Shown here: positions 1-64,000 of the stretch, piece by piece
How positions within the stretch are numbered: the stretch's first letter is position 1
Layout of the letters: every line of letters begins with the position of its first letter
Assembly: GCA_000688775.2 (NCBI GenBank)
Contig: CP007628.2
Coordinates: 372,001 to 436,000, forward strand
Source: Streptococcus sp. VT 162
GTDB taxonomy: Bacteria > Bacillota > Bacilli > Lactobacillales > Streptococcaceae
Length of the DNA: 64,000 nucleotides
Direction of reading: 5' to 3'
Program-made: the position numbers and the translations under genes
The notes under the pieces: generated by a model
What the model saw: the letters and a program-made list of their open reading frames with translations, nothing else
What the model was told of the DNA's origin: nothing
The model's database searches: none

Positions 1-22
1 ATCTTGATAGAATATCTTTATT

Positions 23-50
23 AAATCCTTGTCAGAGCAGGGATTTTTTA
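23..50 (+). terminator. short hairpin with T-run before the HhH gene
   Basis: AAATCC (23-28) can pair with GGATTT (41-46), followed by a short T-run. It may terminate a gene upstream of the window. A TGATAGAAT extended -10-like string lies just before it (5-13), so it could instead be a leader hairpin of the next gene. Weak six-pair stem. Confidence 0.35.
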
Positions 51-66
51 TTGAAAGGATTTTATC

Positions 67-462
67 ATGTCAAAGAAACTCCAACGTAAAAAACAATTGC
101 GAAATAGCCTTCGTCGTTCAGGTGCCTTTTCAAGTACGGTGACCAAGGTTGTAGAAGAGACCAAGAAAGTCGTGAAACACGCAGAAAAGTCTGCCAGCGA
201 AGCAGGAAAAGTTGTCTCTAAAAAAGTGGAACAAGCAGTAGAAGCGACTAAGGAACAAGCTCAAAAAGTAGCCAATTCAGTAGAAGATTTCGCAGCGACT
301 TTGGGTGGCCTCTCAGTAGATCGTGCTAAGACTTTCTATGATGAAGGCATCAAATCAGCTGCTGACTTTAAAAACTGGACTGAAAAAGAACTCCTTGCCT
401 TGAAGGGAATTGGTCCAGCTACCATCAAGAAATTAAAAGAGCACGGAATCAGCTTCAAGTAA
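67..462 (+). CDS. small lysine-rich protein with C-terminal helix-hairpin-helix
   Basis: Encodes 131 aa. Residues 1-20 are very basic. Residues 30-75 are rich in Ala, Lys and Glu with heptad-like spacing, suggesting a helical or coiled segment. Residues about 83-131 form a helix-hairpin-helix module ending in GIGPATIKKLKEHG, the GxG hairpin used for sequence-independent DNA contact in ligases, RuvA and UvrC. The ATG is preceded by GAAAGGA at good spacing. I know this as a conserved uncharacterised streptococcal gene upstream of the valS operon. DNA binding is inferred from the HhH; no enzymatic domain is visible. Confidence 0.8.
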   Translation: MSKKLQRKKQLRNSLRRSGAFSSTVTKVVEETKKVVKHAEKSASEAGKVVSKKVEQAVEATKEQAQKVANSVEDFAATLGGLSVDRAKTFYDEGIKSAADFKNWTEKELLALKGIGPATIKKLKEHGISFK

Positions 463-475
463 TCTTTCTTGAGCC

Positions 476-504
476 TTGCATTTCCGAGAAAAACTTGCTA
501 CAAT
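476..504 (+). promoter_or_regulatory. sigma-A promoter of the T-box/valS operon
   Basis: TTGCAT (476-481) and TACAAT (499-504) are separated by exactly 17 bp, just downstream of the HhH gene stop and upstream of the T-box leader. Transcription should start near 511. Confidence 0.75.
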
Positions 505-510
505 AAAGCC

Positions 511-718
511 ATCAGAGGTGTTTTGAATCCCACATTTTACAGAAAGTGGCGGTGCTGAGAAGTCCACAAATGTATCAAAACTGGTTGCTGATGGATGAAA
601 AATGAAATAATATTGTCTTTTTATTATAAAGACGAGAGTTGCGGGCTCTGCCCGAAATTGGGTGGTACCGCGGATAAACACATTCGTCCCTGTCATGTAG
701 ATGGCAGGGGCGATTTTT
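511..718 (+). promoter_or_regulatory. T-box riboswitch leader (valine, by context)
   Basis: The T-box core AATTGGGTGGTACCGCGG lies at about 656-673. It is followed by a strong intrinsic terminator (arms 685-696 and 701-712, then ATTTTTT). The upstream 140 nt can form the long stem I. The leader senses uncharged tRNA; a paired tRNA acceptor end stabilises the antiterminator. Val specificity is inferred from valS as the last gene of the operon; I could not place the specifier codon with certainty. Confidence 0.9.
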
Positions 719-739
719 TGTAGAAAGCGAGGTAGAAGG

Positions 740-1300
740 ATGACAAGAGCAGAGTTGCCAGAACGTTTAGAAACCGAACGGCTAGTCTTACGAGTCCGTA
801 CCGTGGCTGATGTTGTGGATATCTTTGACTATGCCAGTAGGTCAGAAGTTTCCTATCCAGCAGGCTTTCCGCCCGTCCAGAGCTTGGAAGATGAGATTTA
901 TTATCTAGAGCATATTCTGCCCGAGCGTAATGAAAAAAACAATCTCCCAGCGGGCTATGGAATTGTCGTTAAAGGAACCGATAAGGTCATCGGCTCTGTT
1001 GATTTCCCTCGTCGTCACGAGGATGATGTCTTGGAGATTGGCTATATCTTACATCCAGATTATTGGGGTTTAGGTTATGTTCCAGAAGCGGCGAGTGCCT
1101 TGATTGATCTAGGTTTTAAAGATTTAGGCCTTCACAAGATTGAACTGGTCTGCTTTGGCTACAATGTCCAAAGTCAACGAGTCGCAGAAAAACTTGGCTT
1201 TACCCTCGAAGCTCGCATCCGAGACCGCAAAGATGCCCAAGGCAATCGCTGTGACGATTTGAGATATGGCTTGCTGAGGAGTGAGTGGGAGGTGATTTGA
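740..1300 (+). CDS. GNAT-family N-acetyltransferase (RimJ/RimL-like)
   Basis: Encodes 186 aa, starting at the ATG at 740 because AGGTAGAAGG precedes it directly; the upstream in-frame extension runs through the T-box terminator. The start LETERLVLR, the EIGYILHPDYWGLGYVPEA stretch (acetyl-CoA pyrophosphate loop with WGLGY) and VAEKLGF near the end are the classical RimJ/RimL-type GNAT landmarks. These enzymes acetylate protein N-termini or small amines; the substrate here is unknown. It is the first gene after the T-box and overlaps the next gene as TGATG, so its expression is tied to tRNA charging. Confidence 0.85.
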   Translation: MTRAELPERLETERLVLRVRTVADVVDIFDYASRSEVSYPAGFPPVQSLEDEIYYLEHILPERNEKNNLPAGYGIVVKGTDKVIGSVDFPRRHEDDVLEIGYILHPDYWGLGYVPEAASALIDLGFKDLGLHKIELVCFGYNVQSQRVAEKLGFTLEARIRDRKDAQGNRCDDLRYGLLRSEWEVI

Positions 1301-1878
1301 TGCATCTTTTCATCATTGGGGCTCCAGCTTCTGGGAAAATGACGATTGGTCAAGAGTTATCTCGACTGACGAATGCTACCCTCTTTTATAACCATCAAGC
1401 CATCGATTTTGCACTAGAAATCTATCAGGACTATACAGAGGAAATGTGGGAATTTGTTCGTGGAATTACCTTTTCTTTCCTTGGAGCAAGTGCTAGGAAT
1501 CAGCGATCTGTGATTTTAACAGACGTAATTGATTTTTCAAATCAGTACCAGCTGCTGTATTTGAAGCAAATTCAGGATTTGTTGGATGATTATCATCAAG
1601 AGATTCTGTTTGTTGAGTTGGAAACGACACTTGAAGAGCGCTTACGTCGAAATCGAACGGAGAATCGATTAAAGCATAAACCCTTAAAACGGTATATTGA
1701 GATATCTGAAAGAGAAATTTTGGAGACTGCTGAAACACTTCAATTAAATTCCCAACATCAACCGAATGAGTTGCACCACTACTTTAAAATAAATAATACA
1801 AATCTGTCTGCAGAAGAAGTTGCCAAGCAGATTCAAAATAAAATGAATACAATAGAGAAAGGACAAACACATGTCTAA
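1300..1878 (+). CDS. P-loop kinase-like NTPase
   Basis: Encodes 192 aa. The N-terminus carries a Walker A motif GAPASGKMT (residues 7-15) of the shikimate/adenylate kinase type. DVIDF near residue 70 may be the Walker B-like strand, and an Arg-rich stretch ([14 protein letters not shown]) resembles a lid. The start at 1300 forms a TGATG overlap with the GNAT stop, and the 3' end overlaps valS by 8 nt, so it is tightly co-translated. The substrate is unknown; nucleotide, sugar or RNA kinase are all possible. The conserved placement before valS hints at a role in tRNA or amino-acid stress, which is only inference. Confidence 0.75.
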
Positions 1879-4522
1879 AGAACTTTCACCTAAATACAAT
1901 CCAGCCGAGGTTGAGGCTGGTCGTTACCAAAAATGGCTTGATGCTGATGTTTTCAAGCCTTCAGGCGATCAAAAGGCTAAGCCTTATTCAATCGTGATTC
2001 CACCACCAAACGTTACTGGTAAACTCCACCTTGGTCACGCTTGGGACACAACTCTTCAAGATATCATTATCCGTCAGAAGCGCATGCAAGGCTTTGATAC
2101 GCTTTGGCTTCCAGGGATGGACCACGCTGGGATTGCGACTCAGGCTAAGGTTGAGGAGCGCTTGCGTGGTGAGGGCATTAGCCGTTATGACCTCGGTCGT
2201 GAAAAATTCCTCGAAAAAGTCTGGGAATGGAAAGACGAATATGCCACTACTATCAAGGAACAATGGGGCAAGATGGGCCTCTCTGTAGACTACTCTCGTG
2301 AGCGTTTCACCCTTGACGAAGGTTTGTCAAAAGCGGTTCGTAAGGTCTTTGTGGACCTTTACAAAAAAGGCTGGATCTACCGTGGTGAGTTTATTATCAA
2401 CTGGGACCCAGCAGCTCGCACAGCTCTTTCTGATATCGAGGTGATTCACAAGGATGTCGAAGGTGCCTTCTACCACATGAACTACATGCTGGAAGATGGC
2501 TCACGCGCCCTTGAAGTTGCGACCACTCGTCCTGAGACCATGTTTGGGGACGTTGCGGTTGCGGTCAATCCAGAAGATCCTCGCTACAAGGACTTGATCG
2601 GTAAAAACGTTATCCTTCCAATCGCTAATAAACTGATCCCAATCGTTGGGGATGAACACGCTGATCCTGAGTTTGGTACTGGTGTCGTGAAAATTACGCC
2701 TGCCCACGATCCAAACGATTTCTTGGTTGGTCAACGCCACAACTTGCCACAAGTTAACGTGATGAACGATGACGGAACGATGAATGACTTAGCCTTCGAA
2801 CTTGCAGGTATGGATCGCTTTGAAGCTCGTAAGGCAGTTGTTGCCAAGTTGGAAGAAATTGGTGCTCTTGTTAAAATTGAAAAACGTGTCCACAGCGTTG
2901 GTCACTCAGAGCGTACAGGTGTTGTGGTTGAGCCACGCTTGTCTACTCAGTGGTTCGTCAAGATGGACCAATTGGCTAAGAATGCCATTGCCAACCAAGA
3001 TACAGAGGACAAGGTAGAATTCTACCCACCTCGTTTCAACGATACCTTCCTCCAATGGATGGAAAATGTCCATGACTGGGTAATCTCTCGTCAGCTCTGG
3101 TGGGGTCACCAAATCCCTGCTTGGTACAATGCTGAGGGTGAAATATATGTCGGTGAAGAAGCTCCAGAAGGTGACGGATGGACTCAGGATGAGGACGTAT
3201 TGGATACGTGGTTCAGTTCTGCCCTTTGGCCATTCTCTACCATGGGCTGGCCGGATGTCGACTCAGAAGACTTTAAACGTTATTATCCAACATCAACTTT
3301 GGTGACTGGTTATGATATTATTCCGTTCTGGGTGTCTCGGATGATTTTCCAAGGTTTGGAATTTACTGGCAAGTCGCCATTCAAAAATGCCTTGATTCAT
3401 GGTCTCATTCGTGATGAGCAAGGACGCAAGATGTCTAAATCCCTCGGTAACGGGATTGATCCAATGGATGTTATTGATAAGTACGGAACAGATAGCCTTC
3501 GTTGGTTCCTTTCAAACGGTTCTGCGCCAGGGCAAGACGTGCGCTTCTCTTATGAGAAAATGGATGCTTCATGGAACTTCATTAACAAAATCTGGAACAT
3601 CTCTCGCTACATCCTCATGAACAATGAAGGCTTGACCCTCGAGCAAGCAACTGCCAATGTCGAAAAAGTTGTTAACAAGGAAGCTGGAAATGTCACAGAC
3701 CGCTGGATTCTCCACAACCTCAATGAAACAATCGGAAAAGTCACTGAAAACTTTGATAAGTTTGAGTTTGGTGTAGCTGGCCATATCCTCTACAACTTCA
3801 TCTGGGACGAGTTTGCGGATTGGTACGTTGAATTGACCAAGGAAGTCCTTTATAGCGACAACGAAGAAGAGAAAGTCATCACACGTTCTGTTCTCCTTTA
3901 CACTTTGGACAAGATCCTTCGTCTCCTTCATCCAATCATGCCATTCGTGACTGAAGAAATCTTTGGACAAATCTCAGAAGGTTCTATCGTTACAGCAGCA
4001 TACCCAACTGTCAACCCAGCCTTTGAAGACCTTGCGGCCCACACAGGTGTCGAAAGCCTCAAAGACTTGATCCGTGCCGTTCGGAATGCGCGTGCCGAAG
4101 TAAACGTTGCACCAAGCAAGCCAATCACCATTCTTGTTAAGACAAGCGATAGCGGCTTGGAAGCATTCTTTAACAGCAATGTCAACTACATCAAACGCTT
4201 CACAAATCCAGAACACTTGGAGATTGCATCCAACATCCCTGCACCTGAACTGGCTATGTCAAGCGTCATCACAGGAGCAGAAATCTATTTGCCGCTCGCT
4301 GACCTCCTCAATGTCGAAGAAGAACTGGCTCGTCTCGACAAGGAACTAGCTAAATGGCAAAAAGAACTGGATATGGTTGGTAAGAAGCTCTCTAACGAAC
4401 GCTTCGTAGCCAACGCCAAACCAGAAGTCGTCCAAAAAGAACGCAACAAACAAGCCGACTACCAAGCGAAATATGATGCGACCGTCGCACGTATTGATGA
4501 GATGAAGAAGTTGGTGAAATAA
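1871..4522 (+). CDS. valS: valyl-tRNA synthetase
   Basis: Encodes 883 aa, a normal length for bacterial ValRS. This class Ia synthetase charges tRNA-Val in the cytosol. HLGH (residues 53-56, the HIGH motif) and KMSKS (520-524) form the ATP site. The CP1 editing domain lies between, with [10 protein letters not shown] and [12 protein letters not shown]. The C-terminus (about 812-883) is the ValRS coiled-coil tRNA-binding arm. It is the third gene behind the T-box at 511-718, overlapping the kinase gene by 8 nt, and ends at a clear terminator. Confidence 0.98.
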
Positions 4523-4530
4523 ACACAGAA

Positions 4531-4555
4531 ACACGGTGTAATGCCGTGTTTTTTT
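4531..4555 (+). terminator. valS operon terminator
   Basis: ACACGG (4531-4536) pairs with CCGTGT (4544-4549) and is followed by seven T. The T-run merges with the extended -10 promoter of the next gene. Confidence 0.8.
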
Positions 4556-4563
4556 GGTATAAT
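4555..4563 (+). promoter_or_regulatory. extended -10 promoter of the orphan nuclease-like gene
   Basis: TGGTATAAT (4555-4563) is a perfect extended -10, positioned immediately after the T-run of the valS terminator. No good -35 is visible. Transcription would start near 4570, giving a short leader of about 25 nt to the ATG at 4595. Confidence 0.65.
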
Positions 4564-4594
4564 GGTTTTACATTTTTTGATAGAGGTCACTGTA

Positions 4595-6541
4595 ATGATA
4601 GAAAATTATACTTATGATTTCCATGAATTTGACTCACTAATTAAATTACCTAATAATATAAAAAAAATAGATGAGAGAATAAATTCAATATTGCTTCAAT
4701 TGAATGACAAATCAGTGGATGAAATCATACATATAACTAAAGTTAGCAATATCGTTGGAGATTTAAGTTTAGGTAAAAGCAGAGATTATAAAAATCTATT
4801 ATTTGAAAAAATTAGTTCATTTGTAGAAAATAAATTTGACCTAGAGAATAAATTGGTATGGAAAAAGTTCAAGAATCAAGCTTTAATTTTAGATAAATTA
4901 TATTCAGATTTCATTATCTCAAGAGAAAATTATTTTCGTAAAAATCCTACAAAAGTAGAAATTGATTTATCGCTCATTTTAATATGCTTAGAAAAAGTCT
5001 TAAGAAGTTACAATAGAAATCATATTTCTGAAACTTCTAAGCAAAATGAGTCAGAATTTGAAGCTAATATACATATACGAGATACGTTAAAAGGATATGC
5101 AGCTGAGATACTTAAATATTTTATGTTTAAGGACATTTCTTCTAAAAAAACAAATAAAATATATTGTATAAAAGATGTTGAAATTATATGCAAGCATTTT
5201 GAATTTTATGATGAGTATGAAAGTATTAAAGATATTATGGAATATTTTAGATTTTCACAGCTTGAAATAAAAAAAGATTCTCATTTAAGTATTGATGTTA
5301 TTGGGGAAGAATTTAATAGAAGTGTATTAATTTCAAATTTTCGAGAGAAGGGAGCCAGACATAATAGATACTCTCGTCTAATTAGCAACTATAGGAAATC
5401 TAATATAGAGAAAAAAATGGATTATGATATAAATGATTATTATAGTATGATTGAGCTAGAAAGAATATTGGGAGAAGAATGGAAGTCATATGAAATAGAC
5501 GGAATTTCTGTAGATTATTGGAATAGAGCATATTTATTTGTTAGAAAAATATCCAATAAGAAGTTAAATAAAGAAAACGATATTAACCAACTTGATAAAT
5601 TATGTATTGTAAAGAGTAGAACACAATGGGCATTAGAATTAAAAAAATTTCTTAAAGTATCTAAAGAAATCGCAGAAAAAATATTAGATAATTTAATATT
5701 CAGTAAGGAATCTTATGACTTAATTGATGCACCTTTTATTCAATTAGGAGACTATTTAGCAATTATTCCATCGATTTCTCAAGATACTATCAGTGCATTT
5801 GCTATCATTTCAAATTTTTCTAAACGCTTAAATAAATTGAATGATCTATCTAAGAAAGGTTATTTCTTGGAAAAAGCAATAACATCGGTGTTGAATGATG
5901 GAAATATGCGTGTAATTTCTAACCTAAAAGATAGTTATCTAGGAGAAAATTACGAAATTGATCAAATATTCGCTATCGGAGATATTGTATATTTAGTTGA
6001 GTGTAAGACTTTACCATATCCATATACAGTAAAAGAGCATGCTGAACAGTTATGTATGATTTACGGATATCTTAAAAAATTTGAAAGAAATATAGATTAT
6101 TTTATAAGGAATAGTCAATTATTTATTAGCAAGTTAGGAATAGAGAGAGTCCGTGATTTTAAAAAAATTTTTATTACTTCTACAATGTTAGGAGCACCTG
6201 ATAGTTATAATGATATATACATTGTTGATGAGTCTTCTTTTAGTGCTTTTTTGCGTAGGTATCCGCCAGTTATCTGGGATTTTTGTAGTGGCAGAAATAT
6301 ATTTACAAAAGATATTTCTTATTATACCGGAGAAATAACAAATTCTAAGATGTATCAGTTTTTAAAACAGCCTGCTCCGATAGATGCTATGAAAGAGAAG
6401 ATCAAAAAAGTAACAATTAATTATAGCTCATTCACAATCAGTCAATATTCTTTAGAAAATCAATCAGAATTCATAAGCGTAGAAGATTTAGATTTAATAA
6501 ATAGAGATAGCAATTTTCCTTGGATTAATCTTGTAGACTAG
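4595..6541 (+). CDS. AT-rich orphan protein with PD-(D/E)XK-like nuclease signature
   Basis: Encodes 648 aa from the ATG at 4595, which has GAGGT seven bases upstream; the 18 codons before it overlap the promoter and terminator. I do not recognise the family. Residues 1-430 look mostly helical and charged. The C-terminal part has YEIDQIF (Asp456) followed by VYLVECKT (Glu469, Lys471), the D...ExK arrangement of PD-(D/E)XK nucleases. A conserved-looking helix with an AEQL string follows, as in restriction-endonuclease-like folds. Codons are strongly A/T-biased (ATA, TTA, AGA) compared with valS and rpoE, and no partner gene is present. Horizontal origin and a defence role are inference. It could also be a non-catalytic relative. 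Confidence 0.7.
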   Translation: MIENYTYDFHEFDSLIKLPNNIKKIDERINSILLQLNDKSVDEIIHITKVSNIVGDLSLGKSRDYKNLLFEKISSFVENKFDLENKLVWKKFKNQALILDKLYSDFIISRENYFRKNPTKVEIDLSLILICLEKVLRSYNRNHISETSKQNESEFEANIHIRDTLKGYAAEILKYFMFKDISSKKTNKIYCIKDVEIICKHFEFYDEYESIKDIMEYFRFSQLEIKKDSHLSIDVIGEEFNRSVLISNFREKGARHNRYSRLISNYRKSNIEKKMDYDINDYYSMIELERILGEEWKSYEIDGISVDYWNRAYLFVRKISNKKLNKENDINQLDKLCIVKSRTQWALELKKFLKVSKEIAEKILDNLIFSKESYDLIDAPFIQLGDYLAIIPSISQDTISAFAIISNFSKRLNKLNDLSKKGYFLEKAITSVLNDGNMRVISNLKDSYLGENYEIDQIFAIGDIVYLVECKTLPYPYTVKEHAEQLCMIYGYLKKFERNIDYFIRNSQLFISKLGIERVRDFKKIFITSTMLGAPDSYNDIYIVDESSFSAFLRRYPPVIWDFCSGRNIFTKDISYYTGEITNSKMYQFLKQPAPIDAMKEKIKKVTINYSSFTISQYSLENQSEFISVEDLDLINRDSNFPWINLVD

Positions 6542-6890
6542 TTTGTAGTAATTATATGGAATAGGACATGTGATGTAAGTTTATGAGCTTTAAAAAGAAT
6601 TTTTAAGTTTTCTAAAATTTATATATTTATTTTTAATATTAAATAAAGGTCAATGTTTCGCTCTACATTTTTATAGTGAAATTGTTATACTGGTATAGTA
6701 AATAGATATAGAAAGCAGATTACTACACGACAAATTCTGTAAGTTCGCACCGACCTGAGAAGTACAACATTGTTACTTAATTTCATATACCATTGCATCG
6801 AGTTCATCTGGATTGATATCGAAAATCTACCTCATGATGCCATCGGTTGGATAGCAAAGAAATAAAAAGTCCTGTCACTTTCTCCCATTT
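6542..6890. other. gene-free spacer downstream of the orphan gene
   Basis: AT-rich, 349 bp. No ORF with a ribosome site. On the minus strand a 15-codon open tail (6777-6821) ends in ...LDAMVYEIK-stop but is closed by a stop just upstream, so it may be a gene remnant. The left 120 bp has the composition of the orphan gene and the right side that of the host. This is probably the right edge of the acquired segment. Confidence 0.4.
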
Positions 6891-6895
6891 AACCT

Positions 6896-6924
6896 TTGAC
6901 TATTCCGCAAAATTATCGTACAAT
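6896..6924 (+). promoter_or_regulatory. rpoE promoter
   Basis: TTGACT (6896-6901), a 17-bp spacer and TACAAT (6919-6924), about 70 bp upstream of the rpoE start. Confidence 0.75.
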
Positions 6925-6996
6925 AAAGAGTACATGATAAAATGAGGTCAGAGTCTGTTTGCTCTGGCGATAGTAGTAAAAATGAGGAGAAACGCT

Positions 6997-7587
6997 TTGG
7001 AATTAGAAGTATTTGCTGGGCAAGAAAAAAGTGAACTATCTATGATTGAGGTAGCGCGTGCTATCTTGGAACTTCGTGGTCGCGATCATGAGATGCATTT
7101 TAGCGATCTTGTAAACGAAATTCAAAACTACCTTGGAACATCAAACAGCGATATCCGTGAAGCTTTGCCTTTGTTCTACACAGAGTTGAACTTTGACGGT
7201 AGCTTCATCTCTCTTGGAGACAACAAATGGGGTCTTCGTTCATGGTATGGTGTAGACGAAATTGACGAAGAAATCATCGCTCTTGAAGAAAGTGATGACG
7301 ATGAAGTAGCACCAAAAGCTAAGAAAAAACGTGTCAATGCCTTTATGGATGGTGATTCAGATGCCATTGACTACAATGCGGATGATCCAGAAGACGAAGA
7401 TGCATACGAAGCAGACCCAGCTCTTTCATATGATGATGAAAATCCAGATGATGAGAAAAATGAAGTGGAAGCTTACGATGCAGAAATCAACGAAATTGCT
7501 CCTGATGACTTGGGAGAAGACGTGGATCTCAACGAAGAAGACGACGAGTTTTCTGACGATGATGCTGAAACGAGTGAAGAAGAGTAA
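6997..7587 (+). CDS. rpoE: RNA polymerase delta subunit
   Basis: Encodes 196 aa. The start is taken as the TTG at 6997, which has GAGGAGA six bases upstream; the ATG at 6982 in the same frame would overlap that ribosome site, and the family begins MELEVF. The N-terminal about 90 aa is the HARE-HTH (ASXL) domain, with [12 protein letters not shown] and [12 protein letters not shown]. The rest is an unstructured acidic tail almost entirely Asp and Glu. Delta binds RNA polymerase core, displaces nucleic acid and tunes responses to initiating NTP levels. It is followed by a terminator and pyrG, a common Firmicute pairing. Confidence 0.95.
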
Positions 7588-7599
7588 AAGACTTCAAGG

Positions 7600-7626
7600 A
7601 GGAGATCACTCGGTCTCCTTTTTTTG
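7600..7626 (+). terminator. rpoE terminator
   Basis: AGGAGA (7600-7605) pairs with TCTCCT (7614-7619), followed by a run of seven T. Confidence 0.75.
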
Positions 7627-7715
7627 TTCCTTGAGTAGTGTCATCCGTTTGGATGAGGATCTTTAGTTGGTTTTCTAAAGGCAATCTTCTTATTTTCAGG
7701 TTTTACTGATTCGGG

Positions 7716-7744
7716 TTGACAAATGTTCTGCTTTAAGGTATCAT
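7716..7744 (+). promoter_or_regulatory. pyrG promoter
   Basis: Consensus TTGACA (7716-7721), 17-bp spacer, TATCAT (7739-7744). The predicted start is the GGG at 7752-7754, giving a GGGC 5' end needed for reiterative transcription. Confidence 0.85.
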
Positions 7745-7751
7745 ATTGTTC

Positions 7752-7803
7752 GGGCACCTCTTTTAGAGGTCGGGGCTCCCTAGTTACTAGGGAGCTATTT
7801 TTG
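7752..7803 (+). promoter_or_regulatory. pyrG CTP-sensing transcription attenuator
   Basis: The transcript begins GGGC and soon forms a perfect 9-bp hairpin (GCTCCCTAG 7775-7783 with CTAGGGAGC 7787-7795, 3-nt loop) followed by TATTTTTG. In Bacillus subtilis pyrG, low CTP stalls polymerase at the first C, extra G residues are added by slippage, and the poly-G pairs with the CU-rich terminator arm to prevent termination. Every element of that mechanism is visible here. A smaller hairpin (7756-7770) lies between them. Confidence 0.85.
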
Positions 7804-7893
7804 TTTTTCAGGAAGTTTTCTTGAAAAGTCGTTATTCATAAGGGTCTTGTTTTCTATGTCCCCTCGTAGTTAACAAGGCCTTGAGCATTTTAG

Positions 7894-9513
<1,620 letters not shown>

Positions 9514-9522
9514 CAAAATTCG

Positions 9523-9553
9523 AACCTTTGAGAATAATCTCAGAGGTTTTTTA
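9523..9553 (+). terminator. pyrG terminator
   Basis: AACCTTTGAGA (9523-9533) pairs with TCTCAGAGGTT (9539-9549) with one mismatch; a T-run follows. Confidence 0.8.
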
Positions 9554-9651
9554 ATTCATTCAGGAACTCAGGCGCTTGGCAATAAGGATAAGTTGTCCTC
9601 TTTCCTCATTGAGGGAAGGGGATTTTCCTTACCTATATGCTACTTCCCTAT

Positions 9652-9687
9652 TTGTCCTAGAGCCCTTTTTGTGTTACAATGAATGGT
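9652..9687 (+). promoter_or_regulatory. promoter giving a predicted leaderless mRNA
   Basis: TTGTCC (9652-9657), a 17-bp spacer and an extended -10 TGTTACAAT (9672-9680). The expected start, seven bases after the -10, is the A of the ATG at 9688. No ribosome-binding site can be drawn for that start. Confidence 0.6.
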
Positions 9688-9978
9688 ATGAAAGCTAAGA
9701 AATTATGGATGACTGGCTTGACTGTGGCTGGTCTAAGTGCCCTCGCTTTGGGTGCCAAAAAAGCAGCAGATAACCACAAACTCATGAAGACTCAAGAAGA
9801 GTTGACCGCTATCGTGCGCGAACTTTTCTCAGATATGGGTGAGATTGCGACTCTCTATGTTCAAGTCTACGAAAGTAGCCTAGAGCGACTGGTCGGAGGA
9901 GTCATTTTTGAGGATGGTCGTCACTATACCTTTGTCTATGAAAATGAAGATCTAGTCTATGAGGAGGAAGCCTTATGA
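9688..9978 (+). CDS. DUF4651-type small membrane-anchored protein
   Basis: Encodes 96 aa from the ATG at 9688; an alternative ATG at 9679 lies inside the -10 box and is rejected. The N-terminus is a short positively charged segment followed by a hydrophobic stretch (LWMTGLTVAGLSALALGA), a signal anchor. The rest is a soluble acidic domain facing outward or near the membrane. I recognise it as the streptococcal DUF4651 family, function unknown. Its stop overlaps the thioredoxin-like gene by 4 nt (ATGA), so the pair is translationally coupled. Confidence 0.75.
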   Translation: MKAKKLWMTGLTVAGLSALALGAKKAADNHKLMKTQEELTAIVRELFSDMGEIATLYVQVYESSLERLVGGVIFEDGRHYTFVYENEDLVYEEEAL

Positions 9979-10292
9979 TTATTCCCAGTAATATAGAAGA
10001 GCTAGCAGGTTTTGTCGAGCAAGATGGCAAGAAGGTCTTCCTTTTTGTGGCGGACTGGTGTGGCGATTGTCGTTATATCTATCCTGCCTTGCCAGAGATT
10101 GAGGAGACAAATCCAGAGTTCACCTTTATTCGAGTGGACCGTGACCAGTACATGGATCTAGCCAAACTCTGGGATGTGTACGGGATTCCTAGCCTTGTTG
10201 TGCTAGAAAAGGACAAGGAAATCGGCCGATTTGTCAATCGCGACCGTAAAAGCAAGCAACAAATTAACGACTTTTTAGCAGAACTGAAATAG
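9975..10292 (+). CDS. thioredoxin-family protein (WCGDC active site)
   Basis: Encodes 105 aa with a single thioredoxin fold. The redox motif is W28-C-G-D-C32, unlike the WCGPC of housekeeping thioredoxin. The cis-Pro loop is GIPSLVVL. No signal peptide, so cytosolic. WCGDC variants are found in small Firmicute thiol proteins linked to stress or to partner proteins. It is coupled to the DUF4651 gene by an ATGA overlap and is followed 14 nt later by the YtpR gene. The partner is unknown. Confidence 0.85.
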   Translation: MIIPSNIEELAGFVEQDGKKVFLFVADWCGDCRYIYPALPEIEETNPEFTFIRVDRDQYMDLAKLWDVYGIPSLVVLEKDKEIGRFVNRDRKSKQQINDFLAELK

Positions 10293-10306
10293 GAGAAAAG
10301 GAAAGA

Positions 10307-10933
10307 ATGATTTTTACATATAATAAAGAGCATGTTGGCGATGTCCTTATGGTCATCGTGAAAAACAGCGGAGATGCCAAACTGGACGTGGAGCGTAAAG
10401 GCAAGGTAGCCCGTGTTTTCCTCAAAGATAATGGGGAAACAGTAGCTTGGAATATTTTCGAAGTTTCAAGTTTGTTTGAAATTGCAGAGCGCGGCCAAGT
10501 TTTTTTGACAGATGAGAAAGTAGCACGTTTGAACCAAGAGTTGCAGGCGGAAGGCTTTACAGAAGAAATTATCAACGATAAGGAACCTAAGTTTGTCGTC
10601 GGTGAGATTGTTGAGATGGTAGCTCACCCAGATAGTGACCACCTCAACATCTGCCAAGTGGCCGTTGCAAGTGACAAGACAGTGCAAATCGTTGCAGGGG
10701 CTCCCAATGCGCGTGTCGGTCTGAAAACTATTGTAGCTCTTCCTGGAGCTATGATGCCAAAAGGAAATCTCATTTTTCCAGGCGAACTTCGTGGTGAAAA
10801 GAGTTTTGGTATGATGTGCAGCCCTCGTGAATTGCATCTACCAAATGCTCCGCAAAAACGTGGGGTTATTGAATTATCAGAAGACCAAGTTGTCGGAACT
10901 CCATTTGACCCAGCCAAACATTGGATTGCCTAG
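10307..10933 (+). CDS. ytpR: YtpR-family tRNA-binding (EMAP/OB-fold) protein
   Basis: Encodes 208 aa. Residues about 90-200 are an OB-fold tRNA-binding domain like the N-terminus of PheRS beta (VGEIVEMVAHPDSDHLNICQV, then PGAMMPKG and SFGMMCSPREL). The N-terminal 85 aa is the DUF4479 segment typical of YtpR. It is thought to bind tRNA or RNA; the exact cellular role is not established. It follows the thioredoxin gene with GGAGAAAAGGAAAG as ribosome site and is likely co-transcribed with the two genes upstream. Confidence 0.88.
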   Translation: MIFTYNKEHVGDVLMVIVKNSGDAKLDVERKGKVARVFLKDNGETVAWNIFEVSSLFEIAERGQVFLTDEKVARLNQELQAEGFTEEIINDKEPKFVVGEIVEMVAHPDSDHLNICQVAVASDKTVQIVAGAPNARVGLKTIVALPGAMMPKGNLIFPGELRGEKSFGMMCSPRELHLPNAPQKRGVIELSEDQVVGTPFDPAKHWIA

Positions 10934-10974
10934 GAAATTGTCAATATTTGATAGACCAGATAGAAGGAAATAAG

Positions 10975-11735
10975 ATGGCAAAAAATGTGGTGATTACAGG
11001 GGCGACCTCAGGAATCGGTGAAGCGATTGCACGTGCTTATCTGGAGCAGGGGGAGAATGTCGTTCTAACAGGGCGACGGACAGATAGACTAGAAGCCCTC
11101 AAGTCAGAGTTTGCAGAAACTTTTCCAAATCAAACAGTTTGGACCTTTCCACTGGATGTGACGGATATGACCATGGTCAAGACTGTCTGCTCCGATATTT
11201 TGGAAACGATAGGGCAGATTGATATCTTGGTCAATAATGCTGGACTAGCTCTTGGCTTGGCTCCCTATAAGACTATGAAGAGTTGGATATGCTGACCATG
11301 TTGGATACCAATGTCAAAGGTTTGCTGGCAGTCACTCGCTGTTTCTTGCCAGCAATGGTAAAAGCCAATCGGGGGCATATTATCAATATGGGATCGACCG
11401 CAGGAATCTACGCCTATGCTGGTGCTGCTGTTTACTCAGCCACCAAGGCAGCAGTTAAGACTTTTTCAGATGGTTTGCGAATTGATACTATCGCAACGGA
11501 TATCAAGGTGACCACCATTCAGCCAGGGATTGTCGAAACAGATTTTTCTGCGGTACGTTTCCACGGTGACAAAGAGCGTGCTGCCACCGTCTATCAGGGA
11601 ATCGAAGCCTTGCAAGCTCAGGATATTGCAGATACAGTGGTCTATGTGACCAGTCAGCCTCGTCGTGTGCAAATTACAGATATGACCATTATGGCCAATC
11701 AACAGGCGACAGGTTTCATGGTGCATAAAAAATAA
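10975..11735 (+). pseudogene. short-chain dehydrogenase/reductase broken by a frameshift
   Basis: The first frame (10975-11295) holds the Rossmann NAD(P) motif TGATSGIG and NNAG. The second frame (from about 11269 to 11735) holds the catalytic Ser strand, YSATK (Tyr-x3-Lys) and a normal C-terminus. The frame changes at CCCTATAAGACTATG (11263-11277). Inserting one C after 11268 restores PYQDYEELDMLTMLDTNVKG, so this is a single-base deletion of otherwise intact code of about 253 aa. It is either a recent pseudogene or a sequencing error. The substrate of the ancestral oxidoreductase is unknown. Confidence 0.85.
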
Positions 11736-11747
11736 AAAATTTCTTCG

Positions 11748-11776
11748 AAAAGTTACAAATTTTTGTAACTTTTTTT
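11748..11776 (+). terminator. terminator between SDR pseudogene and ssbB
   Basis: AAAAGTTACAAA (11748-11759) pairs perfectly with TTTGTAACTTTT (11762-11773), followed by more T. It may work in both directions. Confidence 0.85.
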
Positions 11777-11783
11777 GATTCCT

Positions 11784-11791
11784 TACGAATA
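11784..11791 (+). promoter_or_regulatory. ComX (SigX) combox upstream of ssbB
   Basis: TACGAATA is the exact core of the combox/cin-box recognised by the competence sigma factor ComX. It sits 21 bp before the ssbB start and just after a T-rich tract, as in pneumococcal late competence genes. No sigma-A -35/-10 pair is evident here. Confidence 0.9.
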
Positions 11792-11812
11792 GATAAGTAG
11801 GAGGAAGAAAAT

Positions 11813-12208
11813 ATGTATAATAAAGTTATCATGATTGGGCGCTTGACGTCTACACCAGAATTGCACAAAACCAACAATGACAAGTCAGTAGCGCGTGCAA
11901 CTATCGCTGTGAACCGTCGTTACAAAGACCAAAATGGAGAACGTGAAGCTGACTTTGTTAATCTTGTTCTTTGGGGGAAATTGGCTGAAACCTTGGCAAG
12001 CTACGCAACTAAAGGTAGTCTTATCTCTGTGGATGGCGAACTTCGTACCCGTCGCTTTGAGAAAAATGGCCAGATGAACTATGTGACTGAAGTCCTTGCC
12101 ACAGGATTCCAACTTTTGGAAAGCCGCGCCCAACGTGCTATGCGTGAAAATAACGCTGGACAGGATTTGGCAGACTTGGTCTTGGAAGAGGAAGAATTGC
12201 CATTTTAA
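11813..12208 (+). CDS. ssbB: competence-induced single-stranded DNA-binding protein
   Basis: Encodes 131 aa, the length of the pneumococcal SsbB paralogue and shorter than the housekeeping SsbA. An OB-fold occupies residues 1-105 (MYNKVIMIGRLTSTPEL, then FVNLVLWGKLAE). A short linker leads to the acidic C-terminal tail ending EEELPF, the docking peptide for DNA-processing partners. SsbB coats incoming DNA in transformed cells and maintains a reservoir for recombination. The combox 21 bp upstream supports competence-specific expression. A BOX repeat begins at the base after its stop codon. Confidence 0.93.
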   Translation: MYNKVIMIGRLTSTPELHKTNNDKSVARATIAVNRRYKDQNGEREADFVNLVLWGKLAETLASYATKGSLISVDGELRTRRFEKNGQMNYVTEVLATGFQLLESRAQRAMRENNAGQDLADLVLEEEELPF

Positions 12209-12357
12209 TACTCTTCGAAAATCTCTTCAAACCACGTCAGTTTCACCTTGCCGTAGGTATAGGTAACTGACTTGGTCAATCTTATCTACAACCTCAAAAC
12301 ACTGTTTTGAGCAACCTGAGGCTAGCTTCCTAGTTTGATCTTTGAGCATAAACATTG
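12209..12357 (+). repeat. BOX element (boxA-boxB-boxC)
   Basis: BoxA (about 12209-12267) begins TACTCTTCGAAAATCTCTTC and contains the complement of the BOX-A1R priming site (CGTCAG...ACCTTGCCGTAG). A single 45-bp boxB follows (12268-12312), with the palindrome CTCAAAACACTGTTTTGAG. BoxC is next (from 12313, AACCTGAGGCTAGCTTCC). The expected boxC end (TTTTCATTGAGTA) is degraded. BOX elements are small mobile repeats of mitis-group streptococci that affect expression of neighbours. Confidence 0.9.
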
Positions 12358-12386
12358 AAAAGTCTGAGTTGGTCTCAGACTTTTTA
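12358..12386 (+). terminator. terminator after ssbB/BOX
   Basis: AAAAGTCTGAG (12358-12368) pairs with CTCAGACTTTT (12374-12384), followed by T. Confidence 0.85.
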
Positions 12387-12410
12387 TCTTGCCAAAGTCA
12401 GACTTTTTTC

Positions 12411-12476
12411 TTGACTATTTCTGACCAAGTGATACAATAGAACTATAAATTAGCACTCATATATAAAGAGTGCTAA
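12411..12476 (+). promoter_or_regulatory. groESL promoter with CIRCE operator
   Basis: TTGACT (12411-12416), a 16-bp spacer and TACAAT (12433-12438) form the promoter. The CIRCE inverted repeat is perfect: TTAGCACTC (12450-12458), nine spacer bases, GAGTGCTAA (12468-12476). HrcA binds CIRCE and represses groESL until heat or misfolded protein titrates GroEL. Confidence 0.95.
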
Positions 12477-12506
12477 TAATATGTAGTTTATCATGGAGGA
12501 AAACAG

Positions 12507-12791
12507 ATGTTGAAACCATTAGGAGACCGTGTGGTCTTGAAAATCGAAGAAAAAGAACAAACTGCTGGAGGCTTTGTCCTTGCGGGCTCAGCCCAAGAAA
12601 AAACAAAAACAGCCCAAGTTGTAGCTACTGGACAAGGGGTTCGTACCTTGAACGGTGACTTGGTTGCTCCAAGCGTTAAGGCTGGAGACCGTGTCTTAGT
12701 TGAAGCCCACGCTGGTATTGATGTCAAAGATGGCGATGAAAAGTACATCATCGTTGGCGAAGCTAACATCTTGGCTATCATTGAAGAATAG
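12507..12791 (+). CDS. groES: GroES co-chaperonin
   Basis: Encodes 94 aa, full length. The start [12 protein letters not shown] and the mobile loop ([12 protein letters not shown]) that contacts GroEL are clear. It forms the heptameric lid of the cytosolic chaperonin. It lies 15 bp upstream of groEL behind the CIRCE operator, and GGAGG precedes the ATG. Confidence 0.97.
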
Positions 12792-14429
<1,638 letters not shown>

Positions 14430-14449
14430 AAGTAACTTATAAAAAACAC

Positions 14450-14480
14450 AAAAGGAGGGAACATGCATCCCTCCTTTTAT
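14450..14480 (+). terminator. groESL terminator
   Basis: AAAGGAGGGA (14451-14460) pairs with TCCCTCCTTT (14468-14477), followed by T. Confidence 0.85.
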
Positions 14481-14554
14481 GGTTTTCTCTTCTAAAATTG
14501 ATTTGAGCTCTCCTAACTTATATGATAAAATAAGACTAGAAGAAGGAGAAGAAC

Positions 14555-15322
14555 ATGATCGATGTAGAAGAAATTCTGAGCAAGATGAACCCCAATCAGA
14601 AGATTAATTATGACCGTGTCATGCAGAAGATGGTACAAGTTTGGGAGAAAAATGAGCAACGTCCAACTATTCTCATGCATGTTTGCTGTGCTCCTTGTAG
14701 TACCTACACCCTAGAGTATCTGACCAAGTACGCGGATGTGACCATCTATTTTGCTAATTCCAATATCCACCCTAAGGCAGAATACCACAAGCGAGCTTAC
14801 GTCACCAAGAAATTTGTCAGTGATTTCAATGAGCGAACAGGCAATACGGTTCAGTACCTTGAAGCTCCCTACGAACCCAATGAATACCGGAAGTTAGTCA
14901 GAGGACTGGAAGAAGAACCAGAAGGCGGTGACCGTTGTAAGGTTTGTTTTGACTACCGTCTGGATAAAACAGCGCAAGTGGCTATGGATTTAGGCTTTGA
15001 CTACTTTGGTTCAGCTTTGACCATCAGTCCCCATAAGAATTCTCAAACCATCAACAGCATCGGAATCGATGTGCAAAAGATTTATACCACCCACTATCTC
15101 CCAAGTGATTTCAAGAAAAATCAAGGCTACAAGCGCTCGGTGGAGATGTGCGAGGAGTATGATATCTATCGTCAATGTTATTGTGGATGCGTCTATGCAG
15201 CTCAAGCCCAGAACATTGACCTTGTTCAGATTAAGAAGGATGCCACGGCTTTCTTGTTGGATAAGGATGTTGAAAAAGATTATTCCCACATCAAGTTTAC
15301 TGTCACTAAATTAGATATATAG
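14555..15322 (+). CDS. queH: epoxyqueuosine reductase QueH (DUF208)
   Basis: Encodes 255 aa. It reduces epoxyqueuosine to queuosine in the wobble position of GUN-anticodon tRNAs, the last step of queuosine synthesis; it is the non-cobalamin alternative to QueG. The N-terminal HVCCAPCSTY (Cys44, Cys45, Cys48), the DRCKVCFDYR pair and a later YCGC cluster are the cysteines that bind the Fe-S and second iron site. Single gene with GAAGGAGAAG as ribosome site and its own terminator. Confidence 0.93.
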   Translation: MIDVEEILSKMNPNQKINYDRVMQKMVQVWEKNEQRPTILMHVCCAPCSTYTLEYLTKYADVTIYFANSNIHPKAEYHKRAYVTKKFVSDFNERTGNTVQYLEAPYEPNEYRKLVRGLEEEPEGGDRCKVCFDYRLDKTAQVAMDLGFDYFGSALTISPHKNSQTINSIGIDVQKIYTTHYLPSDFKKNQGYKRSVEMCEEYDIYRQCYCGCVYAAQAQNIDLVQIKKDATAFLLDKDVEKDYSHIKFTVTKLDI

Positions 15323-15330
15323 CAATTAAC

Positions 15331-15352
15331 CCAGCTTCCAGGCTGGATTTTT
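15331..15352 (+). terminator. queH terminator
   Basis: CCAGC (15331-15335) pairs with GCTGG (15342-15346), followed by ATTTTTC. Confidence 0.65.
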
Positions 15353-15353
15353 C

Positions 15354-15385
15354 AAATAAAAAAACCAGGGCTCTCACCCCGGTTT
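15354..15385 (-). terminator. terminator of the minus-strand DUF402 gene
   Basis: On the minus strand AAACCGGGG pairs with CCCTGGTTT, followed by TTTTTATTT (plus 15354-15385). Confidence 0.75.
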
Positions 15386-15392
15386 GACAACT

Positions 15393-15926
15393 TTACCGAT
15401 TCTTTAGTTCTATGTAGCGTTTGTACCAAATGTTGACATAGGCCTCTGAGAAAGGACCGCGTCCATTGTTGATCCAATCAACAAGGATTTTAACATGCTC
15501 TTTCAAAATATAGTCTAAATCATCAGAATACTTCATTTTGCGTTTATGGCGCTCATACTCTTCAACGTCCAAGAGACGCTTTTCACCATCAGTGAAGACC
15601 TTGACATCCAAATCATAATCAATGTATTTCAGGGCTTCCTCATCTAGATAGTAGGGGCTGGCCATATTGCAATAGTAGGAAATCCCATTATCACGAATCA
15701 TGGCAATGATATTAAACCAATATTTTTTGTGAAAGTAAACAATAGCCGGTTCTCGAGTCACCCAACGACGACCGTCACTTTCGGTAACAAGTGTGTGGTC
15801 GTTGACGCCGATAATGGCGTTCTCTGTTGTTTTTAGTACCATGGTGTCTCGCCAAGTACGGTGAAGACTCCCATCATGCTTATAACTTTGAATTGTAATA
15901 AAGTCGCCTTCTTTTGGAAGTTTCAT
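15393..15926 (-). CDS. nucleoside tri-/diphosphate phosphatase (DUF402, Ntdp)
   Basis: Encodes 177 aa, matching the Firmicute DUF402/Ntdp family (YgaC-like). The start [20 protein letters not shown], the WRDTMVLKT strand, the YYCNMASP motif and the DYDLDVKVF strand with conserved acidic residues form the metal-binding beta-barrel. The family hydrolyses NTPs and NDPs in vitro and affects virulence in Staphylococcus (SA1684). It is a monocistronic minus-strand gene, separated from recX by a promoter region, and ends at the hairpin 15354-15385. The physiological substrate here is unknown. Confidence 0.85.
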
Positions 15927-16014
15927 AACTAACCAACTTTCTACAATTTATAAGTTTATCGTTTACTATTATATCATAAATCGGTCTAATTTTTTTGAAT
16001 TTTACCTGAAAATG

Positions 16015-16791
16015 TTAAAGATATTCTCTGAGAGCGCTTGCTATATCCGAAAAATCATAGCCTTTTCTAGCCAAAACTTGAGTCAATCGTTGCTTTAGTT
16101 CGTAACCTTCATACTTTCGAGCATACTTAGCATATTGTTTGTCTAGCTCTTTAAAAATAAGTTCTTGAGTCTTTTCTTGGTCGACTTGACTGTCCAAGTC
16201 GTCAAAGGCATACTTAGCATCAGAATAGGAGAAGCCTTTGTTCGTTAAGTTTTGAATAATTTTATCCTGCAAGGCACGAGCGGGAAGCTTTCCCGTGTAT
16301 TTTTTTAGAAGTTTCTCCGCCACACGTTGAGTAACCTCCGAAAAATCAAAATCCTTTAAAACATCTTCAATAGTCGCTTTGGCAATCCCTTTTTGAGACA
16401 GTTTTTGAGCTAGCACATAGGGTCCCTTATCTCCAGAAAGTTGATTTGCATTGATGATAGAATAGGCATACTGACGATCATTAATCCAGTTATCTTCTTT
16501 AAGATTGGCGATAACTTGACTTGTGATTTTTTTATCAAGATCATACTTTTTCAGATACTCACGAACTTCCTTTTCGGTTCGAGCTTTAAATGATAGATGG
16601 TAGAGGGCGAGATTCTTACCATAAGAAAACTGAGCAAAGCCCTGAATCTCGGTCAATTCTTCAGTGCTAACCACCTTATCTTTAGACAACATAAAACGGA
16701 CAATGGTATCTTCCGTGATATAAGAGGTTTGTTGTCCATCTAGTTCCATCAAGTAGAGACGTTTTTTCTTTTCAAGTTTTGTGATTTTCAT
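16015..16791 (-). CDS. recX: regulatory protein RecX
   Basis: Encodes 258 aa from the ATG at 16791, preferred over the longer frame because translation upstream would run through the divergent promoters. RecX caps RecA filaments and restrains recombination. Three-helix repeat modules are visible ([19 protein letters not shown], then [17 protein letters not shown]), plus the long C-terminal repeat of the Firmicute form. A TATAAT on the minus strand (16803-16798) ends six bases before the ATG, so the mRNA is predicted to be leaderless. The gene is divergent from rlmD across only 37 bp. Confidence 0.9.
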
Positions 16792-16828
16792 AGTTCTATT
16801 ATACCCTAAAATGTGATAAGATAGGGGT
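16792..16828. promoter_or_regulatory. 37-bp divergent promoter region, both mRNAs predicted leaderless
   Basis: Plus strand: extended -10 TGATAAGAT (16814-16822), six bases, then the rlmD ATG at 16829. Minus strand: TATAAT (16803-16798), six bases, then the recX ATG at 16791. Each -35 region falls on the other promoter's -10, so the polymerases should exclude each other. Neither ATG has a Shine-Dalgarno sequence that could lie within the transcript. Confidence 0.65.
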
Positions 16829-18199
16829 ATGAATCTGAAAGTCAAACAAAAAATACCTTTAAAAATCAAGCGGATGGGTATCAATGGTGAGGGAATCGGT
16901 TTCTACCAGAAAACCCTCGTTTTTGTACCAGGCGCCCTCAAAGGAGAAGATATCTATTGTCAGATTACTTCTATTAAACGTAACTTTGTTGAAGCCAAAT
17001 TACTAAAGGTTAATAAGAAGTCGAAATTTCGAGTCGTACCAGCTTGTACCATTTATAATGAATGTGGTGGTTGCCAAATCATGCACCTCCACTATGATAA
17101 ACAGTTAGAGTTCAAAACAGATTTGCTCCACCAAGCCCTGAAAAAATTTGCTCCTGCAGGATATGAAAACTATGAAATCCGTCCAACTATCGGAATGCAG
17201 GAACCAAAGTACTACCGTGCTAAGCTTCAATTCCAGACTCGAAAATTTAAAAATCAGGTCAAGGCAGGTTTGTATGCGCAAAACTCTCATTATCTCGTAG
17301 AGTTGAAAGACTGCTTGGTGCAAGATAAGGAAACCCAAGTAATAGCAAATCGCCTAGCTGAACTTCTTACTTACCACCAAATTCCAATTACAGATGAGAG
17401 AAAAACGTTAGGCGTTCGTACTATCATGGTACGTCGAGCAAGAAAAACGGGGCAAGTTCAGATAATCATTGTCACAAATCGCCAGCTTAATTTAACCCAG
17501 CTAGTAAAAGACTTAGTTAAAGATTTTCCAGAAGTCGTCACAGTTGCAGTCAATACAAATACAGCAAAAACAAGTGAAATCTATGGTGAAAAGACGGAAA
17601 TTATCTGGGGCCAAGAGAGTATTCAAGAAGGAGTACTCGACTATGAGTTTTCTCTCTCCCCTCGAGCTTTTTATCAGCTTAATCCTGAGCAGACAGAAAT
17701 TCTCTATAGTGAAGCAGTTAAAGCACTGGAGGTTAGCGAAGAAGATCATCTGATCGATGCCTATTGCGGTGTTGGGACGATTGGATTTGCCTTCGCAAAT
17801 AAGGTCAAGAGTCTCAGAGGAATGGATATTATTCCAGAAGCCATAGAAGATGCCAAGCGAAATGCTCAGAGAATGGGGTTTGACAATACCCATTACGAAG
17901 CGGGAACAGCTGAAGAGATTATTCCACGCTGGTATAAAGAAGGCTACCGAGCGGATGCCTTGATAGTCGACCCTCCTCGTACAGGCTTAGATGATAAGCT
18001 GCTGGATACCATTCTGACCTATGTTCCAGAAAAAATGGTCTATGTATCCTGCAATGTTTCGACCTTGGCGCGAGATTTGGTTAAGCTGGTAAAAGTCTAT
18101 GACCTCCAGTATATCCAGTCGGTCGATATGTTTCCCCACACTGCACGAACAGAAGCAGTGGTTAAGCTAGTGAAGAAAAGAAAAAATCAATTTCACTGA
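16829..18199 (+). CDS. rlmD: 23S rRNA (uracil-C5)-methyltransferase, RlmD/RlmCD type
   Basis: Encodes 456 aa. A TRAM RNA-binding domain (residues 1-60) is followed by the four Fe-S cysteines (Cys73, Cys79, Cys82, Cys162) and a SAM-dependent methyltransferase domain with [19 protein letters not shown] and the catalytic Cys in [13 protein letters not shown] complete the uracil-C5 methylase signature. In Gram-positives one such enzyme (RlmCD) often modifies both U747 and U1939. No ribosome-binding site: the ATG sits seven bases after an extended -10, so a leaderless mRNA is predicted. Confidence 0.92.
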
Positions 18200-18208
18200 A
18201 AAAAGTCC

Positions 18209-18270
18209 TTGACAAAGGTAAAAAAGTAGGTGGACCAAGGTGTCGCAGGTTCGAATCCTGTCTTCCCGAT
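18209..18270 (+). pseudogene. tRNA relic: T-arm and acceptor only, 5' half deleted
   Basis: GTCGCAGGTTCGAATCCTGT followed by CTTCCCGA (18242-18269) is a perfect T-arm plus 3' acceptor strand, most like tRNA-Pro (5' mate would be CGGGAAG, which is absent). A TTGACA (18209-18214) just upstream looks like the -35 of a tRNA promoter, but no -10, D-arm or anticodon arm follows. A deletion seems to have joined the promoter spacer to the tRNA 3' half at about 18230. Confidence 0.75.
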
Positions 18271-18274
18271 TCAT

Positions 18275-18348
18275 GGCGGTGTAGCTCAGCTGGCTAGAGC
18301 GTCCGGTTCATACCCGGGAGGTCGGGGGTTCGATCCCCTTCGCCGCTA
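18275..18348 (+). tRNA. tRNA-Met (CAT)
   Basis: 74 nt. The acceptor GGCGGTG pairs with CGCCGCT (first pair G-U). D-arm GCTC...GAGC; anticodon arm TCCGG-TTCATAC-CCGGG with CAT; T-arm GGGGG-TTCGATC-CCCTT. It lacks the three G-C pairs of the initiator anticodon stem, so it is read as elongator Met. CCA is not encoded. Confidence 0.85.
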
Positions 18349-18361
18349 TATTGATCTTGTT

Positions 18362-18435
18362 GGACCTTTAGCTCAGCTGGTTAGAGCTCTCGGCTCATAA
18401 CCGAGTGGTCGTAGGTTCAAGTCCTACAAGGTCCA
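18362..18435 (+). tRNA. tRNA with CAT anticodon, probably tRNA-Ile2
   Basis: 74 nt. The acceptor GGACCTT pairs with AAGGTCC. Anticodon arm CTCGG-CTCATAA-CCGAG with CAT; T-arm GTAGG-TTCAAGT-CCTAC. The CTCATAA loop and overall sequence resemble bacterial tRNA-Ile(CAU), whose C34 is converted to lysidine by TilS. An elongator Met identity cannot be excluded by eye. Confidence 0.8.
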
Positions 18436-18446
18436 TTGTAAATAAT

Positions 18447-18556
18447 GGAGGATTACCCAAGTCCGGCTGAAGGGAACGGTCTTGAGCTGAAGAGGACGGT
18501 TTGCTAAATCGTTAGGTCGGGTAACCGGCGCGGGGGTTCGAATCCCCCATTCTCCG
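18447..18556 (+). tRNA. aberrant chimeric tRNA-Ser (about 20 nt too long)
   Basis: 110 nt from GGAGGAT to ATTCTCC plus G; a normal tRNA-Ser is about 90. The 5' part (18447-18485) reads as a tRNA-Ser(TGA) up to its anticodon loop (GGAACGGTCTTGA). It is then joined to GCTGAAGAGGACGG and the rest of a tRNA-Ser(GCT), with anticodon TTTGCTAAA, a long variable arm and a T-arm GGGGG-TTCGAAT-CCCCC. The GCTGAAG D-arm segment therefore occurs twice. Either a recombination product of two tRNA-Ser genes or an assembly collapse; folding into a working tRNA is doubtful. Confidence 0.75.
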
Positions 18557-18563
18557 TGAGTTA

Positions 18564-18588
18564 AGAGAGCTGTTAGGCTCTTTTTTTT
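18564..18588 (+). terminator. tRNA cluster terminator
   Basis: AGAGC (18566-18570) pairs with GCTCT (18577-18581), followed by eight T. Confidence 0.75.
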
Positions 18589-18593
18589 GTAAG

Positions 18594-18628
18594 CAAATCC
18601 CCCTTCTAAATCATTAAAAGGGGATTTG
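18594..18628 (-). terminator. birA terminator
   Basis: CAAATCCCC (18594-18602) pairs with GGGGATTTG (18620-18628). It lies just beyond the birA stop on the minus strand and is symmetrical enough to work both ways. Confidence 0.7.
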
Positions 18629-18632
18629 TTTA

Positions 18633-19568
18633 TTACCAATTTGTTAGTGATATTTCTCCGCTATTTAGCCAGATAGTATGTTTATCTTCAAGTTCGAGTT
18701 GAAGTTGACCTGATTCTGAGATTTCTTTTGCAAGTCCTTTTTTAAATTTTCCATCTAGCTGGAAGGTAACTTCTTTTCCAAGAACGATTGATCTTTCTTT
18801 ATAGATATAAAGTAGCTCATCTGAATCCGTATTGTAGAAACAATTCCATATTTCGCTGATGAGATCATTACGACTAATTGGTGCTGGTGGCATAAATAGG
18901 CTGCCTGCTTTTTCTTTTAGGTCTTCTGGGAAGTCTCTTATAGAAAAATTTATACCCAGTCCGATAATGACGTCTGTAACCAAGCCTGTCTCAACTGATG
19001 TCATTGCTTCGGTGAGGATACCTGCTATCTTTTTATTTTTAAAGTAGATGTCATTTACCCATTTGATATCTACTTCTATCATAGTTAGATTTTTAATTGC
19101 TTTGTAGACTGCAGCAGCTACAAGGAGAGTATAGGATGGGAGTTTTTCATAGGGAAGATTGGGTTGTATATGCAGGGACATATAGATCCCACCCTGAGAT
19201 GGAGAATAGTAGGGGCGCTGAAATCGGCCACGACCTGCCGTCTGACAGGTTGAAAGATAGAGTGTATTTCCTTTGTTTCCAGCTTCAATCCCTTCTTTTG
19301 CATCTGTTTGTGTTGATTTGGTCTCAGGTTTGTAGCGAATGGTTAAGTTGGTTTTCTCTTGAATCAAATCAGGCAATATCAGATCTCCTTGAATAAGCTT
19401 GTAGCCTCTATTTTTGATACTATCAATTTCTAGGCCTTCTTGTTGAAGACGTTGGATCGCTTTCCATATAGATGTACGGCTTAAATTCAGTTCTTCTCCG
19501 ATTTTTTCTCCGCTAACATAATCGTTTTCTCTAGCTAATATTTGGTAGACTAGTTGGTGTGATTTCAT
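18633..19568 (-). CDS. birA: biotin-protein ligase / biotin repressor BirA
   Basis: Encodes 311 aa. An N-terminal winged helix (GEKIGEELNLSRTSIWKAI, residues 19-37) is followed by the biotin protein ligase domain with GRGRFQRPY (biotinyl-AMP loop), KWVNDIY and the C-terminal SH3-like domain. It biotinylates acetyl-CoA carboxylase BCCP and can repress transport or synthesis genes. Its ATG overlaps the rafR stop by 4 nt, so the two are co-translated. In pneumococcal raf literature the gene in this position was called rafS, hence an additional link to raffinose regulation is possible but not shown by sequence. Confidence 0.9.
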   Translation of the reverse strand: MKSHQLVYQILARENDYVSGEKIGEELNLSRTSIWKAIQRLQQEGLEIDSIKNRGYKLIQGDLILPDLIQEKTNLTIRYKPETKSTQTDAKEGIEAGNKGNTLYLSTCQTAGRGRFQRPYYSPSQGGIYMSLHIQPNLPYEKLPSYTLLVAAAVYKAIKNLTMIEVDIKWVNDIYFKNKKIAGILTEAMTSVETGLVTDVIIGLGINFSIRDFPEDLKEKAGSLFMPPAPISRNDLISEIWNCFYNTDSDELLYIYKERSIVLGKEVTFQLDGKFKKGLAKEISESGQLQLELEDKHTIWLNSGEISLTNW

Positions 19569-20425
19569 TGATTTTCCTTTCTAGCTAAGAGGGAGTGAGA
19601 GTATTCCTTTCGAGTTTGACTAGGTGTTTTATGAAAAAACTGTTTGTAGGCTTTTGAGAAATGTAGTGGGTCTGAAAAACCTACAGAATATGCAATGACT
19701 TTGATCGTTTCATTTGTGTGTTCTAGTAACTGTTGCGCACGGTTCATTCGAACGAAAAGTAAATATTCTTTTGGAGAGAGTTGGTGAAATTCTTTAAACA
19801 CACTAGTCAAGTAACTTCTATGAACCGATAGCTCTTTTGCTAAATCTTGAATGGTGAGCGATTGTGGATAGTGACTATCAATTAATCGTTTGCAGTCAAG
19901 ATAGAGTTGGTGGGTTGATGAAATATTCTCTTTTTTCTGATTGGGAGCAATCGTTCCTAGATGAAACATTAGTTCATGGAGTTGTCCCATGATGTGGAGT
20001 TGAGCCAATTCATTAGTTTTTGTAATCTGAGCAAAGCGGACAATATCTGAGATGAGTTTTGCAGTTGTCTGTGTATGACAGTTATTTGACTGGATGAGGT
20101 AGGATTGGTCAGAAATTTGAGATAGAGCAAAGTAGTCGGGTGTCCTCCCTCCAGTGATCCCCAACCAGTAGTAAGCCCAAGGATCCTGGTTATCTGCTTG
20201 ATAGAATGTTAATTCATCTGGTTTTAGTAAAAAGAAATCTCCTGCCTTTAAATCAACAATTTTCCCCTTATAATGGAATTGACCTTTTCCTTTAGTAATG
20301 TAATGTAGTACATAGGTATCTCGAATAGCTGGGCCAAAAGAATAGTTAGGCGTGCATTCTTCATAACCGTAGAAGCTAAGAGAAAGATCAATTGTTCCAG
20401 TCTGGTATTCTGAAAAAACGAGCAT
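19565..20425 (-). CDS. rafR: AraC-family activator of the raf/aga genes
   Basis: Encodes 286 aa. The N-terminal cupin effector domain (residues about 10-150) has [15 protein letters not shown] and [14 protein letters not shown]. Two C-terminal AraC helix-turn-helix motifs follow ([22 protein letters not shown] and [22 protein letters not shown]). It matches MsmR/RafR, which activates alpha-galactoside uptake in response to raffinose or melibiose. Transcribed divergently from aga across a 107-bp region that carries a cre site. GGTCACCTCC on the plus strand corresponds to its ribosome site. Confidence 0.88.
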
Positions 20426-20478
20426 GGGTCACCTCCTACCTAACATTTTACCATACTTTAGAGACATTTTTCTATTTT

Positions 20479-20492
20479 AGAAAGCGCTTTTA
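20479..20492. promoter_or_regulatory. catabolite-responsive element (cre) upstream of aga
   Basis: AGAAAGCGCTTTTA fits the cre consensus (TGWAANCGNTNWCA) at the central AAAGCGCTTT with mismatches at the outer bases. It lies between rafR and aga. CcpA binding here would repress the operon during glucose growth. Confidence 0.65.
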
Positions 20493-20532
20493 TTTGCTAA
20501 AATTTTATCAAGAAATGGATGAGGTACAATTT

Positions 20533-22695
20533 ATGGGAGTTCGAATAGAGAATAATCTATTTTACGTTGAGAGTAAAGGTTTAAGTTTAATTATTGAAAA
20601 TAGGGATGGGTTCTTATTATTAAAACATTTAGGAAAGACTATTAAGAACTATAGAGGGGCTAATAGTGTTTACGAACGCGATCATGCTTTTTCTGGTAAT
20701 CCCATAGCTACTAATCGAGCCTTTAGTTTGGATACTCAACGTCAGATTTTTGGACAACATGGCTTAGGTGACTTTAGAAAACCAACTTTACAGGTTCAGC
20801 ATGATGCAACTGAAGTAACAGACTTTCGATTTGTAGAAGCAAAGATTTTAAAAGGTCAGAATGGTCCACAGGGCTTACCTTCTCCTCACAGCATGGATGC
20901 TACAGAGACGCTTGTCTTGATTTTAAAAGATCCTCAAGCTAAACTTAGTCTGACTTTGTATTATACTGCTTTTGATAATGATGCGACAATTGCTAGTTAC
21001 AGCAAATTGAAAAATAATAGTAATCAGGAAGTTGTCATTCATAAGGACTTTTCTTTTATGGCTGATTTTCCTGCTGCAGCTTACGAAATAGTAACTTTGC
21101 AGGGAGCTTATGCTCGTGAAAAGACTGTCCGACGTCAACAGGTAGAGCAAGGAATCTTTTCGATTAGTTCGAACCGTGGAGCTTCTGGGCATGCTCAAAC
21201 ACCAGCCCTTCTATTATGTGATCAAGGAGTAACTGAGGATGCTGGGAATGTGTTTGCTATTCAACTGATGTATAGTGGAAACTTTGAAGCTTTTGTCCAA
21301 AAGAATCAACTGAATGAAGTTCGGGTGGCTATTGGCATTAATCCAGAAAACTTTTCTTGGAAGTTAAATCCTGAGGAAAATTTTGAAACACCGGTAGCTT
21401 TAGTGACCTATTCAGATAAGGGATTAACTGGTATCAGTCATGAAAGTCAGAATTTTGTACTTAAGCACATTATGCCAAGTAAATTTTCTAAAAAAGAGCG
21501 TCCAATTCTAATCAATAACTGGGAAGCTACCTACTTTGACTTTCAGAAAGAAAAACTGTTAGAACTAGCTGATGAAGCTAAGAAAGTTGGAATTGAACTT
21601 TTTGTATTAGATGATGGGTGGTTTGGTAATCGCTTTGATGATAATCGTGCTTTAGGTGATTGGGTTGTGAATGAGAAAAAGCTGGGTGGAAGTCTAGAAA
21701 GTCTGATTTCAGCGATCCATGAAAGAGGTTTGCAGTTTGGGCTTTGGTTAGAACCTGAGATGATTTCTGTTGATAGCGACTTGTATCGTAAACATCCTGA
21801 CTGGGCTATTCAGGTTCCAGGTTATGAGCATACCTATTCTCGAAATCAATTAGTACTTAATCTTGCCAATCCTCAGGTAGTAGAATATTTGAAAAATGTT
21901 TTAGATGAACTCCTCTCTCATCATGATATTGACTACATCAAATGGGATATGAACCGCAATATCACTAATCTGGGGAATGGTTCAGCCTACTTGGAAACCC
22001 AGATGCAGTCTCATCAGTATATGTTGGGGCTTTACGAACTCGTTTCTTATCTGACAGAGAAACACAGTCATATTCTCTTTGAGTCCTGCTCTGGTGGCGG
22101 TGGACGAAATGATCTCGGTATGATGCGTTATTTCCCACAAGTCTGGGCTAGTGATAATACTGATGCTATTGCACGTTTACCAATTCAATACGGTTCATCC
22201 TATCTCTATCCAACCATTTCTATGGGAGCTCATGTGTCAGCAGTACCAAATCATCAGATGGGACGAATGACACCATTGGAAACTCGTGGTCATGTAGCCA
22301 TGATGGGAAATCTGGGTTATGAGCTTGATTTGACAAGTTTATCAGATGAAGAGAAGGATGAGATTGCTAATCAGGTGAACTTGTATAAAGAATTGCGACC
22401 AGTAGTCCAGTTGGGAAACCAGTATAGGTTAATCAATCCCGATGCTGAATCCAATGAAGCAGCAGTTCAATTTAACTATGAGGATCAAACGATTGTAACC
22501 TATGTCCGAGTCCTGTCAGTTGTGGAAACAATGGAAACCACCTTGAAACTGAAAGACTTAGAGGTGGAAGGGCTTTATGAGCTGGAAGGGACAAACATTG
22601 TTTACTCGGGTGCAGAGCTCATGTATGCAGGTTTAACTGTTACCCTATCACCAGGAGATTTTTTGAGTAGACAGTATAAATTCAAGAGACTATAA
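20533..22695 (+). CDS. aga: alpha-galactosidase (GH36)
   Basis: Encodes 720 aa from the ATG at 20533 (GAGGT seven bases upstream); upstream in-frame Met codons would read through the promoter. Cytosolic GH36 enzyme removing terminal alpha-1,6-galactose from raffinose, melibiose and stachyose. The nucleophile Asp is in DYIKWDMNR and the acid/base Asp in WASDNTDA. The N-terminal beta-supersandwich and [10 protein letters not shown] are also typical. First gene of the aga-rafEFG group; released galactose feeds galKT and released sucrose feeds gtfA. Confidence 0.95.
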
Positions 22696-22729
22696 TAAAA
22701 GCGTATAAATTTATCAAGGAGGCATTCCA

Positions 22730-23980
22730 ATGAAATGGTATAAGAAAGCAGGTTTTCTTTTAGTAGCTGGGGCAAGTTTACTAGGCCTAGTGGCTTGTGG
22801 TCAGAACAATCAATCAGCTGATGGAAAGGTAACGATTGAGTTTTTTAACCAGAAGACCGAGATGGCAGATACCTTGCAAAGGATAGTGGATGATTTTGAG
22901 AAGGAACACCCTAATATTGATGTGAAGCTGACTACAGTACCTTCAGCTGGAATTGTGCTAAAGACTCGTATTTTATCAGGAGATGTTCCAGATATTATTA
23001 ATATCTATCCTCAAAATATGGATTTTCAGGAGTGGGCGAAGGCAGGCTATTTTGCAGATATGACAGGAAAACCCTATCTTGAGAACATCAAGAATGACTA
23101 TGCCGAAAAGTATGCGATTAATAATAAAGTTTATAGTGTGCCTTTAACGGCCAACCTTTATGGAATCTATTACAATAAAACGAAGTTTAAAGAATTAGGA
23201 CTTGAGGAACCGAAGACTTTTAAAGAGTTTCAAGAGATTGTTAAAAAGATAAAAGATAGTGGAAATTCTCCGTTTGCGGTTGCAGGCAATGAAGGCTGGA
23301 CATTAAATGGTTACCACCAACTTTCTCTCATTACTCTTACGGGTAGTGGAGACACGGCTAATAATTACCTTCGCTTTTCAAAACCAAACGCCATCTCATC
23401 AGATGATGCTATTTTAAAAGCAGATGCAGAACGACTCGATTTATTAGCAGATAATGCTCAAGATGGTTGGCGTGGTGCCTCTTATAATGATTCGGTGGTA
23501 GCATTTTCGAGTGAAAAAGCTTTGATGATGCCACAAGGATCATGGGCATTAGCCGCAATTAATCAACAGGATCCAAAATTTGAGGTGGGGATGTTTGCCT
23601 TCCCAGGCGAAGAAGTAGGAAAAGAAGTCACTGTTGGTGCAGGGGATATGGCATTATCAACTTCAGCTACTACCAAACACCCTAAGGAAACCGAAGAATT
23701 TATCAGCTATATGACTAGTCCAAAAGCTATGCAGTCATACTATGATGTAGATGGATCACCTGTTGCGGTAAAAGGCATACAGGAAAAAGAAGATTCAGCG
23801 CTTGCAGCTATTTCTAAACTGGCTTTTACGGACAAACATTATGTTTGGTTGGGCCAACGCTGGAACTCTGAAGAAGACTTTTTTAATCTAAGTGCAGGTT
23901 ACCTGATGGATAAAAATCTGAAAAATATGGCAAACAATCTCAATGCTTTCTTTAATCCAATGAAGGCAGATTTGGACTAG
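22730..23980 (+). CDS. rafE: raffinose/alpha-galactoside-binding lipoprotein
   Basis: Encodes 416 aa. A lipoprotein signal peptide ends in the lipobox LVAC with Cys23, which is lipidated and anchors the protein outside the membrane. The mature part is a CUT1-family (SBP type 1) extracellular solute-binding protein with VKLTTVPSAG and GSWALAAINQ segments. It delivers raffinose, stachyose and related sugars to RafFG. No ATPase is encoded nearby; pneumococcal RafEFG uses the shared ATPase MsmK/RafK encoded elsewhere, which is likely here too. Confidence 0.93.
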   Translation: MKWYKKAGFLLVAGASLLGLVACGQNNQSADGKVTIEFFNQKTEMADTLQRIVDDFEKEHPNIDVKLTTVPSAGIVLKTRILSGDVPDIINIYPQNMDFQEWAKAGYFADMTGKPYLENIKNDYAEKYAINNKVYSVPLTANLYGIYYNKTKFKELGLEEPKTFKEFQEIVKKIKDSGNSPFAVAGNEGWTLNGYHQLSLITLTGSGDTANNYLRFSKPNAISSDDAILKADAERLDLLADNAQDGWRGASYNDSVVAFSSEKALMMPQGSWALAAINQQDPKFEVGMFAFPGEEVGKEVTVGAGDMALSTSATTKHPKETEEFISYMTSPKAMQSYYDVDGSPVAVKGIQEKEDSALAAISKLAFTDKHYVWLGQRWNSEEDFFNLSAGYLMDKNLKNMANNLNAFFNPMKADLD

Positions 23981-23998
23981 AATAGGAGTTAAGATGAT

Positions 23999-24871
23999 AT
24001 GGCTATTCGAAAATTTTTAAATAAATACTGGGGTTGGACATTTTTGCTCATCCCGCTTGCTTTACAAGCTATCTTCTTTTACTTTCCAATGGTACAAGGT
24101 GCTTTCTATAGTTTGACTAACTGGACTGGATTGACCTATAATTATAAATTTGTTGGTTTGAATAACTACAAATTGTTGATGATTGATGGGAAATTCTTCA
24201 CAGCCATAGCCTTTACTTTGATTTTAACTCTGGCATTGATTATTGGAGAGATTACGATTGGGATGGTTGTGGCACGAGCCTTAAATTCTAAGATGAAGGG
24301 GCAGACCTTCTTTAGAGCTTGGTTCTTTTTCCCGGCTGTTTTGTCTGGTTTGACAGTTTCCTTGATTTTTAAACAATTTTTCAACTATGGGCTTCCAACG
24401 ATTGGAAGAATTTTAGGGCTTGGTTTTTTACAAGAGAGCCTATTAGGAACACCTGTCGGAGCGGTAGTGGCAACTATTTTTGTTCTTCTATGGCAAGGAG
24501 TAGCTATGCCAATCATTCTCTTTCTTGCTGGTCTTCAGAGTATTCCAAATGATATTTTAGAGGCAGCATCAATTGATGGTGCAACAAGTAAACAAACTTT
24601 TTGGAAGATTGAATTGCCCTATTTACTGCCAACGATCTCTATGGTTTTTATTCTGGCTCTTAAGTCCGGTTTGACAGCCTTTGACCAGATTTTTGCGTTG
24701 ACGAGTGGTGGTCCAAATAATGCTACAACGTCTCTTGGACTTTTAGTCTACAACTATGCTTTCAAGAGTAATCAATATGGATATGCGAATGCAATTGCCT
24801 TGATTTTATTCTTAATTATTGGAATTGTTTCTCTGATCCAAATTAAACTATCAAAGAAATTTGAAATCTAA
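23999..24871 (+). CDS. rafF: raffinose ABC transporter permease
   Basis: Encodes 290 aa. About six membrane helices, with the cytoplasmic EAA loop EAASIDGATSKQTFWKIELP that couples to the ATPase. The start is set at 23999; an ATG at 23994 opens a frame that stops at once. AGGAG precedes it. Pairs with RafG to form the CUT1 channel. Confidence 0.93.
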   Translation: MAIRKFLNKYWGWTFLLIPLALQAIFFYFPMVQGAFYSLTNWTGLTYNYKFVGLNNYKLLMIDGKFFTAIAFTLILTLALIIGEITIGMVVARALNSKMKGQTFFRAWFFFPAVLSGLTVSLIFKQFFNYGLPTIGRILGLGFLQESLLGTPVGAVVATIFVLLWQGVAMPIILFLAGLQSIPNDILEAASIDGATSKQTFWKIELPYLLPTISMVFILALKSGLTAFDQIFALTSGGPNNATTSLGLLVYNYAFKSNQYGYANAIALILFLIIGIVSLIQIKLSKKFEI

Positions 24872-24887
24872 TAGAGGAGTCCTACAC

Positions 24888-25721
24888 ATGAAAAAAGAAG
24901 AAAAATTGAATCAGTTTTGGAAATACGTCCTCTTGATAGTCGGTGGTATTCTTATACTTGTTCCTTTGTTGGTAACGGTATTTAGTTCTTTCAAGACAAC
25001 TAAGGATATCATGAATCATTTCTTTAGTTTGCCCAATCCTTTTACCTTAAGTAATTATGAACGATTAATTTCGGATGGAATTGGAGGCTATTTCTGGAAT
25101 TCAGCAGTTATTACGGTGTTATCATTGATTGTAGTAGCTTTCTTTATACCAGCTGCAGCTTATTCCATTGCTCGAAATATGTCCAAGAAAAAAGCCTTTG
25201 CAATTATGTATTCGCTCTTGATCTTAGGGATATTTGTTCCATTTCAGGTGATTATGATTCCCATCACAGTTATGATGAGTAAACTAGGTTTAGCAAATAT
25301 GTGGGGGCTAGTAATACTCTACCTAACTTATGCTATTCCACAGACTCTCTTCTTGTATGTTGGTTATATAAAAATCAGTGTACCGGATAGTTTGGATGAA
25401 GCTGCGGAAATCGATGGGGCTGATCGTTTTACAACTTATCGTCGAATCATTTTTCCAATGTTGAAGCCCATGCATGCGACAACTTTGATCATCAATGCTC
25501 TCTGGTTCTGGAATGACTTTATGTTGCCACTCTTGATTCTGAATAAGGATTCCAAGATGTGGACTTTGCCTCTCTTCCAATACAACTACCAAGGTCAGTA
25601 CTTCAATGACTATGGTCCAAGTTTTGCATCTTATATTGTGGGAATTGTAACGATAACCATTGTCTACCTCATCTTCCAAAAACATATCATTTCAGGAATG
25701 AGTAACGGGGCAGTGAAGTAA
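24888..25721 (+). CDS. rafG: raffinose ABC transporter permease
   Basis: Encodes 277 aa from the ATG at 24888 (AGAGGAGT upstream). Six membrane helices and an EAA loop EAAEIDGADRFTTYRRIIFP. It is the second half of the sugar channel with RafF. The gene is followed by a long hairpin element and then gtfA. Confidence 0.93.
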   Translation: MKKEEKLNQFWKYVLLIVGGILILVPLLVTVFSSFKTTKDIMNHFFSLPNPFTLSNYERLISDGIGGYFWNSAVITVLSLIVVAFFIPAAAYSIARNMSKKKAFAIMYSLLILGIFVPFQVIMIPITVMMSKLGLANMWGLVILYLTYAIPQTLFLYVGYIKISVPDSLDEAAEIDGADRFTTYRRIIFPMLKPMHATTLIINALWFWNDFMLPLLILNKDSKMWTLPLFQYNYQGQYFNDYGPSFASYIVGIVTITIVYLIFQKHIISGMSNGAVK

Positions 25722-25742
25722 CAAGATACAAAGCCCGTTAAA

Positions 25743-25817
25743 AGCTCACAGTGAAAATAGGGAATCTGAATAAGAAGCCTTGGCTTCTTGGAAGATTCAT
25801 CTTTTTCACACAGAGCT
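25743..25817. repeat. 75-bp imperfect palindrome between rafG and gtfA
   Basis: Nested arms pair from the outside inwards: AGCTC with GAGCT (25743-25747, 25813-25817), GTGAAAA with TTTTTCAC, GAATCT with AGATTC, and AAGAAGCC with GGCTTCTT at the centre. It may act as a transcript-processing or attenuation hairpin, or be a small palindromic repeat. The rest of the 292-bp spacer has a second hairpin (GAAGCCA...TGGCTTTC, 25967-25992) just before gtfA and no ORF. Confidence 0.6.
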
Positions 25818-26013
25818 TAGGGCGTGTTCAATTAAGATACAAAGGAACGGTTCAGCTTACTGACAATTCTATGTAGAAAACAAGAAAATAGTACTTAATT
25901 GCTTGCAGTCTATAGTAGTACGAGTTCAATATGAACAAAAACCTAAAAATATCTTTCATTTACGAAGCCAGGTCATATAAGACTTGGCTTTCATCAGAAA
26001 AAGGAGACCATCT

Positions 26014-27456
26014 ATGACCATTCAAAATAAAACCATGTTGATTACTTACTCAGATAGTCTTGGAAATAACCTTAAAGACTTGTATGAGAATTTGGAAGAA
26101 CATTTTGGCGATGCTATTGGAGGAGTTCACCTTCTACCATTTTTCCCGTCAACAGGAGATCGTGGATTTGCACCAGTTGACTATGATGAAGTGGATCCAG
26201 CGTTTGGTGATTGGGAGGATGTTAAGCGTTTAGGTGAGAAATATTATCTTATGTTTGACTTTATGATTAACCATCTTTCTCGTCAATCGAAATATTATAA
26301 GGACTATCAAGAAAAACATGAAGCTAGTGAATTTAAAGATCTCTTTTTAAACTGGGATAAGTTTTGGCCGGAAAATCGTCCGACACAGGCTGATGTAGAT
26401 TTAATTTACAAGCGAAAGGACCGTGCACCAAAGCAAGAGATTGTTTTTGCAGATGGTTCAGTAGAACATTTGTGGAATACCTTTGGTGAGGAGCAGATTG
26501 ATCTTGATGTGACCAAAGAAGTAACGATGGCATTTATCCGTAAGACGATTCAACATCTAGCAAGTAACGGGTGTGATTTGATTCGTCTAGATGCTTTTGC
26601 TTACGCAGTGAAGAAATTGGATACCAATGATTTCTTTGTGGAACCAGATATTTGGAATTTATTGGACAAAGTTCGAGATATCGCTGCTGAGTATGGGACA
26701 GAGCTCTTACCTGAGATTCATGAACACTATTCGATTCAGTTTAAAATAGCGGACCATGATTACTATGTTTACGATTTTGCCCTTCCAATGGTGACCCTTT
26801 ATACTCTTTACAGTTCCAGAACAGAGCGTTTGGCTAAGTGGTTAAAGATGAGCCCGATGAAGCAATTTACGACACTAGATACCCATGATGGGATTGGAGT
26901 GGTGGATGTCAAGGATATCCTGACTGATGAGGAAATTGACTATGCTTCAAATGAGCTCTATAAGGTTGGAGCGAATGTCAAACGTAAGTACTCTAGTGCA
27001 GAGTATAACAACCTAGATATCTACCAAATCAATTCAACCTACTATTCTGCGCTTGGAGATGATGATGTCAAGTATTTCCTCGCTCGTTTGATTCAAGCTT
27101 TTGCTCCAGGCATTCCTCAGGTTTACTATGTGGGTCTATTAGCAGGAAAAAATGACTTGAAATTATTAGAAGAAACTAAAGAAGGTCGAAATATTAATCG
27201 TCATTACTATAGCAACGAGGAAATAGCAGAAGAAGTTCAACGTCCTGTGGTGAAGTCCCTTCTCAATCTATTTTCTTTCCGTAATCAATCAGAGGCCTTT
27301 GACCTAGAAGGGACTATTGACGTTGAAACACCAACAGCTCATAGCATTGTAATCAAACGTCAAAATAAAGACAAGTCTGTAACAGCAGTAGCAGAAATTG
27401 ATCTGCAAAGTCAGACCTATCAAGTAGTGGAAAACGGCAGAAAAATTCAGTTCTAG
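26014..27456 (+). CDS. gtfA: sucrose phosphorylase
   Basis: Encodes 480 aa from the ATG at 26014 (AAAGGAGA upstream), the length of streptococcal GtfA. A GH13_18 enzyme that splits sucrose with phosphate into glucose-1-phosphate and fructose. Nucleophile Asp in [10 protein letters not shown], acid/base Glu in LLPEIHEHY, transition-state Asp in LDTHDGIG. It consumes the sucrose left when Aga removes galactose from raffinose, so it completes the pathway encoded by the genes upstream. Confidence 0.95.
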
Positions 27457-27522
27457 TGCTATATTGATGATAGAATTTTTTGTGGTGAAAACGTGTTCAT
27501 TGTTCCCAAATGACGGAAAAAA

Positions 27523-27531
27523 TGGTAGAAT
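27523..27531 (+). promoter_or_regulatory. extended -10 promoter of the O-antigen-ligase-like gene
   Basis: TGGTAGAAT (27523-27531). Transcription would start near 27538, downstream of the ATG at 27510, which argues for the TTG at 27588 as the true start. Confidence 0.55.
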
Positions 27532-27587
27532 ATAAAGATAGTTTAGCATTTATCTTCTGGAGAAATCCAGAACAGAAAGGATCCGTT

Positions 27588-28781
27588 TTGAAATCAATTG
27601 GATTACTGGATAAGATAAGAGGGCTTTCGAAAAAAGATTTCTTTTTATATTTGATGATCATAAGTATCTTTTTACCTTTTTATTTATTCTTAGGGCTCTT
27701 TGCTTTATATTTGATAGGTTTACTTGTTACTGGGGAGATGAAGGGAATTATCAAAGGATTGGCCAAACATCCTGTACTTCTCTTTTTTATTGCCTACAGT
27801 AGTATCATCTCTATCGTCGCTAAGAATTGGCTTGGATTGGTTGCATCTTTACTGATGTTTCTCTTCCTCATTTTCTTTAGTTTCTACCAGAAACGTCTGA
27901 CACATGCTTTCTTTCGACTGATACTGCAGACAATCTTGTTTGGTAGTGTGCTCTCTGCGGCTTTTGCTACTTTGGAGCATTTCCAAATTGTAAAGAAATT
28001 TAACTATGCCTTTCTTTCGCCCAATATGCAGGTATGGCATCAGAATCGGGCAGAAGTGACCTTTTTTAATCCTAATTACTATGGAATTATTTGTTGTTTC
28101 TGTATCATGATTGCCTTCTATCTCTTTACAACGACCAAGTTGAATTGGTTGAAGGTATTCTGTGTGATTGCAGGCTTTGTTAATCTCTTTGGATTGAACT
28201 TTACGCAAAATCGAACTGCCTTTCCTGCTATTATCGCTGGAGCCATCATTTATCTCTTTACAACCATTAAAAACTGGAAGGCCTTTTGGCTTAGTATCGG
28301 GGTCTTTGCGATTGGCTTGAGTTTCCTTTTTTCTAGTGATTTGGGAGTTCGGATGGGGACTTTAGATTCCTCTATGGAAGAACGCATTTCTATCTGGGAT
28401 GCTGGGATGGCCTTGTTTAAGCAAAATCCTTTTTGGGGGGAGGGGCCATTGACCTATATGCACTCTTATCCTCGGATAAATGCTCCTTATCATGAACATG
28501 CTCACAGCCTTTATATTGATACGATTCTGAGTTACGGAATTGTGGGAACCATTTTATTAGCTTTGTCTTCTGTTGCTCCTGTTCGTTTGATGATGGATAT
28601 GAGTCAGGAGTCGGGGAAACGTCCAATTATCGGTCTTTATCTATCTTTCCTTACAGTGGTTGCTGTGCATGGAATCTTTGACTTGGCCCTTTTCTGGATT
28701 CAGTCAGGCTTCATTTTCTTGTTAGTTATGTGCAGTATTCCATTGGAGCGTCGAACTTTGGTATCAGACATGACGGATTAA
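27588..28781 (+). CDS. O-antigen ligase/polymerase-like membrane protein
   Basis: Encodes 397 aa from the TTG at 27588, which has AAAGG seven bases upstream. A start at 27510 would lie upstream of the promoter. About ten to twelve membrane helices. A large loop holds WHQNRAEVTFFNPNYYGI and the Wzy/WaaL-C-like PYHEHAHSLYIDTILSYGIVG, typical of the PF04932 superfamily. These enzymes join or polymerise lipid-linked glycans outside the membrane; the acceptor here is unknown. It stands alone behind gtfA with its own promoter and terminator. Confidence 0.78.
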   Translation: MKSIGLLDKIRGLSKKDFFLYLMIISIFLPFYLFLGLFALYLIGLLVTGEMKGIIKGLAKHPVLLFFIAYSSIISIVAKNWLGLVASLLMFLFLIFFSFYQKRLTHAFFRLILQTILFGSVLSAAFATLEHFQIVKKFNYAFLSPNMQVWHQNRAEVTFFNPNYYGIICCFCIMIAFYLFTTTKLNWLKVFCVIAGFVNLFGLNFTQNRTAFPAIIAGAIIYLFTTIKNWKAFWLSIGVFAIGLSFLFSSDLGVRMGTLDSSMEERISIWDAGMALFKQNPFWGEGPLTYMHSYPRINAPYHEHAHSLYIDTILSYGIVGTILLALSSVAPVRLMMDMSQESGKRPIIGLYLSFLTVVAVHGIFDLALFWIQSGFIFLLVMCSIPLERRTLVSDMTD

Positions 28782-28794
28782 GTTTATAAGATTG

Positions 28795-28824
28795 AAATCT
28801 TCTACCTTGAGTAGGAGATTTTTT
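28795..28824 (+). terminator. terminator of the ligase-like gene
   Basis: AAATCTTCTAC (28795-28805) pairs with GTAGGAGATTT (28811-28821) with one mismatch; T-run follows. Confidence 0.8.
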
Positions 28825-28855
28825 ACTGAGAAAAATTAGTTCTAAATCGAAATAG

Positions 28856-28905
28856 TTGACAGTTAGAATAATAAGTATTATAATGGAATATAATTCGATA
28901 TCGAA
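28856..28905 (+). promoter_or_regulatory. marR operon promoter and palindromic operator
   Basis: TTGACA (28856-28861), 17 bp, TATAAT (28879-28884). The perfect palindrome TTCGATATCGAA (28894-28905) lies at the transcription start, and a related half-site AATCGAAAT lies just upstream of the -35 (28845-28853). The placement fits autorepression by the MarR protein encoded immediately downstream. Confidence 0.8.
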
Positions 28906-28921
28906 ATAAATTGGAGGTGCT

Positions 28922-29365
28922 ATGAAAGATAGTCATTTGGTAGCCCATCATATTCGTTTGTTAAATGGGCGGATTTTTCAAAAGCTACTGAATCAGGATC
29001 CTGAGACTCTTTATCGGAGTGAACAGGGAAAGATTTTAGCGGTTTTATGGAATAGTGAAACTGGCTGTGCAACTGCGACAGATATTGCGCTGGCGACTGG
29101 TCTTGCTAACAATACGCTCACAACCATGATAAAGAATCTTGAGGAGCAAAACCTGGTCATCATTAGCCCATGTGGAATAGATAAGAGAAAGAAATATGTC
29201 AAGCTAACGGAGCAAGGTTGGTCCCAGAAAGAAGTGGGCCATCGCATCAGTCAAAAGTTGGATGCTATTTTTTATAAAGGATTCTCTGAGGAAGAAATTC
29301 GCCAATTTGAAAGTTATCAGGAACGCATTTTGGACAATCTGAAAGAGAAAGCAAATGAGGAATAA
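28922..29365 (+). CDS. MarR-family transcriptional regulator
   Basis: Encodes 147 aa. A winged helix-turn-helix occupies residues about 40-110: ATDIALATGLANNTLTTMIKNLEEQNLV, then a wing with KRKKYVKLTEQG. The flanking helices form the dimer interface. First gene of an operon with a tandem NTF2-like protein and an EgtUV-type transporter. It probably represses its own promoter at the TTCGATATCGAA site. The Cys residues (TGCATATD, ISPCGID) could make it thiol-responsive, which would suit an ergothioneine operon; that is inference. Confidence 0.88.
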   Translation: MKDSHLVAHHIRLLNGRIFQKLLNQDPETLYRSEQGKILAVLWNSETGCATATDIALATGLANNTLTTMIKNLEEQNLVIISPCGIDKRKKYVKLTEQGWSQKEVGHRISQKLDAIFYKGFSEEEIRQFESYQERILDNLKEKANEE

Positions 29366-29368
29366 AAT

Positions 29369-30133
29369 ATGTCAAAACAAGTTGAAAATGCACGAAATCT
29401 ATATATTCATGCTATTCAAGACGGGCGAGTTGCTGAGACTCAAGCTCAGTCCGTTGGAGATACCTACATTCAACACTCGACAGGCGTGCCAGATGGGAAA
29501 GAAGGGTTTGCGGCTTTCTTTGCAAATTTCTTTGAGCGTTATCCCGAGCGTGAGATCAAGATTGTCCGTACTATTGAGGATGGCAATCTGGTCTTTGTTC
29601 ATGTTCATCAATATCTCAATGGCGGGGGAGCTCAATGGGTGACAACGGATACTTTCCGTGCGGATGAGAATGGGCGTATCGTGGAGCATTGGGATGTCAT
29701 TGACTACTATCGCGCTCCAGAAAATGGACAGTTAGACCAGATCTTTGGAGATTTTGAAATCACAGATTTGGATAAGACAGCAGAAAATAAAAAATTGGTT
29801 CGCCGTTTCTTGACAGAAATCTTTCAAAACGGCGAACTAGAGCAGTGGAATGATTATGTGGCAGAAGATTTGATTCAGCATAATCATGAGATTGGCCAAG
29901 GAAGTGCTGCTTATAAAAACTATGTGGCTGAACAGGGTGTCACTTTTGACTTTGTTTTCCAGCTTTTGGGACAAGGAAACTATGTGGTTAGCTATGGACA
30001 GACTCAGATAGATGGGGTGCCTTATGCTGAGTATGACATCTTCCGTTTGGAGAATGGCTTGGTTGTGGAGCATTGGGATAATAAGGAAGTTATGCCTAAG
30101 GTAGAAGACTTGACTAATCGAGGAAAGTTTTAA
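29369..30133 (+). CDS. tandem NTF2/SnoaL-like protein
   Basis: Encodes 254 aa built from two NTF2-like (SnoaL) halves, about residues 4-120 and 135-250. Each carries the repeated pattern (YIQHSTG / LIQHNHEIGQG, then GRIVEHWDVIDYY / GLVVEHWDNKEVMP). The fold makes a cone-shaped pocket that binds small hydrophobic or ring molecules, sometimes with isomerase or hydrolase activity. The location 3 nt after marR and 14 nt before the transporter ATPase suggests it handles the imported compound or its products. No characterised function known to me. Confidence 0.82.
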   Translation: MSKQVENARNLYIHAIQDGRVAETQAQSVGDTYIQHSTGVPDGKEGFAAFFANFFERYPEREIKIVRTIEDGNLVFVHVHQYLNGGGAQWVTTDTFRADENGRIVEHWDVIDYYRAPENGQLDQIFGDFEITDLDKTAENKKLVRRFLTEIFQNGELEQWNDYVAEDLIQHNHEIGQGSAAYKNYVAEQGVTFDFVFQLLGQGNYVVSYGQTQIDGVPYAEYDIFRLENGLVVEHWDNKEVMPKVEDLTNRGKF

Positions 30134-30147
30134 ATAGAGGACAAAGA

Positions 30148-32389
<2,242 letters not shown>

Positions 32390-32437
32390 CTTGAGAATAG
32401 CAAACTCAACTTTGGCTAAACGACCATATAGAAAAAT

Positions 32438-32466
32438 GCTCAGACAATCTTGTCTGGGCTTTTTTG
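32438..32466 (+). terminator. egtU terminator
   Basis: GCTCAGACA (32438-32446) pairs with TGTCTGGGC (32451-32459), then TTTTTTG. Confidence 0.85.
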
Positions 32467-32548
32467 ATATTAGAGTTACTAAATGTCATTTAAAATGGAA
32501 AATAAGAGGAAATTTTCAGGATTTTCTAGATTTTCACTGTAAATACAC

Positions 32549-32575
32549 TTGACTATTCACAAATAGGTGTATAAT
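32549..32575 (+). promoter_or_regulatory. promoter of the leader preceding the ECF operon (likely former pnuC promoter)
   Basis: TTGACT (32549-32554) and TATAAT (32570-32575) with a 15-bp spacer. A second TATAAT at 32661-32666 has no good -35. Base composition is host-like, unlike the ECF genes that follow. Confidence 0.65.
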
Positions 32576-32581
32576 GTGTTG

Positions 32582-32720
32582 TGAACTACTTAACAAATAA
32601 AGATTTCCAGCTCATGTCGACTAAGGATGGAAATCTTGTGTATAGACAGTTCAGTAGATATATAATAGAGCGTTGCGTCCGAAAGTCTATCCAGACACGG
32701 CTCTTTAAAAACAAAAGGAG
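32582..32720 (+). promoter_or_regulatory. structured 5' leader, candidate NAD+-II (PnuC-motif) riboswitch
   Basis: A perfect 9-bp hairpin (AGATTTCCA 32601-32609 with TGGAAATCT 32628-32636) is followed by an H-type pseudoknot: ATAGAC (32642-32647) with GTCTAT (32685-32690), and AGAGC (32667-32671) with GCTCT (32700-32704), the pairs interlocking. The ribosome site AGGAG (32716-32720) is 12 bases later. The NAD+-II riboswitch of streptococcal pnuC genes is described as an H-type pseudoknot near the ribosome site. I cannot match its consensus by memory, so the class is a hypothesis. Confidence 0.45.
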
Positions 32721-32726
32721 AAGATT

Positions 32727-33329
32727 ATGAAAACAGAACCGATTCATCGTACCAGTATGTGGAAATTTAAGTTAAGTGCTGCCACCATGACTTTGATTCC
32801 CGCTGCCGTGGGGATTAACTATGTTGCCAAAGCCTTGGCGGAGGGGTTAAAGTTGCCCGTTTGGCTGGGGTCTTTGGGAACCTTTCTTACCAGCATGTTG
32901 GCTGGGCCGGTTGCCGGTGCCATTAGTGGTTTCATCAACAACGTGATCTATGGGCTGACCTTATCGCCAATTTCAACCGTGTATGCGATTACCAGCATCG
33001 GAATTGGGATTGCTGTCGGAGTTTTGCACGCCAATGGGTGGTTCTCGTCAGCGCGAAGAGTATTTGTTTCTGCTATTATTATTGCCATCGTTTCAGCTGT
33101 CATTTCAACGCCACTCAACGTCATCTTTTGGGGTGGTCAGACCGGTATCGCTTGGGGTGACTCATTGTTTGCGGTAATGGTCGCCAATCATGCACCAGTG
33201 TGGCTGGCCTCATTTACCGATGAGTTTGTCTTGGATATTTTGGATAAAGTCTGTGTGGCCTACCTGGCACTCTTCATCTATCGTCAGCTGCCGAAGCGGA
33301 TGGTGCACTTCTTTAGCGATGATAAATGA
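32727..33329 (+). CDS. ECF transporter S component (substrate-specific subunit)
   Basis: Encodes 200 aa with about six hydrophobic segments. LPVWLGSLGTFLTSMLAGPVAG and the following Gly/Ser-rich helix match the ECF S-component fold, and the helix 1 region has small residues for T-subunit contact. Substrate not recognised; S components of this class carry vitamins or their precursors. AGGAG lies upstream. It overlaps the T gene by 4 nt. GC content and codon use (GCC, CTG, CGG) exceed those of streptococcal neighbours, suggesting import from another lactic acid bacterium. Confidence 0.82.
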   Translation: MKTEPIHRTSMWKFKLSAATMTLIPAAVGINYVAKALAEGLKLPVWLGSLGTFLTSMLAGPVAGAISGFINNVIYGLTLSPISTVYAITSIGIGIAVGVLHANGWFSSARRVFVSAIIIAIVSAVISTPLNVIFWGGQTGIAWGDSLFAVMVANHAPVWLASFTDEFVLDILDKVCVAYLALFIYRQLPKRMVHFFSDDK

Positions 33330-34120
33330 TGACTGATAAAACATTGATTTCTGGAGCGCCACGGGTCAAGCTCAAGTGGTACCAAGTGATCGATCCGATT
33401 ACTAAGCTCTTGTTCATCTTGGACATGACGTTGTTGAGCTTTGCCAGTATGAATTTATTGCTTCAGGCCGGATTAATTCTTGTCGCAACACTGCTATTGT
33501 TATTTTCCAAATTGAGTTCTACCACCTTTAAGGCGCTGGGATTCAGCCTGTTTCTGATTTGCACCATGCTGATCATCCAAGGGTTATTTTACAGTCGGAA
33601 TCAAACTGTGCTGTTTTCTGTGCTTGGGGTGTCGTTCTACAAAGAAGGCCTGATTTACGCCACCACTCTGGGTTGTCGAGTATTGGTGATTATTTTGACC
33701 AGTGGCTTTTTTATGGTGACCACGAGTATTTCAGAAAACGCGGCCTATTTGGAACTGTCCGGATTGTCTTATAAAACCGTCTACGTTCTGATGTCGGTGT
33801 GTTATATTTTGCCGGAAATGATGCGCAATATGCGGAAAATCCAGCAGGCACAAAAAGTTCGCGGAACCAATCCGCAAAAAACGTTGATTCAGAAATTAAA
33901 GTCAGTCCTGCCGGTTCTAATTCCATTGGTGATTAAGACCTTGGATCAATCGATGACGCGGTCGATTTCTCTCCAACTGAGAGGTTTTGATAATCTCAAC
34001 CGGACTGTCAGAACCTCCCAGCGCGTGTATCGCCTGTCGCGGACGCTGCACATTGGTCTGACTGGATTGGCAATTTTATTGATTGGGTGGAAGATATGGA
34101 CGAAGATAAACGGATTGTAA
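33326..34120 (+). CDS. ECF transporter T component (transmembrane coupling subunit)
   Basis: Encodes 264 aa. Four to five N-terminal and central membrane helices are followed by a long cytoplasmic coupling region. That region has the two Arg-Gly coupling motifs of EcfT, KVRGTNPQK and LQLRGFDNL. These helices bind grooves in the two ATPases and transmit ATP hydrolysis to the S component. It is a dedicated (group I) T subunit, being in one operon with its own S, A1 and A2 genes. GC-rich relative to the window. Confidence 0.88.
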   Translation: MMTDKTLISGAPRVKLKWYQVIDPITKLLFILDMTLLSFASMNLLLQAGLILVATLLLLFSKLSSTTFKALGFSLFLICTMLIIQGLFYSRNQTVLFSVLGVSFYKEGLIYATTLGCRVLVIILTSGFFMVTTSISENAAYLELSGLSYKTVYVLMSVCYILPEMMRNMRKIQQAQKVRGTNPQKTLIQKLKSVLPVLIPLVIKTLDQSMTRSISLQLRGFDNLNRTVRTSQRVYRLSRTLHIGLTGLAILLIGWKIWTKINGL

Positions 34121-34932
34121 TTGAAAATTTGACCACCCGTTATCCGGGTACTGAGCAACCACAACTGCGTCAGATTAACGCGGAGGTTCATACCGGCCAG
34201 GTGGTTGGTATTATCGGGAATAGCCACTCTGGCAAATCGACTTTGTGCCGTGTGCTGGCAGGGGTCATTCCCAAAATTGTGTCTGCTAAGATTGAGGGCG
34301 ATTGGCACATGTTTGGCCAGCGAGTGTCTGACAATTGGCCCGTTTATAATGCCATGAATGGAGTTGTACTGCAAAATCCAGCTGGCCAACTAAGCGGGTT
34401 GGCAGACACGGTTGCCGATGAAATCGCCTTTGACTTGATTAATCAGGGAATGGCTGAAGGACTGATTCAAAAACGGGTTGAAGAAGTTGCCACGCAAATG
34501 GGGCTGATTGAACAGCTGAATTTGCGTCCCGAGAGCCTTTCCGGTGGTCAGATCCAGCGGTTGGCAATTGCCACGGCGATTGTGGCTAATCCGGCTGTTT
34601 TGATTATGGATGATCCGACCAGTGAGATGGATCCCCTTGGCCGCCGGCAATTTTTCCAATGGCTGGCCCAAGTCAAAGAGACGACTGTCTTCATTGTCAC
34701 CAGTGAAATTGACGATTTGTGCGAAGTCGCCGACGTTGTGTGGGTGCTGCACGAGGGTCAAATGGTAGCCCAGGGCAGGCCGGGTGAGGTGTTTAATCAT
34801 TTGGCAGCTGACTGGCAGATTCCAGCCCCGACAATCCAGCAACTTGCTCAAAAAATGGATTGGCACTTGGCTGATGGCCGGTATCCGGTGAATTACGCTG
34901 ATCTGAAGGAGGTTCGTTATGTCCACAATTGA
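34096..34932 (+). CDS. ECF transporter ATPase A1 with degenerate catalytic residues
   Basis: Encodes 278 aa from the ATG at 34096 (GGTGG upstream), overlapping the T gene by 25 nt. Walker A is GNSHSGKST and the signature LSGGQIQRL is canonical. Walker B reads VLIMDDPTSEMD, with Asp in place of the catalytic Glu. The switch loop reads IVTSEIDD, with Ser in place of the usual His. It therefore supplies a good signature motif but a weak or dead hydrolytic site. It should pair with A2, whose motifs are complementary. Confidence 0.88.
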   Translation: MDEDKRIVIENLTTRYPGTEQPQLRQINAEVHTGQVVGIIGNSHSGKSTLCRVLAGVIPKIVSAKIEGDWHMFGQRVSDNWPVYNAMNGVVLQNPAGQLSGLADTVADEIAFDLINQGMAEGLIQKRVEEVATQMGLIEQLNLRPESLSGGQIQRLAIATAIVANPAVLIMDDPTSEMDPLGRRQFFQWLAQVKETTVFIVTSEIDDLCEVADVVWVLHEGQMVAQGRPGEVFNHLAADWQIPAPTIQQLAQKMDWHLADGRYPVNYADLKEVRYVHN

Positions 34933-35719
34933 ACTGAGCCACCTGACGTTCACTTATCCGGAACGGTCCTTTAGCTTGGATGTTGAAGACAAACACTTCG
35001 CCGATCCGATGGTGGCGATTGTCGGCCAAAATGGTGCCGGCAAATCAACGCTCTTCAAATTGTTGACGGGTTTGCTGACACCACAAACCGGTGTGATTAA
35101 GATCGATGGAGAAAATTTTAATGATCTTAAACCAGTCGAAAAGTTACTGAAGGTTGGGATTACTTTTCAGAATCCTGACGATCAGCTTTTCAACCCGACC
35201 GTTCTACGAGAGGTGGAGTGGAATGTCGCGCAGGTCATGGATGACCACGACACGATTACGAGGCGGGCTTTAGCGGCTCTAAAAAGAGTTGGCTTGGATG
35301 ATAAAACAGCTGAAAGTCCATATGACCTGTCATTGTCGGAACGCAAGCTGTTGAGCGTTGCCACAGTTTTGGCAGTGGATCCGGCGATTTATTTATTTGA
35401 TGAGCCGATGATGTCGCTTGATTGGGAAAGCCGGCGCAAGTTGACCGCAATTTTCCATCAGTTGGCTGATTCGGGCCACCAAGTTGTGACCATCACCCAT
35501 GACATGGATTGGGTCGCCGCCGAGTTTGAGTCAGTGTATGTTATGGAACACGGGAAGTTTGGCTTCGCCGGCAGTCCACGGGAATTGTTCAGCAATCACG
35601 AACTTGTCCAGCGAGTGGGATTACTACCACCGCGGATTATGGACATAGCGGAGTCGCTGGGTGATTCACAGACATATTTATCGGTTAATGATTATTGCCA
35701 GAAAAATCGAGATGTATAG
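34919..35719 (+). CDS. ECF transporter ATPase A2 with degenerate signature motif
   Basis: Encodes 266 aa, ribosome site AAGGAGG. Walker A GQNGAGKST, Q-loop TFQNPDDQLFNPT (the ECF-type NPDDQ), Walker B IYLFDEPMMSLD with catalytic Glu, and H-loop TITHDMD are all normal. The signature is LSLSERKLL instead of LSGGQ. Together with A1 this leaves one competent composite ATP site (A2 Walker/Glu/His plus A1 signature) and one degenerate site. Last gene of the ECF operon, followed by a hairpin. Confidence 0.88.
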   Translation: MSTIELSHLTFTYPERSFSLDVEDKHFADPMVAIVGQNGAGKSTLFKLLTGLLTPQTGVIKIDGENFNDLKPVEKLLKVGITFQNPDDQLFNPTVLREVEWNVAQVMDDHDTITRRALAALKRVGLDDKTAESPYDLSLSERKLLSVATVLAVDPAIYLFDEPMMSLDWESRRKLTAIFHQLADSGHQVVTITHDMDWVAAEFESVYVMEHGKFGFAGSPRELFSNHELVQRVGLLPPRIMDIAESLGDSQTYLSVNDYCQKNRDV

Positions 35720-35720
35720 A

Positions 35721-35799
35721 AAAAGTCACCTCTGCGGGTTTTCCAGGTTGAAGGATTAACTTCAGCTTCTGGCAAGAACTCACATGGGTGACTTTTGTG
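35721..35799 (+). terminator. ECF operon terminator (long loop)
   Basis: AAAAGTCACC (35721-35730) pairs perfectly with GGTGACTTTT (35787-35796). The loop contains a smaller hairpin-prone stretch. A few T follow. Confidence 0.6.
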
Positions 35800-35800
35800 T

Positions 35801-35929
35801 TTAATAACGTTTCATGATCATCGGGTGCTTCCTCAGATCACTCGGTTTGATTTTACTTTGTTTCATGGTCATAATCATATACCATTTCTTTTGGATTTTT
35901 TGTTTGACTAATACAAAATAGGTCTTCAT
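35801..35929 (-). CDS. 42-codon basic ORF, unrecognised
   Basis: Starts MKTYFVLVKQKIQKKWYMI on the minus strand, 42 aa, with many Lys and Met. It lies between the hsdS fragment and the ECF terminator and has no clear ribosome site. It may be a fragment of a plasmid gene or spurious. Confidence 0.2.
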   Translation of the reverse strand: MKTYFVLVKQKIQKKWYMIMTMKQSKIKPSDLRKHPMIMKRY

Positions 35930-35943
35930 AGGTCTTCGCATTT

Positions 35944-36105
35944 TTAGCGCCCATTAGGATCATCAGTATAATTTTCTGAATTAGGAGACTGTCCCATCAC
36001 TATTCGAACTTCGTCTCCCAACTTACGCTGTTCCCATTCATCCGTGAATCCTTTAAATCGCAATTCTGGAACTTTCTTTTTAACTGAATCATCTATTTTC
36101 GCCAT
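35944..36105 (-). pseudogene. hsdS: 5' fragment of type I restriction specificity gene hsdS
   Basis: A 53-codon frame beginning MAKIDDSVKKKVPELRFKG and continuing through GFTDEWEQRKLGD and MGQSPNSENYTDDPNG. This is the N-terminus of HsdS, the DNA-recognition subunit of type I restriction-modification. It is cut at the point where the first target-recognition domain should begin, and ends in a stop two codons later. The ATG overlaps the end of the DUF536 gene by 13 nt. The order repB-orfX-hsdS is that of lactococcal theta plasmids. Confidence 0.82.
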
Positions 36106-36569
36106 AGTCCCCACCATTTTATTGGTTTTTCTTGTTCTTCTATCCTTTTTTGATCTTTGATTTGTTCCTGTAAATTTTCCAACTTCTCTTTAAGAGCGTT
36201 CACTTCATCTTTATATTGATTGTCTAAGTGTTTGAATTCTGTTTCCTGTGAGGGCATTTTGAGGGCTTTTAAGTTATCATTTTCCGCCTTGTATTCTTCT
36301 AGCAACTTTTTATCTTGCAAGGCTAATCGTTGTTACTGGTCTAACAAATTAGTTAATTTTTCTATTTGTTGGTCTTTGGTATTTGATTTGCTACTACTTT
36401 CTACTTTACCTAAAATTATTTTTTCTGCTTTAGAATTTATTAGATTAGACCCATTGGAACTTTTAAGCTGTAATTCTTTTGGTAACCTTTGGTAGTGATA
36501 TTGAATATTTTGTTTTGTAACACTCAACTCATCCGCCAGCTCTTTGATCGTTTTTAAGTCTTCACTCAT
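36093..36569 (-). pseudogene. plasmid replication-associated DUF536 protein (orfX/RepX) with internal stop
   Basis: The minus-strand frame begins MSEDLKTIKELADELSVTKQ, a helix-turn-helix, and runs to LTNLLDQ, where a TAA (36335-36333) interrupts it. The same frame continues as QRLALQDKKLLEEYKAEND and a coiled coil to WWGLWRK. One base change of a Gln codon explains the stop, and the joined product would be about 158 aa. DUF536 proteins are encoded directly after repB on lactococcal and lactobacillus theta plasmids and influence plasmid stability. It overlaps the RepB-like gene by 8 nt. Confidence 0.85.
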
Positions 36570-37257
36570 GGTTTAAGTCCTGCCTTTTAACCGTTGGTAG
36601 ATATTGTTCAATGGCTTTTTTGAGGTAGCGTGCGATATTATGCTTAGAATATTCTTCACGTCTGCTGGCAACATAAGACAAGTGGTCTTTAACACTATTT
36701 AGCCCTCTTAATTCTTTCAGTTCGTCATAGAGGGGGTAAACATGGACTTGCAATCCTGCCATGATTTTTGTATCTTGCATTTCAAACGGACTTAGCAACA
36801 TATTTTCTAGCAATAGCGTGGTGTACTTGCTTTTCATTGCTTCAATAGCTAGCTTATCTTCGGTTTCTGCTTTGCGTGCTTTATCTTCTTGATAGGCGGT
36901 ATCTTCTAATTTATAGCTGTTATCGTCTGCTCGACGTTTCTTTCGTAACCAGATATCCAATGTTAAACCGTCCGCATCAATCGCTCGATAGAGATAATGC
37001 CAACGCCCCTTAATTTTGATATAGGTTTCATCCATTTTCCACGAATAGAAGGACTGTTTATTTTTCTTTTTCCAGAGATGATAGAGGATTTTACTGTATT
37101 CTTGAACCCACCGATAAATCGTAGTGTGACAAACATTTATTCCACGGTCATAAAGCAATTCCTGAACTTCACGATAGCTCAGATTGTAACGTAGGTAATA
37201 ACCAACAGCGACAATGATGACGTCTTGTTGGAATTGTTTGCCTTTAAAATGATTCAT
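36562..37257 (-). CDS. fusion ORF: IS6-family transposase N-terminus joined to plasmid RepB C-terminus
   Basis: Encodes 231 aa. Residues 1-110 are the N-terminal half of an ISS1/IS1216-type transposase (MNHFKGKQFQQDVIIVAVGY, HTTIYRWVQEYSK, SWKMDETYIKIKGRWHYLYR) with only the first catalytic Asp. From about residue 112 (RADDNSYKLED) the protein is the C-terminus of the lactococcal-type theta initiator RepB, ending YLPTVKRQDLNHE. The second Asp and the Glu of the transposase, and the DNA-binding N-terminus of RepB, are missing. The junction is in frame. Neither parental activity is expected. The IS terminal repeat is not seen upstream of the ATG. Confidence 0.88.
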   Translation of the reverse strand: MNHFKGKQFQQDVIIVAVGYYLRYNLSYREVQELLYDRGINVCHTTIYRWVQEYSKILYHLWKKKNKQSFYSWKMDETYIKIKGRWHYLYRAIDADGLTLDIWLRKKRRADDNSYKLEDTAYQEDKARKAETEDKLAIEAMKSKYTTLLLENMLLSPFEMQDTKIMAGLQVHVYPLYDELKELRGLNSVKDHLSYVASRREEYSKHNIARYLKKAIEQYLPTVKRQDLNHE

Positions 37258-37293
37258 CTCTCAAGCCTTACTAACCTTTTTTCTGCTCTTTGA

Positions 37294-37803
37294 GAAGCTG
37301 AAGGTCGTGCTAGTAACTACCTTTTTGGCTTGATTAACTCTGTCATTTACCTTATTTTGGCTTTGCAGAAAGGCTTTTATGGTGAGGTGCTAACGACACT
37401 CTACTTTACGGCCATGCAGCCAATTGGACTTTTAGTGTGGATCTACCAAGCACAGTTTAAAAAGGAAAAACAGGAGTTTGTCGCACGTAAACTGGACGGC
37501 AAGGGCTGGACCAAGTATCTTTCCATTAGTGTTCTTTGGTTGTTGGTATTTGGATTCATCTATCAGTCTATCGGAGCCAATCGTCCTTATCGCGATTCCA
37601 TTACTGATGCGACCAATGGGGTAGGGCAAATCCTCATGACAGCTGTTTACCGTGAACAATGGATATTCTGGGCAGCTACCAATGTCTTTTCTATCTATCT
37701 CTGGTGGGGAGAAAGCCTGCAAATCCAAGGGAAATACCTGATTTACTTGATCAATAGTCTAGTTGGGTGGTATCAGTGGAGCAAGGCAGCAAAGAGTGCT
37801 TAA
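37294..37803 (+). pseudogene. pnuC: pnuC (nicotinamide riboside transporter), 5' part deleted
   Basis: The frame opens after a TGA at 37291-37293 and reads EAEGRASNYLFGLINSVIYL and on to the normal C-terminus (about 169 codons). PnuC is usually 230-260 aa, so roughly the first 80-90 residues and the start are gone. Retained motifs are LFGLINSVIYL, MQPIGLLVWIYQ and VGWYQWSK. PnuC facilitates entry of nicotinamide riboside. Upstream, instead of its start, is the truncated IS. Translation from the TTG at 37330 would have no ribosome site and would lack the first helices. Confidence 0.85.
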
Positions 37804-37810
37804 AAAAGTA

Positions 37811-37837
37811 AAAAAGGATCAGATGATCCTTTTTTTG
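37811..37837. terminator. bidirectional terminator between pnuC and the small membrane protein
   Basis: AAAAAGGATCA pairs with TGATCCTTTTT, flanked by A and T runs on both sides. Confidence 0.85.
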
Positions 37838-37839
37838 TG

Positions 37840-38172
37840 TTAGAGCAAGATGAATAATACCGTAATGATAATAGCGCTCGTTATACGAATAATGTGGTGC
37901 GATATATGTTGATTTTCTTGCTGTCGCCCGTTCCAGTAGGCACCATAGCAGACGATACTCGAACCCACAATCCATAGTAGAATGGTTGCCAGTGGGACGA
38001 AGTAAAAGATAGCTAGAGCCAGAGAAGTGATGCAACTGCCGACCAAGATGCACGTGTTTCCCAGACTGTAGTTCTTTTGTTTCATGGCTGAAAAAGCAGC
38101 AGCAAGGTGAAGTAATGAGAATGCGAGAGCTAGTACGATTGTTAATATTCCTAGAATCATCGAAGTTAACAT
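37840..38172 (-). CDS. small membrane protein, unknown
   Basis: Encodes 110 aa with four hydrophobic segments (MLTSMILGILTIVLALAF start, then about residues 45-60, 61-75 and 93-110). No recognised motif; the fold resembles small DUF-type integral proteins found after regulators. It lies 26 bp downstream of sczA on the same strand and is probably co-transcribed with it. The GAAAGGAACC stretch upstream is its ribosome site. Confidence 0.7.
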   Translation of the reverse strand: MLTSMILGILTIVLALAFSLLHLAAAFSAMKQKNYSLGNTCILVGSCITSLALAIFYFVPLATILLWIVGSSIVCYGAYWNGRQQENQHISHHIIRITSAIIITVLFILL

Positions 38173-38198
38173 AGTTGGTTCCTTTCTGAGTTACAGGC

Positions 38199-38789
38199 TT
38201 AGTTATCAAGTGGAGTTGTAGAGGTCATCTCCATTACATCAAGGTAAAATCTCACCACTTGCTCTTCGGTATAAGATTTTCCTTTTTTTAGCCACCAAGT
38301 TAGAGTCTCGATAAAGTTCGTTACAACAAAATGCTGGAGGTAGGAGGCTGGAATGTTTGGGTAGGCCTCTTGCAAGTCACCCGCCACCATGGGATAAACG
38401 TGGTGTTCGAGTTCCTTGTGTAGTTGGCGGAGGAAGTAGTCGTTTTTGGAAAAAAGGAGACTGGTGACATGGTCCTGGTTTTTCTGAAAATGTAAAAAGA
38501 TATGTGCGAGGTAGTCCTCGGTCGTAAAGTGTCCTTCTCTTTCAAAGAGATGATGAAAGAGGTAGCGACAGAGTTCATCTAAAAGGAGTTCCTTACTCTC
38601 GTAGTGACAGTAAAAAGTAGAACGTCCAACATCTGCTAGGTCAATGATATCCTGGACAGTAGTGGCATCATAGCCTTTGTCGTTCAAAAGTTGTAAAAAA
38701 GCTTGATAGATGGCTTTTTTAGTCTTGTTGACTCGACGGTCTCTTTTTAGCATATAGACACTTGAGACAAACTGTTCAGAACTGAACAT
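38199..38789 (-). CDS. sczA: TetR-family zinc-responsive activator SczA
   Basis: About 196 aa. The start is uncertain: ATG codons at 38789 and 38753 are both possible and neither has a strong ribosome site. The N-terminal TetR helix-turn-helix is clear (TVQDIIDLADVGRSTFYCHYESKELLL). The C-terminal ligand/dimer domain contains several His residues. Divergent from czcD, the arrangement of pneumococcal sczA-czcD, where SczA activates czcD in response to zinc. Symbol assigned by family plus locus. Confidence 0.82.
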   Translation of the reverse strand: MFSSEQFVSSVYMLKRDRRVNKTKKAIYQAFLQLLNDKGYDATTVQDIIDLADVGRSTFYCHYESKELLLDELCRYLFHHLFEREGHFTTEDYLAHIFLHFQKNQDHVTSLLFSKNDYFLRQLHKELEHHVYPMVAGDLQEAYPNIPASYLQHFVVTNFIETLTWWLKKGKSYTEEQVVRFYLDVMEMTSTTPLDN

Positions 38790-38885
38790 GGCTGACAGTT
38801 TGCTTCTATCCTTTCTTTGGATTTTATTAGATAATACAAATGAAAGAAGTATGTATATACCCATTATACCAAAGGAGGGAGAGAA

Positions 38886-39776
38886 ATGAGTTCTAAAACA
38901 TCAATCTGGTTAGCTTTTTTCTTAAATTTAAGCTATGCTATTGTTGAGTTTATCGCAGGAGGAATCTTTGGTTCGAGTGCTGTTCTTGCTGATTCTGTTC
39001 ATGACTTAGGAGATGCTATAGCCATTGGCATATCAGCCCTTTTAGAAACAATCTCAAACCGAGAAGAAGATGGGCAGTACACCTTGGGTTACAAGCGTTT
39101 CAGCCTTCTAGGGGCCATTCTAACAGCTGTGATTCTTATGATAGGGTCTGTCCTAGTGATTTTGGAAAATGTCACAAAGATCGTTCACCCACAACCCGTT
39201 AATGAGGAAGGGATCCTCTGGCTGGGAATCATTGCAGTGGCCATTAATGTGCTAGCTAGTCTAGTAGTCCGTAAAGGAAAGACAAAGAACGAGTCAATTC
39301 TTAGCTTGCATTTTTTGGAAGACACCCTTGGTTGGCTGGCTGTCATTCTAATGGCGATTATCCTCCGATTTACGGACTGGTATATCCTTGATCCGCTTTT
39401 ATCTCTGGTCATTTCCATCTTTATTCTAACAAAAGCTGTTCCTCGCTTTTGGAGCGCGCTCAAGATTTTCTTAGATGCTGTGCCAGAAGGGGTCGAGACA
39501 AGTGATTTGGAGAAAGATTTAGAGGCTCTACCCAATGTCAAAAGTGTCAACCAACTTAGTATTTGGTCCATGGATGGTCTAGAGAACAATGCTGTTGTCC
39601 ACATTTGTATCTGGGATTGGGAACAGATGATGGAGACCAAAGAAGTGGTGCGTCAATTTTTAGAAGAAAGAGGCGTGCAGAATATCACTATTGAAGTGGA
39701 TAGCAGTCAAAGCAATCATGCGCAACATAAGCGGAGGGTGAGAGAATTAGAGCAGAAGCATGGGCATCATCATTAG
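38886..39776 (+). CDS. czcD: zinc efflux cation-diffusion facilitator
   Basis: Encodes 296 aa with six membrane helices. The two metal-site HxxxD motifs are HDLGD in helix 2 and HFLED in helix 5. A cytoplasmic C-terminal domain (LPNVKSVNQLSIWSMDG) follows, and the tail is His-rich (KHGHHH). It exchanges zinc for protons to expel excess zinc. Ribosome site AAAGGAGGG. Expected to be switched on by SczA encoded divergently. Confidence 0.93.
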   Translation: MSSKTSIWLAFFLNLSYAIVEFIAGGIFGSSAVLADSVHDLGDAIAIGISALLETISNREEDGQYTLGYKRFSLLGAILTAVILMIGSVLVILENVTKIVHPQPVNEEGILWLGIIAVAINVLASLVVRKGKTKNESILSLHFLEDTLGWLAVILMAIILRFTDWYILDPLLSLVISIFILTKAVPRFWSALKIFLDAVPEGVETSDLEKDLEALPNVKSVNQLSIWSMDGLENNAVVHICIWDWEQMMETKEVVRQFLEERGVQNITIEVDSSQSNHAQHKRRVRELEQKHGHHH

Positions 39777-39777
39777 A

Positions 39778-39806
39778 AAAACGACCTCGCTAGAGGTCGT
39801 TTTGTT
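39778..39806. terminator. bidirectional terminator between czcD and galR
   Basis: AAAACGACCTC and GAGGTCGTTTT form a near-perfect stem between the converging genes. Confidence 0.85.
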
Positions 39807-39809
39807 ATC

Positions 39810-40841
<1,032 letters not shown>

Positions 40842-40868
40842 TCATATTTTTCTGCTTTTTACTGATAG

Positions 40869-40957
40869 TTTAGTAAAAGTTTAGTAAAAAGGATTGACCT
40901 TGGCAAATGCCTTGGATACAATAGAAGAAAACGATTACACGTTAAGGCGACTTAACG
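40869..40957 (+). promoter_or_regulatory. galKT promoter with putative GalR operators
   Basis: Promoter TTGACC (40894-40899), 17 bp, TACAAT (40917-40922). Two direct copies of TTTAGTAAAA (40869-40889) lie upstream of the -35. A perfect palindrome CGTTAAG-GCGA-CTTAACG (40940-40957) lies downstream of the start. Both are candidate GalR sites and could support looping repression. Confidence 0.7.
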
Positions 40958-40978
40958 GACAGTCAAAGGAGAATTCAT

Positions 40979-42157
40979 ATGACACAACATCTTGCTGCTG
41001 AAGCCCTTCGCAAAGACTTTCTTGCCGTTTTTGGTCAAGAAGCAGACCAAACTTTCTTTTCACCAGGTCGTATCAATTTGATTGGTGAACACACAGACTA
41101 CAACGGTGGGCACGTTTTTCCAGCTGCTATTTCTTTGGGGACATACGGTGCAGCTCGCAAGCGTGACGACCAAGTCTTGCGTTTCTACTCGGCCAATTTT
41201 GAAGACAAGGGTATCATCGAAGTGCCTCTTGCTGATCTCAAGTTTGAAAAAGAGCACAGCTGGACCAACTATCCAAAAGGGGTTCTTCATTTCTTGCAAG
41301 AAGCTGGACATGTGATTGACAAAGGATTTGATTTTTATGTTTATGGGAATATCCCAAATGGTGCTGGTTTGTCATCATCGGCATCCTTGGAACTCTTGAC
41401 AGGGGTCGTGGCAGAGCATCTCTTTGATTTAAAACTAGACCGTTTGGATTTGGTTAAAATCGGAAAACAAACAGAAAACAACTTTATCGGAGTCAACTCT
41501 GGTATCATGGACCAGTTTGCCATCGGAATGGGTGCTGACCAACGTGCCATTTACCTAGATACCAACACTCTAGAATACGACTTGGTGCCACTTGATTTGA
41601 AGGACAATGTCGTTGTTATCATGAATACCAACAAACGTCGTGAACTGGCGGACTCTAAATACAATGAACGTCGTGCTGAGTGTGAAAAAGCTGTGGAAGA
41701 ATTGCAAGCTGCCTTGGATATTCAGACCTTGGGTGAATTGGACGAGTGGGCCTTTGATCAATATAGCTACCTGATCAAAGACGAAAATCGTTTAAAACGT
41801 GCTCGCCATGCTGTGCTTGAAAACCAACGTACTCTTAAAGCTCAAGCAGCCCTTCAAGCAGGTGATTTGGAAACATTTGGTCGCTTGATGAATGCTTCTC
41901 ACGTTTCTCTAGAACATGACTATGAAGTAACTGGCTTGGAATTGGATACTCTTGTTCACACAGCTTGGGCTCAGGAAGGTGTTCTTGGTGCTCGTATGAC
42001 AGGAGCAGGTTTTGGTGGCTGTGCCATTGCCTTGGTGCAAAAAGAAGCTGTTGAGGCCTTTAAGGAAGCTGTAGGCAAGCACTACGAGGAAGTCGTTGGA
42101 TACGCTCCAAGCTTCTATATCGCTGAAGTTGCAGGTGGCACTCGCGTCCTTGACTAG
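40979..42157 (+). CDS. galK: galactokinase
   Basis: Encodes 392 aa. It phosphorylates alpha-galactose to galactose-1-phosphate. GHMP motifs: [17 protein letters not shown] (galactokinase signature), [13 protein letters not shown] (ATP loop) and the C-terminal [14 protein letters not shown]. First gene of galKT; fed by Aga-released galactose. Confidence 0.97.
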
Positions 42158-42175
42158 TCAAAAGGAGGCTTTATA

Positions 42176-43657
42176 GTGACCTTAGTAGATAAATTTGTAA
42201 CACATATCATTGCAGAAAGTACCTTTGAGGAAATGGATCGAATCTACCTGACCAATCGTGTTTTGGCACGAGTGGGAGAAGGTGTTTTGGAAGTTGAGAC
42301 TGATATGGATAAATTGATTGACCTCAAGGACCAGCTTGTCGAGGAGGCGGTTAGACTAGAAACCATTGAGGATAGTCAGACTGCGCGTGAAATCCTTGGT
42401 GCTGAACTAATGGACTTGGTAACCCCTTGTCCAAGTCAGGTCAACCGTGATTTCTGGGCAACCTATGCCCAATCTCCTGAGCAGGCAATTGCGGATTTCT
42501 ATCAACTTAGCCAGAAAAACGACTACATCAAACTCAAGGCCATTGCTAAGAATATTGCTTATCGTGTACCGTCTAACTACGGTGAACTGGAGATTACTAT
42601 CAATCTGTCTAAACCTGAAAAGGATCCAAAGGAGATTGCGGCAGCCAAGTTGGTGCAAGCTAGCAATTATCCCCAATGTCAGCTCTGTCTAGAGAACGAA
42701 GGCTACCATGGTCGGGTTAACCACCCAGCTCGCAGCAATCACCGCATTATCCGTTTCGAAATGGAGGGTCAGGAGTGGGGCTTCCAGTATTCGCCCTATG
42801 CTTATTTTAATGAGCACTGTATTTTCTTAGATGGACAGCATCGTCCTATGGCCATTAGTCGGCAGAGTTTTGAGCGTTTGTTGGCTATCGTAGAGCAGTT
42901 CCCAGGTTATTTTGCGGGCTCAAATGCCGACCTGCCGATTGTGGGGGGCTCTATCTTAACCCACGACCACTATCAGGGGGGACGACATGTTTTTCCTATG
43001 GAATTAGCTCCTCTGCAACAGACCTTCCGTTTTACTGGTTTTGAACAGGTAAAGGCTGGGATTGTCAAGTGGCCTATGTCAGTGCTTCGCTTGACTTCGG
43101 ATTTCAAGGAGGATTTGACCAACTTGGCTGATAAGATTTTGCAGGAATGGCGCCAGTATTCAGATCCTAGTGTGCAGATTTTAGCAGAGACGGACGGGAC
43201 ACTGCACCACACTATCACACCGATTGCGCGTAAGCGTGATGGACAGTTTGAGTTGGACTTAGTCTTGCGGGACAATCAAACCTCTCTAGAGCATCCTGAC
43301 GGTATCTATCATCCCCACAAGGATGTCCAACATATCAAGAAGGAAAATATCGGCTTGATTGAGGTTATGGGCTTGGCTATCCTGCCTCCACGTCTGAAAG
43401 CAGAAGTGGAGCAAGTTGCTAGCTATCTTGTAGGAGAAGAAGTCTCAGTTGCCTCTTATCATCAGGAATGGGCAGACCAACTCAAAGTTCAACATCCAGA
43501 CCTAAAAGATAAAGAAAAAGCCCTTGAAATCGTCAGGGACTCTGTAGGAGCTATCTTTGCGCGCGTTCTAGAGGATGCAGGAGTTTATAAGCAGACGGAA
43601 CAAGGACAGGCAGCCTTTATGCGCTTTGTAGAACAGGTCGGAATTTTGCCAGACTAG
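42176..43657 (+). CDS. galT: galactose-1-phosphate uridylyltransferase, long type 2 form
   Basis: Encodes 493 aa, the long Firmicute GalT family rather than the 340-aa form. The start is GTG at 42176 with AAAGGAGG seven bases upstream. Key motifs are [13 protein letters not shown] and [13 protein letters not shown], the latter with the catalytic His region. It exchanges UMP between UDP-glucose and galactose-1-phosphate. 18 bp after galK; no galE or mutarotase follows here. Confidence 0.95.
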
Positions 43658-43726
43658 GAGCTTTCTCCTTGCACAGTCCTATAAAAAGTAGTATCATAGT
43701 GTCGTTTGAACTATCAGGAGGAAACG

Positions 43727-44131
43727 ATGAAAGATTTTCATTTTGACGCTATATCTGCCTTTGAAAATTACGAAATTGAAAAAATGAGAGATGGTCACGT
43801 TGTGGTGACGACGAAAGTAGTGGACTCGTCGCTCAACTACTATGGCAATGCCCATGGTGGCTATCTCTTTACCCTTTGTGACCAGATTAGTGGTTTGGTG
43901 GTTATCTCGCTGGGGCTTGATGGAGTGACGCTCCAGTCCTCTATCAACTACCTAAAGGCAGGAAAACGCGACGATGTGCTGACCATTAAAGGAGAATGTG
44001 TCCATCAAGGTCGCACAACCTGTGTCGTGGATGTGGATATTACCAATCAAGAAGGCAGAAATGTCTGCAAAGCAACCTTCACCATGTTTGTCACAGGCCA
44101 GCGGTCAGAAGACAGACAGGTGAGGATATAG
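43727..44131 (+). CDS. PaaI-family hotdog thioesterase
   Basis: Encodes 134 aa from the ATG at 43727 with AGGAGG five bases upstream (frame opens earlier at a TTG with no site). A single hotdog fold: NYYGNAHGGYLFTLCDQISGLV is the PaaI-type active-site helix, and TLQSSINYLKAGKRDDVLTIKGE the central strands. Predicted acyl-CoA thioesterase; substrate unknown. Convergent with pbuX, sharing an 18-bp perfect terminator. Confidence 0.88.
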   Translation: MKDFHFDAISAFENYEIEKMRDGHVVVTTKVVDSSLNYYGNAHGGYLFTLCDQISGLVVISLGLDGVTLQSSINYLKAGKRDDVLTIKGECVHQGRTTCVVDVDITNQEGRNVCKATFTMFVTGQRSEDRQVRI

Positions 44132-44132
44132 A

Positions 44133-44172
44133 GAAATAAGAAAAAGAGGTCTACACCTCTTTTTCTTATTTC
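44133..44172. terminator. bidirectional terminator, 18-bp perfect stem overlapping the pbuX stop
   Basis: The arm at 44133-44150 pairs without mismatch to 44155-44172 around a CTAC loop. The right arm includes the last Lys codons and stop of pbuX. It serves both converging genes. Confidence 0.92.
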
Positions 44173-45428
44173 TTTTTCCGATTTAATACGGCATTGAGTA
44201 CAATGGCGAGTAGGCTGGCTACGACGATTCCGTTTGAGAAGAACATTTGGAAGGCTGTCGGCATGCTGACAAAGAGATTACTGTTATTGAGTCCGACACC
44301 TGCAGCGATTGAAACAGCTGCGATAAGGAAGTTGTGTTCATTGTTAGCAAAATCAACGCGAGCTAGGATTTGCATCCCTTGAAGGGAAACAAATCCAAAC
44401 ATCACCAGCATGGCGCCTCCAAGAACAGGACTTGGAATGATTTGGGCAAGGGCACCAAACTTAGGTAGGAGTCCAAGGAGGACTAGGAAACCAGCTGCAT
44501 AATAGATTGGCAGACGGGTCTTGATACCAGACAATTTGACCAAGCCCACGTTTTGTGAAAATCCTGTGTAAGGGAAGGTGTTAAAGATTCCTCCGAGAAG
44601 TACGGCCAAACCTTCTGCGCGGTAACCGTTGCGAAGGCGCGTGCTGTCGATTGGGTCATTGGTAATATCTGACAAGGCTAGGTAAACACCAGTCGACTCC
44701 ACCATGGAAACCGTTGCGATGATACACATCATGACGATAGAAGAGATTTCAAAAGTTGGAGCGCCGAAGTAAAATGGAGTTGGAATGTGAACGAGTGGAG
44801 CTGCAGAGACTGGAGAGAAGTCTACTAAGCCCATGGTAGCGGCAATAGCAGTCCCAACGACCAAGCCAATCAAAATCGAAATCGACTTGATAAAGCCTTT
44901 GGTAAAGATGTTGATCAAGAGGATAATCAGAACAGTGATAGCTGCAAGCAAGAGACTCTGACCAGTTGGCTCTGGAACGTTATTTCCCATATTTCCGATA
45001 GCGACAGGAATCAAGGTTAAACCAATCGTGGTAATGACAGAGCCCGTTACGATAGATGGGAAGAGATTGGCTACTTTTGAGAAGATGCCGGAAATCAGAA
45101 CCACATAAATCCCTGAAACGATAAGGGCACCAAACATAGCACCGCTACCGTGACTCTGCCCAATCATAATCAAGGGAGCGACCGATTGGAAGGCAACACC
45201 GAGAACGACTGGTAGTCCAACACCAAAGTGTTTGTTGAGTTGGAGTTGAAGGAAGGTAGCTACCCCACACATGAAGATATCTGTGGAGATTAGGTAGGTC
45301 AACTGTTCAGCTGAATAGCCAAGAGCTGTCGCAATCATAATAGGAACTAGGATAGAACCTGAGTACATTGCGAGAAGGTGCTGAAGCCCTAGAACCGCGG
45401 CTTGCGAGTGTTTTTCTTGTTGTTGCAT
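44166..45428 (-). CDS. pbuX: xanthine permease
   Basis: Encodes 420 aa with about 12-14 membrane helices of the NCS2 nucleobase-cation symporter family. QHLLAMYSGSILVPIMIA at the N-terminus, the ESTGVYLALSDIT segment (substrate-site Glu) and the NTFPYTGFSQNVGLVKLSGI motif are diagnostic. It follows xpt with a TAATG overlap; the pair salvages xanthine and is expected to be controlled by the riboswitch at 46383-46520. Confidence 0.94.
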   Translation of the reverse strand: MQQQEKHSQAAVLGLQHLLAMYSGSILVPIMIATALGYSAEQLTYLISTDIFMCGVATFLQLQLNKHFGVGLPVVLGVAFQSVAPLIMIGQSHGSGAMFGALIVSGIYVVLISGIFSKVANLFPSIVTGSVITTIGLTLIPVAIGNMGNNVPEPTGQSLLLAAITVLIILLINIFTKGFIKSISILIGLVVGTAIAATMGLVDFSPVSAAPLVHIPTPFYFGAPTFEISSIVMMCIIATVSMVESTGVYLALSDITNDPIDSTRLRNGYRAEGLAVLLGGIFNTFPYTGFSQNVGLVKLSGIKTRLPIYYAAGFLVLLGLLPKFGALAQIIPSPVLGGAMLVMFGFVSLQGMQILARVDFANNEHNFLIAAVSIAAGVGLNNSNLFVSMPTAFQMFFSNGIVVASLLAIVLNAVLNRKKK

Positions 45429-46009
45429 TAGAGATCTGCCTCCTTAAATACGACCTGACCGTTTTCAAAACGTTCCAAACGAGCGAGTGATAGAACTGGA
45501 TAGCCAGCTTTCTCGAGCAAATCACGACCATCCTGGAAGGATTTTTCGATAACAATACCGATGGCTTCGACTTTTGCTCCTGCCTGTTCGATGATTTGGA
45601 TCAAGCCTTTGGCAGCTTGTCCATTTGCTAGGAAATCATCGATAATCAAGACCTTGTCCTCAGGTGAGAGGAATTTCCCAGCGATGGAAACCGTGCTCGT
45701 CACCTGCTTGGTAAAGGAGTAAACCTCAGCAGTTAAGATGCCTTCGTTCATGGTGATGTTTTTAGCTTTCTTTGCGAAAATCATGGGAACGTCTAAGGCT
45801 TCAGCTGTAAAAACAGCTGGGGCGATCCCTGAAGCTTCAATGGTTACAACCTTGGTAATGCCAGCAGATGCGAATTTTTCCGCAAAAACTTTACCAATCT
45901 CCCGCATCAAACGATAGTCAACCTGGTGGGTTAAAAAGGAATCTACCTTGAGGATGTTGTCCCCCAAGATATGCCCATCCTGAAGGATGCGCTCTTCTAA
46001 TAATTTCAT
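45428..46009 (-). CDS. xpt: xanthine phosphoribosyltransferase
   Basis: Encodes 193 aa. It converts xanthine plus PRPP to [23 protein letters not shown] and the PRPP-binding loop [16 protein letters not shown] are typical. AGGAGG precedes the ATG at 46009. Overlaps pbuX by one base. The leader is unusually long, about 540 nt from the predicted promoter, and contains a riboswitch, a terminator and a hairpin array. Confidence 0.95.
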
Positions 46010-46132
46010 AAGACCTCCTAAAGTCTAAAAGATGCTTCATTTGCTTGTTTAAATGTTTCTATAGTGATTTAGTTTACTAATAATATATATGTATAATACT
46101 AGTGCCAGCGAAGCGAGTTTTACTAGATATTT

Positions 46133-46306
46133 CCCGCTGTAGTGGTATCATATACAATAATCTTGTTATTGTATATGACGGGATTTTTGAGAGTAAAATA
46201 GTTCGGGGAACTATTTTAGCCTAAGCCTAGAAATGAAAGAGCTAGGGGCTCAAAAATTAGGGATGAAATTCCCTGGATTCCTGAAATTATCCACAGGATA
46301 ATTTCA
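46133..46306 (-). other. array of perfect hairpins between the riboswitch terminator and xpt
   Basis: Five close inverted repeats: 13-bp arms 46148-46160/46166-46178 (5-nt loop, extended by CCCG/CGGG), 11-bp arms 46194-46204/46208-46218 (3-nt loop), GAGC/GCTC 46239-46251, AGGGA/TCCCT 46259-46274, and 11-bp arms 46282-46292/46296-46306 (3-nt loop). A 12-bp palindrome AAGGCTAGCCTT is at 46360-46371. No ORF. It might be a mobile structured element, a transfer or replication origin remnant, or a functional RNA within the xpt leader. Nothing I recognise. Confidence 0.7.
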
Positions 46307-46382
46307 CCTCCCGTCCGCACTAAATAAGGGAAATATTAAAAATATTATATTTAACCTTGAAGGCTAGCCTTAGCAAAATACT

Positions 46383-46416
46383 AAAAAAGGACCTACTTAA
46401 TCCCCTAAGTAAGTCC
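46383..46416 (-). terminator. riboswitch-controlled terminator upstream of xpt
   Basis: On the minus strand GGACTTACTTA pairs with TAAGTAGGTCC (one mismatch), followed by TTTTTT. It lies 40 nt downstream of the aptamer and its 5' region can compete for alternative pairing. Confidence 0.85.
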
Positions 46417-46455
46417 CCAAAATAGGCATGGCCAAAACCATACCTCCAGCTGACA

Positions 46456-46520
46456 TACTCATTGTTAGGTGTTCCGGCACCTTGTAGAAACGTCGTGCCA
46501 ATTCACGACATAAACAAGTA
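46456..46520 (-). promoter_or_regulatory. purine (guanine-type) riboswitch aptamer, divergent
   Basis: Minus strand: P1 TACTTGTT/AATGAGTA, P2 GTCGTG-AATTGG-CACGAC, J2/3 GTTTCTAC, P3 AGGTG-CCGGAA-CACCT and J3/1 AAC with C at the specificity position. L2 GG can pair with L3 CC. J2/3 is the hallmark of purine riboswitches, and C74 points to guanine. Both loops are 6 rather than 7 nt and the A21-U75 pair is replaced by U-A. Confidence 0.8.
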
Positions 46521-46561
46521 AAATGATATTCAATTTTAAACAGGCTGCTGCCAATGTTTAT

Positions 46562-46590
46562 ATTTTACACCAATTAGCTTTATAAATCAA
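46562..46590 (-). promoter_or_regulatory. xpt-pbuX promoter
   Basis: Minus strand TTGATT (46590-46585), 17-bp spacer, TAAAAT (46567-46562). Transcription should start near 46555, about 35 nt before the aptamer. Confidence 0.65.
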
Positions 46591-46625
46591 ATATTTTGTT
46601 AGTAAATAGATCATAAAAGCGAACG

Positions 46626-46667
46626 AATAAAAGGCTGCAATGCTAGATAGTATTGTAGCCTTTTATT
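46626..46667 (-). terminator. terminator of the VOC gene, usable in both directions
   Basis: AATAAAAGGCTGCAAT (46626-46641) pairs with ATTGTAGCCTTTTATT (46652-46667), one mismatch. Just beyond the stop of the minus-strand VOC gene. Confidence 0.85.
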
Positions 46668-46670
46668 CTT

Positions 46671-47057
46671 CTATTCGCTAAATCTTAAAAAATAGCCATC
46701 TGGATCCAAGACTGCAAATTCGTGAGGATAGATGTAGTGATCCCCAACACGAAATGTTCTCTTAGTCAAAGGACGATAAATAGGATAGTTGGCCTCCAGC
46801 AGTTTTTGGTGGAGCTGAGGGACATCTTCAATACCAAAGGAAATATTGACACCGCGCCCGAAAGGATAGGTTAGTTGGGCTAATTCTTCTGTGCTGCCTT
46901 CTTCTAGCATAAGTTGGCAGTCTTCAAGCGAGAGGAAGAGAAATTTCTCCTCTGGACGCTCGTATTCGACAGAAAATCCCAGCAAATCGCAGTAGAAGTG
47001 GCGTGACTTTTCGAGGTCAGATACTACAAATTCAGGAATGACAGCTTGATAGTCCAT
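46671..47057 (-). CDS. VOC-family protein (glyoxalase/bleomycin-resistance-like)
   Basis: Encodes 128 aa. Two beta-alpha-beta-beta-beta modules typical of the vicinal oxygen chelate superfamily: VIPEFVVSDLEKSRHFYCDLLGF and the C-terminal FAVLDPDGYFLRFSE. Family members bind bleomycin or act as metal-dependent isomerases and dioxygenases; the His/Glu metal set is not obviously complete, so drug or ligand binding is as likely as catalysis. It follows exoA by 11 bp on the same strand. Confidence 0.85.
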   Translation of the reverse strand: MDYQAVIPEFVVSDLEKSRHFYCDLLGFSVEYERPEEKFLFLSLEDCQLMLEEGSTEELAQLTYPFGRGVNISFGIEDVPQLHQKLLEANYPIYRPLTKRTFRVGDHYIYPHEFAVLDPDGYFLRFSE

Positions 47058-47068
47058 TCGTTTTCTCC

Positions 47069-47896
47069 TTAGAGCTCAATCTCCATGACAATGGGTGTAT
47101 GGTCTTGGCGCGCACCGGAGTCAATCATATCAGACTTGGTTACCTTGTCAGCCACGCGGTTGCTGGTCAGCCAGTAGTCGATTCTCCAGCCTGTATTGTT
47201 GATTTTAGAAGTCTTGCTACGTTGTGCCCACCAAGTGTAGCGTTCTGGAACATCGCCATGAACATGACGGAAGGTGTCGGTAAATCCAGTTGCCAAAAGG
47301 TTGGTAAATCCAGCACGTTCCTCGTCGGTAAATCCAGGTGAACGGCGGTTGCTGGCAGGATTTGCAAGGTCGATTTCATTGTGGGCTACATTGTAGTCAC
47401 CGGTCGCAAGGACTGGTTTTTCTTTGTCTAGTTCAGCCAAGTACTCCGCATATTTGACATCCCAGACTTGGCGTTCTTCCAAACGTTTGAGGCCGTCGCC
47501 AGCGTTTGGAGTGTAAACTTGGGTCACGAAAAATTCATCAAATTCTAGAGTGATGATGCGACCTTCTAAGTCCATGGTAGAAGGGGCACCGATTTCTGGA
47601 AAAGTGACAGTGGGTGTGAGTTCTTTCTTATAAAGGAACATGGTTCCAGCATAGCCTTTGCGGGCAGGTTCTTGAGAAGAACGCCACGTGTTTTCGTAGT
47701 TTGGAAAGAGTTCAGCTAAAATTTCCAAGTGTTTTTTAGTAGGACCCTTGGCAGAAAGCTTGGTTTCTTGGATAGCGATGATATCAGCATTTTCAGCGAC
47801 CAAGGTTTGTAGTACTTCTTGGGACAATTTGGCACGAGTTGAGTCACTAGTTAGGGCAGCATTGAGGGAATCAATATTCCATGAGATGAGTTTCAT
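47069..47896 (-). CDS. exoA: exodeoxyribonuclease III / AP endonuclease
   Basis: Encodes 275 aa from the ATG at 47896; the longer frame reads through the promoter. Start MKLISWNIDSLNAAL, IIAIQETKLS (metal Glu), GDYNVAHNEIDLANP and the final DHTPIVMEIEL are the Xth/ExoA motifs. It cleaves at abasic sites and degrades 3' ends in base-excision repair. A minus-strand extended -10 TGGTATAAT (47938-47930) lies 33 bp upstream. Confidence 0.95.
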   Translation of the reverse strand: MKLISWNIDSLNAALTSDSTRAKLSQEVLQTLVAENADIIAIQETKLSAKGPTKKHLEILAELFPNYENTWRSSQEPARKGYAGTMFLYKKELTPTVTFPEIGAPSTMDLEGRIITLEFDEFFVTQVYTPNAGDGLKRLEERQVWDVKYAEYLAELDKEKPVLATGDYNVAHNEIDLANPASNRRSPGFTDEERAGFTNLLATGFTDTFRHVHGDVPERYTWWAQRSKTSKINNTGWRIDYWLTSNRVADKVTKSDMIDSGARQDHTPIVMEIEL

Positions 47897-47967
47897 AAAG
47901 TTACCTTTTTCATTCAGATTATAGATTTTATTATACCAAAAAAAGGTCCATTTCCCCAACGTATGGC

Positions 47968-47996
47968 TTGAAAAATCACTCTCTTTCGTTTATAAT
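47968..47996 (+). promoter_or_regulatory. promoter of the DUF3290-DUF421 operon
   Basis: TTGAAA (47968-47973), 17 bp, TATAAT (47991-47996). Confidence 0.75.
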
Positions 47997-48029
47997 TAAG
48001 AATGATTTTATGAAAGGGAGTGAAAATAA

Positions 48030-48485
48030 ATGAAATTTTACTCATATGACTATGTACTTAGCCAAATCAGTCAGCAAAATGGCATCATGATTGGCTTTGG
48101 GATTGTGCTCCTAGCTATCACAGGATTTTTTGCTTTTAAAGCCTATCGAGATAAAAAGGGGACTAAGTTTCGGGAATTGGTCATGATTTTGGCCTTGACC
48201 TTGGTGGCCATGCTTTTGGTGACAATCTCAAAATACCAGACCAATCAAGCCTCTAACAACCAATTTCAAACTTCACTTCATTTCATAGAGGTTGTTTCCA
48301 AAGACTTGGGAGTGGATAAATCAGAAGTTTATGTCAATACTTCTGCAGCCACTGATGGAGCGCTTGTCAAGGTAGGTCCAAATTTCTACCGCGCCATGAA
48401 CGGGAGCCAACCAGACAAGTATCTTTTAGAGAAATTAGAATTGCATCAAACAGACGCTATTGAATTGGTGGAGGTAAATAAATGA
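48030..48485 (+). CDS. DUF3290 membrane protein
   Basis: Encodes 151 aa. Two membrane helices (about residues 18-36 and 49-68) precede a soluble extracytoplasmic or cytoplasmic domain rich in polar residues. It matches the Firmicute DUF3290 family, which is nearly always encoded beside a DUF421 (YetF-like) protein, as here with a 4-nt ATGA overlap. Function unknown; partnership with the next gene is inferred from the coupling. AAAGGGAGTG is the ribosome site. Confidence 0.85.
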   Translation: MKFYSYDYVLSQISQQNGIMIGFGIVLLAITGFFAFKAYRDKKGTKFRELVMILALTLVAMLLVTISKYQTNQASNNQFQTSLHFIEVVSKDLGVDKSEVYVNTSAATDGALVKVGPNFYRAMNGSQPDKYLLEKLELHQTDAIELVEVNK

Positions 48486-49117
48486 CACTCAATTATATGG
48501 AAATTTTAATCAAACTGGCCTTGGGTCTTTTCTCGCTTGTTTTTGTTATCAATGTGACAGGAAAGGGAAATCTGGCGCCTAACTCTGCGACAGACCAAAT
48601 TCAGAACTATGTTCTCGGTGGTATTATCGGTGGGGTGATTTACAATAGTTCTATTAGCATTCTGCAGTACGCAGTGATTTTGATGATGTGGACGATTTTG
48701 GTCTTGACCCTCAAGTGGCTCAATAACAATGTTCGTTTTGTCAAACGCTTGATTGATGGAAAACCAACTCTCCTTATCAAAAATGGGCAGATTGACCCAG
48801 AAGCCTGTCGTTCAGTTGGTTTGTCTGCAGCAGAAGTTGCTCTCAAACTTCGTAGCCAAGGGATTTTCCAGATGAAACAGGTCAAATGCGCTGTGCAGGA
48901 GCAAAATGGCCAACTCATCGTGGTCCAAATGGGGGATGAAAATCCTAAGTATCCAGTTGTGACTGACGGTGTGATACAAGTCGATGTTTTGGAGTCGATT
49001 GGTCGTAACGAAGAGTGGTTGCTTGATAACCTCAGCAAGCAAGGGCATGACAATGTAGCCAATATCTTTATCGCTGAGTATGACAAGGGTGCGGTCACAG
49101 TCGTAACCTATGAATAA
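48482..49117 (+). CDS. DUF421 (YetF/YrbG-like) membrane protein
   Basis: Encodes 211 aa. Three N-terminal membrane helices (residues about 8-85) and a cytoplasmic DUF421 domain with KPTLLIKNGQIDPEACRSVGLS and LRSQGIFQMKQVKCAV. YetF-type proteins have been linked to spore or envelope maintenance in bacilli; no activity is known in streptococci. Forms a coupled pair with the DUF3290 gene. Confidence 0.88.
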   Translation: MTLNYMEILIKLALGLFSLVFVINVTGKGNLAPNSATDQIQNYVLGGIIGGVIYNSSISILQYAVILMMWTILVLTLKWLNNNVRFVKRLIDGKPTLLIKNGQIDPEACRSVGLSAAEVALKLRSQGIFQMKQVKCAVQEQNGQLIVVQMGDENPKYPVVTDGVIQVDVLESIGRNEEWLLDNLSKQGHDNVANIFIAEYDKGAVTVVTYE

Positions 49118-49120
49118 GAA

Positions 49121-49146
49121 AAACCTGGGGTCTTGGCCTCAGGTTT
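49121..49146 (+). terminator. hairpin after the DUF421 gene
   Basis: AAACCTGGGG pairs with CCTCAGGTTT with one mismatch. Only a weak T tail (TTTCTATTT), so partial read-through into the ABC pair is possible. Confidence 0.5.
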
Positions 49147-49171
49147 CTATTTGCAATCAGAAAGGGATGTT

Positions 49172-50917
49172 ATGTCCATTATTCAAAAACTTTGGTGGTT
49201 TTTCAAGTTAGAAAAACGCCGTTATCTAGTCGGGATTGTGGCCCTGGTTTTGGTTTCCGTCCTCAACCTCATTCCCCCCATGGTTATGGGGCGGGTCATT
49301 GATGCTATCACATCGGGGCAATTAACCCAGCAGGACCTCCTTCTTGACCTATTTTACTTGCTTCTTGCGGCCTTTGGGATGTACTATCTGCGCTATGTTT
49401 GGCGGATGTATATCCTTGGGACTTCCTACCGTCTGGGACAGATTATGCGCTCTCGCTTGTTTGAGCATTTCACAAAAATGTCTCCAGCCTTTTATCAAAC
49501 CTATAGGACGGGGGACCTGATGGCACACGCAACCAACGATATCAATGCCTTAACGCGTCTGGCAGGGGGAGGGGTTATGTCAGCGGTTGATGCCTCTATC
49601 ACGGCTCTAGTGACCTTGTTGACCATGCTCTTTAGCATTTCTTGGCAGATGACCATGGTTGCCATTCTTCCCTTGCCTTTTATGGCCTATGCGACCAGTC
49701 GTCTAGGGAGAAAGACCCACAAGGCCTTTGGTGAATCACAAGCTGCCTTTTCTGAACTCAATAACAAGGTGCAGGAGTCTGTATCAGGTATCAAGGTGAC
49801 CAAGTCTTTCGGTTATCAGGCGGACGAGTTGAAGTCCTTTCAAGCAGTCAATGAATTGACCTTCCAAAAGAACCTGCAAACCATGAAATACGACAGTCTC
49901 TTTGACCCCATGGTTCTCTTGTTTGTTGGTTCGTCCTATGTTTTAACCCTCTTGGTCGGTTCCTTAATGGTTCAGGATGGACAGATTACGGTTGGGAATC
50001 TGGTCACCTTTATCAGCTACTTGGATATGCTGGTTTGGCCACTTATGGCCATTGGCTTCCTCTTTAATATCACTCAGCGAGGGAAGGTTTCTTATCAGCG
50101 GATTGAGGAACTTTTGTCTCAGGAATCACCTGTACAAGACCCTGAGTTTCCTCTGGACGGTATTGAAAATGGACGTTTGGAGTACGCCATTGACAGCTTT
50201 GCCTTTGAAAATGAGGAGACACTGACGGATATTCACTTTAGTTTAGAAAAAGGGCAAACTCTGGGCTTGGTCGGTCAGACAGGCTCTGGGAAAACATCCT
50301 TGATCAAACTCCTCTTGCGTGAATACGATGTGGATAGGGGAGCTATTTATCTAAATGGTCATGATATTCGCGATTATCGTCTGACAGACCTTCGTGGTCT
50401 CATGGGCTATGTCCCTCAGGATCAGTTTCTCTTTGCGACCTCTATCTTAGACAATATCCGCTTCGGCAATCCTAATTTGTCCCTTTCGGCGGTCGAGGAA
50501 GCGACCAAGCTAGCTCAAGTTTACCAAGATATTGTGGACATGCCTCAGGGATTTGATACGCTGATCGGTGAAAAGGGAGTCAGTCTCTCAGGTGGGCAAA
50601 AGCAACGTCTGGCTATGAGTCGGGCTATGATTTTAGACCCTGATATCTTGATTCTAGATGATTCCTTGTCCGCCGTGGATGCCAAGACAGAGTATGCGAT
50701 TATCGATAATCTCAAGGAAACGCGGAAGAATAAGACAACCATTATCACAGCCCATCGTCTCAGTGCAGTCGTCCATGCAGATTTGATTTTAGTCCTGCAA
50801 AATGGCCAAATCATAGAACGCGGTACACACGAAGACCTGCTAGCTTTAGATGGCTGGTATGCTCAAACCTACCAGTCTCAGCAGTTGGAAATGAAAGGAG
50901 AAGAAGATGCAGAATAA
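49172..50917 (+). CDS. ABC exporter half-transporter, subunit A (non-canonical ATP site)
   Basis: Encodes 581 aa from the ATG at 49172 (AAAGGGATG upstream). Six membrane helices, then an ATPase with Walker A GQTGSGKTS, signature LSGGQKQRL, Walker B ILILDDSLSAVD (Asp replaces the catalytic Glu) and H-loop TAHRLSAV. That is the usual pattern of the degenerate partner in heterodimeric multidrug exporters of the LmrCD/PatAB type. It overlaps subunit B by 11 nt. Substrate unknown. Confidence 0.92.
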   Translation: MSIIQKLWWFFKLEKRRYLVGIVALVLVSVLNLIPPMVMGRVIDAITSGQLTQQDLLLDLFYLLLAAFGMYYLRYVWRMYILGTSYRLGQIMRSRLFEHFTKMSPAFYQTYRTGDLMAHATNDINALTRLAGGGVMSAVDASITALVTLLTMLFSISWQMTMVAILPLPFMAYATSRLGRKTHKAFGESQAAFSELNNKVQESVSGIKVTKSFGYQADELKSFQAVNELTFQKNLQTMKYDSLFDPMVLLFVGSSYVLTLLVGSLMVQDGQITVGNLVTFISYLDMLVWPLMAIGFLFNITQRGKVSYQRIEELLSQESPVQDPEFPLDGIENGRLEYAIDSFAFENEETLTDIHFSLEKGQTLGLVGQTGSGKTSLIKLLLREYDVDRGAIYLNGHDIRDYRLTDLRGLMGYVPQDQFLFATSILDNIRFGNPNLSLSAVEEATKLAQVYQDIVDMPQGFDTLIGEKGVSLSGGQKQRLAMSRAMILDPDILILDDSLSAVDAKTEYAIIDNLKETRKNKTTIITAHRLSAVVHADLILVLQNGQIIERGTHEDLLALDGWYAQTYQSQQLEMKGEEDAE

Positions 50918-52649
50918 ACAAGAACAATGGACTGTATTGAAGCGCTTGATGTCCTATCTCAAGCCTTATGGACTCCTGACCTTTTTGGCACTCAGTTTTC
51001 TCCTCGCGACGACTGTCATTAAAAGTGTCATTCCCCTTGTGGCCTCCCACTTTATCGACCAGTATCTCAGCAATCTTAACCAAATTGCTGTGGCCGTTTT
51101 GCTGGTCTACTATGGTCTTTATCTCCTACAAACTCTGGTCCAGTATGTCGGAAATCTTCTCTTTGCGCGGGTGTCTTATAGTATTGTAAGAGATATTCGT
51201 CGGGATGCCTTTGCCAATATGGAGAAACTTGGCATGTCTTATTTTGACAAGACGCCAGCAGGCTCCATCGTTTCTCGTTTGACCAATGATACCGAGACCA
51301 TCAGTGATATGTTTTCAGGGATTTTATCCAGCTTTATTTCAGCAGTTTTCATCTTTCTGACAACCCTTTATACCATGTTGGTGCTGGATTTTCGTTTGAC
51401 AGCTTTAGTCCTGCTCTTTCTTCCCTTGATTTTCCTTTTGGTCAATCTCTACCGGAAAAAATCAGTGAAAATCATCGAAAAAACCAGAAGTCTCTTGTCG
51501 GATATCAATAGTAAGCTGGCAGAGAGTATCGAGGGAATCAGGATTATCCAGGCCTTTAATCAAGAGAAGCGCCTGCAGGCAGAATTTGATGAAATCAACC
51601 AAGAACACTTGGTCTATGCCAACCGTTCTGTAGCCTTGGATGCCCTCTTCTTGCGCCCTGCCATGAGTTTGCTGAAACTCCTAGGCTACGCCGTTTTGAT
51701 GGCCTACTTTGGTTACCGTGGTCTTTCTATTGGGATAACAGCTGGAACCATGTATGCCTTTATCCAGTATATCAACCGCCTTTTTGATCCCTTGATTGAG
51801 GTGACGCAAAACTTTTCAACCCTTCAAACGTCCATGGTATCTGCAGGTCGTGTCTTTGCCTTGATTGATGAGACGACCTATGAGCCTCTTCAAGAAGATG
51901 GGCAAGCCAAAGTTCAAGAAGGCAATATCCGTTTTGAACATGTGTGTTTCTCATATGATGGCAAACATCCGATTCTGGATGACATTTCCTTTTCAGTTAA
52001 GAAGGGTGAAACCATTGCCTTTGTAGGTCATACAGGTTCCGGGAAATCTTCCATTATCAATGTCCTCATGCGCTTTTATGAATTTCAGTCAGGCCGCGTT
52101 CTCTTGGATGATGTGGATATCAGGAACTACAGTCAGGAAGAGCTGAGAAAAAACATCGGTTTGGTCTTACAGGATCCCTTCCTCTATCACGGGACTATCA
52201 AGTCCAATATCGCCATGTATCAAGATCTTAGTGATGAAGAAGTCCAGGCTGCGGCTGCCTTTGTGGATGCAGATTCCTTTATTCAGGACCTTCCGCAGGG
52301 TTATGATGCACCCGTGTCTGAGCGTGGTTCGAGCTTTTCTACTGGCCAACGCCAGCTTCTTGCCTTTGCTAGAACAGTCGCCAGTCAGCCTAAAATCTTG
52401 ATTTTGGATGAAGCGACAGCCAATATTGACTCTGAAACAGAAAGTTTGGTTCAAGATTCCCTAGCTAAGATGAGAAAGGGGCGGACAACCATTGCTATCG
52501 CCCACCGCCTTTCGACTATCCAAGACGCCAACTGCATCTATGTCTTGGACAAGGGGCGCATCATCGAGAGTGGAACCCATGAGGAACTCTTGGCCTTGGG
52601 AGGAACCTATCACAAGATGTATAGCTTGCAGGCAGGGGCCATGTCTTAA
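50907..52649 (+). CDS. ABC exporter half-transporter, subunit B (catalytic)
   Basis: Encodes 580 aa. Six membrane helices, Walker A GHTGSGKSS, signature FSTGQRQLL (LSGGQ altered), Walker B ILILDEATANID with the catalytic Glu, and H-loop IAHRLSTI. With subunit A it forms one good and one weak ATP site. The gene ends at 52649 and a minimal BOX remnant starts at the next base. Confidence 0.92.
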   Translation: MQNKQEQWTVLKRLMSYLKPYGLLTFLALSFLLATTVIKSVIPLVASHFIDQYLSNLNQIAVAVLLVYYGLYLLQTLVQYVGNLLFARVSYSIVRDIRRDAFANMEKLGMSYFDKTPAGSIVSRLTNDTETISDMFSGILSSFISAVFIFLTTLYTMLVLDFRLTALVLLFLPLIFLLVNLYRKKSVKIIEKTRSLLSDINSKLAESIEGIRIIQAFNQEKRLQAEFDEINQEHLVYANRSVALDALFLRPAMSLLKLLGYAVLMAYFGYRGLSIGITAGTMYAFIQYINRLFDPLIEVTQNFSTLQTSMVSAGRVFALIDETTYEPLQEDGQAKVQEGNIRFEHVCFSYDGKHPILDDISFSVKKGETIAFVGHTGSGKSSIINVLMRFYEFQSGRVLLDDVDIRNYSQEELRKNIGLVLQDPFLYHGTIKSNIAMYQDLSDEEVQAAAAFVDADSFIQDLPQGYDAPVSERGSSFSTGQRQLLAFARTVASQPKILILDEATANIDSETESLVQDSLAKMRKGRTTIAIAHRLSTIQDANCIYVLDKGRIIESGTHEELLALGGTYHKMYSLQAGAMS

Positions 52650-52672
52650 TACTCCTTGATTTTCATTGAGTA
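52650..52672. repeat. collapsed BOX remnant (both termini only)
   Basis: TACTC is fused to CTTGATTTTCATTGAGTA, the first bases of boxA joined to the last bases of boxC, with the whole interior missing. The 5-bp terminal inverted repeat TACTC/GAGTA is preserved. It directly follows the stop codon, as does the complete BOX at 12209. Confidence 0.65.
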
Positions 52673-52725
52673 TAAGAAGGAAATTCTTCAAATTACAGAT
52701 TTCTTGCACCGCCTTTTCCATTTTG

Positions 52726-52762
52726 TGGTATAATGAAAAATGTTGACAAATAGTATAATAAA
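52726..52762 (+). promoter_or_regulatory. promoter region of the AATGal gene pair
   Basis: Extended -10 TGGTATAAT (52726-52734). A second set, TTGACA (52743-52748), is followed by TATAAT (52755-52760) with a spacer too short to be a pair. The first is the better promoter. Confidence 0.5.
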
Positions 52763-52780
52763 AAACAAAGGAGAAACAGC

Positions 52781-53473
52781 ATGCTGAAATGGGAAGACTT
52801 GCCCGTGGAAATGCAATCAAGCGAGGTTGAGTCTTATTACCAGCTTGTCTCTAAAAGGAAGGGTTCGCTGATTTTCAAGCGTTGCCTGGACTGGGTTCTG
52901 GCCCTGTTTTTGCTAGTTTTGACTTCTCCCGTCTTTCTTATCTTGAGCATTTGGATTAAGTTGGATAGCAAGGGACCTGTCATTTACAAGCAAGAGCGCG
53001 TGACCCAGTACAACCGTCCGTTCAAGATTTGGAAGTTCCGTACTATGGTAACGGATGCGGATAAAAAAGGAAGTCTAGTGACTTCTGCTAACGATAGCCG
53101 TATTACCAAAGTTGGAAATTTCATCCGCCGTGTGCGTTTGGACGAACTGCCTCAGTTGGTCAATGTCCTTAAAGGCGAAATGTCCTTTGTCGGTACACGA
53201 CCTGAAGTGCCACGTTACACCAAGCAGTATAGTCCTGAAATGATGGCGACCTTGCTCTTGCCAGCAGGAATCACCTCTCCAGCCAGCATCAACTACAAGG
53301 ATGAGGATACGATCATCAGTCAGATGACAGAGAAAGGTCTGTCGGTTGACCAGGCCTATGTCGAACATGTCCTTCCTGAAAAGATGCGCTATAACCTCGC
53401 CTATCTCCGAGAGTTTAGTTTCCTTGGAGACATCAAAATTATGTTTCAAACCGTGTTTGAAGTGCTAAAATAA
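52781..53473 (+). CDS. polyprenyl-phosphate sugar phosphotransferase (AATGal-1-P transferase type)
   Basis: Encodes 230 aa. A monotopic phosphoglycosyl transferase: one hydrophobic re-entrant helix (about residues 32-54, VLALFLLVLTSPVFLILSIW) followed by the catalytic core GPVIYKQERVTQ, FKIWKFRTM, RRVRLDELPQLVNVLKGEMSFVGTRPE. It moves a sugar-1-phosphate onto undecaprenyl phosphate. In pneumococcus the homologue beside an aminotransferase is thought to start teichoic-acid repeat synthesis with AATGal. The neighbour here supports that. Confidence 0.9.
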   Translation: MLKWEDLPVEMQSSEVESYYQLVSKRKGSLIFKRCLDWVLALFLLVLTSPVFLILSIWIKLDSKGPVIYKQERVTQYNRPFKIWKFRTMVTDADKKGSLVTSANDSRITKVGNFIRRVRLDELPQLVNVLKGEMSFVGTRPEVPRYTKQYSPEMMATLLLPAGITSPASINYKDEDTIISQMTEKGLSVDQAYVEHVLPEKMRYNLAYLREFSFLGDIKIMFQTVFEVLK

Positions 53474-53515
53474 AGTAGTCATGAGAAAATGAGTACAGAT
53501 AAAAGGAGCAAATCA

Positions 53516-54742
53516 ATGCCAAATTACAATATTCCATTTTCACCACCCGATATTACCGAAGCTGAAATTGCTGAAGTAGCGGATACCCTGCGCTCTGGTT
53601 GGATCACAACAGGTCCTAAGACAAAAGAACTGGAGCGTCGCTTGTCTCAATACACACAGACACCTAAGACTGTCTGCCTCAACTCTGCGACTGCAGCTCT
53701 TGAGTTGATTTTGCGTGTTTTGGAAGTGGGACCTGGTGATGAAGTCATCGTTCCAGCTATGACTTATACAGCTTCATGTAGTGTCATCACACACGTGGGA
53801 GCGACCCCTGTCATGGTGGATATTCAAGCAGATACTTTTGAAATGGACTATGACTTGCTTGAGCAAGCTATTACTGAGAAAACTAAGGTGATTATTCCGG
53901 TTGAGCTTGCAGGGATTGTTTGCGACTATGACCGTTTGTTCCAAGTCGTGGAGAAAAAACGTGACCTCTTTACAGCTGCTAGCAAGTGGCAAAAGGCCTT
54001 TAACCGTATCGTGATTGTCTCTGATAGTGCCCATGCTTTGGGATCTACTTACAAAGGGCAACCAGCTGGTTCTATCGCTGACTTTACTTCCTTCTCATTC
54101 CATGCCGTTAAGAACTTTACAACGGCTGAGGGAGGAAGTGCGACTTGGAAAGCCAATCCAGCGATTGACGACGAAGAGATGTACAAGGAATTTCAAATCC
54201 TTTCCCTTCACGGTCAAACAAAGGATGCTCTTGCCAAGATGCAATTGGGTTCATGGGAATACGATATCGTTACACCAGCCTACAAGTGCAATATGACGGA
54301 TATCATGGCTTCGATTGGTTTGGTACAATTGGACCGTTACCCAGCTTTGCTACAACGTCGTAAGGACATCGTGGACCGCTATGATCGTGGTTTTGCGGGT
54401 ACTCGTATTCACCCACTGGCACACAAGACTGATACTGTCGAATCTTCACGCCACCTCTACATCACCCATGTAGAAGGAGCAAGTTTAGAAGAACGCAACC
54501 TCATCATCCAAGAATTGGCCAAAGCTGGAATTGCAAGTAACGTTCACTACAAACCGCTTCCACTCTTGACAGCCTATAAGAATCTTGGTTTTGATATGGC
54601 AGATTATCCAAGAGCCTATGCCTTCTTTGAAAATGAAATTACGCTTCCTCTTCATACAAAATTAAGCGATGAAGAAGTTGATTACATCGTTCAGACTTTA
54701 GTGAGAATTTCTGAAGAAATCCTCGGTTCTGGAAAAAAATAA
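53516..54742 (+). CDS. DegT/DnrJ/EryC1 sugar aminotransferase (UDP-AATGal formation)
   Basis: Encodes 408 aa from the ATG at 53516 (AAAAGGAGC six bases upstream; an in-frame ATG at 53489 lacks a site). PLP-dependent sugar aminotransferase: start IPFSPPDITEAEIAEVADTL, DSAHALGSTYKG, and the PLP Lys199 in SFHAVKNFTTAEGG. It would aminate a UDP-4-keto-6-deoxy-HexNAc to give the 4-amino sugar AATGal that the preceding transferase loads on the lipid carrier. No dehydratase lies beside it. The trp promoter begins 10 bp after its stop. Confidence 0.9.
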   Translation: MPNYNIPFSPPDITEAEIAEVADTLRSGWITTGPKTKELERRLSQYTQTPKTVCLNSATAALELILRVLEVGPGDEVIVPAMTYTASCSVITHVGATPVMVDIQADTFEMDYDLLEQAITEKTKVIIPVELAGIVCDYDRLFQVVEKKRDLFTAASKWQKAFNRIVIVSDSAHALGSTYKGQPAGSIADFTSFSFHAVKNFTTAEGGSATWKANPAIDDEEMYKEFQILSLHGQTKDALAKMQLGSWEYDIVTPAYKCNMTDIMASIGLVQLDRYPALLQRRKDIVDRYDRGFAGTRIHPLAHKTDTVESSRHLYITHVEGASLEERNLIIQELAKAGIASNVHYKPLPLLTAYKNLGFDMADYPRAYAFFENEITLPLHTKLSDEEVDYIVQTLVRISEEILGSGKK

Positions 54743-54751
54743 TAAAAAATC

Positions 54752-54780
54752 TTGACAAAAAGCGGACAATAGCATATAAT
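54752..54780 (+). promoter_or_regulatory. promoter of the trp region
   Basis: Consensus TTGACA (54752-54757), 17 bp, TATAAT (54775-54780). Strong. Starts near 54787. Confidence 0.85.
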
Positions 54781-54786
54781 ATTCTC

Positions 54787-55041
54787 AACAAATCAGAAAA
54801 GTAACTATTTTTGATCTTCAGGGAGCCTGTGGTGATTGTGAACAGGTGGTTGGAAGTAGTGAAAGTGGGCTGATTTTAAAAATGAATTTGAAACAATGAA
54901 AATTCGGTGCGCACACCTTACAGTGCAACTTGTTGTTAGACAAGGCAGAGATGTAAAGGGGAATAGTCCCTTTATAATTGAGGTGGCACCGCGTTACCAA
55001 CGCCCTCACACGGAAGTAGATTCTGTGTGTGGGCTTTTTTC
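54787..55041 (+). promoter_or_regulatory. T-box riboswitch 1 (tryptophan, by context)
   Basis: T-box core AATTGAGGTGGCACCGCG at 54976-54993. Terminator arms GCCCTCACAC (55002-55011) and GTGTGTGGGC (55025-55034), then TTTTTT. The preceding 180 nt forms stem I-III. TGG triplets occur in the stem I region (e.g. GGTTGGAAG), compatible with a Trp specifier. It precedes the extra trpB. Confidence 0.92.
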
Positions 55042-55171
55042 TTTCGGTCATTTTGTTTATCTTTTATTAGGGCGTTAAGTCGCTTTGATGAACTTGAGTT
55101 CTATCTGCAGCTCCTTGCCTACTACTAAAAGCAAACAAAAAGCCGAATTAATATGGAAAGAGGAAAAATTT

Positions 55172-56350
55172 ATGACAACTAAAGGTTATTTTGGACAATT
55201 TGGTGGTAGTTTTGTACCGGAGCCGATTCAGGCTTTGTTGGATGAGTTGGAAATGACATTTGACAAATACAAGGATGATCCAGAGTTTTTGGCAGAATTT
55301 TGCCATTACTTGAAGGATTATTCTGGTCGCGAAACACCGCTTTATTTTGCGGAAAGTTTGACAGATCACCTAGGTGGGGCTAAGATTTATCTCAAGCGCG
55401 AAGATCTTAACCATCTTGGTTCTCACAAGCTCAACAACGTTTTAGGGCAAATCCTTCTTGCCAAACGTATGGGCAAGAAACGAGTGATCGCAGAAACAGG
55501 GGCTGGTCAGCACGGGGTTGCGACAGCTGCAGCTGCAGCCAAGTTTGGTATGGCCTGTGATGTCTACATGGGGGCAGAAGATGTGGAACGTCAACGTCTC
55601 AATGTTTTCCGTATGGAAATGATGGGAGCGACCGTTCACGCGGTTGAAACGGGGACACGAACTCTTAAGGATGCGGTCGATGCAGCCTTTGGAGCATGGA
55701 TGAATGATCTTGAAGCTTTCTACGTTTTGGGATCTGCTGTAGGTCCTCATCCTTATCCTACCATTGTTCATGAATTCCAAAAGGTCATCAGTGAAGAATC
55801 TCGCCGTCAAATTTTGGAAAAAGAAGGACGCTTGCCAGACTACGTCATTGCCTGTGTAGGTGGTGGTTCCAATGCCATCGGTGCATTTTCTCAGTATGTG
55901 GCTGATGAAGAAGTCAAATTGGTTGGGGTCGAAGCTGCCGGTCACGGACTTGACACAGACAAGCACGCAGCCACTATGACAAAAGGTAGTGTCGGAATTG
56001 TCGATGGTATGAAGACTTATGCAGTCTTTAAGGAAGATGGAGAGCTGGCGCCAGTTTACTCTATCTCAGCTGGTTTGGACTATCCAGGGGTTGGTCCAGA
56101 ACACGCCTACTTTAAAGACTCAGGTCGCGTAGAATATGTGGCAGCGACAGATGAAGAAGCTGTTCAAGCCTTGCTCCTTCTTAGTAAGACAGAAGGGATT
56201 ATCCCAGCGATTGAAAGTTCGCATGCCATCGCAGAAGCAGTTAAACGTGCACCGAAACTAAGTAAAGATGAGATTATCATCATCAATGTCTCTGGTCGTG
56301 GAGACAAGGACGTAGCTGCGATTGCAGACTACCTAGAAGCTAAAAAATAA
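55172..56350 (+). CDS. second tryptophan synthase beta chain (TrpB paralogue)
   Basis: Encodes 392 aa from the ATG at 55172 (AAAGAGGAAAAA upstream). PLP Lys86 in [10 protein letters not shown], catalytic Glu108 in AETGAGQHG, phosphate-loop GGGSNAIG and the C-terminal NVSGRGDKD are all present. It is therefore catalytically plausible. It differs from the operon TrpB (60911-62134) in the PLP loop (HLGSHKLNN for HTGAHKINN) and in length. It has no trpA of its own and sits between two T-boxes. Roles could be indole salvage or a partner-free Ser/Thr reaction. Confidence 0.9.
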
Positions 56351-56359
56351 GAGATGGAA

Positions 56360-56598
56360 AAATTACAGTCTTTTCTTTCCCAGAGAGCTTGTGGTTGCTG
56401 GAAACAAGCAGAGAAAGCTGTAAGGTTGGGTCCATCTGAAACGAGAGAAGAAAACATAATTCTCAAGGGAGTGCCCTTTATCGCACAGCCTGTTACAGGA
56501 AGGTTCTGAGACAGGAATGAGAGATAGGAGAAATCCTATAATTGAGGTGGTACCGCGAATTTCGTCCTCACGCAAGTTATTTTGCGTGGGGATTTTTC
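56360..56598 (+). promoter_or_regulatory. T-box riboswitch 2 (tryptophan, by context)
   Basis: T-box core AATTGAGGTGGTACCGCG at 56540-56557. Terminator arms TCCTCACGCAA (56565-56575) and TTGCGTGGGGA (56582-56592), then TTTTT. I find no convincing promoter between the paralogous trpB stop and this leader, so transcripts probably arrive from the first promoter and are checked a second time. Confidence 0.92.
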
Positions 56599-56643
56599 AT
56601 ACAATCGCCACGGACTAGAAATAGAACTGAAAGGAAAATTACA

Positions 56644-58005
56644 ATGGAACGAATCATTCATGGAGATGTCTTATCACCAATCTTGGCTTATATGCGCTTA
56701 AAAGGACAACACAAGGTGATTTTAGAAAGTATTCCGAGAGACAAGGAAACCGCTCGTTTTTCTATCCTAGCCTATAATCCTGTTTTTGAGATTCAGTTTA
56801 AAAATGGAGTCCTTTATCAAAATGGTCAAGTGATTGATCGGGATCCCTTGGATTTCCTTTATGAAGTCACTCATAAGAGTCAGCACCATTCAGATCTCCC
56901 TTTTGGTGGGGGAGCTATTGGCTTTGTTGGTTATGATATGATTTCGCTCTATGAAGAAATCGGTCAAATCCCCCAAGATACCATTGGGACGCCAGACATG
57001 CATTTCTTTGTCTATGAGAGCTACATGGTCTTTGACCACAAGAAGGAAAAAATCCATGTCATCGAAGATGCTCTTTATAGCGAGCGTAGTCAAGAAGATT
57101 TGGAAGAAGCCTTGAAGCAAGTGCTTGAGGAATTACGCATTCCTGCTTCAAATGAATTTGAAGACTTGGATCTATCTCCGCTGGACTTCAAACCCCATAT
57201 CGCTCCTCAGAAGTTTGAGCAAATGGTAGAAACCGCTCGTGACTTGATTCGTAATGGTGATATGTTCCAATGCGTGCTCAGCCAGCGCTTCTCAGCGGAA
57301 GTCACTGGAAATCCATTTGACTTTTACAGAAATCTCCGCGTGACGAATCCTTCTAATTACCTCTATTTCTATGACTTTGGTGATTATCAAATCATCGGTG
57401 CCAGTCCTGAAAGTTTGGTTTCTGTCAAAAATGGCATCGTAACAACCAATCCGATTGCCGGTACACGACCAAGAGGAGCTACGGATGAAGAGGACAAGGC
57501 CTTGGCGACAGACCTCCTGTCTGATGAGAAGGAGACAGCAGAACATCGAATGTTAGTAGACTTGGGACGTAATGATATTGGTCGTATCTCTGAAACAGCC
57601 AATGTCCAAGTCACCAAGTATATGGAAGTGGAACTCTTCCGCTATGTCATGCATTTGACCAGCGTGGTCAAGGGACGTTTGCTTCCAGACCTCACTGCCA
57701 TGGATGCCTTGAAAGCTACACTTCCAGCTGGAACAGTGTCAGGAGCACCAAAGATTCGGGCCATGAGACGGATCTATGAACTGGAAACAGAAAAACGTGG
57801 TGTATACGCAGGAGCAATCGGCTACTTGTCTGCGACGGGTGATATGGATTTCGCTATCGCCATCCGAACTATGATTCTCAAAAATCAAACAGCCTATGTG
57901 CAGGCTGGGGCAGGGATTGTCTATGACTCCATCGCCCAAAACGAATATCAAGAAACCATTAACAAGGCTAAATCTATGACTAGAATTGGAGAACTAAGAC
58001 CATGA
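56644..58005 (+). CDS. trpE: anthranilate synthase component I
   Basis: Encodes 453 aa from the ATG at 56644 (GAAAGGAAAA upstream); the longer frame crosses the T-box terminator. The chorismate-binding domain has GDMFQCVLSQRFS, IIGASPESLV, PIAGTRPRG and LPAGTVSGAPKIRAM. It uses chorismate and ammonia from TrpG to make anthranilate. First gene of trpEGDCFBA, overlapping trpG by 4 nt. Confidence 0.97.
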   Translation: MERIIHGDVLSPILAYMRLKGQHKVILESIPRDKETARFSILAYNPVFEIQFKNGVLYQNGQVIDRDPLDFLYEVTHKSQHHSDLPFGGGAIGFVGYDMISLYEEIGQIPQDTIGTPDMHFFVYESYMVFDHKKEKIHVIEDALYSERSQEDLEEALKQVLEELRIPASNEFEDLDLSPLDFKPHIAPQKFEQMVETARDLIRNGDMFQCVLSQRFSAEVTGNPFDFYRNLRVTNPSNYLYFYDFGDYQIIGASPESLVSVKNGIVTTNPIAGTRPRGATDEEDKALATDLLSDEKETAEHRMLVDLGRNDIGRISETANVQVTKYMEVELFRYVMHLTSVVKGRLLPDLTAMDALKATLPAGTVSGAPKIRAMRRIYELETEKRGVYAGAIGYLSATGDMDFAIAIRTMILKNQTAYVQAGAGIVYDSIAQNEYQETINKAKSMTRIGELRP

Positions 58006-58568
58006 TTTTATTGATTGACAACTATGATTCCTTTACCTATAACTTGGCTCAATACATTGGGAATTTCGCAGAGGTGCAGGTTTTGAGAAATGATGATCCT
58101 AAGCTGTATGAAGAAGCTGAAAAAGCAGACGGCCTGGTCTTTTCTCCCGGTCCAGGTTGGCCAGTTGATGCGGGAAAGATGGAAGACATGATTCGTGATT
58201 TTGCTGGGAAGAAGCCGATTCTTGGAATTTGTTTGGGCCACCAAGCCATCGCAGAAGTCTTTGGTGGGAAGCTAGGTTTGGCTCCCAAAGTCATGCATGG
58301 GAAACAGAGCAACATCAGCTTTGAAGCGCCTTCTGTTCTCTATCAAGGCATCGAGGATGGCCGTCCAGTCATGCGTTACCATAGTATTTTGATTGAAGAA
58401 ATGCCTGAAGACTTTGAAGTGACAGCCCGTTCGACTGATGACCAAGCCATTATGGGAATTCAACACAAAACCCTTCCAATTTATGGCTTCCAGTACCATC
58501 CAGAGAGTATCGGAACGCCAGATGGCTTGTCTTCTATTCGGAATTTTATCGAGAAGGTTGTAAAATGA
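58002..58568 (+). CDS. trpG: anthranilate synthase component II (glutamine amidotransferase)
   Basis: Encodes 188 aa. Class I amidotransferase with oxyanion loop FSPGPGWP, nucleophile Cys in [10 protein letters not shown] and catalytic His-x-Glu in [10 protein letters not shown]. Supplies ammonia to TrpE. ATGA overlap with trpE, 10 bp before trpD. Confidence 0.96.
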
Positions 58569-58578
58569 GGAAACTAGG

Positions 58579-59583
58579 ATGAAAGAGATTATTGAAAAAT
58601 TAGCAAAATTTGAAAATTTGACAGGTGTGGAAATGACGGATGTCATTGAGCGTATCGTAACTGGGCGTGTAACCGAAGCGCAGATTGCTTCTCTTCTCTT
58701 GGCACTTAAGATGAAGGGGGAAACACCGGAAGAGCGCACAGCCATTGCACAAGTCATGAGAGGACATGCCCAACATATTCCAACTGAGATTCATGACGCC
58801 ATGGACAACTGTGGTACAGGTGGAGACAAGTCCTTCAGCTTTAACATTTCGACCACTGCAGCCTTTGTCTTGGCTGGTGGCGGCATTCATATGGCCAAGC
58901 ACGGTAACCGCTCGATTTCTTCTAAATCGGGTTCGGCAGATGTCCTTCAAGCATTGGGCATCAATCTTGACCTCAAACCAGCTGAACTCGGTAAGGTATT
59001 TGATAGAACTGGCATCGTCTTTCTCTTTGCCAAAAATATGCACCCAGCTATGAAATACATCATGCCAGCTCGTTTGGAGTTGGGAATTCCAACGATTATG
59101 AACTTGACTGGTCCACTGATTCACCCAATGGCCTTGGAAACACAGCTTCTTGGAATTAGTCGTCCAGAACTGCTAGAAAGTACAGCTCAGGTATTGAAAA
59201 ATATGGGTCGCAAACGTGCCATCGTGGTTGCTGGACCAGAAGGGCTTGATGAAGCTGGCTTGAACGGAACAACCAATATTGTTCTTCTTGAAAATGGCGA
59301 AATCACCTTGTCAAGCTTCACTCCAGAAGATTTGGGGATGGAACGTTACGCTATCGAAGATATTCGTGGAGGGAATGCTCAGGAAAATGCAGAAATTTTG
59401 CTTAGTGTTCTTAAAAACGAACCAAGCCCATTTTTGGAAACGACAGTTCTAAATGCTGGTCTTGGTTTCTATGCTAATGGTAAGGTTGCTAGTATCAAGG
59501 AAGGAGTTGCCTTGGCTCGTCAAGTGATTGCTAGTGGCAAGGCCCTTGAAAAACTCAGACTGTTACAGGAGTACCAAAAATGA
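58579..59583 (+). CDS. trpD: anthranilate phosphoribosyltransferase
   Basis: Encodes 334 aa. Adds PRPP to anthranilate. The PRPP loop [17 protein letters not shown], the [17 protein letters not shown] segment and [19 protein letters not shown] are standard. Overlaps trpC by 4 nt. Confidence 0.97.
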
Positions 59584-60347
59584 GTCAGGAATTTTTAGCA
59601 CGAATCTTGGAGCAGAAGGCGCGTGAAGTCGAGCAAATGGAGCTGGAGCAAATCCAGCCCTTGCGCCAGACCTATCGCTTGGCAGAATTTTTGAAGAATC
59701 ATCAAGACCGCTTGCAGGTGATTGCAGAAGTCAAGAAAGCTAGCCCTAGTCTGGGAGATATCAATCTCGATGTGGATATTGTGCAACAGGCCCAGACTTA
59801 TGAAGCAAATGGAGCAGTGATGATTTCGGTTTTGACAGATGAGATTTTCTTTAAAGGACATTTGGATTATCTGCGGGAGATTTCCAGTCAGGTGCAGATT
59901 CCGACGCTCAACAAGGACTTTATCATCGATGAAAAGCAAATTATCCGCGCTCGTAATGCAGGTGCGACAGTTATCTTGCTCATCGTCGCGGCCTTGTCAG
60001 AAGAACGTCTCAAGGAACTTTATGACTATGCTACAGAGCTTGGTCTGGAAGTCTTGGTAGAGACTCACAATCTAGCTGAACTAGAAGTAGCCCACAGACT
60101 TGGAGCGGAGATTATCGGGGTCAATAACCGCAACTTGACCACCTTTGAAGTCGACTTGCAGACCAGTATAGACTTGGCCCAGCACTTTGAGGAAGGTCGC
60201 TATTACATTTCTGAATCTGCTATTTTCACAGGGCAGGATGCGGAACGACTAGCACCATACTTTAACGGAATTTTGGTGGGAACAGCTCTCATGAAGGCAG
60301 AAGATGTAGCCCAGAGAATCAAGGAGTTGCAGATTGACAAAGGTTAA
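59580..60347 (+). CDS. trpC: indole-3-glycerol phosphate synthase
   Basis: Encodes 255 aa, a TIM barrel. Key residues in [40 protein letters not shown] and [10 protein letters not shown]. It closes the indole ring from CdRP. Not fused to trpF, which overlaps its 3' end by 14 nt. Confidence 0.97.
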
Positions 60348-60933
60348 GATTTGTGGATTATCGACCAAAGAAGCGGTAGAGACAGCCGTATCAGCAGGGG
60401 CAGACTATATCGGTTTTGTCTTCGCACCCAGTAAAAGACAGGTGACCTTGGAAGAGGCTGCTGAGCTGGCAAAGCTCATTCCTGTTAACGTTAAAAAGGT
60501 TGGTGTATTTGTTTCACCAAGTCGGGCAGAATTACTAGAAGCGATTGACAAAGTTGGCTTGGACTTGATTCAAGTTCATGGTCAGGTAGCGGATGATTTG
60601 TTTGAGGATCTGCCTTGTAGCAGTATTCAGGCCGTGCAGGTGGATGGAGAGGGGCATGTCCCCAATTCTCAGGCGGACTATTTACTCTTTGATGCCCCTG
60701 TGGCTGGGAGTGGTAAAACCTTTGACTGGGGTCAACTGGATACGTCTGGACTAGCCCAGCCATTTTTCATAGCAGGTGGGCTTAAGGAAGACAATGTAGC
60801 AAAAGCAATTCAACACTTTACTCCCTATGCAGTAGATGTATCGAGTGGAGTGGAGACAGATGGACAAAAAGATCATGAAAAGATTAGAAGATTTATAGAG
60901 AGGGTAAAGCATGGCATATCAAGAACCAAATAA
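60334..60933 (+). CDS. trpF: phosphoribosylanthranilate isomerase
   Basis: Encodes 199 aa from a TTG start at 60334 inside the trpC end; AAGGAG lies upstream and MTKVKICGL is the usual beginning. TIM barrel with [23 protein letters not shown] and VDVSSGVET. Overlaps trpB by 23 nt. Confidence 0.96.
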
Positions 60934-62134
60934 AGATGGATTTTACGGAAAATTCGGCGGACGTTTCGTCCCAGAAACATTGATGACAGCAGTTTTGGAG
61001 TTAGAAAAAGCTTATCGTGAAAGTCAAGCAGACCCAAGTTTCCAAGAGGAATTAAACCAGCTCTTACGCCAGTATGTAGGACGTGAAACGCCTCTTTACT
61101 ACGCAAAAAACTTGACCCAGCATATTGGCGGAGCCAAGATTTACCTCAAGCGTGAAGACCTCAACCATACAGGGGCCCACAAGATTAACAATGCCTTGGG
61201 ACAGGTTCTTCTGGCTAAACGCATGGGTAAAAAGAAAATCATCGCTGAAACTGGTGCTGGTCAGCACGGTGTGGCAACTGCAACAGCTGCAGCCCTCTTT
61301 AACATGGAATGTACCATCTACATGGGTGAGGAAGATGTCAAACGCCAAGCCCTTAATGTCTTCCGTATGGAGCTTTTGGGAGCTAAGGTTGAGGCCGTGA
61401 CAGATGGTTCGCGTGTGCTCAAGGATGCGGTTAATGCAGCCCTTCGTTCATGGGTGGCTAATATCGATGATACTCACTATATCCTTGGTTCTGCCTTGGG
61501 GCCTCATCCTTTCCCAGAAATCGTTCGTGACTTCCAAAGTGTCATCGGTCGAGAGGCTAAACAACAGTACCGTGACTTGACAGGTGAAAATCTACCAGAT
61601 GCTCTAGTAGCCTGTGTTGGTGGTGGTTCTAATGCTATCGGTCTCTTCCATCCATTTGTAGAAGATGAGTCTGTAGCTATGTATGGGGCTGAGGCAGCAG
61701 GACTTGGTGTGGATACAGAGCATCACGCTGCGACCTTGACCAAGGGACGTCCAGGTGTCCTCCATGGTTCTCTCATGGATGTGCTTCAAGATGCTCATGG
61801 TCAAATTCTTGAAGCTTTCTCTATCTCAGCAGGTTTGGACTATCCTGGTATCGGTCCAGAACACTCTCACTACCACGATATCAAACGTGCCAGCTATGTT
61901 CCTGTGACAGACGAGGAAGCCTTGGAAGGATTCCAGCTCTTGTCTCGTGTGGAAGGGATTATTCCAGCCTTGGAATCTAGCCACGCCATTGCCTTTGCAG
62001 TGAAATTGGCCAAAGAACTTGGCCCAGACAAGTCGATGATTGTCTGCCTATCCGGTCGTGGGGACAAGGATGTAGTTCAAGTCAAAGACCGCTTGGAAGC
62101 AGACGCAGCAAAGAAGGGAGAAGCTCATGCCTAA
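60911..62134 (+). CDS. trpB: tryptophan synthase beta chain
   Basis: Encodes 407 aa. Canonical TrpB: PLP Lys91 in [12 protein letters not shown], Glu113 in [19 protein letters not shown] and CLSGRGDKD. Immediately before trpA with an 8-nt overlap, so this is the copy that forms the alpha2-beta2 complex. Compare the paralogue at 55172-56350. Confidence 0.97.
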
Positions 62135-62903
62135 GACACTAACAGAAAAATTAAATGCTATCAAAGCGACTGGAAAGGGAATTTTCGTTCCTTATATCAT
62201 GGCTGGGGACCATGAGAAAGGTTTGGATGGTCTCGCTGAAACAATCCACTTTTTAGAAGATTTGGGTGTTTCAGCCATTGAAGTGGGTATTCCCTTTTCA
62301 GACCCTGTTGCAGATGGACCTGTGATCGAAGAAGCAGGCTTGCGCAGTCTAGCTCACGGGACGTCTACTCAGGCTTTGGTTGAAACCTTGAAAATCATTC
62401 AAACTGAGGTACCACTTGTCATCATGACCTACTTCAACCCCCTTTTTCAGTACGGTGTGAAGAAATTTGTCAAAGATTTGGCAGATACAGCAGTTAAGGG
62501 CTTGATTATTCCAGACCTGCCTCATGAACATGCCAATTTTGTAGAGCCATTTTTGGCAGACACAGACATCGCCTTGATTCCCCTAGTTAGTTTGACAACA
62601 GGGATTGATCGCCAAAAAGAGTTGATCAAGGGAGCAGAAGGCTTTGTCTATGCCGTTGCCATCAATGGGGTGACAGGGAAATCAGGCAATTACCGAGCAG
62701 ACTTGGACAAGCACTTGGCACAATTGCATCAAGTAGCCGACATCCCAGTCTTGACAGGTTTTGGTGTATCTAGTCAAGCCGATGTCGAACGTTTCAATGC
62801 GGTGTCAGATGGCGTTATCGTCGGTTCGAAAATTGTAAAAGCTCTCCACCAAGGAGAGCCGATTCAGGACTTTATCAAACAAGCAGTAGCTTACCAAAAA
62901 TAA
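62127..62903 (+). CDS. trpA: tryptophan synthase alpha chain
   Basis: Encodes 258 aa TIM barrel. Catalytic Glu in [18 protein letters not shown] and Asp in [11 protein letters not shown]; phosphate site [10 protein letters not shown] and VIVGSKIV. It cleaves indole-glycerol phosphate and channels indole to TrpB. Last gene of the operon. Confidence 0.97.
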
Positions 62904-62923
62904 TCACACAAGCAGCAAGTAAG

Positions 62924-62957
62924 AGGAAAGGCACAAAAGGAAGTCTTTCCTTTTTCT
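62924..62957 (+). terminator. trp operon terminator
   Basis: AGGAAAG (62924-62930) pairs with CTTTCCT (62945-62951), followed by TTTTCTTTT. Confidence 0.75.
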
Positions 62958-62992
62958 TTTGAGGGTATAAGTTCATGAATGACAGTTGAATA

Positions 62993-63892
62993 TTAGTTTG
63001 GGTATTGCTTATGAATGGTATCTATATAGTTGGTGAAATGTTTTAGGAAATGCTTAGGAGATATAACAGTGATGTATTTTCCAAAAGCAAGCAAGGTATT
63101 GTATCCCCAATCATTGTCGTTTAACGGATAAATAATCTCGTAAATATCGCTATTAATAGGTTTTATGGCATTATAGCCTAAGAGTTCCACAAATCGATCA
63201 AGAACAATTTTCTGGACATGCAGGATGACAGGTACTTTGTTTTCATTCATCCATGTACCACCATCATAGGGAAGTGGTGTAAAATGTCTTTTTGAAAAAG
63301 TATCAGAGAGAGTAAGTTCACTAATTCTGGCAACTTTAAAAACAGAAAAACGCGCTTTTTCAGTATCGTAGGCATCCATATACCAACTCCGGTCCTTATA
63401 GACAATACGGTAAGGCTCACAATTTTTTTGACTCACCAGTCCTTGTGAATTAATATAGGAAAATTTTATTTTTACTCTACCTCTGATAGCTTCCAATAAC
63501 TTAAAAATCAAAGTTCGTATTTCCAAGTTCCCTTGAGATAGAGATAAATCAATTTCGAAATCAGAGTATGTATTGGTAGCATTTAATTTCAATATAGCAT
63601 TGAAAGTAGAGGCATCTTCCAATACTTGATAACGGCTTTTTAAACCAGATTCGATTGAAAGCCGTTCGGATTGGGTCAGGGGAGGTTTGTCAGTTTGGAA
63701 GTCTTCCATAAGAAAAATGCCTCCATTTTTTCCTTTCATTACATAGAGAGGAATGCCTGCAAGAGATAAATCATCAATATCTCTCATAATAGTTCGGGTG
63801 CTGACTTTAAAAAGTTCTGATAATTCTTTAGATGTTGTTTTTCGTTTATTTACTAAATGAGAAATAATCCCCATTTGACGGTCAATTTTCAT
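62993..63892 (-). CDS. HTH/WYL-domain transcriptional regulator (YafY-like)
   Basis: Encodes 299 aa. N-terminal DeoR-type winged helix (TTSKELSELFKVSTRTIMRDIDDL, residues 18-41) and a WYL domain with EPYRIVYKDRSWYMDAY that usually binds a ligand or nucleic acid. A C-terminal WCX-like extension ends the protein. Divergent from a gene starting at 63971, with a palindrome between them that is probably its operator. Effector unknown. Confidence 0.88.
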   Translation of the reverse strand: MKIDRQMGIISHLVNKRKTTSKELSELFKVSTRTIMRDIDDLSLAGIPLYVMKGKNGGIFLMEDFQTDKPPLTQSERLSIESGLKSRYQVLEDASTFNAILKLNATNTYSDFEIDLSLSQGNLEIRTLIFKLLEAIRGRVKIKFSYINSQGLVSQKNCEPYRIVYKDRSWYMDAYDTEKARFSVFKVARISELTLSDTFSKRHFTPLPYDGGTWMNENKVPVILHVQKIVLDRFVELLGYNAIKPINSDIYEIIYPLNDNDWGYNTLLAFGKYITVISPKHFLKHFTNYIDTIHKQYPN

Positions 63893-63905
63893 AATTTTCT
63901 CCTTA

Positions 63906-63929
63906 AATATGACAGATAGTTGTCATATT
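63906..63929. promoter_or_regulatory. palindromic operator between the WYL regulator and the divergent gene
   Basis: AATATGACA (63906-63914), six bases, TGTCATATT (63921-63929): a perfect 9-bp inverted repeat. TTGTCA (63920-63925) inside the right arm can serve as -35 for the rightward gene, with TATACC (63944-63949) as -10. A bound regulator would block it. Confidence 0.8.
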
Positions 63930-63970
63930 ACTTTTGTTATGATTATACCATAAAGAAAGGAGTTCATATA

Positions 63971-64000
63971 ATGAAACATCAAACTAAACCATCGTTTACC
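63971..64000 (+). CDS. start of a gene cut by the window end
   Basis: ATG at 63971 with AAAGGAG nine bases upstream; only ten codons (MKHQTKPSFT) are in the window. It is likely the target of the WYL regulator. Product cannot be named. Confidence 0.6.
   Translation, partial: MKHQTKPSFT

Follow-up and report, generated by a model that had tools for sequence, protein, structure and literature searches.

In the window (the whole stretch of 64,000 nucleotides from Streptococcus sp. VT 162 that was analysed), a plasmid-derived ECF transporter operon is placed, judging by its sequence, exactly behind the NAD+-II riboswitch of pnuC, with the start of ecfS at the former pnuC start, and the switch now appears to control this operon. 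We consider riboswitch capture together with NAD+ control of the operon highly probable, a grading that applies to capture and control and is separate from that of the substrate.

Organization of the locus

The operon consists of four intact frames in the order S–T–A–A′ on the forward strand: ecfS, the substrate-binding S component (32727–33329), ecfT, the transmembrane coupling protein (33326–34120; PF02361), ecfA, an ATPase (34087–34932; PF00005, with TIGR04520 as the best family but below its cut-off) and ecfA′, a second ATPase (34919–35719; PF00005, with TIGR04521 as the best family but below its cut-off). The S fold in the structure model of ecfS, the T component and the two ATPases in one operon identify an ECF transporter. 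The first-pass annotation had called these genes GC-rich; the direction is right but the difference is modest, with a windowed GC of 0.43–0.52 across the ECF genes compared with about 0.36–0.47 in the flanks.

Downstream, on the reverse strand, lie the pieces of plasmid debris noted in that annotation: an hsdS 5′ fragment (35944–36117), a broken orfX gene of the RepB-like/DUF536 type (36093–36569, in pieces 36093–36320 and 36333–36569) and a reading frame (36562–37257) in which the C-terminus of Lactococcus lactis RepB (PF06430, 7.3e-57) is fused to the N-terminus of an IS6 transposase (NF033587, 153.5 bits). The hsdS fragment has no match in Pfam or NCBIfam, and is named from the matching plasmids, several of which annotate a restriction endonuclease subunit S at this position. 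Finally, a forward-strand pnuC remnant (37301–37803; TIGR01528, 169.2 bits) closes the locus. Intact pnuC frames have 263–273 codons, so that about 95 codons are gone and about the last 63% is left, close to the two-thirds first estimated.

The proposed lactococcal-type plasmid origin is borne out by the comparison with plasmids. The ECF genes are 98–99% identical to those of four lactococcal plasmids, and the six best plasmid matches to the window show 93.9–98.4% identity, averaged over joined pieces. In terms of the gene order of lactococcal theta plasmids, the RepB C-terminus, orfX and hsdS pieces are present with high identity and the RepB N-terminus is missing. On pNZ4000, pG328 and pIMAU11823B the ECF operon (98–99% identical) is likewise followed by orfX–repB on the other strand but, unlike in the window, it is preceded by other DNA with no riboswitch core. 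In the passages of the literature matches listed, nothing was found that names the lactococcal operon as cobalt transport.

The NAD+-II riboswitch leader

Read by eye, a pair of hexamers at 32549–32575 on the forward strand (TTGACT, 15 nt, TATAAT) is probably the promoter from which native pnuC was transcribed; our promoter scan, with a spacer of 16–18 nt, did not list it, the spacer here being 15 nt. It now stands upstream of the ECF operon, and the bin 32500–32600 is 90–99% identical to the window in 12 other loci. The riboswitch aptamer follows at 32667–32721 (forward strand), with P1 formed by 32667–32671 and 32700–32704, P1a by 32685–32688 and 32693–32696, and the 3′ side of the pseudoknot by the Shine–Dalgarno GGAG (32717–32720, forward strand), which pairs with 32676 and 32678–32680. 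The NAD+-II riboswitches described with pnuC (PMC7749635; PMC10085692) have the same aptamer letters, the same Shine–Dalgarno pseudoknot and the same genus, and our leader equals the crystallized S. parasanguinis RNAs (PMC10085692) except in the variable P1a loop. In those described examples the switch controls pnuC (PMC7749635), whereas in the window a plasmid ECF S component stands behind it.

All P1, P1a and pseudoknot pairs are present in the window. All 41 readable ECF leaders (L139 being dropped) have the P1 and pseudoknot pairs, and all 41 pnuC leaders have the pseudoknot pairs. The outer pair of P1a is kept in 39 of the 41 ECF leaders and lost in two; two (L103 and L117) differ at a core position where the pnuC leaders do not vary. 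Of the loci read, 20 have the P1a loop type of the crystallized S. parasanguinis RNA, and in 19 of these it is the ECF operon that follows. An Rfam search of the leader gave no match suggesting the NAD+-II class, which seems absent from that library, and the nested fold is no more stable than that of shuffled sequences (z = −0.05), a result that a pseudoknotted aptamer would allow and that lends it no support. Around the S genes of 24 other loci, Rfam gave six matches, none of them just upstream of S on the same strand. A pattern search for the riboswitch core in 93 loci found it in 17, all of them from named streptococci; the pattern missed L183 and L189, with one changed base each, and L211 consists of a gene fragment that lacks the leader.

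Junctions and proposed integration

The left junction is the 9-nt sequence AAAGGAGAA (32714–32722, forward strand), which the leaders of pnuC and of the plasmid ecfS have in common; in the plasmid copies, the DNA upstream of ecfS is unrelated to the pnuC leader up to this sequence. The plasmid-derived part, initially drawn from 32540, thus begins at the Shine–Dalgarno sequence of ecfS, and native pnuC leader lies upstream. A pnuC-type genome (G007) represents the empty site: homology with the window breaks off at 32730 and is picked up again at 37300, the gap holding 284 bp of pnuC, in agreement with the deletion of the pnuC 5′ end that had been proposed. The insert ends on the right with 26 bp (37275–37300, forward strand) that are identical to plasmid DNA about 50 bp upstream of ecfS; on two plasmids this stretch lies shortly before that gene. 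In the window, ecfS directly follows the pnuC leader with its NAD+-II aptamer, the upstream DNA of the plasmid has been lost, and the aptamer pseudoknot masks the Shine–Dalgarno sequence that now serves ecfS.

We propose that a circular lactococcal-type plasmid, carrying ecfSTAA′–hsdS–orfX–repB and an IS6 copy, would have joined the streptococcal chromosome by a single crossover at the Shine–Dalgarno sequence AAAGGAGAA. A later deletion would then account for the loss of the second Shine–Dalgarno sequence, of the missing pnuC codons and of 33 nt of the plasmid sequence that had preceded ecfS. By analogy with the aptamer literature, high NAD+, NMN or nicotinamide riboside would close the switch and turn off ecfS translation, and low NAD+ would open it; the published value for NAD+ binding by this aptamer is 100 µM.

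Spread and maintenance among streptococci

Among 284 Streptococcus genomes we found 83 such leaders, 42 before the ECF operon and 41 before pnuC. The streptococcal ECF copies form one clade (41 copies, support 0.989) and are on average within about 1.4% of each other. In 12 other full-length loci the insert is 97–100% identical to that of the window in the listed 100-bp bins, except for the leader bin of L103 (92%), and the pnuC next to this near-identical insert differs by 4–22%. Directly beside the insert, 10 of the 13 full-length loci have pnuC bases that resemble those of S. parasanguinis. The mosaic flanks and the single ECF clade point to one capture, which apparently happened in another species and then spread by recombination; a genome resembling S. 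parasanguinis was probably the place of its single origin, from which the cassette would have passed among oral streptococci by homologous recombination. Since this spread is recent, the conservation of the leader may partly be hitch-hiking. One divergent locus (L139 in G002, 83% identity over the locus) was considered as an old copy and rejected: gaps and stops run through its ECF genes and its egtU has an equally low, gapped identity, which we attribute to a poor assembly, and the locus is left out of the counts where so indicated.

The ECF genes do look kept, as first suggested: 39 of 42 loci retain the complete set of four undamaged frames. Over the streptococcal ECF alleles pN/pS is 0.27–0.37; between the window and the plasmid it is 0.25–0.96 on only 8–16 changes per gene, so that it is the pooled streptococcal alleles that show selection. 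In contrast to the ECF genes, the plasmid debris and pnuC remnants eroded after capture, a reading supported by the deletion forms among the loci, which fit it together with the mosaics and the tree, and in accord with the decay that had been predicted for the plasmid part. The nadR gene is present in 35 of 42 ECF genomes (with stops in one of them, G171) compared with 27 of 41 pnuC genomes (E below 1e-50), a difference that is not informative. Its retention in most ECF genomes and the second pnuC retained in the genome of the window suggest that pathway loss was not what drove the swap.

Two other origins of the locus have to be weighed against this plasmid crossover. Integration assisted by IS6, as put forward in the first-pass annotation, would account for the transposase remnant near the right end, and IS6 copies like it are frequent on plasmids of this kind. 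However, complete IS6 ends do not bound the insert as in an IS6-mediated cointegrate: the IS terminus and its inverted repeat are absent, the left end has no IS, and at the right junction IS DNA meets, at a shared CCTTTTTTCT, plasmid DNA that is not part of an IS and derives from the region upstream of ecfS. Given this junction sequence we discard IS6 transposition as the integrator, and we regard IS6 assistance in general as very unlikely. Even more improbable is an old chromosomal streptococcal locus from which the plasmids took the operon. The same arrangement across mitis streptococci had been named as a sign against plasmid import, and it is indeed widespread, at the same site in the 42 carriers within the genus, but it is not ancestral, because 41 of the 83 leader loci carry pnuC instead. 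Moreover, repB, hsdS and orfX debris is attached to the operon, and the copies are far more alike than the pnuC genes beside them.

Substrate of the transporter

The position of a riboswitch directly before the operon hints at the transported substrate, which is most likely an NAD+ precursor. ECF vitamin transporters include ThiT, RibU, FolT, PanT and BioY. The niacin transporter NiaX, named in PMC6593275, is also of the ECF type; the system of the window has its own T–A–A′ genes in the operon. No curated substrate family was reached by ecfS, the best match being the CD3073 family S component (NF045596, 89.9 bits, below the 180-bit cut-off), for which the match table gives no substrate; against PDB sequences it gave only a weak match to ThiT (E = 0.047), besides a ribosomal protein. 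Among the open-access matches listed, the passages seen contain nothing that links an ECF transporter with the NAD+-II riboswitch or with nicotinamide riboside uptake.

Nicotinamide riboside is our first choice, held at slightly less than even confidence. The replaced gene is a member of TIGR01528, the family of nicotinamide riboside transporters, and a nucleoside phosphorylase lies immediately upstream of the distant homologues in 26 of 43 cases. Both argue against nicotinamide or nicotinate as the cargo, which we find unlikely although L158, with a NrtR–pncB–pncA-like cluster 1.6–4.4 kb upstream, combines genes of nicotinamide and nicotinate salvage, and full-length NadR is missing from all 22 lactobacillus genomes that carry the ECF operon. 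A stronger competitor, though still less probable than nicotinamide riboside, is an accidental capture, in which the cargo has nothing to do with NAD+ and could be uridine or a different nucleoside, the Shine–Dalgarno sequence is shared by mere coincidence, and control of the operon by the switch makes no metabolic sense. The crossover requires only 9 nt of common sequence, the phosphorylase beside a distant homologue is nearest to uridine phosphorylase (TIGR01718, below cut-off, in the one example), and the queried NAD genes are absent beside 24 of 26 near homologues. Against such an accident, the pseudoknot is intact in every readable ECF leader, the ECF frames stay intact while their neighbours erode, and lactobacillus replicons show independent links to NAD: NrtR directly upstream of ecfS in L209, which with L158 makes up the other two of the 26, and pncB on at least 15 of 29 plasmids bearing the S gene, these plasmids being related to each other.

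With nicotinamide riboside as the cargo, this would be the first ECF-type importer of that compound, displacing PnuC in about half of the sampled switch-bearing streptococcal loci, and also the second gene of the riboswitch, a combined reading that we offer a shade more tentatively still. The discoverers of the NAD+-II riboswitch mention a ‘hypothetical’ second gene near a transposase (Panchapakesan, 2021; PMC7749635), and the plasmid-derived ECF S gene is probably this gene. The same paper associates PnuT with TPP riboswitches and PnuX with FMN riboswitches (PMC7749635). There, likewise, a vitamin riboswitch marks the cargo of a transporter, but one transporter family is combined with different switches, whereas here one switch has gone to a different transporter family.

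If true, a riboswitch has been handed between unrelated transporter families by recombination at the very Shine–Dalgarno sequence that it masks, showing a way for an incoming gene to acquire the riboswitch already in place when this sequence is common to both. This would offer an identity for the ‘hypothetical’ gene and predict the cargo of an orphan ECF family that is widespread, and the alternative alleles at one locus, pnuC or ECF, would constitute a natural experiment.

Structure of the ECF locus and route of entry

The gene map of the first-pass annotation, which placed an ECF transporter and lactococcal-type plasmid debris where the 5′ end of pnuC had been, is correct in outline. The four ECF genes (ecfS, ecfT, ecfA and ecfA′; 32727–35719) overlap and are intact. 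Beyond them, the other strand carries a fragment of hsdS, orfX in broken form, and an ORF fusing the N-terminus of an IS6 transposase to the C-terminus of RepB; from 37301 onward the sequence is again that of pnuC (its 3′ part). In one genome with the pnuC-type locus (G007), 284 bp of pnuC lie between the two flanks. The region matches the annotated plasmids pNZ4000, pG328 and pIMAU11823B and one Lactiplantibacillus plantarum plasmid, with 97.7–98.6% identity over the long pieces and 97.9–99.0% between the plasmid and streptococcal copies of the ECF operon alone. Plasmid homology begins at 32708–32710, just 5′ of ecfS.

The same annotation had proposed an IS6-assisted integration. The IS6 remnant has neither a terminus nor an inverted repeat, and joins positions 37275–37300 at a shared CCTTTTTTCT. 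This short piece is identical to pIMAU11823B DNA ending 33 nt before AAAGGAGAA-ecfS, and its equivalent in NZ_CP110852 is at the same distance from ecfS. Since it represents plasmid DNA from just upstream of ecfS, the insert is bounded on its two sides by sequences that are neighbours on a circular plasmid. Judging from these junctions, a single crossover at the AAAGGAGAA common to the pnuC and ecfS leaders, and then a deletion extending through the second AAAGGAGAA copy into pnuC, would be the simplest account. In one native allele (L142) the junction point is likewise preceded by CTG, the three bases with which the plasmid DNA ends. Among the 42 loci, none had an intermediate form in which both genes were complete.

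A probable single capture followed by spread

The ECF operon was probably captured once and spread afterwards. Over the stretch that starts with the leader and ends at 37300, the window is matched at 97–100% identity by twelve more full-length loci in the 100-bp bins listed, which lie outside 33000–35500, save for one leader bin of locus L103 (92%). Beyond 37300 the identity drops to 78–84% in ten loci and 94–96% in two; on the left side of the insert it falls off less sharply than on the right. The first 80 bp of pnuC adjoining the insert are nearest to an S. parasanguinis-like allele group (L140–L142; our label, based on the loop and on named S. parasanguinis leaders) in 10 of the 13 full-length loci. 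In those ten, the pnuC bases beside the insert are 89–92% identical to L142 and change to oralis/mitis-type alleles farther into the gene; in the window only about 19 S. parasanguinis-like pnuC bases are left. In the operon tree, in which certain outgroup rows are partial, the 41 streptococcal copies used form one clade (support 0.989) adjoining the plasmid copies.

Across 284 Streptococcus genomes, a full-length S component (threshold of at least 96%) is found in 40, with imperfect copies in G141 (split), G002 (damaged) and G143 (fragment). The leader is detected at E < 1e-12 in 83 genomes, and four more give short weak matches only. Comparison of 82 leader loci besides that of the window placed 42 of the 83 before the ECF operon and 41 before pnuC (L167 and L168 being assigned to the latter by coordinates). 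All 40 full-length S genes are under the leader. Among 20 named loci of a species collection (S. oralis, mitis, infantis, australis, parasanguinis, rubneri, vestibularis and unnamed species), 19 have the leader followed by ecfS and the remaining one is a fragment.

The NAD+-II riboswitch leader

The sequence upstream of the start of plasmid homology is the native pnuC leader, which precedes pnuC in other streptococci. Apart from the variable P1a loop, positions 32667–32721 are identical in sequence to the crystallised S. parasanguinis NAD+-II riboswitch RNAs given in PMC10085692; the discovery of the class is described in PMC7749635. By the published numbering, 32676 and 32678–32680 are predicted to pair in a pseudoknot with GGAG at 32717–32720, which is the Shine–Dalgarno sequence of ecfS. 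The ecfS start codon lies 6 nt 3′ of this GGAG; at pnuC loci, the first ATG lies 2 or 5 nt 3′ of the Shine–Dalgarno sequence. Upstream of the plasmid ECF copies the DNA is unrelated to the leader as far as the shared AAAGGAGAA, so that their promoter, whichever is used, is absent at the streptococcal locus.

The pseudoknot pairs are present in 41/41 ECF leaders (L139 having been dropped for its poor assembly) and in 41/41 pnuC leaders. Two ECF leaders (L103 and L117) have a change at a core position that is invariant among pnuC leaders, and the outer P1a pair is lost in L117 and L133. The loop variant UAAACA, as in the crystallised RNA, occurs at 20 loci, 19 of them before ECF. An Rfam 15 search with 32667–32721, whose core is identical to that of the crystal RNA, found no riboswitch at a threshold as loose as E 10, and the NAD+-II class seems to be absent from Rfam 15. 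Elsewhere in the window, the T-box leaders at 54785–55010 and 56347–56572, which score almost equally, lie on the same strand 1.56 kb apart, and a third, weaker Rfam tRNA match of 110 nt (18447–18556) follows two tRNA-Met genes and has no ARAGORN call.

Twenty of 29 plasmid records annotate the S component as hypothetical, and in the full-length streptococcal form a remnant of an IS6 transposase lies close to the ECF operon. The S component is probably the 'hypothetical' second gene near a transposase mentioned in PMC7749635. Among the papers listed in a literature search, none tied the NAD+-II riboswitch or nicotinamide riboside uptake to an ECF transporter in its title or abstract opening.

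Retention of the ECF genes and decay of their neighbours

All four ECF frames are intact at 39/42 loci, the exceptions being L079 (stop in T), L083 (frameshift in S) and L139 (damaged throughout). Counting changes along a minimum spanning tree of the streptococcal alleles gave pN/pS values of 0.27 (S), 0.28 (T), 0.37 (A) and 0.35 (A′); between the window and each of four plasmids the values are 0.25–0.96, on 8–16 changes per gene. The IS6–RepB frame is broken at 7 of the 13 loci still holding it. The pnuC remnants, approximately classed by their tblastn start on a 245-residue reference, begin at residue 65 at 13 loci including the window (direct comparison puts the true junction near residue 79), at 82, 110 and 184 at one locus each, at 126 at five, at 172 at four and at 224 at 13; none was detected in the stretch examined at four loci, including L139 and one cut by a contig end.

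At pnuC-type loci other than L167, L168 and L096 (interrupted by a run of N), the frame is intact in 35 of 38 readable cases, so that most copies of pnuC under the switch are likewise retained. The pnuC allele is itself decaying in some genomes; of the copies under the NAD+-II leader, those of L097 and L100 have a stop at codon 6 and that of L101 has one at codon 56. The genome of the window also has a second intact pnuC, adjoining nadR and far from the window (G000:C1:1932834–1934663).

Candidate substrate of the transporter

The fold of the S component resembles those of other ECF S components; S components about 34% identical to it are also found on the archaeal Haladaptatus plasmids NZ_CP111041.1 and NZ_CP085306.1. 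Its homologues were sampled as the best 80 of 173 relatives, named streptococci left out, plus plasmids and six streptococcal loci. Six streptococcal genomes (L160–L165) have a second ECF S–T–A–A′ operon, about 42–51% identical, behind a nucleoside phosphorylase gene, with a CRP-type regulator as well in four; this second operon is likely to be a separate nucleoside importer.

A nucleoside phosphorylase gene (PF01048) lies immediately upstream in 26/43 distant homologues (42–55% identity) and in 0/26 near homologues. Lacticaseibacillus zhaodongensis has an NrtR-type NAD regulator (PF21906 and NUDIX) directly upstream of ecfS, and an L. gasseri plasmid has an NrtR–pncB–pncA-like cluster 1.6–4.4 kb upstream, with a recombinase fragment in between. 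A pncB of this cluster's kind occurs on at least 15 of the 29 plasmids with the S gene (best 40 of 92 pncB matches), up to about 19 kb from it, on plasmids that are related to one another. Against nicotinamide riboside as the substrate, none of the queried NAD genes is nearby in 24/26 near homologues, full-length NadR was found in 0/22 lactobacillus carriers tested, and the one phosphorylase tested is nearest to uridine phosphorylase. We nevertheless tentatively favour nicotinamide riboside, as a possible rather than a probable substrate, because the replacement of PnuC, the NAD+ switch in front of the operon and the hints from neighbouring genes fit together.
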